From contig RZYT01000004.1 of assembly GCA_009930195.1 (NCBI GenBank), positions 1-33,950 on the forward strand: 33,950 nt of DNA, written 5' to 3'. The notes under the pieces were generated by a model that did not search any database, had not been told where the DNA came from, and saw only the letters and a program-made list of their open reading frames with translations. Position 1 is the stretch's first letter, and the number at the start of each line of letters is the position of its first letter. This DNA is from Spirochaetia bacterium (GTDB taxonomy: Bacteria > Spirochaetota > Spirochaetia > Sphaerochaetales > Sphaerochaetaceae). The translations under genes were made by a program, and so were the position numbers. Below are positions 1-33,950 of the stretch, one piece after another.

Positions 1-603
1 GATGATGCCTACTACGGGCTGTTCTTTGAAGAGGAGACTGCCACCGAGAGCTTGTTCGCGCACCTGTGTGATGCCCACGAGAACATTTTCGCGGTCAAAT
101 GCGATGCAGCTACCAAGGAAGACATGGTCTGGGGATTCAGGATCGGCTTCATCACCTATGCAGGCAAGGCCCTGACCAAGGCACACCTTGAGGCGTTGGA
201 CAAGAAGACGCTGGGTATCATCCGCAGCACCGTCAGCAACTGTGACAAGCCCGGACAGAGCCTTTTGCTGAAGGCTATGACCAAGGGCGTAAGCTATGAA
301 GCCGACAAGGAAGCTGCCAGAATTGAGATGGAGAAGCGTTATCGCATCCTCAAGGAAGCGCTCAAGAAGCATGAGGGAAACGACCTTTTGCTTCCCCATC
401 CCTTCAACAGCGGCTATTTCATGGCATTCAAGACCAAAGGCAGCGCAGAGGTGCTCAGACGCCATTTGCTCGATGCCTATCAGGTTGGATGCATAAATAT
501 TGCCGATGTTACCCTCAGACTTGCCTATTGTTCTGTGGAATGTGATAAGATTGCTGAACTGGTGGATTTGGTCTACCAGGCGGCAGGAGAAGCATGGAAC
601 TAA
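1..603 (+). CDS. PLP-dependent class I/II aminotransferase, C-terminal part
   Basis: The reading frame is open from the first base, so the gene starts upstream and only the last 200 residues are present. They begin with D-D-A-Y-Y-G, the fold-type I segment in which Asp and Tyr contact the pyridoxal phosphate. About 35 residues later comes A-T-K-E-D-M-V-W-G-F-R-I-G, which fits the family signature with the Schiff-base lysine followed by the conserved G-x-R-[LIVM]-G. The rest is the small C-terminal domain. The enzyme should transfer amino groups between an amino acid and a 2-oxoacid in the cytoplasm. The substrate cannot be told from this fragment. Its end overlaps the next gene by 10 bases, so the two are probably co-translated. 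Confidence 0.85.
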   Translation, partial: DDAYYGLFFEEETATESLFAHLCDAHENIFAVKCDAATKEDMVWGFRIGFITYAGKALTKAHLEALDKKTLGIIRSTVSNCDKPGQSLLLKAMTKGVSYEADKEAARIEMEKRYRILKEALKKHEGNDLLLPHPFNSGYFMAFKTKGSAEVLRRHLLDAYQVGCINIADVTLRLAYCSVECDKIAELVDLVYQAAGEAWN

Positions 604-974
604 AGGCAAAGCTCTACCTCGTCGATGAGGATGGCAACAAATTCATGGGAATCGGGGTGCTCTGGTTGCTGGAGCAGGTGAGGCATCAAAACTCGCTGCG
701 CAAGGCTGCCATGGCACTTGGCATCTCCTATTCCAAGGCTTTCGGGATGGTTCAGAACCTGGAACAAAGCCTTGGTGTTGCTGTGCTCAACCGGCGAAAG
801 GGCGGTTCGAGTCGGGATGGGGCTACGTTGACACCCTTTGCACTCGAATTCCTTTCTCTCTACCGATCGTTTGAACAACAGGCCAAAGAGGGCCTGGAGG
901 CGCCATATGCCCGGTTCAAGCAAGAGTTGAATGGCTTGCTTGCCGGCATTGATGAGCATGGAGGTGAAGCGTGA
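594..974 (+). CDS. ModE-type winged-helix DNA-binding protein
   Basis: This 126-residue protein matches the N-terminal LysR-like winged helix of molybdate regulator ModE. An early strand pair with a D-E-D-G turn leads into a helix-turn-helix, about residues 30-60, with the core S-L-R-K-A-A-M-A-L-G-I-S-Y-S-K-A. A wing follows, about residues 65-80, holding N-R-R-K-G-G-S. Full ModE has C-terminal molybdate-binding (MOP/TOBE) domains. These are absent, so it may bind DNA without sensing molybdate itself, as in other short ModE-like proteins. The ATG lies inside the end of the aminotransferase gene, and its last bases overlap the phosphofructokinase start by 4. No target can be named. Confidence 0.8.
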   Translation: MELKAKLYLVDEDGNKFMGIGVLWLLEQVRHQNSLRKAAMALGISYSKAFGMVQNLEQSLGVAVLNRRKGGSSRDGATLTPFALEFLSLYRSFEQQAKEGLEAPYARFKQELNGLLAGIDEHGGEA

Positions 975-2311
975 CGACCAAGAAGTTGGATTTTTCCATC
1001 CCGATTTTGGGTGAGGCAAAGATCTCATCCCCGATCATGATGAGTACGACCCAGGATGATGGGCAGGCTGATTATGTCAGTGATGCAGACCATATTCTCT
1101 TTGGCATCGATACCGATATCGATGAGAACGGCCATCCGGTCCCCCGCCATGAGGAGACGGTTGAAGTTGCAGGCCCTCGGGCAAAAATCTACTTCAATCC
1201 CGCTCACGTTCATGCTGCCATATGCACGTGTGGTGGAATTTGCCCCGGCCTGAACAATGTCATCCGCGCAGTGGTTCGCTGTTTCTGGTATCGCTATGGG
1301 GTGAGAAGGATCAGCGGGGTGCAGTTCGGCTATCAGGGCTTGCTTGAAAACAGTCCTTGGCCACTGATTCCCCTTGATCCTGATGTGGTCGATGAGATCC
1401 AGGAGAAGGGTGGTACGATTCTGGGGTCTGCCCGTGGCGGTGGCAAACAGGTTGAGGAGATTGTTGACTCGTTGGAGAAGCTGAATATCAACATTCTGGT
1501 CACTGTCGGCGGCGACGGAACCTTGCGCGGCGCCTATGACATCTATGAGGAAGTGAAGAAGCGTGGCCTGAAGATCTCCATCATCGGAATCCCGAAGACC
1601 ATCGACAATGACCTTTCGCTCATCCAGAGCTCATTTGGTGTCGATACGGCTGTGCAGATGGCAGTTCCTGTTGTCCGCTGTGCCCATATCGAGGCCAAGA
1701 ATTCCATTCATGGCATCGGCTTGGTGAAGGTCATGGGCCGTGAGTCCGGCTTCATTGCAGCCAATACCTCACTGGCACAGAGTGATGTGAACTTCTGCCT
1801 GATTCCGGAGAATCCGTTTGACCTGGATGGGCCGAATGGGTTGCTGGAGCACCTCAGGCGCAGGGTGCTCGATCGTGGCCATGCAGTGATCCTCATCAGT
1901 GAGGGAGCCGGCCAGGATCTGGTTCCTTCCACCGGTGAAACCGATGCTTCGGGCAACATCAAGTACACCGACATCGGGGTTTTCCTCAAGGATCGGATCA
2001 ACGAGTACTTCAAGCGTGAGGGGATCGAGACCAACGTGAAGTACATCGATCCTTCCTACATCATCCGAAGCGCCCCCGCCGACTCCTATGACTCGATCTA
2101 TTGTGCACGCCTTGGGGCCCACGCAGTGCACGCTGCGATGTCAGGAAAGACTGCAGCCTTGATCGGCTTGGTCCACAACCGGTTTGTGCATCTGCCCATC
2201 AAGGTGGCTGTATCGAGTCGCAACCATGTGGATCTGGAAGGTTCGCTTTGGAGAGACGTATTGGAGAATACCCGTCAGCCGCTTTCGATGAAGAATTTCA
2301 AATTCGATTGA
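971..2311 (+). CDS. 6-phosphofructokinase, plant/trypanosome-like, probably ATP-dependent
   Basis: This 446-residue glycolytic enzyme phosphorylates fructose 6-phosphate to fructose 1,6-bisphosphate. It starts at a GTG that overlaps the previous stop by 4 bases. Visible motifs are the phosphate-binding G-G-I-C-P-G-L-N near residue 93, G-G-D-G-T at about 180-184, P-K-T-I-D-N-D at about 208-214 (catalytic Asp) and M-G-R-E-S-G-F-I-A. In this superfamily a Gly after G-G-D marks ATP users, while an Asp there marks pyrophosphate users. The Lys in P-K-T-I-D-N-D is shared by pyrophosphate enzymes and by the plant/trypanosome ATP group. The Gly plus Lys combination and the N-terminal extension of about 90 residues point to that ATP group. 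The phosphate donor is inferred, not proven. Confidence 0.9.
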   Translation: MTTKKLDFSIPILGEAKISSPIMMSTTQDDGQADYVSDADHILFGIDTDIDENGHPVPRHEETVEVAGPRAKIYFNPAHVHAAICTCGGICPGLNNVIRAVVRCFWYRYGVRRISGVQFGYQGLLENSPWPLIPLDPDVVDEIQEKGGTILGSARGGGKQVEEIVDSLEKLNINILVTVGGDGTLRGAYDIYEEVKKRGLKISIIGIPKTIDNDLSLIQSSFGVDTAVQMAVPVVRCAHIEAKNSIHGIGLVKVMGRESGFIAANTSLAQSDVNFCLIPENPFDLDGPNGLLEHLRRRVLDRGHAVILISEGAGQDLVPSTGETDASGNIKYTDIGVFLKDRINEYFKREGIETNVKYIDPSYIIRSAPADSYDSIYCARLGAHAVHAAMSGKTAALIGLVHNRFVHLPIKVAVSSRNHVDLEGSLWRDVLENTRQPLSMKNFKFD

Positions 2312-2349
2312 GGTTTTTCCATCGTGTGACTTTTTGCAAGGAACCCTAT

Positions 2350-2387
2350 TCCCACAGAGCTTTTGTATGCTCTGTGGGACTTTTTTT
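2350..2387 (+). terminator. Intrinsic terminator after phosphofructokinase
   Basis: A perfect 11-bp stem, TCCCACAGAGC pairing with GCTCTGTGGGA, closes an 8-base loop and is followed by C and seven T. It lies 39 bases after the stop codon and should end the aminotransferase-ModE-phosphofructokinase transcript. Confidence 0.93.
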
Positions 2388-2550
2388 GTCTCGGAGAGTT
2401 GTCCATGCATGGGAATAGGGTGACAAAACGTATCTGAATGATTTTTCCATACCTGCAATAATTTTTAGAAACAAGAGGAATAATTTTTGTAACTCAAGGT
2501 ATTGAAATGAAAAGAGAGAAGAAAAAAATAGGGGAAATTCAAAAAACCTC

Positions 2551-2579
2551 TTGATTCTTTTTTTGTGTTTGAGTACTGT
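2551..2579 (+). promoter_or_regulatory. Sigma-70-type promoter of the candidate small RNA
   Basis: A -35 box TTGATT (2551-2556) and a -10 box TACTGT (2574-2579) are separated by exactly 17 bases in an A/T-rich stretch just past the previous terminator. No start codon with a ribosome binding site follows. Transcription would begin near 2586. Confidence 0.55.
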
Positions 2580-2585
2580 ACCTCT

Positions 2586-2705
2586 CAGAAAGAGAACGAC
2601 ATGCTTCTGCACCCGTTGGGTCGGCTAGCAACGAAATCGGATTTTTTCTAACCTCCTTTTGTTCCCCTCAGGGTTTAACCTCCTTTTCCCTGGGGGGTTT
2701 TTTTT
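2586..2705 (+). ncRNA. Candidate ~120-nt small RNA with two anti-Shine-Dalgarno motifs
   Basis: The unit runs from the start predicted by the promoter at 2551-2579 to a strong terminator. It has no convincing reading frame. The 12-mer TAACCTCCTTTT occurs twice, exactly repeated, at 2649-2660 and 2676-2687. The second copy fills the terminator loop and the first lies in a pyrimidine-rich stretch that should be single-stranded. The 12-mer is complementary to strong ribosome binding sites (AAAAGGAGG), so it could pair with mRNA leaders in the manner of C/U-rich-loop small RNAs of Gram-positive bacteria. Possible short hairpins include ACCC-gtt-GGGT in the 5' half. It does not look like SRP RNA, 6S RNA or tmRNA. 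Existence and function are inferred. Confidence 0.5.
2664..2705 (+). terminator. Intrinsic terminator with CCTCC in its loop
   Basis: CCCCTCAGGG (2664-2673) pairs with CCCTGGGGGG (2688-2697) in 10 bp including one G-T wobble, followed by eight T. The 14-base loop contains one copy of the repeated anti-Shine-Dalgarno 12-mer. It stands about 350 bases beyond the nearest upstream gene, which already has its own terminator, so it implies a separate transcript. Confidence 0.85.
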
Positions 2706-2913
2706 GTCCGAGTAGCTTCTTCTGCACAATCGTATCCCATCCTACACCCCTGGCATCCTTGGTTTGTTCCTCATCAACCACAGCTTCTATGGAGATCGGG
2801 TTGAACGTGCTGAATCTGTCGGGTTGATGAATTCCTGCCCGTTGGGGATACCAGGAGCAAGCCTCTCCTGATGGGGATGTTCTGGGCTTATGTTCCCTTA
2901 TCCTTTCCTTTTG
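2706..2913. other. Intergenic stretch with no recognised gene
   Basis: Between the small-RNA terminator and the HAD gene promoter I see no gene with a ribosome binding site or a recognisable product on either strand. A short open frame on the minus strand enters the HAD gene and has no family resemblance. Confidence 0.5.
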
Positions 2914-2942
2914 TTGACGCCTTCCCTGAAAGAGCGTATCAT
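2914..2942 (+). promoter_or_regulatory. Promoter placing the transcript start at the HAD start codon
   Basis: TTGACG (2914-2919), a 17-base spacer and TATCAT (2937-2942) form a strong sigma-70-type promoter. The -10 box ends 6 bases before the ATG at 2949, so the transcript would start at or next to the start codon. Confidence 0.65.
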
Positions 2943-2948
2943 CGGCCA

Positions 2949-3671
2949 ATGGCTATACACACCCTCTTGTTCGATTTGGATGGGACCTTGCTTCCCATCG
3001 ACCAGGATCAATTCATGCATGCCTATTTCGGACTTTTTGTCCGCAAGGCAGGTGAACTCGGACTCGATGAGAAGGCTGCTCTCTCCGGCTTGCAGGCAGG
3101 CCTGAAAGCCATGCTCACAAACAACGGGGAGATGACCAACAAGGATCGCTTCGATTCTGTGTTCTCCCAAGTCAGCGGCATCGACAGCACCCGGTTCAAC
3201 GAGCAGTTTTCCTCGTTCTACCAGCATGAGTTCCATCAGCTTGCAGCCTTTGCGAAGCCCTCATCGCTTGCCAATAGGATTGTGGAAACAGCGAAAGAAA
3301 AAGGATACCGGGTGGCCCTTGCCACCAGCCCTCTCTTTCCCGCTCAGGGCACCGAGGCACGGATTGGGTGGGCAGGTCTGCGTGCAGACCAGTTCTCGCT
3401 GGTCACCACCTATGAGACCTACCGGCATGCAAAGCCGCACTGGCACTACTACGTGCAGGTGTTGGATGAGTTGGGGGTTGATGCTTCCGAATGCCTGATG
3501 ATCGGCAACGATGTCCGCGAGGACATGGTGGTGGCCGAACATGGCATGGAGACCTTTCTGATTACCGACTGCCTGATCAACCGCGATGATCGTTCCTTGG
3601 ACCCCTATAGAAAGGGAAGCCTGCAAGCATTTTCAGATTTCCTTGAGGAGTTGCCGCCATGCACACTGTGA
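2949..3671 (+). CDS. HAD-superfamily hydrolase (phosphatase-like)
   Basis: A 240-residue haloacid-dehalogenase-fold enzyme. Motif I is F-D-L-D-G-T with the nucleophile Asp9 and acid/base Asp11. A helical cap follows. Motif II is the Thr/Ser of A-T-S-P-L-F-P, motif III the Lys of H-A-K-P-H, and motif IV G-N-D-V-R-E-D with its acidic magnesium ligands. It probably removes phosphate from a small metabolite, but the substrate is unknown. I chose ATG 2949 because it puts motif I at its usual distance from the N-terminus. The frame extends upstream, but those residues fit no part of the fold. No clear ribosome binding site precedes the start, in keeping with a leaderless transcript. The gene overlaps the transporter gene by 13 bases. 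Confidence 0.85.
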   Translation: MAIHTLLFDLDGTLLPIDQDQFMHAYFGLFVRKAGELGLDEKAALSGLQAGLKAMLTNNGEMTNKDRFDSVFSQVSGIDSTRFNEQFSSFYQHEFHQLAAFAKPSSLANRIVETAKEKGYRVALATSPLFPAQGTEARIGWAGLRADQFSLVTTYETYRHAKPHWHYYVQVLDELGVDASECLMIGNDVREDMVVAEHGMETFLITDCLINRDDRSLDPYRKGSLQAFSDFLEELPPCTL

Positions 3672-4603
3672 AACCCTCCATCCTGACCAAACGTTGGGTG
3701 GTGATCCTTCTTGCAAGCCTCTGTGCCACGCTCTGGGGCAGTGCCTATCCCTCGATCAAGCTTGGCTATGAGCTGTTCGGTGTGGGAGCCGATGATACGG
3801 CTGCAAAGCTTGCCTTTGCAGGCCTGAGGTTTACCCTTGCAGGCCTTTTGGTCCTGGTGTTCCGCAGCCTGCAGAGGGGACCGAAGATGGCAATCAGAAG
3901 CCTCACTGCAAGATCTTCCCTCCAGATTCTCCTGCTTGGTCTCTTGCAGACCACCATCCACTACTACTTCTTCTATGTCGGCGTCAGTTATACCACCGGT
4001 GCCAAGAGCTCCATCCTCAACTCGTCCTCAGTCTTTTTCAGTGCGGTGCTGGCACACCTTGTGTACAGCAACGACCATATCAGCCTTCGCAAGGGTTTGG
4101 GGATTCTGCTGGGCTTTGTCTCGGTGATCCTGGTGAATATCGAGCCGAATCTCTCGCTCACATTCCGCTTGCAAGGCGAGGGTTTTGTGGTCATTGCCGC
4201 CTTCTTGACCAGCCTGTGTGCACTCTACAGCAAACGCATCAGCGCTAAGGTGGACCCGGTGCTGCTCACTGCACTCCAGCTCTTCTCAGGCGGCTTCATC
4301 CTGCTGATGATTGCCTTGGGTATGGGTGCCTCGATGCCCAGAAGCGGTTTCTGGGGCTATGCCTTGCTGCTCTATATGGCAGCGCTCAGTGCCACGGCCT
4401 TCACCCTCTGGACTGCACTGCTGAAGCACAACAAGGTCAGCTCCATCACGGTATTCAACTTCCTGATCCCTGTGGTGGGGACCTTGCTCAGTGCCCTGGT
4501 TCTGGGCGAATCGATCCTGCGCCTGCAGTATCTTCTCGCCCTTCCCGTGGTTGTGCTGGGCATCGTGCTGGTCACTTACTCCAGCTCGAAGGAGCCGGTG
4601 TAG
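3659..4603 (+). CDS. DMT-superfamily transporter with two EamA domains
   Basis: A 314-residue, very hydrophobic protein with about ten membrane segments arranged as two EamA repeats (roughly residues 10-155 and 170-310). W-G-S-A-Y-P-S-I-K in the first helix is typical of the family. Each repeat ends in a helix of the L-G-I-x-L-V type. These inner-membrane proteins carry small metabolites such as amino acids, purines or sugars, often outward. The substrate cannot be predicted. The gene overlaps the end of the HAD gene by 13 bases, so it is probably translationally coupled. Its 3' end overlaps the convergent ABC transporter gene by 28 bases, with no terminator hairpin between them. Confidence 0.85.
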   Translation: MHTVKPSILTKRWVVILLASLCATLWGSAYPSIKLGYELFGVGADDTAAKLAFAGLRFTLAGLLVLVFRSLQRGPKMAIRSLTARSSLQILLLGLLQTTIHYYFFYVGVSYTTGAKSSILNSSSVFFSAVLAHLVYSNDHISLRKGLGILLGFVSVILVNIEPNLSLTFRLQGEGFVVIAAFLTSLCALYSKRISAKVDPVLLTALQLFSGGFILLMIALGMGASMPRSGFWGYALLLYMAALSATAFTLWTALLKHNKVSSITVFNFLIPVVGTLLSALVLGESILRLQYLLALPVVVLGIVLVTYSSSKEPV

Positions 4604-6441
4604 AGCCGCCAGTACTGACCCTTCTGTTCCATCAGCGCTTGATGCGTTCCCCGCTCTATGATGCTCCCATCCTCAAGCACCATGATCATATCAGCATTCC
4701 TGATGGTGGAGAGGCGATGTGCAATGACGAAGACCGTTCTTCCTTCCATCAGGGCGTCCATGCCCTTCTGCACCACCTCTTCGGTATGGGTGTCGATGCT
4801 GCTGGTTGCCTCATCGAGAATGAGAACCGGAGGATCTGCGACCAGCGCACGGGCAATGGAGATCAGCTGGCGCTGACCTTGGGAGAGTGAGGCCCCGTCT
4901 CCACTGAGATCGGTCCGGTACCCCTGCGGCAGGTGGGAGATGAAGGTGTCAGCATTCGAGAGCCTTGCCGCCTCATACACCTCCTCGTCGGTGGCATCGA
5001 GCCGGCCATAGCGGATATTCTCCAATACCGTCGTACTGAACAGGTGCACATCCTGCAGAACCACCCCGAGCGACCGGCGAAGATCGTCCTTGCGGATTCT
5101 GTTTATGTTGATCCCATCATAGCGGATCTTTCCGTCAGCCAGGTCATAGAAACGGTTGATGAGATTGGTGATGGTCGTCTTTCCTGCACCGGTCGCCCCG
5201 ACCAGGGCAACCTTCTGTCCCTGCTTCGCCTCGATGGAAATATCCTTGAGCACCAGTTTGTCGGGCACATAGCCAAAGTCGACATCATGGAGACTGACCC
5301 TCCCCTCAAGCGGAGTGAGCCTGCCTGTTCTCCCGTCCTTCCATGCCCAGCGTTCAGTCCTCTGCTCCGTTTCCTCCATCGTTTCGGTGACATTGACCAG
5401 GGTGGCTGTGCCTTCATCCACCTCTTTCTGCTCATCGAGCAGGGCAAAGATGCGCTTTGTTCCTGCCAATGCCATGGCAACCGAGTTGAGTTGGCTCGCC
5501 ATCTGGTTGATCGGCATGTTGATCGTCCTGCTGAGCTGGAGGAAGGATGCGATGGCACCCAAAGTAAGGGCCCCGATCCCCGAGAGTGCAAAGAACCCGC
5601 CGACGATGGCCACCACCACATACTGGATGTAACTGATGTTTCCCATGATCGGCATGAGGATGTTCGCGAAGCGATTGGCATTGAAGGCATCGCCGGCGAG
5701 CTCCTCATTGAGCACGTCGAACTGCTGTTTAGCCTGCTGCTCGTGGGTAAAAACCTTGATTACTTTCTGCCCATTGATCATCTCCTCGATGTAGCCGTTG
5801 GTCTTGCCCAATGCCTTTTGCTGGGCGATGAAGTAGGAACCGCTCTTACGGGCGATGCGTGAGGTGATGTTGAGCATTGCCGTGAGCGAGAGGACCACCA
5901 CCAAAGTCAGCTGCCAACTGGTGGCCAGCATGGCCAGGAAGATGGCAAGAACGGTAACGATGGAACTGAGGAAGTTGGGGATCGATTGGGTGACCATCTG
6001 CCTGAGGGTGTCGGCATCGTTGGTGTACAAGCTCATCAGATCGCCATGGGAACGGGTATCGAAGTACCTGATCGGCAGTGTCTGCATGTGGCTGAACATC
6101 TGGTCGCGGATGGTTTTCAGCGTACCCTGGGCTATGGTGATCATCAGGCGGTTTGTCAGGTAGGTGGCAAGCACACCACTTGCATAGATGACCGCCATGA
6201 TGCCAAGCGCTCCCAGCAAGGGTGCATAGGAGACCACACCGGCAGCCGAGGCCAAGGGTGTGATGTAGGAGTCGATGAGAATGCGCAAAAAGAGTGAACC
6301 TGCCACAGCGGCAAGAGCGCTGATGAGGATGCAGGCAAAGACGATGAGAAGCCTGGCCTTGTAGGGACCGAGGATATAGGAAAACAGGCGCTTGAGAGTT
6401 GCCAGGTCTACTTTGGGTTTCTTGTTCGTAGGGGTTTTCAT
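4576..6441 (-). CDS. ABC exporter half-transporter, catalytically complete subunit (TM288-like)
   Basis: This 621-residue protein fuses a six-helix type IV exporter membrane domain (about residues 30-345) to a nucleotide-binding domain. Walker A is G-A-T-G-A-G-K-T at about 415, the signature is L-S-Q-G-Q, and Walker B is L-I-L-D-E with the catalytic Glu near residue 544. The H-loop is I-A-H-R with its His near 575, so the ATPase residues are all present. A linker of about 40 residues rich in Glu and Thr separates the domains. It follows the other half-transporter with a 4-base overlap. Together they resemble the Thermotoga TM287/TM288 heterodimer. The likely role is export of drugs or lipophilic compounds. 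Substrates are unknown. Confidence 0.92.
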   Translation of the reverse strand: MKTPTNKKPKVDLATLKRLFSYILGPYKARLLIVFACILISALAAVAGSLFLRILIDSYITPLASAAGVVSYAPLLGALGIMAVIYASGVLATYLTNRLMITIAQGTLKTIRDQMFSHMQTLPIRYFDTRSHGDLMSLYTNDADTLRQMVTQSIPNFLSSIVTVLAIFLAMLATSWQLTLVVVLSLTAMLNITSRIARKSGSYFIAQQKALGKTNGYIEEMINGQKVIKVFTHEQQAKQQFDVLNEELAGDAFNANRFANILMPIMGNISYIQYVVVAIVGGFFALSGIGALTLGAIASFLQLSRTINMPINQMASQLNSVAMALAGTKRIFALLDEQKEVDEGTATLVNVTETMEETEQRTERWAWKDGRTGRLTPLEGRVSLHDVDFGYVPDKLVLKDISIEAKQGQKVALVGATGAGKTTITNLINRFYDLADGKIRYDGININRIRKDDLRRSLGVVLQDVHLFSTTVLENIRYGRLDATDEEVYEAARLSNADTFISHLPQGYRTDLSGDGASLSQGQRQLISIARALVADPPVLILDEATSSIDTHTEEVVQKGMDALMEGRTVFVIAHRLSTIRNADMIMVLEDGSIIERGTHQALMEQKGQYWRLYTGSFELE

Positions 6442-8168
6442 GCCTGTTCCTCCTTGCGCATCTGCCTCTCATACATGTGGCTGTACCGCTCGCAGGTACG
6501 CAGAAGTTCCTCGTGCGTTCCCATTGCCTGGATCTTTCCGTCGTCAAGCATGACGATCAGATTGCTGTCCATGACCGAGCTGACACGCTGGGCGATGATA
6601 ATCTTGGTTGTTTCTTGCAATTCTGTTTTGAGTGCATCCCGGATCTTGGCATCGGTCCTGGTATCAACTGCACTGGTTGAGTCGTCGAGAATGAGAACCT
6701 TCGGCCTTTTCAGCAGGGCGCGGGCTATACAGAGACGCTGCCGCTGGCCTCCCGAGAGATTTGAGCCATCCTGTTCAAGGTAGGTCTCATAGCCGAGGGG
6801 GAGGGTCTTGATGAAGCCGTCTGCCTGGGCGATCCGGCATGCCCACCTAAGCTCTTCTTCGCTTGCTTCCTCATTGCCCCATCTGAGATTATCGGCAATC
6901 GTGCCGCTGAACAGGACATTCTTCTGAAGCACCATGCCCACTGCTTTTCTCAAGCTTTCGAGGGAGTAGGTGCGAACATCCTTGCCTCCAACCTTGACCG
7001 AACCGCTGTCCACATCATAGAGGCGGGGAATGAGCTGGACGAGCGATGATTTTGCACTGCCGGTTGGGCCAAGGATGCCCACCGTATATCCACTTGGAAT
7101 GGTCAGGTTGATACCGAACAGGCAACGCTTGTCCACCGTTTTGGTGTAGCTGAAATCGACCTGTTCGAAGGTGATCGATCCGTCTTGTACGACGGTCTCC
7201 GGTGAAGCTTGTTCCACCAGATCCAGTTTTTCTGCAAGGACATCCTCGATCCTCTGGGCGCTTGCCTTGCTGATGGTAAGCATGACAAAGACCATGGACA
7301 ACATCATCAGACTCATCAGGATCTGAGAGGTGTAGGTGATGAAACTCATCAATTGGCCGGTGGTCATGGAAGATGAGACGATCAGACGGGCCCCGATGTA
7401 GCTGATGGCAAGGATGCAGAGGTACATCGTCCCCTGCATCAGTGGGCTGTTGAAGGCAATGATTTTCTCAGCTTTGCTGAAGTCCTGGAAGATTTCTTCT
7501 GATACGTTGCCGAACTTCTTGATCTCATGCTGTTCCCGCACAAACGATTTCACCACACGGACGGCACGGATGTTCTCCTGCACCACCGTGTTGAGCTTGT
7601 CGTACGTCTTGAAAACCCGCGTGAAGATGGGGTAGGCAGCCCTGATGAGGAAGAAGAGCCCGATGCCGAGTATGGGGATGGCCACGAGATACACGAGGCT
7701 GAGGGTGTTGTTGATGGTGAAAGCCATGAAAAAGCTGAAGATCAGCATGACTGGGCTTCTGACTGCGATACGGGTAAGCATCTGGTAGGCATTCTGGACA
7801 TTGGTCACATCGGTGGTGAGGCGGGTGACCAGTGAAGAAGTGGAGAAGCGGTCGATATTCGCGAACGAGAAGTTCTGGACCGAATGGTAGAGGCCCCTGC
7901 GGACGTTCTTGGCAAAACCGGTGGAAGCCTTTGCGGCAAAGTGACCGGCCAATACGCCGAAGAGAAGAGCTATGGAGGCACAGGCCAGCAAGATCAGGCC
8001 CCACTTCACAATCTCGGACAGATTCCCGGCATCAATACCCCTGTCGAGCAGAAAAGCCATGAGGAAGGGAATGGTGACATCCATGATGACTTCAAGGACA
8101 ACAAAGAGGATGGTAAGCAGGGTGGGCAGTTTGTTTGCCCCAATTTGGTTTCGCAAGTGTTTCAGCAT
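6438..8168 (-). CDS. ABC exporter half-transporter with degenerate ATP site (TM287-like)
   Basis: A 576-residue half-transporter with six membrane helices (about residues 15-300) and a nucleotide-binding domain. Walker A is G-P-T-G-S-A-K-S near 367 and the signature L-S-G-G-Q. Two key residues differ from an active site. Walker B is L-I-L-D-D, with Asp (about 496) in place of the catalytic Glu. The H-loop is I-A-Q-R, with Gln (about 527) in place of His. The same two changes mark the degenerate partner in heterodimeric exporters such as TM287. So one of the pair's two ATP sites should be slow or inactive, with normal hydrolysis at the other. Its ATG overlaps the marR stop by one base. Confidence 0.92.
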   Translation of the reverse strand: MLKHLRNQIGANKLPTLLTILFVVLEVIMDVTIPFLMAFLLDRGIDAGNLSEIVKWGLILLACASIALLFGVLAGHFAAKASTGFAKNVRRGLYHSVQNFSFANIDRFSTSSLVTRLTTDVTNVQNAYQMLTRIAVRSPVMLIFSFFMAFTINNTLSLVYLVAIPILGIGLFFLIRAAYPIFTRVFKTYDKLNTVVQENIRAVRVVKSFVREQHEIKKFGNVSEEIFQDFSKAEKIIAFNSPLMQGTMYLCILAISYIGARLIVSSSMTTGQLMSFITYTSQILMSLMMLSMVFVMLTISKASAQRIEDVLAEKLDLVEQASPETVVQDGSITFEQVDFSYTKTVDKRCLFGINLTIPSGYTVGILGPTGSAKSSLVQLIPRLYDVDSGSVKVGGKDVRTYSLESLRKAVGMVLQKNVLFSGTIADNLRWGNEEASEEELRWACRIAQADGFIKTLPLGYETYLEQDGSNLSGGQRQRLCIARALLKRPKVLILDDSTSAVDTRTDAKIRDALKTELQETTKIIIAQRVSSVMDSNLIVMLDDGKIQAMGTHEELLRTCERYSHMYERQMRKEEQA

Positions 8169-8608
8169 CAGCAGGTTTCCAATGTGGTTTTCAGTTTTTC
8201 GGCGATGGCGAAGAACTGGCTCAGCTCCTCGTCGGTAAGGGCCAGTTCAAGCTTTTTTTCGAAGGCATTGACCAAGGCCAGATGTTCGTTGCACAGGTTC
8301 TTGGCAGTATCGGTAAGAACCACCCGTTTCTGCCGCTTGTCCTGTGTATCCTCAACTCGGCTGACCAAGCCCTCACTCTCCATTCCCGACAAGATGTTGG
8401 TCATGGTGGAGCGCCTGATGCCCAGATGTTGTTGCAGTACAGCTTGTTGCACCTCTTCGACCCGATGATGGGCAAAATAGCCCAGGATGTGGCTGCGTAC
8501 CGCTGTCGCGGCACTATGCTGCTCATCCCTGAGCTGTTTTCCCATCGCCCGCGAAAGAAGATGAGAGAGGGTTTTTATGGTCAATCCGATTCGGTGGGTA
8601 TCATCCAT
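8168..8608 (-). CDS. MarR-family transcriptional regulator
   Basis: A 146-residue winged-helix regulator and the first gene of the exporter operon. The DNA-binding core lies at about residues 50-105. It has the recognition region L-G-I-R-R-S-T-M-T-N-I-L and the wing E-D-T-Q-D-K-R-Q-K-R-V, including the D-x-R-x-K-R-type MarR signature. Flanking helices should form the dimer interface. Such proteins usually repress their own operon until a ligand, often the exporter's substrate, releases them. A palindrome over the promoter supports autorepression. A GGAAG ribosome binding site precedes the ATG. The ligand is unknown. Confidence 0.9.
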   Translation of the reverse strand: MDDTHRIGLTIKTLSHLLSRAMGKQLRDEQHSAATAVRSHILGYFAHHRVEEVQQAVLQQHLGIRRSTMTNILSGMESEGLVSRVEDTQDKRQKRVVLTDTAKNLCNEHLALVNAFEKKLELALTDEELSQFFAIAEKLKTTLETC

Positions 8609-8620
8609 ATTGTGCTTCCA

Positions 8621-8667
8621 ATTGTTAGGATGCTAACGATAATACCAAAAGGGTTCCTCTTCGGCAA
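8621..8667 (-). promoter_or_regulatory. Promoter and MarR operator of the exporter operon
   Basis: Read on the minus strand, TTGCCG (8662-8667), 17 bases and TATTAT (8639-8644) form a strong promoter with a start near 8632. An inverted repeat at 8621-8640 has arms ATTGTTAG and CTAACGAT (7 of 8 pairs) around GATG. It overlaps the end of the -10 box and the start site, as expected of a MarR repressor site. Confidence 0.65.
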
Positions 8668-8684
8668 CACCTGAATGAAGAAAT

Positions 8685-8708
8685 GCAGAGGCCCCGAATG
8701 GGGCCCCT
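8685..8708 (-). terminator. Hairpin after pgi
   Basis: GGCCCC (8690-8695) and GGGGCC (8700-8705) form a GC-only stem with loop GAAT just past the pgi stop. The T-tract on the minus strand is weak (TCTGCATTTC), so it may end pgi transcription only partly. It lies directly upstream of the marR promoter. Confidence 0.55.
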
Positions 8709-8713
8709 TTGCA

Positions 8714-10285
8714 TCAGAAGAGCTGGGTGTAGGCTTTGAGCACCTCATCGCCCTCACAGCCGTTGAGCACCTTGGTTGCCAGGACCTTGCCCAGCTGGAC
8801 TCCTTCCTGGTCGAAGCTGTTCAGGTTCCAGGCAAAACCCTGGAACATCACCTTGTTCTCGAAGTGGGCAAGCAGGGCCCCCAGTGTTCTCGCATCCAGA
8901 CGCTTTGCGAAGAGCAGGCTTGAAGGTCTGCCCCCGGGGAAGCGCTTGTTCGGGTTGGCATCTTCCTTCCCTTTTGCGAATGCCACGATCTGGGCAACCA
9001 GATTTGCGTTGAGCTTGGTCTGGCTGGTCGAGCCTTCGACAACCACATCTTTCAGGTATTGTGATTCCGAAAAGCCGATGAACTGCAACGGGATGATATC
9101 AGTCCCCTGATGCAGAAGCTGGTAGAAGGAGTGCTGGCCATTGGTGCCGGGCTCGCCGAAGATGACCGGTCCGGTGGGATAGGAGAGGGTCTGCCCGTCG
9201 CGGTTGACTTGCTTCCCGTTGCTCTCCATGTCGAGCTGCTGCAGATGGGCCGGAAACCGGCTCAGGGCCTGGGAGTAGGGAAGTATGGCTGTGGTGGGGC
9301 ACGAAAGGACGTTTCGCAGATACAAGCCGATCAAGGCATCAAGCAGAGCGGCGTTCTCGGTTACCTTTGCTGTGCGTGCAAGCAGGTCGGCTTCATGAGC
9401 CCCCGCAAGCAGTTCTTGGAATACTGCAAATCCGAAGGCAAGCGAGAGGATGACACCTCCGACAGCACTGGTGCTGCTGTAGCGTCCACCGATGTAGTCA
9501 TCAATGAAGAAGGCCTCAAGGACGGAAGAGGAGGATGCAAGCGGACTGGTCTTGCTGGTGACAGCCACCATGTGCTTGTCTGCATCAATTCCGCTGATGT
9601 TGCTCGCCTTGATGGCCTCTATGACCAGATCACGGTTGGTGAGGGTTTCCAGCGTTGTCCCGCTCTTGGAGACGAGGATGAAGAGTGTTCTCTCCAGGTC
9701 GAGCCTGCTGATGACAGCCTGGGCATCGTCGGGATCGACATTGCTGATGAACTGAGCTTCAAGTGTTTCCAGCCCTTCTGCTTCGCACCAGCCCTTCAGG
9801 GCAAGGTACAAGGCTCTCGGGCCGAGGTCGCTTCCCCCGATGCCAACCTGAACCACGGTGGTGAACCGTTTTCCGGTGGACCCCAGGATTGCCCCGCTTC
9901 TCACGTCATCGGAGAATCTCTTGATCTTTTCCAGCTGCTCTTGGTAGAACAAGCCTTTGTCCTCTCCGTCAGCGACTACGGTCTTGCCTACCTTGCCCCG
10001 GGTGAGGTGGTGCAGCACAAGGCGCTTTTCCCCTGGGTTCATCACCTCTCCATCGACGACGGCCTGATATTTTTCGATCAGGCCCAACTCATCGCTGAGC
10101 TCTTGCATCAGATCCAGATGGGCTTTTCCGATTGGCATGGCGGCATACTGATAGGTAAGCCCCCCGCCGGCAGGGACCTGGAAGGACTTGATTCGCTGTG
10201 CATCCAGCACCTGCTGGATCTGTTCAGGATTGCACTCCTTGAGCTTTGCAAATACGGTGCTTTGGTCGAGATTCTTATAGGTCAT
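8714..10285 (-). CDS. pgi: Glucose-6-phosphate isomerase
   Basis: A 523-residue enzyme that interconverts glucose 6-phosphate and fructose 6-phosphate in glycolysis. Motifs include G-I-G-G-S-D-L-G-P-R-A, the phosphate-binding S-K-S-G-T-T-L-E-T loop, and F-G-E-P-G-T-N-G-Q-H-S-F with the catalytic Glu near 378 and His near 385. The conserved Lys is in Q-L-G-K-V-L near the C-terminus. I place the start at the ATG with a GAGGAG ribosome binding site, giving M-T-Y-K-N-L. A longer frame reaches upstream but crosses the argR terminator hairpin. It is transcribed behind argR with a leaky-looking terminator between them. With the phosphofructokinase at 971 it supplies two consecutive glycolytic steps. 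Confidence 0.96.
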   Translation of the reverse strand: MTYKNLDQSTVFAKLKECNPEQIQQVLDAQRIKSFQVPAGGGLTYQYAAMPIGKAHLDLMQELSDELGLIEKYQAVVDGEVMNPGEKRLVLHHLTRGKVGKTVVADGEDKGLFYQEQLEKIKRFSDDVRSGAILGSTGKRFTTVVQVGIGGSDLGPRALYLALKGWCEAEGLETLEAQFISNVDPDDAQAVISRLDLERTLFILVSKSGTTLETLTNRDLVIEAIKASNISGIDADKHMVAVTSKTSPLASSSSVLEAFFIDDYIGGRYSSTSAVGGVILSLAFGFAVFQELLAGAHEADLLARTAKVTENAALLDALIGLYLRNVLSCPTTAILPYSQALSRFPAHLQQLDMESNGKQVNRDGQTLSYPTGPVIFGEPGTNGQHSFYQLLHQGTDIIPLQFIGFSESQYLKDVVVEGSTSQTKLNANLVAQIVAFAKGKEDANPNKRFPGGRPSSLLFAKRLDARTLGALLAHFENKVMFQGFAWNLNSFDQEGVQLGKVLATKVLNGCEGDEVLKAYTQLF

Positions 10286-10306
10286 GGTTCTTCTCCTCAG
10301 GGTACA

Positions 10307-10336
10307 CAAAAGCCCCTCCATTGTAGGCGGAGGGGC
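10307..10336 (-). terminator. Hairpin between argR and pgi
   Basis: On the minus strand GCCCCTCC pairs perfectly with GGAGGGGC over 8 bp across a 9-base loop, followed by TTTTGTGT. The short T-run suggests partial termination after argR, with some read-through into pgi. Confidence 0.65.
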
Positions 10337-10354
10337 GTTGGTGTGCAAGCAGTG

Positions 10355-10825
10355 CTACTCCTCGATATCGGGGATGCGGGTCTTGAAGCTCTCTTGCAGG
10401 TCTTCCTTGGTCATACCCTCGCGGAGGATGACAAAAATGGTGTCATCGCCTGCCAGTGTGCCAAGGATTTCCGGAATGGCCAGAACATCCAAGGCGATGC
10501 CGACTGAGTTGGCATGCCCGGGTCTGGTTTTGATGACGCCGAAGTTCCCGGAAAACTCGATGGAGAGGATGCCCCTGCGGACGTCCTGGATATAACTCTT
10601 CTCGGATTCGCTGATCAGGTCATTCTCCGGCAGGCTGTAGTAGTATCCCGACCAACCGTCGGAAATCTTGCCTACCTTGAGCATCTTCAGATCCCTCGAA
10701 AGGGTGGCCTGAGTGACTGAGTATCCTTCGTTTCTGAGCATCTCCAGCAGGGTGTCCTGGTTGTCGATTCTGTTGTTCTTGATTAATTCCTTGACCACCG
10801 CCAACCGGTTGTGTCGTTCCCTCAT
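10355..10825 (-). CDS. argR: Arginine repressor ArgR/AhrC
   Basis: A 156-residue arginine-responsive regulator. The N-terminal winged helix (about residues 1-70) contains the typical S-V-T-Q-A-T-L-S-R-D-L, the ArgR recognition helix. The C-terminal oligomerisation and arginine-binding domain (about 80-150) holds G-T-L-A-G-D-D-T-I-F-V-I, whose two Asp residues bind arginine in the hexamer. With arginine bound it represses biosynthesis genes and may activate catabolic ones. No arginine genes lie in this window. An AGGAGA ribosome binding site precedes the ATG, and a candidate ARG box overlies its promoter. Length is normal. Confidence 0.95.
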   Translation of the reverse strand: MRERHNRLAVVKELIKNNRIDNQDTLLEMLRNEGYSVTQATLSRDLKMLKVGKISDGWSGYYYSLPENDLISESEKSYIQDVRRGILSIEFSGNFGVIKTRPGHANSVGIALDVLAIPEILGTLAGDDTIFVILREGMTKEDLQESFKTRIPDIEE

Positions 10826-10852
10826 GGTTTGGATTCTCCTGGAATGGAATAT

Positions 10853-10901
10853 TTATGCGATTTACACGAATAAAGATACAGTACTATCGCAACCATTGCA
10901 A
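10853..10901 (-). promoter_or_regulatory. argR promoter with candidate ARG box
   Basis: On the minus strand TTGCAA (10896-10901), 17 bases and TATCTT (10873-10878) form a promoter with a start near 10866. A 21-base imperfect palindrome at 10853-10873 has 7-base arms TTATTCG and CGCATAA (6 of 7 pairs) around an A/T-rich centre, so it covers the start site. ARG boxes are A/T-rich palindromes of about 18 bp, and argR is autoregulated in many bacteria. Confidence 0.5.
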
Positions 10902-11075
10902 GCTTCAGGATCGGGAATTTGTCCAACTCACAAAAGCCCACGGCAATTGCCGAAGCACAGGATGTACGCTGGTGCATTCATGCATCCCGTCTTGTTTTCC
11001 TAAGGGCAGCACCAGGCTGTGATTCCCTACCGTTTGCCCGAAACGGGTATTTTGCGGCTTTGCTGCCTTTCCTTA

Positions 11076-11098
11076 TTGGACAGGGGCATTCTGTCCAA
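11076..11098. repeat. Perfect inverted repeat upstream of lemA
   Basis: TTGGACAG (11076-11083) and CTGTCCAA (11091-11098) are perfect 8-base arms around 7 bases. They sit just before a -35-like TTGACC. The 10-mer TGTCCAACTC found here recurs once at about 10919-10928 in the same intergenic region. It may be a regulator's operator. No T-run follows, so it is not a terminator. The rest of 10902-11160 contains only short hairpins (for example CGGCAATTGCCG at 10941-10952) and no gene. Confidence 0.45.
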
Positions 11099-11101
11099 CT
11101 C

Positions 11102-11130
11102 TTGACCTCAGCCCTCCCTTATAGCAGACT
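11102..11130 (+). promoter_or_regulatory. Possible lemA promoter
   Basis: TTGACC (11102-11107), 17 bases and a poor -10 box, CAGACT (11125-11130). The strong -35, the weak -10 and the perfect palindrome just upstream would suit an activator-dependent promoter, but this is tentative. Confidence 0.35.
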
Positions 11131-11160
11131 ACAGCATGATCGGTATTGGAGGAGGTTCCT

Positions 11161-11712
11161 ATGACAATCGTGTATATTCTTTTGGCTCTTGTGGTGTTGC
11201 TCGGCCTCTATGTGGTGAGCGTCTACAACAGGTATGTCCGGCTGAGAAACCAGAGTGAGGAAGCGGAAAGTGCCATCGATGCACATCTGAAGCAGCGCTA
11301 CGACCTGATACCCAATCTGGTTGAGACCGTAAAAGGATATGCCAAGCATGAGGAGCAGACCTTCACCAGTGTCATTGAGGCACGCAACAAGGCGATGAGC
11401 GCCACCACCATGGTGGACAAGGACAATGCCGACAAAGCCTTCAGCTCCACCCTCAAGTCGCTGTTCGCACTCAGTGAAGCCTATCCTGACCTCAAGGCGA
11501 ACCAAGGGTTCCTGGACCTCCAGGCTCAACTGCAGAAGATTGAGGAACAGTTGCTCAATGCCCGCAAGTACTACAATGCGATCATCAAGCAACTGAACAC
11601 CATCTGTGAGGTGTTTCCCTCATCGTTGGTTGCTGCAATGGTTCACTTTGCCAAGAAGCCCTATCTTTCCATCGAGGAGGAGGCCCGCGCCCGGGTCGAG
11701 GTGAAGTTCTGA
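11161..11712 (+). CDS. lemA: LemA-family membrane-anchored protein
   Basis: A 183-residue protein with one N-terminal membrane helix (about residues 3-22) and a helical LemA domain. The conserved entry Y-N-x-Y-V-x-L-R-N-Q-x-E-x-A-x-S-A-I-D is followed by L-K-Q-R-Y-D-L-I-P-N-L-V-E-T-V-K-G-Y. Later motifs are A-R-N-K-A, a Q-L-x-x-I-E-E-Q-L-L-N-A-R-x-Y-Y-N-A segment and N-x-x-x-E-x-F-P. LemA proteins are widespread, project from the membrane and have no firmly known biochemical role. Association with neighbouring membrane or peptidase proteins is common. The start is the ATG after GGAGGAGG. It overlaps the DUF2207 gene by one base, and that pairing is frequent in bacteria. Confidence 0.9.
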   Translation: MTIVYILLALVVLLGLYVVSVYNRYVRLRNQSEEAESAIDAHLKQRYDLIPNLVETVKGYAKHEEQTFTSVIEARNKAMSATTMVDKDNADKAFSSTLKSLFALSEAYPDLKANQGFLDLQAQLQKIEEQLLNARKYYNAIIKQLNTICEVFPSSLVAAMVHFAKKPYLSIEEEARARVEVKF

Positions 11713-13571
11713 TGAAAAAACCAGCCCTGCTTGTTGTAGTGTTGCTTCTCTTTCTCGCTTCCCTTGGTGCCCAGGACTACGTGTTTGAGTCCTACCACCT
11801 GGAGATGGGGGCGAACCTTGACAACAGCTACACCGTCGATGAGCGTATCATGGCCAACTTCTCCACGCCAAGGCACGGTATCTATCGGGAGATACCGATA
11901 CGCTTTGGCAGGCAGAAAGTGAAAATCAGGGACCTGCAGGCAAATGAGCCGATCAAGCAGGACTCCGTATCCTCAGACTACGTCACCTTTCGTCTTGGTT
12001 CCGAAGACAGGACCGTGACGGGCCTGAAAGAGTACCGGATCGCCTACACCTACGCCATTGGTGATGACCGCATCGAGGAGTATGATGAGTTCTACTACAA
12101 TCTGCTCGGTCCCGGCTGGCAGGCTCCGATCAAGGAGTTCACCTTCCGCGTCACCTTTCCCAAGCCAGTCGATCCTTCGATGGTCTTCCTTACCGGAGGT
12201 GTGTATGGATCAACTGCCCAACGGGGAAGCTTTTCCGTAAGCTCTGACGGCAGGACCATCATTGGGAAGGCTTCTGATATGCAGGTCGGGGAGGCCCTGA
12301 CGCTTAGGGTGCAGATGGAGAACGGGTACTTTTCGGAAGTGAAACCGTTTGTGGATTACACCATCCCCGCATCCGTGCTCGCCTTGTTGGTCGCCCTTGC
12401 ATCTGCAGTGCATGCAACCATGATCTTCCGCAAGTATGGGCGAGATGATGTCTTTGTTCCGGTTGTCCGCTTTGAGCCTCCTGAGGGACTCTCTCCTCTG
12501 GAAGTCGGCTATCTTGCCGATGGTTCGGTGGACAACAAGGATATGACCAGTATGCTTTTCTATTGGGCGGACAAGGGTCTGATCTCCATCGAGGAGAAGG
12601 GACGCAAGGATTTTGTGTTCACCAAGCTCTTGGAATGCCCTACCTTCAAGAAGCATGAGAAAAACCTGTTCAATGGTTTCTTTGCCTGCGGTGACGGGGA
12701 TCAGGTTACGCTGAAGCAACTGGAAAGCGGCAAGTTCGGTGATGCCTTGGGCAAAGCCCGTACCGAGGTGGTTGCCTACTTCAAGGGAGAACGCAAGCTG
12801 CAGGACAGCAAAGCTGAGAAGATGCGGGCGGTGGGTATTCTCTATGGTGCCTTGGCTGCGGTTCTTCTTGCCATAGGCTCCACCATCACGATGATAGAGG
12901 GGGAGACCATGGTGCTGATGATCATCGGCATCTTCAGTGTCGGGTTTTCAGCCTTGGCTGCAAGCCGCCTGGTTGCAGTATGGGAGATGAGCTCAGCAAT
13001 CAAAAAGGGTTTCAAATTCTTTGGTCTGGCCCTGTACGTGTTGCTGATGACCCTGGTTGCTTTCTTCTTCGAGGCGTATGTCCTCGAACACGGAATTTTC
13101 TTTTCCGTAGTGATCTCCCTTGCCTTGGTGCTGATTCCGGTCTATCTCGGTTTCTTGGCCATTGTCACCGGAAAACGCAGTGCCTATGCACAGAAAAGGC
13201 TGGAAGAGATTGTCGGCTATCGGGATTTCATCAGCAAAGTGGAAATCGACAAGCTCAAGCTGATGATCGATGGCGACCCCCAGCTCTTCTACCATGTCTT
13301 GGGATATGCAATTGTGCTTGGGCTTGAGGATGTGTGGGCGAAGAAGTTTGCCAAGATCAGCTTTGCCGAGCCGAGTTGGTATGTGGGCAGCCGCCCTGTC
13401 CGGGATGCCCTGTTTTACAGTGCGCTCTCTCATCGTCTCGGATCGGCGGTGGTGGAGAAGGCGGTCTATACCCAGGCAAAGAGCGGGTCACGTTCACCAA
13501 TCGGTTCTTCCTTTGGCTCCAGTGGTTTCAGTGGGGGTGGTTTTGGCGGTGGCGGTGGTGGCGCATGGTAA
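11712..13571 (+). CDS. DUF2207 membrane protein with glycine-rich C-terminus
   Basis: A 619-residue membrane protein of the DUF2207 family (YciQ type). It opens with a cleavable-looking signal peptide (K-K followed by a run of Leu/Val and A-Q-D near residue 21). A beta-rich extracytoplasmic domain follows to about residue 210, containing the family-like P-R-H-G-I-Y-R-E-I-P. Then come a membrane helix near 215-230, a cytoplasmic region with L-S-P-L-E-V-G-Y-L, and four more helices between about 370 and 485. The last 25 residues are almost only Gly, Ser and Phe (G-G-G-F-G-G-G-G-G-G), a tail typical of this family. Function is unknown. It is coupled to lemA upstream and overlaps the DUF1653 gene by 7 bases. 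Confidence 0.88.
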   Translation: MKKPALLVVVLLLFLASLGAQDYVFESYHLEMGANLDNSYTVDERIMANFSTPRHGIYREIPIRFGRQKVKIRDLQANEPIKQDSVSSDYVTFRLGSEDRTVTGLKEYRIAYTYAIGDDRIEEYDEFYYNLLGPGWQAPIKEFTFRVTFPKPVDPSMVFLTGGVYGSTAQRGSFSVSSDGRTIIGKASDMQVGEALTLRVQMENGYFSEVKPFVDYTIPASVLALLVALASAVHATMIFRKYGRDDVFVPVVRFEPPEGLSPLEVGYLADGSVDNKDMTSMLFYWADKGLISIEEKGRKDFVFTKLLECPTFKKHEKNLFNGFFACGDGDQVTLKQLESGKFGDALGKARTEVVAYFKGERKLQDSKAEKMRAVGILYGALAAVLLAIGSTITMIEGETMVLMIIGIFSVGFSALAASRLVAVWEMSSAIKKGFKFFGLALYVLLMTLVAFFFEAYVLEHGIFFSVVISLALVLIPVYLGFLAIVTGKRSAYAQKRLEEIVGYRDFISKVEIDKLKLMIDGDPQLFYHVLGYAIVLGLEDVWAKKFAKISFAEPSWYVGSRPVRDALFYSALSHRLGSAVVEKAVYTQAKSGSRSPIGSSFGSSGFSGGGFGGGGGGAW

Positions 13572-13795
13572 CAGCACAGAACATCAAGGCCGGTCTCTAC
13601 CGGCACTTCAAGGGTGGGCTGTATGAGGTGCTTGAGTGCGTCATCAACAGTGAGAGCCTGGAATCGATGGTTCTTTACCGACCGGTAGGTTCTCCAACGC
13701 TGTGGGTACGCCCCTACTCCATGTTCTTCGAGGAAGTTGAGCGGGACGGCAAGAGTATCCCACGCTTTCAGTTTGTTTCCGAGCAGATCCAGTGA
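13565..13795 (+). CDS. DUF1653 small protein
   Basis: A 76-residue cytoplasmic protein with the full DUF1653 pattern: Y-R-H-F-K-G-G-L-Y-E-V-L, a Ser-Glu-Ser-Leu-Glu stretch before M-V-L-Y-R-P, then W-V-R-P-Y-S-M-F-F-E-E-V and R-F at the end. These small beta-rich domains occur alone in many bacteria and their role is unknown. The start is the ATG at 13565, inside the last codons of the DUF2207 gene in another frame. A longer open frame upstream is antisense-free overlap with DUF2207 and does not match the family. It is the last gene before a terminator. Confidence 0.85.
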   Translation: MVTAQNIKAGLYRHFKGGLYEVLECVINSESLESMVLYRPVGSPTLWVRPYSMFFEEVERDGKSIPRFQFVSEQIQ

Positions 13796-13804
13796 TACAG
13801 AAAA

Positions 13805-13829
13805 ACGGAGCCGAAAGGCTCCGTTCCCG
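13805..13829. terminator. Bidirectional terminator between DUF1653 and RRM genes
   Basis: ACGGAGCC (13805-13812) and GGCTCCGT (13817-13824) pair perfectly across a GAAA tetraloop. On the minus strand the stem is followed by TTTTTC, a good terminator for the RRM gene. On the plus strand the tail is TCCCGTT, which is weaker. Confidence 0.8.
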
Positions 13830-13852
13830 TTACTGAATCATGGGTTGTATGG

Positions 13853-14131
13853 TTAGTTGCGATAGTTTCCGTGCATCGGCCGGGGTTTTGCAATCGCTTC
13901 GTTCACACGAAGATTGCGCCCACCGAAATCCTTGCCATCAAGCTGGGAAATTGCGGCGTCGGCTGCTGCATCCTCCTCCATTTCCACGAATGCAAACCCC
14001 TTGGGGCGGCGTGTTTCGCGGTCAATGATGATATTGGCACTCAAAACAGTGCCGTACTGTGCGAACAGGTCCCGAAGTTCTTCTTCGGAAGTGTTGTAAC
14101 TCATGTTTCCAACATAGATTTTCTTTGCCAT
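13853..14131 (-). CDS. Small RRM RNA-binding protein (cold-shock Rbp type)
   Basis: A 92-residue single RNA-recognition-motif protein. RNP2 is I-Y-V-G-N-M at residues 5-10 and RNP1 is K-G-F-A-F-V-E-M near 44-51. Both carry the aromatic residues that stack on RNA bases. The sequence between follows the beta-alpha-beta pattern, with E-E-E-L-R-D-L-F in helix 1. A short basic tail ends in N-Y-R-N. Such proteins occur in cyanobacteria and spirochaetes and bind U-rich single-stranded RNA. A role at low temperature or in mRNA handling is possible. It is monocistronic, with its own terminator. A hairpin abuts its ribosome binding site. Confidence 0.93.
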   Translation of the reverse strand: MAKKIYVGNMSYNTSEEELRDLFAQYGTVLSANIIIDRETRRPKGFAFVEMEEDAAADAAISQLDGKDFGGRNLRVNEAIAKPRPMHGNYRN

Positions 14132-14145
14132 TCAAAGCATCCTTC

Positions 14146-14160
14146 ACAGGCTCAGCCTGT
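14146..14160 (-). promoter_or_regulatory. Leader hairpin touching the RRM gene's ribosome binding site
   Basis: ACAGGC and GCCTGT pair perfectly around a three-base loop. On the minus strand the hairpin ends one base before GAAGGA, the ribosome binding site. A hairpin this close could influence translation, for example with temperature. That role is speculative. Confidence 0.4.
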
Positions 14161-14411
14161 CTTGCAATATTGCTTCATGTGGCGCAGTCTTGAACTCTTA
14201 CCTGTCTGCGGGGAGCGATTCAGTAACGCACGCGTGCGAACATTTAGGAATTACGTACCAGCTGCAACACAAAAACGAAAGCAAGTAAACCGTAGCACGC
14301 GCCCATTTGGCTGTCAATTCTCCGCCCTCCCCAAAGCAGGTGGTTTTTCTTGACTGCCGGCAAGGACATTTACTCTTGCATTTCTCCAACATTCTTTGCA
14401 TGATGTCGAGC

Positions 14412-15080
14412 ATGAACAGCAATATACTTGGATTGGTCATTTCGTTTCCCTTTTTGGCAGTGGTAATTGCAATAGGAATTCTTCTGAAGAGAGTATTCTC
14501 TATTTCCAGCGAATCGATGCGCAAGTTCATCCATATAGGGGTGTCCAACTGGTGGTTCATTGAAGTGAACTATTTCACCTCAATCGGCTATGCCTTGCTT
14601 GGGCCGATTGCATTCATCATTCTCAACAGCCTCTTTACCTTCCTTGGGTGGGGCAAGAGCCTGGGGATGGATGACAAGAAGCGAAACTATGGGTTGATCT
14701 ATTTCCCCATCACCCTGCTGATTCTGGTGATCTTGCAGTTCCAGGGAGTAGTCTCTTCGCTTTCCTGTACGATTTCCGTCATGATCATGGGCTACGGAGA
14801 TGGCCTTGCCGCTCTCTTTGGTGCGAAGTGGGGGAAGAAAAAGCTCCCGCTTTCCTTTGCCACCAAGTCCTATCTGGGATGCTTGGTCATGGCGTTGGTG
14901 AGTTTCCTTGTCACCTTCATCGGCCTTGTTGCATTCACCAGCATCGGCTTGCCCACGGTTGTGTTGGTCTCTCTGGTCATCGGCCTCCTGTGCAGTGCCG
15001 CCGAAGCGGTAACCCCCTTCGGTCTGGACAATATCACCGTCCCCTTCCTGGCTCTCCTCATCCTTGAGGTGTTGGTATGA
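14412..15080 (+). CDS. Dolichol/phytol-kinase-like integral membrane protein
   Basis: A 222-residue protein with about six or seven membrane helices, in the polyprenol kinase / CTP-transferase superfamily (SEC59, VTE5). The family features are M-R-K-F-I-H-I-G near residue 38, M-G-Y-G-D-G-L-A-A-L-F-G-A-K-W-G-K midway (the presumed nucleotide-binding loop) and P-F-G-L-D-N-I-T-V-P near the C-terminus. Members phosphorylate isoprenoid alcohols such as phytol or dolichol, often using CTP. The substrate here is unknown. The start is uncertain: in-frame ATGs at 14400, 14403 and 14412 all lack a good ribosome binding site. It overlaps the DUF92 gene by 4 bases (ATGA). Confidence 0.8.
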   Translation: MNSNILGLVISFPFLAVVIAIGILLKRVFSISSESMRKFIHIGVSNWWFIEVNYFTSIGYALLGPIAFIILNSLFTFLGWGKSLGMDDKKRNYGLIYFPITLLILVILQFQGVVSSLSCTISVMIMGYGDGLAALFGAKWGKKKLPLSFATKSYLGCLVMALVSFLVTFIGLVAFTSIGLPTVVLVSLVIGLLCSAAEAVTPFGLDNITVPFLALLILEVLV

Positions 15081-15955
15081 GCAGGTACGCAAACCTTGTG
15101 GAACCCAACGGTTCGCTCTCCTCTCTGTTCAATCAGGTGTTTTTCTCTTTGCCGTTTGCCTTCTGGGCTCTTGCCCTGATCATGCTGGTGGTCTCGGTTG
15201 CATCCTATAAAAGCAAGCAACTGACGCTTGGCGGATCTTTTGCTGCGTTCCTGGTGGGGCTCATACCCACCTATGTGCTTGGGTTCGGTGCCCTTGCCAC
15301 CTTGTTGCTGTTCTTCATTGCTGCAGGGGTTCTGGGCAAGATTGCAAAGAGAATCTGTACCGTGGATGTCATGAAGATCCACAAGAAAGGGGGAACCCGT
15401 GACGCGATGCAGGTGTATGCGAACGGGTTCATGGCTCTGCTTGCAGGGCTGTTGTACGCACTGAATCCTACCATGTCGTTCTTGGTGATGTTCGGCTCGG
15501 CTGTTGGCGAAGCGGCAAGCGATACGTTTGCAAGCGAGGTGGGAATCCTCTCCAAGACAAAGCCGGTTTCCATCATCACCGGCAAGCCCATGACCCCCGG
15601 GCTGAGCGGGGCTGTCAGCCCGCTTGGCCTCGCTTCAGGCTTATTGGGAGCAGTGCTCATCGGACTCTGCTTCTGGGGTTGTTTCCTCCCCCTTGCGCCC
15701 AAGAGTGCCGCCTATGCCTCGGTGGTTGCCCTCAGTTCCTTTTTCGGCTGTCTTATAGACAGCGTATTGGGAGCAACGGTACAGGCTCACTACTATGATG
15801 AGGTCAATGACCGTATCACCGAGCGCTCTGAGGTGGATGGCCGAACGCTTGTGCTTGAGAGGGGAGTCCGTTGGATTGACAATGACATGGTGAACTTCAT
15901 GAGCAACGTGATTGCGGCGCTGTTCGGCATGTCCATGAGCCTCTTGATTGGGTAA
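15077..15955 (+). CDS. DUF92 (TMEM19/VTE6-like) membrane protein
   Basis: A 292-residue protein with about seven membrane helices, from the DUF92 family. Recognisable conserved parts are G-G-S-F-A-A-F-L-V-G near residue 54, the polar K-K-G-G-T-R-D-A-M-Q-V-Y-A-N-G stretch, G-E-A-A-S-D-T-F-A-S-E-V-G and P-M-T-P-G-L-S-G-A-V-S-P-L-G. The plant homologue VTE6 phosphorylates phytyl phosphate to phytyl diphosphate. Bacterial members are mostly uncharacterised. Coupling to a VTE5-like kinase by a 4-base overlap suggests a two-step conversion of an isoprenoid alcohol to its diphosphate. The substrate and the activity here are inferred. Confidence 0.85.
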   Translation: MSRYANLVEPNGSLSSLFNQVFFSLPFAFWALALIMLVVSVASYKSKQLTLGGSFAAFLVGLIPTYVLGFGALATLLLFFIAAGVLGKIAKRICTVDVMKIHKKGGTRDAMQVYANGFMALLAGLLYALNPTMSFLVMFGSAVGEAASDTFASEVGILSKTKPVSIITGKPMTPGLSGAVSPLGLASGLLGAVLIGLCFWGCFLPLAPKSAAYASVVALSSFFGCLIDSVLGATVQAHYYDEVNDRITERSEVDGRTLVLERGVRWIDNDMVNFMSNVIAALFGMSMSLLIG

Positions 15956-15969
15956 GTTGCATTTTCCCC

Positions 15970-15998
15970 TTGCTTCTTGGCCCGTTTGTTTGTATGTT
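15970..15998 (+). promoter_or_regulatory. groEL promoter
   Basis: TTGCTT (15970-15975), 17 bases and TATGTT (15993-15998) give a sigma-70-type promoter with a start near 16005. This leaves a leader of about 67 bases. No heat-shock sigma-32-like box is evident. Confidence 0.5.
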
Positions 15999-16009
15999 AC
16001 ATCACGGTG

Positions 16010-16048
16010 GACCCGTAAGGGGTCTGCTATGTGTTATCGCACCACATA
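16010..16048 (+). promoter_or_regulatory. groEL leader inverted repeats
   Basis: A small hairpin, GACCC-gtaag-GGGTC (16010-16024), is followed by an inverted repeat TATGTG-N9-CACATA (16028-16048). The 9-base spacer equals that of the HrcA operator CIRCE (TTAGCACTC-N9-GAGTGCTAA), but the arms do not match CIRCE. It may be an operator for another regulator or an mRNA structure. Confidence 0.35.
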
Positions 16049-16056
16049 TTCTTTAA

Positions 16057-17706
<1,650 letters not shown>

Positions 17707-17725
17707 GTGTGAAGGTGTTTGAGCG

Positions 17726-17752
17726 GGGGCCGCAGTATTGCGGCCCCTCTTT
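17726..17752 (+). terminator. Terminator after groEL
   Basis: GGGGCCGC and GCGGCCCC form a perfect 8-bp stem around a 6-base loop, followed by TCTTT, 20 bases after the groEL stop. Confidence 0.8.
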
Positions 17753-17781
17753 CCGTATATAGCACCGAAATATGGTAAAAC

Positions 17782-17811
17782 TTGACTACCATGTAGTGAA
17801 CGTGCTACTTT
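17782..17811 (+). promoter_or_regulatory. Promoter of yajC-secD-secF
   Basis: TTGACT (17782-17787), 18 bases and TACTTT (17806-17811). A small inverted repeat, ACTAC-cat-GTAGT, sits inside the spacer. The leader would be about 75 bases. Confidence 0.55.
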
Positions 17812-17892
17812 TATCGATACTTGGAAAATTGGATGCGAAGGTAACTTCCACCTCTTTTCTGCATCCGATTTCTTGCAAAGTGAGGATCACCC

Positions 17893-18339
17893 ATGTTTTC
17901 ATTGCTTAGTGCTATGGCTACCCCAGAGGCATCTGGCGGTGCCGCAGGTTCCACCGGCTCCATGATGACGACCTTCGTAACGTTTGGTCTCATCATTGTC
18001 ATCTTCTATTTTCTGATCATCCGTCCGCAGAAGAAGCGTGACAAGGAGACCAAGGAGATGCTTGCTGCCATCAAGAAAGGGGACAAGGTAGTCTCCATTG
18101 GTGGTATCCACGGTACTGTCTTGGCGGTCAAGGAGACCACTGTAGTAGTAAAGGTCGATGACAATACGCGCATCGAATTCTCCAGGAATGCAATCAGCAG
18201 CATCGTCGACCGCAAGGCCGAAGGCACTTCCGCTTCCAGCAAAAAGAAGGCGAAGAAGGAAGAGCAGGTCAGCGCACCCGAGACAAAGAGTGAGAGCGCT
18301 GCCGTCGAAGCTGATGCCGAGAAAAAAGACAACAACTAA
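17893..18339 (+). CDS. yajC: Preprotein translocase accessory subunit YajC
   Basis: A 148-residue single-span membrane protein. The helix at about residues 27-46 (L-I-I-V-I-F-Y-F-L-I-I) leads into the family hallmark R-P-Q-K-K-R-D-K-E. A small beta domain follows with G-D-K-V-V-S-I-G-G-I-H-G-T-V, typical of YajC. The C-terminus beyond residue 108 is a charged Lys/Glu/Ser tail longer than in many homologues (E. coli YajC is about 110 residues). It associates with SecDF at the SecYEG channel. It is the first gene of the operon and 27 bases from secD. The ribosome binding site is GTGAGG. Confidence 0.95.
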   Translation: MFSLLSAMATPEASGGAAGSTGSMMTTFVTFGLIIVIFYFLIIRPQKKRDKETKEMLAAIKKGDKVVSIGGIHGTVLAVKETTVVVKVDDNTRIEFSRNAISSIVDRKAEGTSASSKKKAKKEEQVSAPETKSESAAVEADAEKKDNN

Positions 18340-18366
18340 TCTATTAAAGACAATCTGGAGAATATC

Positions 18367-20094
18367 ATGAAAAAACGGAGTCGTCTGGTGATCGTTCTGG
18401 TGGTCGTCTTGTTGTGCGGATACTTCTTGTATCCCACGATTGCGTGGTATGGATTCGTACCGCAGGACGCCAAGGAACTGGCAACAGGCTCAAATGTACA
18501 GATCAAGGAGTACTCTCGTGGACAGGCTTCACGGGATCTTCGTGCACTGAAGGATCTGGTGGCACAGGATGCACAGCAAACCTTGCCCTCAGAGTATGCA
18601 TACCTCAAGGATGTTGCAAAGGCCAACTACAAGGCCATGAAGCGTTCGGTCCCCAGAACATGGACGATCGAGGCTCTCTTTGCAGGGTTCTACAATGAGC
18701 AGGGTATGTTTGATGCCGCCGAGTCCTACTACCGGACCAGCCTGCTTGAGCTGAAAGCCTTGGGCAACAAGGCTCTCCAGTTGGGCTTGGATCTTCGCGG
18801 TGGTATGAGCATCCTGCTTGAGGCGGATACTGCTGCTTTTGAGGCGAAAAAGGGTTCTTCTGCTTCCGCTTCAGAGGTTTCCGAGGCAATCCGCCAGGAC
18901 ATCGAGATCCTGGAGAAGCGCATCGACCAGTTCGGCGTCAGTGAGCCGGTCATCAGGTTGCAGGGAAGTGACCAGATCCTCATCGAGGTTCCTGGTGCTG
19001 CCGACCCCGAGCGCGTAAACTCCTTCCTCCGCGGCAAGGGTTCCTTGGTCTTCAAGATGGTTGACAATGAGCTCAGTACCCAGCTTGCAGAGTATTACCA
19101 GGCAAATCCGTCCGAAGTCTACACCGATACAGGCGCCTTGAAGCAGCCCTCCTTCCTGCCCGCAGGAAAGATTGCCGCCGGCTACTATGTCAGCGATGAG
19201 TACGGTATCGACGAGCTTGAGCGCTATGTGGTCATCGAGGAAGCAGTCGGCCTGGATGGTATGCATCTTGAGAGTGCAACTACGGGAACCGATGGCATCA
19301 CCGGCAGGCCGGTGGTCAACTTCCAGCTTGACAGCCTTGGTGGGGATATCTTCTACAAGCTGACTTCCACCAATGTGGGCAATACGCTTGCAGTGGTCAT
19401 GGATGGCAAGGTCAAGGCCATGGCAACCATCAATGAGGGTATCCGCAATCAGGTCCAGATTTCCGGCTTCAACGCCGAGGAAGCAAACGACCTCGCCATT
19501 GTGCTGCGTACTGCCGCCTTGCCGATCGAGCTGGTGGTTTCCAGCCAGCAGGCAGTGGGTGCAACCCTTGGTGAAGATGCCGTCAATGCAGGCGTGAAAG
19601 CGATTGCCGTCGGTCTCATTTTGGTCATCATCCTCATGTTTGCGTACTACCACGTCAGTGGCTTGGTCGCCGACCTGGCCCTGATTTTCAACCTGTTCAT
19701 CATGATCAGTGTTCTCTCTGCCTTCAACTTCACCCTGACACTGACCAGTGTTGCCGGTCTCATCCTGACTTTGGGCATGGCCGTCGATACCAACGTCATT
19801 ATCTTTGAGCGCATCAAGGAAGAGCGAAGGTTGGGCAAGAGCGACATTGCTTCGATCAAAGCAGGTTTTGACAAGGCTTTCTGGACCGTCATGGACGCCA
19901 ATATCACTACGATCATTGCGGCCCTGGTTCTTTCCCAGCTGGGAAGCAGTTCTGTCAAGGGTTTTGCGAATACGCTCGCTATCGGTATCGTCAGTTCGGT
20001 GTTCACCGCGCTGTTCGTATCGCATCTCGTTTTTGATGCGACCGTAGCTCACCGCGAGGGTAAGAAGCTGCACATCAGCTGGAGGAAAAACTAA
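18367..20094 (+). CDS. secD: Protein translocase subunit SecD
   Basis: A 575-residue RND-family membrane protein that uses the proton gradient to pull exported proteins through the Sec channel. The first helix is at residues 5-25. The hallmark L-G-L-D-L-R-G-G-M appears only near residue 139, whereas in most SecD proteins it follows helix 1 closely. About 110 extra residues, mostly helical and charged, lie between. Later come the periplasmic P1 region with F-G-V-S-E-P-V-I-R and five C-terminal helices (about 400-560) containing A-V-D-T-N-V-I-I-F-E-R-I-K-E-E, whose Asp is important for proton flow. It joins secF with no gap (TAAATG). Confidence 0.96.
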   Translation: MKKRSRLVIVLVVVLLCGYFLYPTIAWYGFVPQDAKELATGSNVQIKEYSRGQASRDLRALKDLVAQDAQQTLPSEYAYLKDVAKANYKAMKRSVPRTWTIEALFAGFYNEQGMFDAAESYYRTSLLELKALGNKALQLGLDLRGGMSILLEADTAAFEAKKGSSASASEVSEAIRQDIEILEKRIDQFGVSEPVIRLQGSDQILIEVPGAADPERVNSFLRGKGSLVFKMVDNELSTQLAEYYQANPSEVYTDTGALKQPSFLPAGKIAAGYYVSDEYGIDELERYVVIEEAVGLDGMHLESATTGTDGITGRPVVNFQLDSLGGDIFYKLTSTNVGNTLAVVMDGKVKAMATINEGIRNQVQISGFNAEEANDLAIVLRTAALPIELVVSSQQAVGATLGEDAVNAGVKAIAVGLILVIILMFAYYHVSGLVADLALIFNLFIMISVLSAFNFTLTLTSVAGLILTLGMAVDTNVIIFERIKEERRLGKSDIASIKAGFDKAFWTVMDANITTIIAALVLSQLGSSSVKGFANTLAIGIVSSVFTALFVSHLVFDATVAHREGKKLHISWRKN

Positions 20095-21300
20095 ATGCTT
20101 AAGAACGATATTCCTGTCATCAAACTGCGCTGGTATTCCTGGGCTTTGGCTGGAGTCCTCCTGATTGCCGGAGTCATCTCCTTGGTCGCGTTCGGTGGAT
20201 TCAATCTTGGGGTTGACTTCGAAAGCGGTCTCAGCCAGCGCATCCAGGTTGCACCGGTTGGCCTTGAAGTCACCTACAGTGGCAACAAGGATGCCGTGCT
20301 CTCCATCAGCGGCTCGGCTCTCTCGCTTGAGGTTCGTGGCGATGAAGGGGTTTCCACCACTTCATTCCGCTTCGCTGCCTATCCTACGGCAAAGGACCTT
20401 GCTTCAGCCCTCGCAGGCGTTGCACAGGTTTCTGCAACCGCAGTAGACGGCTCGCTCAAGAGTGAGGATCTGCTCTCCGGATACGGATTCCCTGCAACCC
20501 TTTCCGCAACACCCACCAGGTTGAACTTCCAGAGCACCGGCAATGCTTCCATTGAGGATGTACGCTCGGCTCTCGCTTCCTTGGGCAATGTGAAGGTGCA
20601 GACAGTCGGTTCGGCAACCAGCCAGACCTTCCAGGTCCGCTTGGGGATCAAGGACAATTCCACCCAGTCTTCCATGGAAGATGAGGTGAAGGCAGCCCTT
20701 GCCGCCCACTTCGGTGAAGGCAATGTGGTAGTCCTGCAGAGTGACTACATCGGTCCGAAGTTCAGTGCAACCCTGCTTTCCAGCTCCATCCTGGCTATCG
20801 TGGTTGCCATGGCCCTGATCCTGGTGTATGTCTGGATCCGTTTCCGCTTCGCCTATGCAGTCTCTTCCCTGATCGCATTGCTGCATGACATCCTGATGAT
20901 GCTCACTGTCATCTCGCTGTTGCGCCTTGAGTTCTCCAGCACCACGATTGCAGCCTTGCTGACGATCATCGGGTACTCACTCAACAATACGATCGTCATC
21001 TTTGACCGTGTCCGTGAAAACGTGATGCTCAACAAGGATGCTTCTCTCGCGGCTCACATCAACAGAAGTGTGACCCAGTCGATGAGCAGAACCATCATGA
21101 GCGCCGTCACCACCTTGGTTGCAATTCTCCCCTTGGCAATCTTTGCCTCGGGTGATATCCAGCTCTTTGCGGTGAACATGGGCTTCGGCATTCTCTTTGG
21201 TACCTTCTCTTCCAACCTGCTCGCACCTGCGATGCTCTATTGGATCAGCAAGGCCCAGAAGAAGGCCAATGTGGAACAGGTGGTTCAGAAGACCGAGTAG
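20095..21300 (+). CDS. secF: Protein translocase subunit SecF
   Basis: A 401-residue partner of SecD with six membrane helices. Helix 1 ends in the family position G-V-D-F-E-S-G-L. The common form is G-x-D-F-x-G-G-T, so the second part is altered. The periplasmic region runs to about residue 220. C-terminal helices contain L-H-D-I-L-M-M-L, G-Y-S-L-N-N-T-I-V-I-F-D-R-V-R-E-N (the SecF signature) and R-T-I-M-S-A-V-T-T-L. It is longer than E. coli SecF (323 residues) because of an enlarged periplasmic part. A terminator-like hairpin follows. Confidence 0.96.
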   Translation: MLKNDIPVIKLRWYSWALAGVLLIAGVISLVAFGGFNLGVDFESGLSQRIQVAPVGLEVTYSGNKDAVLSISGSALSLEVRGDEGVSTTSFRFAAYPTAKDLASALAGVAQVSATAVDGSLKSEDLLSGYGFPATLSATPTRLNFQSTGNASIEDVRSALASLGNVKVQTVGSATSQTFQVRLGIKDNSTQSSMEDEVKAALAAHFGEGNVVVLQSDYIGPKFSATLLSSSILAIVVAMALILVYVWIRFRFAYAVSSLIALLHDILMMLTVISLLRLEFSSTTIAALLTIIGYSLNNTIVIFDRVRENVMLNKDASLAAHINRSVTQSMSRTIMSAVTTLVAILPLAIFASGDIQLFAVNMGFGILFGTFSSNLLAPAMLYWISKAQKKANVEQVVQKTE

Positions 21301-21326
21301 GCTGAACTCACAGCTTATCCTGAAAG

Positions 21327-21360
21327 CGCTGCCGTGGGGTTATCTTGCGGTGGCGTTTTT
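21327..21360 (+). terminator. Terminator-like hairpin after secF
   Basis: CGCTGCCG (21327-21334) pairs with CGGTGGCG (21348-21355) with two G-T wobbles, followed by TTTTT. It lies between secF and ispH, 16 bases before the ispH start, so it may attenuate rather than fully stop transcription. Confidence 0.55.
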
Positions 21361-21376
21361 GTCATACTGGGGAATT

Positions 21377-22234
21377 ATGAAGATAGTACTGTCCAAGACA
21401 ATGGGGTATTGCAACGGCGTCTCACGTGCACTCGATCTGGCCGAGCAGGCCATAGAAGAGGCCAAGGGCCGAGAGTTGCCGGTCTACTCGTTGGGAAAGC
21501 TTATCCATAACCGGCAGGTGTGCGAGCATTTTAGGGATGAGGGTCTGGAGGAGATAGCACATCCTGAGGGGCATGATACGGGTGTGGTCATCCTGCGTGC
21601 CCATGGAATACCTGACCGCCTACGCAGTGAATTCGTTGATGCTGGTTTCACCCTCATTGATGCCACCTGCTCTGTGGTGAAGCGCAATCTTCGTCTCATT
21701 GCCAAGTACAGCAAGACCCATTCCATTCTCGTTGTCGGTCACAAGGGACATCCGGAGTCGATCGCTATGCAGGGTGTTATGGTGGAAGGATCGGTTTGCC
21801 CGAGCATTTTGCTTTGTACTGTTGAGGATGTGAGGGCTCTTCCCAAGGGCCGATCCTATGCTGTTTTCGTCCAGACAACCTTTGACCAGCAGCTCTGGAC
21901 TGAGATTCGTAGTGCCCTCGTGGAGCGTACCCAGACGGGCTCAGAGATGTTTTTTGTCAATGAGATTTGCCCTAACTCCATCAACAGGCGACAAGCGGTC
22001 ATCGAATTGGCAGAGCAGTGTGATGCCGTGGTGGTGATCGGGGGCAAGGAGAGTGCCAATACGAGAGCACTCTATACCTTGGCCCTGGAAATGGGCAAAC
22101 CTGCCTGGCACATAGAGGATGCATCGCATGTTGTTCCCGAGATGTATGAGTATGCTACACTAGGGGTGACGGCAGGAGCTTCCACTCCCTCATCCCTGAT
22201 CGATGAGGTTGTCCAGAGACTGCAACAGGAGTAA
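21377..22234 (+). CDS. ispH: 4-hydroxy-3-methylbut-2-enyl diphosphate reductase
   Basis: A 285-residue [4Fe-4S] enzyme for the last step of the MEP pathway, reducing HMBPP to isopentenyl and dimethylallyl diphosphate. The three cluster cysteines are visible: Cys12 in G-Y-C-N-G-V, Cys98 in D-A-T-C and Cys198 in N-E-I-C-P-N-S. Conserved His residues in L-I-H-N, R-A-H-G and G-H-K-G-H and the V-I-G-G-K-E-S-A-N-T motif are present. I start at the ATG giving M-K-I-V-L-S. The frame continues upstream but overlaps secF. It is 3 bases from rex, so the two are probably co-transcribed. It supplies the isoprenoid units that the kinase pair at 14412-15955 may salvage. Confidence 0.95.
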   Translation: MKIVLSKTMGYCNGVSRALDLAEQAIEEAKGRELPVYSLGKLIHNRQVCEHFRDEGLEEIAHPEGHDTGVVILRAHGIPDRLRSEFVDAGFTLIDATCSVVKRNLRLIAKYSKTHSILVVGHKGHPESIAMQGVMVEGSVCPSILLCTVEDVRALPKGRSYAVFVQTTFDQQLWTEIRSALVERTQTGSEMFFVNEICPNSINRRQAVIELAEQCDAVVVIGGKESANTRALYTLALEMGKPAWHIEDASHVVPEMYEYATLGVTAGASTPSSLIDEVVQRLQQE

Positions 22235-22237
22235 TGC

Positions 22238-22909
22238 ATGAACACAACGAACAGAGGGATTCCCATTCCCACCATCAAGCGTTTCCCGTCATACCTCAGA
22301 TTGCTCAAGGGGTATCGTGATGAGGGTATGCAGACCGTGTCTGCTACCGTTCTTGCGGAAGAGTTGGGGCTCAAGCCGATCCAGGTGCGCAAGGATATCT
22401 CCTGCACCGGCATCGAGGGGAAGCCGAAGGTGGGATTTACCGTCATCAAGCTCATCGATGCAATCATCCATACCCTCGGATGGGACAATGCAACCGATGC
22501 CATTCTCATCGGAGCAGGGCATCTCGGTTCGGCTCTTGCCCGGTATGAGGGGTTTGAGAGCTATGGACTGAAGATTGTTGCTGCGTTTGACATTGACCCA
22601 AGCAAGTGCGGATCGTTTCTGGGGGAGGTCCCGGTCTTCCTGCTCGACCAGCTCAGCCGATACATCGAGGAAAACCATGTGAATATCGGCGTTCTGGCCG
22701 TTCCTGCCGTCCAGGCCCAGGAAGTTGCTGAGCTGCTGGTCTCCTGTGGCATTCTGGCAATCTGGAACTTTGCCCCGAAGGACCTGAAGTTGCCCGAGCG
22801 TGTGGTGGTCCAGCGTACGGATCTTGCCACCAGTTTTGCCGTGCTCTCCGCCAAGGTAAAGCGAAAGATGAACAAGGAAGAGTTGCTCGGGGAAGAGGAC
22901 GAGTGGTAA
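22238..22909 (+). CDS. rex: Redox-sensing transcriptional repressor Rex
   Basis: A 223-residue dimeric repressor that reads the NADH/NAD+ ratio. The N-terminal winged helix (about 1-80) has the Rex pattern R-F-P-S-Y-L-R-L-L and L-G-L-K-P-I-Q-V-R-K-D-I. A Rossmann domain follows, with G-A-G-H-L-G at 92-97. Rex binds DNA at low NADH and lets go at high NADH, so fermentative and hydrogen-producing genes are switched on under reducing conditions. Its position just before the hydrogenase cluster suggests that cluster as a target. An AGGAG ribosome binding site precedes the ATG. The highly charged C-terminal end (K-R-K-M-N-K-E-E) is ordinary. Confidence 0.95.
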   Translation: MNTTNRGIPIPTIKRFPSYLRLLKGYRDEGMQTVSATVLAEELGLKPIQVRKDISCTGIEGKPKVGFTVIKLIDAIIHTLGWDNATDAILIGAGHLGSALARYEGFESYGLKIVAAFDIDPSKCGSFLGEVPVFLLDQLSRYIEENHVNIGVLAVPAVQAQEVAELLVSCGILAIWNFAPKDLKLPERVVVQRTDLATSFAVLSAKVKRKMNKEELLGEEDEW

Positions 22910-23006
22910 AACAAATGCATTGTTTGGTGAATTGTTTTTGCAGAATGATAAATAATGTGAAGACAGTAATAATAAAAACAGATTTAGCCGAATAATCTAC
23001 CATTAA

Positions 23007-23026
23007 ATTGTGTTACGTTCACGAAT
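23007..23026. promoter_or_regulatory. Tentative Rex-like operator
   Basis: ATTGTG and CACGAAT lie 7 bases apart and are inverted copies apart from one extra base (ATTGTG against ATTCGTG). Rex sites have the form TTGTG-A-A-N4-T-T-CACAA, so this is only a partial fit. It lies 25 bases upstream of the -35 box of the hydrogenase operon. Confidence 0.3.
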
Positions 23027-23050
23027 AAAATACCTTAATCACTAAATTTA

Positions 23051-23080
23051 TTGACGTCTCCCCCACCTTCGCGTTAGTAT
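23051..23080 (+). promoter_or_regulatory. Promoter of the hydrogenase operon
   Basis: TTGACG (23051-23056), 18 bases and TAGTAT (23075-23080) give a start near 23087, 25 bases before the first ATG. The preceding 22910-23050 is A/T-rich, far more so than the surrounding genes, as expected of a control region. Confidence 0.55.
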
Positions 23081-23111
23081 GTGGCCAGCATAAGAACATG
23101 AGGTTTTCAGC

Positions 23112-23372
23112 ATGGAAAAATTGGTCGTCGAGCTCTGTATGGGAAGTTCCTGTTTCGCCCGGGGCAATGCGCAAACGCTTGCTGCCTTGGAGACCTTCCT
23201 CAAAGAGGAGGGTCTGGGAGAACGTGTGGAACTGGTTGGGCATCTCTGCCTTGGTTCTTGCTCAAAAGGACCCAATCTGAGAATTGGGGAGACAACCTAC
23301 AGTGGTCTTGACGCTGCCTGTGTCATTGACCTTGTCCGCTCTGCGCTGAAAGACCAGGGAGCGATGGTATGA
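23112..23372 (+). CDS. Thioredoxin-like [2Fe-2S] ferredoxin (NuoE-like), first copy
   Basis: An 86-residue small iron-sulfur protein. Four cysteines sit as C-x4-C near the N-terminus (C-M-G-S-S-C) and C-x3-C further on (C-L-G-S-C), the [2Fe-2S] pattern of NuoE and the thioredoxin-like ferredoxins. It probably passes electrons to or from the following hydrogenase-like sensor. It overlaps that gene by 4 bases (ATGATC), so the two are translationally coupled. Thermotoga maritima carries a similar small ferredoxin gene in front of its sensory hydrogenase. A GAGG ribosome binding site precedes the ATG. The electron partner is inferred from context. Confidence 0.88.
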   Translation: MEKLVVELCMGSSCFARGNAQTLAALETFLKEEGLGERVELVGHLCLGSCSKGPNLRIGETTYSGLDAACVIDLVRSALKDQGAMV

Positions 23373-25180
23373 TCCACCCCATCTATACCGAGCTGACCGA
23401 GTGCCGCGACTGTTACAAGTGTGTGCGTGGCTGTCCGGTGAAGGCCATCCAGGTCAAGGACGGTTCGGCAGTGGTTGTGAAAGACCGTTGCATTTACTGC
23501 GGACACTGTGTGGACATCTGCCCCTCCCATGCAAAGAAGATTCGCAACGACCTTGCCCGTGTCCGCCAGTTCCTTACCAGTGGGCGGAAAATCTACTGCA
23601 GTCTTGCCCCCTCTGCTGCATCCGAATTTCCTGACGGAATGGATGCCTTGGTCCTTGCCTTGCACCAGCTTGGGTTCAGTGGGGTCAGTGAGACCGCTCT
23701 GGGAGCAGCTTTGGTCAATGAAGCCATCGAGACGTATGCCCTGGAGCATGATGGCGCTTGCAACAAGATTTCCACTGCCTGCCCAACAGTGGTCCAGGCC
23801 ATCAAGAAGTACTATCCGTCCTTGGTTGACCATCTGAGCAACATACCCTCTCCGCTGCAGTGCCACAGCGCCTATCTTCGCAAGCTGTACGGCCAGGAGA
23901 TCGGCATTGTGTTCATCGGGCCTTGCATCGCCAAGAAAGTGGAAGCGGATGAGACTCCCGGCTATCCCGATTTTTCCCTCACGTTCGAGGAGCTTCGCAC
24001 CTGGCTGGATCTGGAGCATTTCGATCTTGCCCTTCTCTCTGCCCAGATTGCCGCTGACCCAACCCTGGTTCCTGCCTTTGTGCCGTGCAGGGCAGGAAAG
24101 TCCACACTCTATCCGGTGGAGGGCGGCATGATCGCCTCCCTTGCCTGGGGTTCCGATCCATTCCAGACCCATGCGGTGGCCATCAGTGGTTCCACCCAAG
24201 TGCTGGGTACTCTTGGAGGGATGCAGTGCGGACAGGAGCACAACAACTTCCTGGAATTGCTCTTCTGTGAAGGCGGGTGCATCAACGGGCCCGGAGCGGA
24301 AAAGGGGCGTTCATCGGCTTCCAAGAAAGCCCTTGCTTCGCGCTATACCCGCAGTCGCATCGCAGCAGCAGGACCTGTCTTCGGTGGAGATCCTGCGTTT
24401 GTCCGCCTTCTGTTGGATAAGGGCTACTCCCTCATTGAGGAACCGGGAAAGGTGGAAACCGATCTTCCTGTCTCCTCATTCGTTTCCAAGCACAATGAAG
24501 ATGAGATTGGGCGTGCCCTGAAGTTCCTTGGCAAGCGGGACAAGGCTGAGGAGCTGAACTGCGGTGGTTGCGGCTACAACAGCTGCCGGGAGATGGCCAT
24601 CGCCTACCTTGACGGAATGGCAGAGCCGGAAATGTGTGTAACCAAGATGCGCAAGGAAGCCCAGAGCAAGATTGATGTGCTGCTGCGTACCATTCCCATC
24701 GGAGTGGTCATTGTCGACGACCAGCTGCGCATCGTCGATTGCAACTCCAGTTTTCTTCGCCTCTTCAGCGAGGTGGACTTTGCGATCGAAGGGGAGTTGC
24801 TCAATCTGGTGGGAGGCCTTCCCCTGGAGCGCTTTGTTCCCTTCCATGAAAAGTTCCGTGACCAGTTTGCCAATGCTCGGGTGCAGCAGTACCGCCTCCA
24901 CTACCAGGACAAGTTCCTGAAGGTCACCTTCTTCTCGGTGGAGAAACAGCATCTGGTGGGAGCGCTTTTTGAGGATATCACCACACCCACGGTACGCCGG
25001 GAGACGGTGATCAAGAAGGCCGAGGATGTCATCCAGAAGAGCCTGGAAACGGTTCAGCAGATTGCCTCCCTTTTGGGGGAAAATGCAGCGGAGACGGAGA
25101 TCATGCTCAACAGTCTCATTGATGCGTTCAAGGTTCCTGCAGCCAATCAGAGTGATGGGTTTACCAAGGAAGAGTCATGA
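23369..25180 (+). CDS. hydS: Sensory [FeFe]-hydrogenase with PAS domain (HydS, group C)
   Basis: A 603-residue multidomain protein. Two [4Fe-4S] ferredoxin motifs come first (Cys12, 15, 18, 22 and Cys41, 44, 47, 51). The H-cluster domain follows, with S-T-A-C-P (Cys138), G-P-C-I-A-K (Cys186) and F-C-E-G-G-C-I-N-G-P-G (Cys300, Cys304). Ala137 replaces the cysteine that relays protons in catalytic hydrogenases (T-S-C-C-P), the known mark of slow, sensory HydS proteins. Next is a further cluster motif, C-G-G-C-G-Y-N-S-C (398-406), then a PAS domain (about 430-540) and a helical tail. It probably senses hydrogen or redox state and signals through the PAS domain. It overlaps the phosphatase gene by 4 bases. 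No histidine kinase domain is attached. Confidence 0.9.
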   Translation: MIHPIYTELTECRDCYKCVRGCPVKAIQVKDGSAVVVKDRCIYCGHCVDICPSHAKKIRNDLARVRQFLTSGRKIYCSLAPSAASEFPDGMDALVLALHQLGFSGVSETALGAALVNEAIETYALEHDGACNKISTACPTVVQAIKKYYPSLVDHLSNIPSPLQCHSAYLRKLYGQEIGIVFIGPCIAKKVEADETPGYPDFSLTFEELRTWLDLEHFDLALLSAQIAADPTLVPAFVPCRAGKSTLYPVEGGMIASLAWGSDPFQTHAVAISGSTQVLGTLGGMQCGQEHNNFLELLFCEGGCINGPGAEKGRSSASKKALASRYTRSRIAAAGPVFGGDPAFVRLLLDKGYSLIEEPGKVETDLPVSSFVSKHNEDEIGRALKFLGKRDKAEELNCGGCGYNSCREMAIAYLDGMAEPEMCVTKMRKEAQSKIDVLLRTIPIGVVIVDDQLRIVDCNSSFLRLFSEVDFAIEGELLNLVGGLPLERFVPFHEKFRDQFANARVQQYRLHYQDKFLKVTFFSVEKQHLVGALFEDITTPTVRRETVIKKAEDVIQKSLETVQQIASLLGENAAETEIMLNSLIDAFKVPAANQSDGFTKEES

Positions 25181-26370
25181 ACGACATTTTCATCGACGTG
25201 GACTATGCACAGATCTACAAGCACGGCCAGAAGATTGGGGGGGACGTATTCCTGCTCTCCCGCAATCCTGAGAACGACCAGATCGTGTGTACACTCAGTG
25301 ATGGCCTGGGCAGTGGCGTGAAAGCCAATGTGCTTGCAAGCCTTACCGCCCGCATGGCCCACAAATTGAGCTTCAGCCCAATGGATCTCACCCACTCGGC
25401 ACGCATCATCATGAATACGCTGCCGGTCTGCAAAGAACGTAAGATCAGCTATGCAACCTTCACCATCGCCGATATCCGCCATGAGGAGGGGGAGGAAGTG
25501 AAGGTGAACCTGGTTGAGTATGACAACCCGTCAGCCTTGGTGTTCCGTGGCCCAAACAGCTATCTCTGGCAGCCGGAGCGCATAGATCTTGAACGTGAGG
25601 GAGCATTCAAGCAGGAGGTGCTCGGGCATTCCCAGCTGAAGCTGTCCATAGGAAGTCGTCTGGTGATCTTCAGCGATGGCGTTACCCAGGCGGGGATGGG
25701 CAAGGCCCTTCCCCTGGGCTGGCGCCTTGAGGGCGTTCGCAGCTTTGCCCATGACCAGATTGAGGCCAATCCCGACATCTCGAGCCACGACTTGGCCCAG
25801 GCCATTGTGTGCAGGGCTCACAGCCTTGACCGGCTCAGTGCAAAGGACGACATCACCTGCATGGTGGTCTATGTGCGCAAACCCCGAAGGACGCTGGTGG
25901 TGACCGGTCCTCCCTTTACGCCTGAGCACGATCAGGATCTGGTGGAGAAGATCCGTCACTTCGAGGGAAAGAAAATAGTAAGTGGGGGAACGACGGCGCA
26001 GATCGTCAGCCGCCTGCTTGAAAAGCCGCTGAAGGTTGATATGAGTTGTTGGTCGCCCCAGGTTCCTCCCTGCTCTACGATGGAAGGAATCGATCTGGTG
26101 ACTGAGGGTATGCTCACCTTGAGCAAGGTGGCCATTGCCCTCGAACAGAAGAAACCGGTACGCTCCCTGCCCAATGATGCGGTGAGAAAGTTCATCCAGG
26201 TGATGCAGGAGAGCGACCAGGTCCACTTCATCGTAGGAACGAAAATCAATGAGGCTCACCAGGATCCCAACATCCCGGTGGAGATAGGGATACGCAGAAC
26301 CTTGATCGGAAGGTTGCGCAAGGCCTTGGAAGACAATTATCTGAAAGAGACGTCACAGGAATATATCTGA
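25177..26370 (+). CDS. SpoIIE/PP2C-type serine phosphatase with C-terminal extension
   Basis: A 397-residue cytoplasmic protein with no membrane helix. Residues 1-230 form a PP2C/SpoIIE-like phosphatase domain. The metal-binding acids are visible in L-S-D-G-L-G-S-G, in I-F-S-D-G-V-T-Q-A and in A-K-D-D-I-T-C-M-V. The remaining 165 residues fit no domain I recognise. They include G-G-T-T-A-Q-I-V-S-R-L-L and L-V-T-E-G-M-L-T-L-S-K. The ATG overlaps the HydS stop (ATGA). PP2C phosphatases next to HydS are known from Thermotoga, so it is probably the output of the sensor, dephosphorylating an unknown protein such as an anti-sigma antagonist. The link to HydS is inferred from gene order and coupling. 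Confidence 0.85.
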   Translation: MNDIFIDVDYAQIYKHGQKIGGDVFLLSRNPENDQIVCTLSDGLGSGVKANVLASLTARMAHKLSFSPMDLTHSARIIMNTLPVCKERKISYATFTIADIRHEEGEEVKVNLVEYDNPSALVFRGPNSYLWQPERIDLEREGAFKQEVLGHSQLKLSIGSRLVIFSDGVTQAGMGKALPLGWRLEGVRSFAHDQIEANPDISSHDLAQAIVCRAHSLDRLSAKDDITCMVVYVRKPRRTLVVTGPPFTPEHDQDLVEKIRHFEGKKIVSGGTTAQIVSRLLEKPLKVDMSCWSPQVPPCSTMEGIDLVTEGMLTLSKVAIALEQKKPVRSLPNDAVRKFIQVMQESDQVHFIVGTKINEAHQDPNIPVEIGIRRTLIGRLRKALEDNYLKETSQEYI

Positions 26371-26385
26371 CGGAAGGAGAACAGG

Positions 26386-26652
26386 ATGGGAAAGAAAGAG
26401 CGGGTATCAGTAAAAATTTGCGTGGGAACAGCCTGCTTTGTGCAGGGTGGTGCCGATTTGCTGCTGTACAATGAGTTCCTGGATCCGGTGGTCTTGGGTG
26501 GCTGCGATATCGAAGGGGTATCCTGTCTTGGCGGATGCAAGGATCCCAATGCCAAGAATCGTCCCCCATACGTCCAGATCGGAGGCGTCATCCATGGGGA
26601 TATGACCCAGGAGAAGCTTTGCAAGCTGCTTGCGGAGGCTGTCCATGCTTGA
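26386..26652 (+). CDS. Thioredoxin-like [2Fe-2S] ferredoxin, second copy
   Basis: An 88-residue protein related to the one at 23112, with the same cluster layout: C-V-G-T-A-C (C-x4-C) and C-L-G-G-C (C-x3-C), then a variable loop K-N-R-P-P-Y. An extra Cys lies before the second pair (G-G-C-D) and another near the end (L-C-K-L-L). It should be an electron carrier for the hydrogenase encoded next, which overlaps it by 8 bases. Each H-cluster protein in the operon is thus preceded by its own small ferredoxin. The ribosome binding site is GGAAGGAG. Confidence 0.87.
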   Translation: MGKKERVSVKICVGTACFVQGGADLLLYNEFLDPVVLGGCDIEGVSCLGGCKDPNAKNRPPYVQIGGVIHGDMTQEKLCKLLAEAVHA

Positions 26653-28117
26653 ATTGAACAACCAGTATACGGTGATGAAGCGACAAGTCCATGCCCAGGT
26701 GCTCAAGGCATTTTTTGCCGGGACGCTGGAGCAGGATGTGGATGCGCTTCCCATCAAGATCATTCCCAAGTCCAGGATATCGAACCGTTGCTGCATCTAC
26801 AAGGAACGGGCAATGGTCCGCTACCGGATCATGGCACTGATGGGCATCAACATCGAGACGGATGATGATGAACTGAGAACGCTCTCTTCCTACGTAAGGG
26901 AAGTCATGGAAGAGGACAAGCATGTCGCCCCGATCCTGACCACCATCAGCACCGCCTGCTCGTCCTGTCCTCCTGACCGCTATCTCATCAGTGAGGCTTG
27001 CCGTGGATGTTTTGCCCGGCCCTGCCTGGCGAACTGCCCGAAAGACTGCATCTCCTTCATCAACGGTCAGGCTCATATCGATGAGAGCCGGTGCATCCGT
27101 TGCGGCAAGTGCAAGGAGGTCTGCCCCTTCCATGCCGTGGTGCATATCCCTGTCCCTTGCGAGGAGGCGTGTCCGGTCAATGCGGTCAAAAAGAACGAGG
27201 AAGGGTATGTTGAGATAGACTACCAGAAGTGCATAAGCTGTGGGCGCTGTGCGATGAGCTGCCCCTTTGGTGCCATTGTGGAGCGCTCAGGCGTCATGCC
27301 TGTGGTGAAGATGCTCAAGGCAGGGGCTCATGTGACCGCTCTCATCGCCCCCGCAATCGAAGGGCAGTTTCCCGGCACCCTTGCCCAGATAAAGCAAGCG
27401 CTCCTGGCAACCGGATTCTCCTCAGTCGTGGAAGTCTCCCAGGGTGCTGAGACAACCAGCCTCCATGAGGCTCATGAACTGAGCGAACGCAAGGCTGAGG
27501 GAAAGGGGTACATGACCACCAGTTGTTGTCCGGCTTACATGGAACTGGTGGACAAGCATCTCCCCTTCCTTGCCGAGCGGCGTTCTTCAGCCCTTTCCCC
27601 GATGGGTTATGCGGCCTTGGAGGCGAAACAGGCCAATCCCCAGACCAAGACGGTCTTCATCGGGCCCTGTCTTGCCAAGCGGGTTGAAGCCGTGAAATTG
27701 AAGACCATCGACGGAGTGCTGACCTTCAGCGAGCTGGCAAGCCTGTTCATCGCAAAGGGTGTGGACGTCCGGGAGATGGAGATGGCTGATCTTGGCTCCA
27801 CCGACTCCTTTGAGGATTGTCGTGGGTTTGCACTCAGCGGAGGGGTGGCATCGTGCGTGCTCAGCCGGTATGCAAAGGCTGATGAGGTGGCCGTCCTGCC
27901 GATCAACGGCATTGACAAGAAGATGTTCCGGACCATGAAAATCTGGGACAAGCGCCAGCCTGAGGCCGACCTGATCGAGGTCATGTGCTGCGAAGGGGGT
28001 TGCATCAACGGCCCCGGCGTGGTAGTAAAGCCTTCTGTAGCCTTGAAACTGAGGGGCGGCAACAAGGCTGCCACTCCGGTGAAGGCGATGCGCTCCATTG
28101 TGGGAGCAAGGGAGTAA
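26645..28117 (+). CDS. [FeFe]-hydrogenase, group B type
   Basis: A 490-residue catalytic-type hydrogenase that reversibly reduces protons to hydrogen. About 95 N-terminal residues have no match that I recognise. A cysteine-rich stretch of about 125 residues holds C-S-S-C, C-R-G-C and ferredoxin motifs such as C-I-R-C-G-K-C and C-I-S-C-G-R-C. The H-cluster motifs are T-S-C-C-P (Cys294, Cys295), G-P-C-L-A-K (Cys342) and M-C-C-E-G-G-C-I-N-G-P-G (Cys449, Cys453). Cys294, the proton-relay cysteine, is kept, unlike in HydS. The layout fits group B monomeric hydrogenases of anaerobes. I start at the ATG after GGAGG, inside the ferredoxin gene. The maturation genes hydEFG are not in the window. Confidence 0.9.
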   Translation: MLELNNQYTVMKRQVHAQVLKAFFAGTLEQDVDALPIKIIPKSRISNRCCIYKERAMVRYRIMALMGINIETDDDELRTLSSYVREVMEEDKHVAPILTTISTACSSCPPDRYLISEACRGCFARPCLANCPKDCISFINGQAHIDESRCIRCGKCKEVCPFHAVVHIPVPCEEACPVNAVKKNEEGYVEIDYQKCISCGRCAMSCPFGAIVERSGVMPVVKMLKAGAHVTALIAPAIEGQFPGTLAQIKQALLATGFSSVVEVSQGAETTSLHEAHELSERKAEGKGYMTTSCCPAYMELVDKHLPFLAERRSSALSPMGYAALEAKQANPQTKTVFIGPCLAKRVEAVKLKTIDGVLTFSELASLFIAKGVDVREMEMADLGSTDSFEDCRGFALSGGVASCVLSRYAKADEVAVLPINGIDKKMFRTMKIWDKRQPEADLIEVMCCEGGCINGPGVVVKPSVALKLRGGNKAATPVKAMRSIVGARE

Positions 28118-28121
28118 GGCA

Positions 28122-28601
28122 ATGCACGATTTGGGAAGCGGTTCTGTCCTTGCACAGCTTGAGGCGTTGGTGGATGCATGGGATGGCAGCATCGAAAGCC
28201 GGTACTGCCATCTGGCCAACGCTGCAGCCTTCTTGTACGAGCAGATGGATGACGTCATCTGGCTGGGTTTCTACCTTGCATCAGGGTCCCAAGGCATGTT
28301 GATGCTTGGCCCTTTTCAGGGAAAGATTGCTTGTACCGAAATACTGTTTGGGCGGGGGGTCTGCGGCAAAGCAGCACAGGAAGGGAAGAGCGTTCGTGTC
28401 GCAGATGTGCATGACTTTGCCGATCATATTGTGTGTGACAGTGCAAGCAACAGTGAATTGGTGGTGCCGCTTTTCGATGCAAATCACCATGTGGTTGGGG
28501 TTCTGGATGTGGACAGTGCAAGCTTCGGACGGTTTTCGGAAGATGACCAACAGTTGCTTGAGGGGGCTGCCAAGATTCTCTCACGTGTGCTTTGGACTTG
28601 A
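28122..28601 (+). CDS. msrC: Free methionine-(R)-sulfoxide reductase (GAF domain)
   Basis: A 159-residue single GAF-domain protein. Cys71, Cys81 and Cys105 sit in I-A-C-T-E, G-V-C-G-K-A and H-I-V-C-D. Their spacing of 10 and 24 matches that of the three redox cysteines of E. coli fRMsr (Cys84, 94, 118). The following N-S-E-L-V-V-P-L-F is also typical. It reduces free methionine-R-sulfoxide to methionine, using thioredoxin for regeneration. It starts 4 bases after the hydrogenase, with AAGG before the ATG, so it is probably the last gene of the hydrogen operon. A thiol repair enzyme suits oxygen-sensitive neighbours. That functional link is inferred. Confidence 0.9.
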   Translation: MHDLGSGSVLAQLEALVDAWDGSIESRYCHLANAAAFLYEQMDDVIWLGFYLASGSQGMLMLGPFQGKIACTEILFGRGVCGKAAQEGKSVRVADVHDFADHIVCDSASNSELVVPLFDANHHVVGVLDVDSASFGRFSEDDQQLLEGAAKILSRVLWT

Positions 28602-28626
28602 CTAATTGGACGTTTGTGAGCATGCT
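28598..28626 (+). promoter_or_regulatory. Possible thrS/T-box promoter
   Basis: TTGACT (28598-28603), overlapping the msrC stop, lies 17 bases before CATGCT (28621-28626), a poor -10. The implied start near 28633 agrees with the beginning of the T-box structure. Confidence 0.4.
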
Positions 28627-28632
28627 GATTGT

Positions 28633-28927
28633 CAAGGCGTTGAGAAAGACGAGTAGTCGGTAACGGAGCCACAGAGAGGATTCCCGAGGTTGAGAGGAGT
28701 CTGGCAGGCGCCCGATGAAAACCCCTTTTGAGCCGCATACCGAACGGGCAACCAAGTAGGCTATGCCGCACTCCTGGCGATACAGGTGTAATGAGCGTCT
28801 TTTCCGGCGTCAGAGAGTCGGGAAAGGAAGCAAGGTGGAACCGCGGAACATGAGAGCTCTCATGTCTTCGTCCTTGCCGGATACGGAACATGCCGTACCG
28901 GAGAGGGAAGGCATGAGGGCTTTTTTT
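28633..28927 (+). promoter_or_regulatory. T-box riboswitch (threonine) upstream of thrS
   Basis: A leader that senses uncharged tRNA. Stem I features are present: GAAAGACG-AGTA, the ACAGAGAGG bulge segment near 28671-28679 and an apical helix GATTCC/GGAGTC. The likely specifier is the threonine codon ACC at 28751-28753, followed by AAGTAGG as in many T-boxes. A second ACC at 28739 seems to be in a helix. The T-box core is AAGGTGGAACCGCGG. The antiterminator (28830-28877) forms as GCAAGG/CCTTGC around the bulge TGGAACC (28836-28842), then GCG/CGT, then a perfect ACATGAGAG/CTCTCATGT hairpin. It competes with the terminator at 28856-28927. Uncharged tRNA-Thr should favour read-through into thrS. 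The middle of stem I has about 30 bases that I could not fold. Confidence 0.92.
28856..28927 (+). terminator. T-box-controlled terminator before thrS
   Basis: GCTCTCATG continuing into TCTTC (28856-28869) pairs with GAAGG and CATGAGGGC (28907-28920), and an inner CCGG-a-TACGG/CCGTA-CCGG stem extends it. Seven T follow. Its 5' arm is shared with the antiterminator, so the two structures exclude each other. Confidence 0.9.
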
Positions 28928-28962
28928 GGTATAAGCATCCTACGGGATGAGGAGGAAATGGT

Positions 28963-30708
28963 ATGGCAAAGGAAGAAGCGGGAGAAAAACTCTCCAGGAT
29001 CAGGCACTCGATGGCGCACGTCATGGCCGAGGCTGTGCTGCAGATGTTCCCCACTGCCCAGATAGCGATCGGTCCTGCGATCGAGAATGGTTTCTACTAT
29101 GATTTTGAACTGCCCAGGCAGCTGGTCACCGAGGATCTCGAGGAGATCAGTGAGCGTATGAGAGCCATCATCAGTGAGGGAAAGCCGTTCGTACGGACGG
29201 TCGTCAGCCGCGCTGAAGCTCAGGAAAAGTTTGCCGGTCAGGTCTACAAGCAGGAGCTGCTTCAGGCGATTCCCGAGCATGAGGAAGTTTCGCTCTACAA
29301 CCAGGGCGGTTTCACCGATCTGTGCCGCGGTCCCCACGTGGAGACCACCAAGGAGCTGAAGGGTGATGCCTTCAAGCTCATGAGCATCGCCGGTGCGTAC
29401 TGGAGAGGCAAGGAGACCAATCCCATGCTTACCCGCATCTACGGGACCGCCTGGTCGAATGCCAAGGAGCTCAGGCTCTATCTGCAGCACCTCGAGGATG
29501 TCGAGAAGCGTGACCACCGCAAGTTGGGCAAGGAACTCGATCTCTTCAGTCTCCATGAGGAGGCAGGTCCCGGTCTGGTCTACTGGCATCCGATGGGTGC
29601 AAGAATCCGGCAGGCGATCGAGACGTTCTGGAGGAGCGAGCACTACGCAAACGGCTATGAGATGGTCTATACCCCCCACATCGGTCGCTCCTGGCTCTGG
29701 GAGACCAGCGGACACCTGGGCTTCTACAAGGAAGGGATGTACCCTCCGATGGAGATGGACAAGAGCGACTACTATGTCAAGCCGATGAACTGTCCGTTCC
29801 ACATCATGATCTACAAGAACAGCAAGCGTTCCTATCGCGACCTTCCGTTCCGCTGGGCTGAACTTGGGACTGTCTATCGATATGAGAAGGCTGGTGCCAT
29901 GCACGGTCTGATGCGGGTACGCGGCTTCACCCAGGATGATGCACACCTGTTCGTCACCCCTGACCAGATGAATGATGAGATTCTTGAAGTCTTGCGGTTC
30001 AGCCTGCACATGCTCCACAGCTTCGGCTTCACCGATATCAATGCATACCTCTCCACCATGCCGGAGAAGTCTGTTGGTGACCCTGCTCGTTGGGCTGATG
30101 CTACCGAAGCGCTTCGCAAGGCCATCGTGGCCGAGGGGCTTTCCTATGAGGTTGATGAGGGTGGCGGTGCGTTCTATGGTCCGAAGATCGACCTGAAGAT
30201 CAAGGATGCCATCGGTCGTGAATGGCAGCTTTCGACCGTGCAGTTCGACTTCAACGAACCTGAGCGCTTTGACATGACCTTCGTCGACAAGGACGGGGTG
30301 GAGAAGCGTCCCTACATGATCCACCGCGCCCTGCTTGGCTCCATCGAGCGCTTCTTCGGCGTTCTCATCGAGCACTATGCAGGGGCTTTCCCGCCGTGGC
30401 TTGCTCCCGAGCAGATCAAGCTCATCCCTGTCGGGGAGACTTTCTTCGACTATGCGAAGCAGCTTGAGTTGCGCTTGCGCAAAGAGGGCTTCAGGGTCAG
30501 CGCCGACCTCGGTGACGACCGCATGAATGCCAAGATCCGCAACGCACAACAGCTGAAGATTCCCTACATGGTGATCATCGGCGAGCGTGAAGCGGAGAAC
30601 GATCAGGTTTCGGTACGCTACCGAAGCGGAAAGCAGGAGAACGGCTTGACCACCCAGGCATTCATCGATTTGGTGAAAGCGAAAGTGGAGAGCAAGCAGC
30701 AGCTGTAG
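28963..30708 (+). CDS. thrS: Threonyl-tRNA synthetase lacking the TGS domain
   Basis: A 581-residue enzyme that charges tRNA-Thr. It begins almost at once with the editing (N2) domain. The zinc-like H-S-M-A-H motif is at His15 and His19, and L-C-R-G-P-H is at Cys121 to His125, so mischarged serine can still be removed. The class II catalytic core has motif 2 Y-R-Y-E-K-A-G-A-M-H-G-L and the zinc ligand Cys of M-N-C-P-F-H. The C-terminal anticodon-binding domain starts near residue 480. The usual N-terminal TGS domain of about 60 residues is missing (E. coli ThrRS has 642 residues). A GGAGG ribosome binding site precedes the ATG, and no in-frame upstream extension is possible within the terminator. 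It is controlled by the T-box leader. Confidence 0.96.
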   Translation: MAKEEAGEKLSRIRHSMAHVMAEAVLQMFPTAQIAIGPAIENGFYYDFELPRQLVTEDLEEISERMRAIISEGKPFVRTVVSRAEAQEKFAGQVYKQELLQAIPEHEEVSLYNQGGFTDLCRGPHVETTKELKGDAFKLMSIAGAYWRGKETNPMLTRIYGTAWSNAKELRLYLQHLEDVEKRDHRKLGKELDLFSLHEEAGPGLVYWHPMGARIRQAIETFWRSEHYANGYEMVYTPHIGRSWLWETSGHLGFYKEGMYPPMEMDKSDYYVKPMNCPFHIMIYKNSKRSYRDLPFRWAELGTVYRYEKAGAMHGLMRVRGFTQDDAHLFVTPDQMNDEILEVLRFSLHMLHSFGFTDINAYLSTMPEKSVGDPARWADATEALRKAIVAEGLSYEVDEGGGAFYGPKIDLKIKDAIGREWQLSTVQFDFNEPERFDMTFVDKDGVEKRPYMIHRALLGSIERFFGVLIEHYAGAFPPWLAPEQIKLIPVGETFFDYAKQLELRLRKEGFRVSADLGDDRMNAKIRNAQQLKIPYMVIIGEREAENDQVSVRYRSGKQENGLTTQAFIDLVKAKVESKQQL

Positions 30709-30716
30709 TACGAACA

Positions 30717-30740
30717 GAGCCGGAGCAATCCGGCTCTTTC
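30717..30740 (+). terminator. Terminator after thrS
   Basis: GAGCCGGA and TCCGGCTC pair perfectly over 8 bp around GCAA, followed by TTTC. It sits only 16 bases before the start of the next gene. Confidence 0.75.
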
Positions 30741-30756
30741 GCTGATGGGGGAACAT

Positions 30757-32253
30757 ATGACGAAAGAAGCAGCATTTGCAGCATTGGAAACCTTGGATCG
30801 GCAGATAGTCCTGCTTGACCATATTGAGGCAACCCTGGCTTGGGACCAGGAGATATCGCTCTCTGAGCGGGGTGTGGAAGAACGTTCATCCCAACTTGGT
30901 TGGATAGCCGAGCAGCGCCACCACCTTGTCAGTGATCATGCCATGGAAGATCTGCTTGCGCAGCTGGAGGGGTACGAGCCGGACTCCTCCTTCCAAAGGG
31001 AACTCATCGCTCATAGGAGGCGAGAGTATGAGAAGCAGGTGAAACTGCCTTCATCTCTTGTCCGTTCAATTTCTGAACAAGCTTCCAAAGCCCATCAAAG
31101 CTGGGTTGAAGCCCGAAAAGCGGGGTCTTGGTCACGCTTTTCTCCCGATTTTCATCCAATGGTTGAAATGGTCCGTGAAAAAGCGGATTTGCTTCGTTCA
31201 GAGGGGCAGTGCCTGTACGATCCGTTGCTTGACAATTTTGAGCGGGGAATGAGGACGGATGAGGTTGACCGTCTCTTTTCCTCGATCAAGGAAGATCTCA
31301 AGGCCCTTGCCCAGAGGATGGAGCGGCATCAGGTTGACGATGCGTTTCTGAAACTGGAGTATCCCATCAGTGCCCAGGAGGCTTTCTCCCGTCAGGTACT
31401 GAAGGATATGGGGTTTGACTTCAGCCGGGGCAGCATGGCGGTTTCTGTTCATCCTTTCACTACCACCGTTGGCGGTGATGATATCCGGATCACCACGCGT
31501 TACACTGATCCCAGCGTAGCGGACAGCCTGTTCTCCACCATCCATGAGGGAGGGCATGCACTGTATGAGATGGGCGCCAACAGCGGATTGCTCAAGGGGA
31601 CGAGTCTTGCAAACGGAGCAAGTCTGGGCATGCATGAATCGCAGAGCAGGCTGTGGGAGAATATCATCGGAAAGAGCGCAGAGTTCTGGGAACACTACTA
31701 TCCGCTGTTTGCCGACATTTTCCCTGCACAGACATCTGGAGTGAGCCTTGGGAGATTTGTCCAAGCCATCAACAAGGTACAGAGAAATCCCATCCGGGTG
31801 AATGCGGACGAGGTCAATTACAGTCTGCATATCATTCTGCGTTTTGAGCTTGAGCGTCAGATTCTTGACGGCAATCTCGCGGTGGCCGATATTCCCGAGG
31901 CATGGGATGCAAAGCACGAAGCATTGTTCGGCTATAGGCCGGGTTCACTGCAAGAGGGGGCGCTTCAGGATGTCCATTGGAGCAGCGGAGACTTCGGCTA
32001 CTTTCCCACTTATGCCCTGGGCAATCTCTATGGAGCACAGATCTGGGAGCGGGTAAAGAAGGATCTTGATGTTTCAGATCTGCTGAAAACCGGGCAACTG
32101 GGGCAGATCAGCTCACTTCTCCGGGAGCATATCTATCAGAAGGGGGCTCTGCAAAGCGGGCTAGACACCCTTGTTTCGTACACTTCCAAGGGTCTTGACG
32201 CGACGTTGTTCACAAGCTACCTTGAAAACAAATTCAGCCGCTTGTTCGGCTAG
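30757..32253 (+). CDS. M32-family metallocarboxypeptidase (Taq type)
   Basis: A 498-residue, mostly helical zinc carboxypeptidase. The active-site H-E-G-G-H is at 263-267, with Glu264 as catalytic base. About 30 residues on comes H-E-S-Q-S-R-L-W-E-N, which carries the third zinc ligand. I-R-V-N-A-D-E-V-N-Y-S-L-H-I-I and H-P-F are also M32 hallmarks. These cytoplasmic enzymes remove C-terminal amino acids one at a time from peptides, avoiding proline. I start at ATG 30757, which has GGGGG six bases upstream. The in-frame ATG at 30745 overlaps that ribosome binding site. It follows thrS behind a terminator, and pgsA begins 12 bases later. Confidence 0.93.
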   Translation: MTKEAAFAALETLDRQIVLLDHIEATLAWDQEISLSERGVEERSSQLGWIAEQRHHLVSDHAMEDLLAQLEGYEPDSSFQRELIAHRRREYEKQVKLPSSLVRSISEQASKAHQSWVEARKAGSWSRFSPDFHPMVEMVREKADLLRSEGQCLYDPLLDNFERGMRTDEVDRLFSSIKEDLKALAQRMERHQVDDAFLKLEYPISAQEAFSRQVLKDMGFDFSRGSMAVSVHPFTTTVGGDDIRITTRYTDPSVADSLFSTIHEGGHALYEMGANSGLLKGTSLANGASLGMHESQSRLWENIIGKSAEFWEHYYPLFADIFPAQTSGVSLGRFVQAINKVQRNPIRVNADEVNYSLHIILRFELERQILDGNLAVADIPEAWDAKHEALFGYRPGSLQEGALQDVHWSSGDFGYFPTYALGNLYGAQIWERVKKDLDVSDLLKTGQLGQISSLLREHIYQKGALQSGLDTLVSYTSKGLDATLFTSYLENKFSRLFG

Positions 32254-32265
32254 GAAGAGGTCCCT

Positions 32266-32862
32266 ATGAATATCCCGAATAAGCTTACGGTTTCGCGCTT
32301 GGTCATGGCGCCCCTGTTCTTCATTGCCTTTCATCTTGCTTCATGGTTCGGACCTCAATTGCAGAGCACCGCTTCCATCCTTACGCTCACTCTCTGGGCT
32401 GCAACCGAGCTCACCGATTTGCTCGACGGGCAGATAGCGCGCAAGAAGAATCTGGTGACTGACTTGGGCAAGGTGATGGATCCTTTTGCTGATACGTTCT
32501 CCCGTCTGACCTATTTCGTGTGTCTTTCCGGAGCCGGGATCATGCCGCTTTGGACCTTCATCCTGATCATGTGGAGGGAGTTTTCCATCCTCTTTGTCAG
32601 GATGCTGATGATGGGCAAGGGGAAGCCTGTCGCCGCCAATATCTGGGGGAAGAGCAAGGCCGTGCTGTATGCAGTCAGTGGTGCACTCGGCATCCTCTAC
32701 ATCGCGTTGGGCAACTGGTTCGAGGATGCTTCCTTCCTGACGGCAGCCCGTCCGGTACTGACAGCGGTGTTCATTCTTGCCGCCCTCAGTTCCGTGATGT
32801 CTTTCCTTACCTATATCAAAGCAATCATCCGCGATGGCAGTCTTGCTTCCATGAGCCGGTAG
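32266..32862 (+). CDS. pgsA: CDP-alcohol phosphatidyltransferase, probably PgsA
   Basis: A 198-residue inner-membrane protein with about five helices. The full CDP-alcohol motif is present: D51-x2-D54-G55-x2-A58-R59-x8-G68-x3-D72-x3-D76. These acids bind the magnesium ions and the CDP group. Size and sequence (N-I-P-N-K-L-T-V-S-R at the N-terminus) fit phosphatidylglycerophosphate synthase, which makes PGP from CDP-diacylglycerol and glycerol 3-phosphate. Other alcohol acceptors cannot be excluded. A GAGG-type ribosome binding site precedes the ATG. The next gene, a phosphatase, starts 11 bases later. Confidence 0.88.
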   Translation: MNIPNKLTVSRLVMAPLFFIAFHLASWFGPQLQSTASILTLTLWAATELTDLLDGQIARKKNLVTDLGKVMDPFADTFSRLTYFVCLSGAGIMPLWTFILIMWREFSILFVRMLMMGKGKPVAANIWGKSKAVLYAVSGALGILYIALGNWFEDASFLTAARPVLTAVFILAALSSVMSFLTYIKAIIRDGSLASMSR

Positions 32863-32873
32863 GGGTGAACCAC

Positions 32874-33662
32874 ATGCAGACTCTTGATACGCTCAGCAAT
32901 GCGGAAGCGACCTCAGTACAGTTTCTGCTTACCGATGTTGATGACACCATCACCACCGAGGGAAAGTTGCGCCCGGTTGCCCTTGAGGCGTTGTACCGAC
33001 TCAAGGAAGCAGGGATCCGTACCATTTGTGTGACCGGGGGCTCTGCAGGGTGGGGGGATACCTATCTGCGCCAATGGCCGGTGGAGGCAGTACTCAGTGA
33101 AAGCGGAGCGGTCTGCCTGTACCGGGAAGATGGGATGATCAGGAAGTATGTCCATCCCTCCATTGTGCAGGAAGGGTATGCCCAGCGAGCTGAAGAGCTG
33201 ATCAGGAAGGTGCTTGAAGAGGTCCCCGGGGCAAAGCTTTCCAGTGACCAGTTTGCCCGCATCTACGATATTGCGTTCGACCATGGCAGCGAGCCTCCCT
33301 ACTTGGACAGGGACGGAATCGAGCAAGTGGTTCGACTCTGCAAGAGCTTGGGAGCCGGGACAGCGGTGAGTTCCATTCATATCAATGCTTGGTTCGGGTC
33401 CTTTGATAAGTTCGAGGGATCGCGCTCGTTTTTCCAGGATGTGCTTGCTCTAGATGAATCGGCCTTGCTTTCCCAAAGCTGTTATTGCGGGGATGCCCCG
33501 AATGACCAGGTGATGTTTTCCCGATTTCCTCTGAGCTTCGGCGTCGGCAACATCCGTTTGCATGAGAAAACCATGCAATTCCTGCCTCGCTATGCAGCTG
33601 CCTCACACGGTGGCGCTGGGTTTGCGGAGATTGTGGATGCTTTGCTGGATAAACGCCGCTGA
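32874..33662 (+). CDS. HAD-IIB phosphatase (Cof/SPP-like)
   Basis: A 262-residue HAD-superfamily phosphatase with an internal cap. Motif I is L-T-D-V-D-D-T with Asp21 as nucleophile and Asp23 as acid/base. Motif II is C-V-T-G-G and motif IV is Y-C-G-D-A-P-N-D-Q with the metal-binding acids. The cap (about residues 80-185) lies between motifs II and III as in Cof or sucrose-phosphate-phosphatase-like proteins. Its neighbour PgsA makes a phosphorylated lipid, but HAD-IIB enzymes normally act on small soluble sugar phosphates, so no lipid role should be assumed. The start is the ATG after AGGGGTG. The substrate is unknown. Confidence 0.85.
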   Translation: MQTLDTLSNAEATSVQFLLTDVDDTITTEGKLRPVALEALYRLKEAGIRTICVTGGSAGWGDTYLRQWPVEAVLSESGAVCLYREDGMIRKYVHPSIVQEGYAQRAEELIRKVLEEVPGAKLSSDQFARIYDIAFDHGSEPPYLDRDGIEQVVRLCKSLGAGTAVSSIHINAWFGSFDKFEGSRSFFQDVLALDESALLSQSCYCGDAPNDQVMFSRFPLSFGVGNIRLHEKTMQFLPRYAAASHGGAGFAEIVDALLDKRR

Positions 33663-33690
33663 GAATTGTCAAAATCTTTGATAGGAACGC

Positions 33691-33720
33691 TTGACACTCA
33701 GAATGGTCTTTTGCTATGTT
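33691..33720 (+). promoter_or_regulatory. Strong promoter at the window's right end
   Basis: A consensus -35 TTGACA (33691-33696), an 18-base spacer and TATGTT (33715-33720). The start would be near 33727. No gene with a start codon follows in the window. Confidence 0.65.
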
Positions 33721-33726
33721 ATCGGA

Positions 33727-33950
33727 GCACGCTGAACGACACCAAGTCTACAGCGGACGATTTTTGACAGACATATGAGAGAAGAGAAGAGAAGATAAAA
33801 CACGAGATGATTGCCGCAAGGCTGTTGATCGAGTGTATTTGGAAGCCGCAAGGGCTTCCCAGTCAATTACCTTAGAAATGATGAACAGTAGAATTGAAAA
33901 GCTACGTTCGTTTGCGAGGAAAGACAGGGCGAACTATTGAAGAAAATAGA
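33727..33950 (+). other. Untranslated leader, possibly of an rRNA operon
   Basis: At least 220 bases follow the strong promoter with no coding frame of note. It contains a purine repeat of GAGAA/GAAGA units (33778-33796), a perfect 7-bp hairpin GGAAGCC/GGCTTCC (33841-33859) and a wider TCAATT/AATTGA inverted repeat (33863-33897). A strong consensus promoter, a long leader without a ribosome binding site and hairpins fit an rRNA leader. The 16S gene itself is not reached, so this stays a guess. Confidence 0.35.

Follow-up and report, generated by a model that had tools for sequence, protein, structure and literature searches.

A link between sensory [FeFe] hydrogenases and protein phosphatases has been proposed previously, namely in the HydDB classification (PMC5037454), which designates [FeFe] group C3 as "phosphatase-linked (putative)", in a study of R. 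albus (PMC6776011) and in genetic work on the hfsABCD genes (PMC5707799, PMC11837493). The hfsABCD cluster of Thermoanaerobacterium encodes, in this order, a ferredoxin-like protein, a PAS hydrogenase, a serine phosphatase and a ferredoxin-linked hydrogenase (PMC5707799, PMC11837493); strains lacking hfsA or hfsB have elevated ethanol and adhE, an effect not seen when hfsC or all four genes are missing (PMC5707799). The R. albus HydS/HydA2/AdhE cluster, which combines a PAS sensory hydrogenase with a putative Ser/Thr phosphatase and a fermentative hydrogenase, is repressed 111-fold at low H2 (PMC6776011). HydS of Thermotoga maritima, a PAS protein of low activity with Ala at the proton-relay position (A131), shares its operon with another hydrogenase gene (PMC10055695). 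Outside the hydrogenases, the control of PP2C phosphatases via linkers is a general theme (PMC12143880), with RsbP and RsbU (PMC3183031, PMC12143880) providing cases in which a sensor domain and a helical linker precede a SpoIIE-type PP2C domain.

The window analysed here (positions 1 to 33,950 of contig RZYT01000004.1, forward strand, assembly GCA_009930195.1, i.e. the whole stretch of 33,950 nucleotides) comes from a Spirochaetia bacterium of the family Sphaerochaetaceae and houses a system of a kind already known, with the features of HydDB C3 and the gene order of hfsABCD. A tight run of forward-strand genes (23112-28601) encodes a ferredoxin (Fd1), HydS, a SpoIIE-type PP2C phosphatase, a second ferredoxin (Fd2), a group B hydrogenase and fRMsr. 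The preliminary description of this DNA was right that all seven genes from the upstream Rex to fRMsr have open frames and assignable products, and that the genes of the run are closely spaced, with 4-nt overlaps between Fd1 and HydS and between HydS and the phosphatase, and 15 nt separating the phosphatase from Fd2. This arrangement is not a matter of chance, because a survey of gene order, which the same description had proposed, recovered the identical order in other Sphaerochaetaceae and in other phyla. Both ferredoxins are thioredoxin-fold [2Fe-2S] proteins recognized by PF01257 (cut-off 24.8): Fd1 (23112..23372), in the HfsA position, scores 33.7 bits and carries Cys 9/14/46/50, and Fd2 (26386..26652) scores 28.0 bits and carries Cys 12/17/47/51. 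The group B [FeFe] hydrogenase in the HfsD position (26645..28117; TIGR04105, 499.4 bits, cut-off 450) keeps its relay Cys, as had been noted, and so do 29/29 sequences of this kind; its start is more likely ATG 26645 than TTG 26630, since GGAGG sits just 5' of the former. An Rfam search of the window returned no match.

HydS (23369..25180) consists of an N-terminal 2x[4Fe-4S] region, the H-domain (PF02906), a C-terminal FeS cluster, a PAS domain and a C-terminal helical segment, as delimited by Pfam matches, alignment and an AlphaFold model, whose Foldseek matches are [FeFe] hydrogenases. Both PF04060 and the PAS profile PF13188 score above their cut-offs, and the C-terminal cluster motif CX2CX4CX16C corresponds to C398, C401, C406 and C423. 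In agreement with the initial reading, the H-cluster cysteines (138, 186, 300 and 304) are intact, residue 137 is Ala, and the Pfam profile search finds a PAS domain and no kinase domain. The suggestion that an absent relay Cys is a hallmark of the sensor did not hold up: among 141 HydS sequences bearing the C-terminal helices, the relay position is occupied by Ala in 64, Cys in 38, Ser in 23 and another or unresolved residue in 16. As all these HydS are linked to the phosphatase, the 38 that retain Cys mean that its loss does not define a sensor.

The downstream gene (25177..26370, HfsC position) encodes a SpoIIE/RsbU-type phosphatase, with the catalytic part in residues 1-236 (PF07228, 40 bits, cut-off 25). 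The fold and the metal-binding Asp residues characteristic of PF07228 are present, and G22 D23, D42 G43, D167 G168 and D224 D225 are invariant; the model (pLDDT 88) retrieves SpoIIE (E 4e-13), RsbU and RsbX in Foldseek. Residues 237-397 (25885..26367) form, according to the model and profile searches, an additional alpha/beta domain with the motif GPP...D...GGTTA...R...G..LV.EG.LT...G..N, which corresponds to no family in Pfam or NCBIfam and has no match among PDB sequences.

With H-cluster cysteines, the C-terminal cluster and PAS, and an adjacent phosphatase in place of a fused histidine kinase, the locus shares with HydDB C3 (PMC5037454) the sensory-type H-domain, the neighbouring Ser/Thr phosphatase and the proposed role, and we see no essential difference; the C-terminal helices and the extra phosphatase domain are not singled out in the available part of PMC5037454. 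The window also has the hfsABCD-type order of ferredoxin, PAS hydrogenase, phosphatase and hydrogenase, a likeness judged from gene order and described domains; unlike hfsABCD, it has a second [2Fe-2S] ferredoxin before the hydrogenase and fRMsr after it. The combination of a group B enzyme with two ferredoxins had been regarded as distinctive, a view we abandon because this is the hfs-type order, shared by members of the Clostridia, Planctomycetes, Lentisphaerae and Spirochaetota. The R. albus cluster differs in containing AdhE and a hydrogenase given as group A1; there is no AdhE gene in the run studied here, and AdhE is a neighbour in 12/127 surveyed regions. HydS of T. maritima, which the preliminary description places with HydABC, resembles the window protein in the relay-position Ala and PAS; the window protein stands with a group B hydrogenase. 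RsbP and RsbU are alike in general layout, but in the window sensor and phosphatase are two proteins, the phosphatase has its extra C-terminal domain, and a PF01740 search of the genome (92% complete) found no RsbV-type substrate, the sole STAS match lying inside a 542-aa frame.

What our analysis adds concerns the HydS C-terminus, a conserved two-helix segment of ~45 residues (residues 541-588; 24989..25132; motif VIxKxxxTVQxIAxLLGENAAETE; delimited by alignment, model and genome surveys), which we propose as a candidate phosphatase-docking or signal element. It has no match among PDB sequences, and AlphaFold confidence drops to 47-61 in this region. We surveyed ~600 genomes (218 of Spirochaetota and 398 of one Clostridia phylum). 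In the Spirochaetota the helices, the phosphatase and the phosphatase C-terminal domain match the same 24 loci, outside which the C-terminal domain is absent; in the Clostridia phylum, 140/142 helix matches lie 8-87 nt directly 5' of a phosphatase match. At the loci compared, neither the helices nor the phosphatase accompanies the histidine-kinase-fused group C or the group D hydrogenases, and helix-bearing HydS group together in our tree (support 0.77). The earlier proposal that HydS is sensor-like and the adjacent phosphatase its output partner thus gains from a pairing almost invariant over two phyla, and this near-constancy suggests where the signal passes. Deletion of hfsB (the HydS of that system) raises ethanol yield in thermophiles, and the survey narrows the question of signal output from sensory [FeFe] hydrogenases to the last 45 HydS residues and one phosphatase.

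Of the 24 Spirochaetota loci, 21 encode HydS and three a stand-alone PAS-helix protein that precedes the phosphatase, has no hydrogenase part and lies in a CO dehydrogenase/acetyl-CoA synthase operon. In the phosphatase tree these PAS-only forms nest among hydrogenase-linked phosphatases. They lead us to conclude, as far as comparative data go, that the PAS-helix part is the partner of the phosphatase and the hydrogenase an exchangeable input. A broader formulation, to which we give slightly less than even weight, is that the PAS-helix protein and the PP2C phosphatase with its new C-terminal domain make up a free-standing, widespread two-protein module acting in trans with an exchangeable input domain. 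Most anaerobes would use an [FeFe] hydrogenase for this input, and the CODH/ACS operons of some spirochaetes another one, perhaps responding to CO or to the redox state of ferredoxin. When 157 HydS-phosphatase pairs (effective number 110) were subjected to direct coupling analysis, no helix-phosphatase signal emerged; one PAS column dominates the top pairs, and the share of the helices is below expectation. Two candidates were discarded: a supposed hydrogenase-free HydS (locus L146), whose gene is interrupted by a stretch of N, and a 995-aa frame (genome G584) considered as a HydS-phosphatase fusion that would prove interaction, which resolves into two genes separated by a stop; no fusion was found.

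We consider it probable that the operon is a phosphatase-linked sensory hydrogenase system in which signal runs from HydS through the helices to the phosphatase; most likely, HydS reads H2 or redox state and switches the phosphatase accordingly by way of the helices. HydS, probably with Fd1, would take electrons at the H-cluster depending on H2 and redox state, and its state would be passed via the C-terminal [4Fe-4S] cluster and PAS to the last ~45 residues. The two helices may then act in trans on the phosphatase encoded by the overlapping next gene, by analogy with the single-chain PAS-coiled-coil linker of RsbP or the linker of RsbU, and the phosphatase may dephosphorylate a regulator tuning the fermentative H2 branch (the group B hydrogenase) and, in relatives, also AdhE. 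What the sequences show directly is the gene order, the intactness of the catalytic residues, the near-absolute pairing of PAS-helix and phosphatase and the fact that the hydrogenase part is dispensable; H2 as the ligand, the HydS-phosphatase contact, the sign of control and the substrate are inferred. It is rather unlikely, and still the most serious competitor, that HydS (with Fd1) is a slow ordinary redox enzyme and the phosphatase independent of it, their genes clustering solely through a shared role in fermentation, and that the published mutant phenotypes reflect electron flow and HfsD level. In a delta-hfsABCD strain, overexpression of hfsD alone restores high ethanol without hfsC (PMC11837493); the phosphatase can therefore be bypassed, which counts against our model, as do the missing helix-phosphatase coupling signal, the lack of an RsbV-type match in the genome search and the low model confidence in the helices. 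The hfsC deletion slightly lowers the hfsD transcript and the hfsA deletion is polar (PMC5707799), TmHydS turns over H2 (PMC10055695), and the frequent retention of the relay Cys points the same way. Left unexplained, however, are the persistence of PAS-helix beside the phosphatase once the hydrogenase part is gone and the constancy of the pair whether the next genes encode group B, HydABC, AdhE or CODH/ACS.

That HydS reads redox state via ferredoxins rather than H2 itself, with the H-cluster merely relaying electrons, would accord with the [2Fe-2S] ferredoxin preceding HydS in most loci, and also the PAS-only form, and with the identical phenotypes of hfsA and hfsB deletions (PMC5707799). 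We regard it as improbable, given that the H-cluster ligands are invariant in 45/45 aligned HydS and that expression in R. albus tracks the H2 level (PMC6776011). Still more doubtful, to the point of being very improbable, is a two-sensor partner switch in which the phosphatase opposes an RsbW-like kinase of a group D HydS locus (contig C536), a DRTGG protein being the substrate. The window phosphatase is the sole SpoIIE phosphatase of this genome, the only small RsbW-like ATPase above cut-off sits in a cassette of DRTGG, ATPase and group D hydrogenase genes, and the absence of an RsbV-like STAS protein among the PF01740 matches would fit such a scheme. Across the 218 genomes, however, most of those with the phosphatase give no strong group D hydrogenase match, and in several with a group D enzyme the phosphatase is missing; we rejected this antagonist on account of such patchy co-occurrence.

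Rex (22238..22909; NCBIfam equivalog NF003994, 260.5 bits, cut-off 130; PDB Rex matches) had been counted within the module. It is a frequent neighbour, but we place it outside the overlapping run because of the 202-bp gap before Fd1, which contains a promoter-like site (23051-23080; such sites are no more numerous than expected by chance). No Rex operator stands out 5' of Fd1, the best site having three mismatches, as in shuffled sequences, and none being conserved in relatives. At the other end, fRMsr (28122..28601), the start of which we corrected to ATG 28122, is a free methionine-(R)-sulfoxide reductase with a GAF fold and three catalytic Cys that align with those of YebR (E 3e-37), and the gene-neighbourhood survey places it 3' of the operon only at Sphaerochaetaceae-type loci.

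The gene run at positions 23112-28601 was confirmed gene by gene, and its six products were identified as named in the preliminary description. It starts at 23112 with Fd1, a thioredoxin-fold [2Fe-2S] ferredoxin, and continues with the PAS-bearing sensory-type [FeFe] hydrogenase HydS (4-nt overlap with Fd1), a SpoIIE-type PP2C phosphatase (4-nt overlap with HydS), a second thioredoxin-fold [2Fe-2S] ferredoxin, Fd2 (15 nt after the phosphatase), a group B [FeFe] hydrogenase (TIGR04105, 499.4 bits, cut-off 450; start corrected to ATG 26645, with GGAGG in front) and the free methionine-(R)-sulfoxide reductase fRMsr (start corrected to ATG 28122), which ends at 28601. The two overlaps and the 15-nt spacing make translational coupling from Fd1 through Fd2 likely. 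Rex lies 202 bp upstream of the run, and no recognisable Rex operator was found in this 202-bp stretch. A Rex-like palindrome, TTGTCAAGGCGTTGAGAA, occurs at 28629-28646, between fRMsr and thrS, and departs from a relaxed Rex pattern by one mismatch (0/200 shuffles) and from a stricter one by three.

HydS comprises N-terminal [4Fe-4S] motifs, an H-domain, a C-terminal CX2CX4CX16C motif, a PAS domain and a C-terminal helical segment; its nearest named record (93% identity) is from Spirochaetales, with several of the next ones from Sphaerochaeta. As previously described, all four H-cluster cysteines are present in the H-domain, and residue 137 is Ala at the position of the proton-relay Cys of catalytic enzymes. 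Thermotoga HydS likewise has Ala there (A131; PMC10055695). However, the residue varies among 141 helix-bearing HydS relatives (Ala 64, Cys 38, Ser 23, other or unresolved 16), so Ala, though frequent, is no defining mark of the sensor.

The HydS-phosphatase system as such has been described before. In HydDB, [FeFe] group C3 is labelled putatively phosphatase-linked, and this group may sense H2 and regulate via serine/threonine phosphatases (PMC5037454); the same pair is known from Ruminococcus albus through work on rumen bacteria (PMC6776011), and the hfsABCD operon of Thermoanaerobacterium has a gene order equal to that of this run. The view that the group B arrangement differs finds no support, as the order Fd-HydS-phosphatase-Fd-group B also occurs in Sphaerochaetaceae, Clostridia, Planctomycetes and Lentisphaerae; at other HydS-phosphatase loci of the gene-order survey, HydABC or AdhE takes the place of Fd-group B. 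Thermoanaerobacterium strains without hfsA or hfsB show raised adhE expression and ethanol, an effect not seen when hfsC, hfsD or the entire operon is missing (PMC5707799); at five loci (L123, L024, L025, L037, L147) AdhE is encoded near HydS-phosphatase, which agrees with this published connection between hfsB and adhE. One contig (L137:2478-12878) carries two HydS-phosphatase pairs ~7.5 kb apart with Rex genes between them; a group B hydrogenase follows one pair, and NuoE-NuoF-HydA the other.

The pairing of the HydS helix (the last ~45 residues) with the phosphatase is nearly invariant. Among 218 Spirochaetota genomes, the full phosphatase, its C-terminal domain alone and the 45-residue helix each matched the same 24 loci (HydS being present at 21), with helix scores dropping from 60 bits to 22 at the next match. 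Across 398 genomes from the phylum to which a Clostridia genome belongs, the phosphatase gave 146 matches and the helix 142, with 140 pairs in which the helix match stops 8-87 nt short of the phosphatase match; all surveyed genomes are samples, many of them incomplete. One of the two unpaired helices has a phosphatase match on another contig, and the other belongs to a tandem of two HydS genes followed by one phosphatase (L164:1-4755), where the first HydS has the helix without a phosphatase of its own. Of the six phosphatase matches left unpaired, five are fragments and one is a true orphan (L204:4587-5726, genome G234), which lacks a PAS-helix partner and has an altered active-site region suggestive of decay. 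A coupling analysis of HydS-phosphatase pairs gave no informative signal.

In three related spirochaetes (L120, L121, L122), the same helix forms the end of a separate PAS protein, 173-186 aa long, whose gene overlaps the phosphatase start. These PAS-helix proteins and HydS-type phosphatases lie in CO dehydrogenase/acetyl-CoA synthase operons; that of L120 encodes CO dehydrogenase (TIGR01702, 682 bits), a CooF-like 4Fe-4S protein, a [2Fe-2S] ferredoxin, NuoE, NuoF, a NuoG-like protein and acetyl-CoA synthase. In the midpoint-rooted phosphatase tree, the PAS-only-linked phosphatases form a single clade (support 1.0) inside a clade of 137 otherwise hydrogenase-linked members (0.997), within which their exact position is weak (0.30). 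Because of this nesting, loss of the hydrogenase part is the simpler reading. Among the fetched loci, neither histidine-kinase-fused group C hydrogenases (HisKA + HATPase and no PAS match in the two checked with Pfam) nor group D hydrogenases have the helix or an adjoining phosphatase. The helix thus tracks the phosphatase, not the hydrogenase. The link is partly confounded by descent, since the HydS that carry the helix group in a single clade (support 0.77), but the PAS-only cases break this confounding.

The phosphatase has intact PP2C residues, and its model (42 sequences, mean pLDDT 88) has SpoIIE and the RsbU domain of Rv1364c among the nearest solved folds. An alpha/beta domain makes up its C-terminal 160 residues; the motifs GPP, D, GG, R, EG and GxxxN are invariant in it, and Pfam, NCBIfam and PDB sequences gave no convincing match for this domain. 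Most likely, the H-cluster redox state, set by H2 and possibly also by Fd1, would be relayed through the C-terminal cluster and PAS domain to the helical segment, which would switch the phosphatase in trans; the linker control of PP2C described for RsbU and RsbP offers a precedent (PMC12143880, PMC3183031). The hfs genetics are compatible with restraint of the phosphatase by HydS as one possible sign of control. However, hfsD alone gives rescue (PMC11837493), so the phosphatase can be bypassed.

The home genome (92% complete, 6.6% contamination) has a single SpoIIE phosphatase, and no separate STAS protein was found in it. Only one small RsbW-like ATPase of this genome exceeded the cut-off; it is on contig C536, where a DRTGG protein, this ATPase and a group D-type [FeFe] hydrogenase that has Phe in the relay position follow in close or overlapping order (17552-19654; L062:9553-11655), a putative second H2-sensing cassette. 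A partner switch between this locus and the window phosphatase is not supported, as too few genomes have the two together. Two further [FeFe] hydrogenases (C21:10292-11164, L001; C435:3500-4393, L002), with PF02906 scores much higher than those in the window, probably belong to group A.
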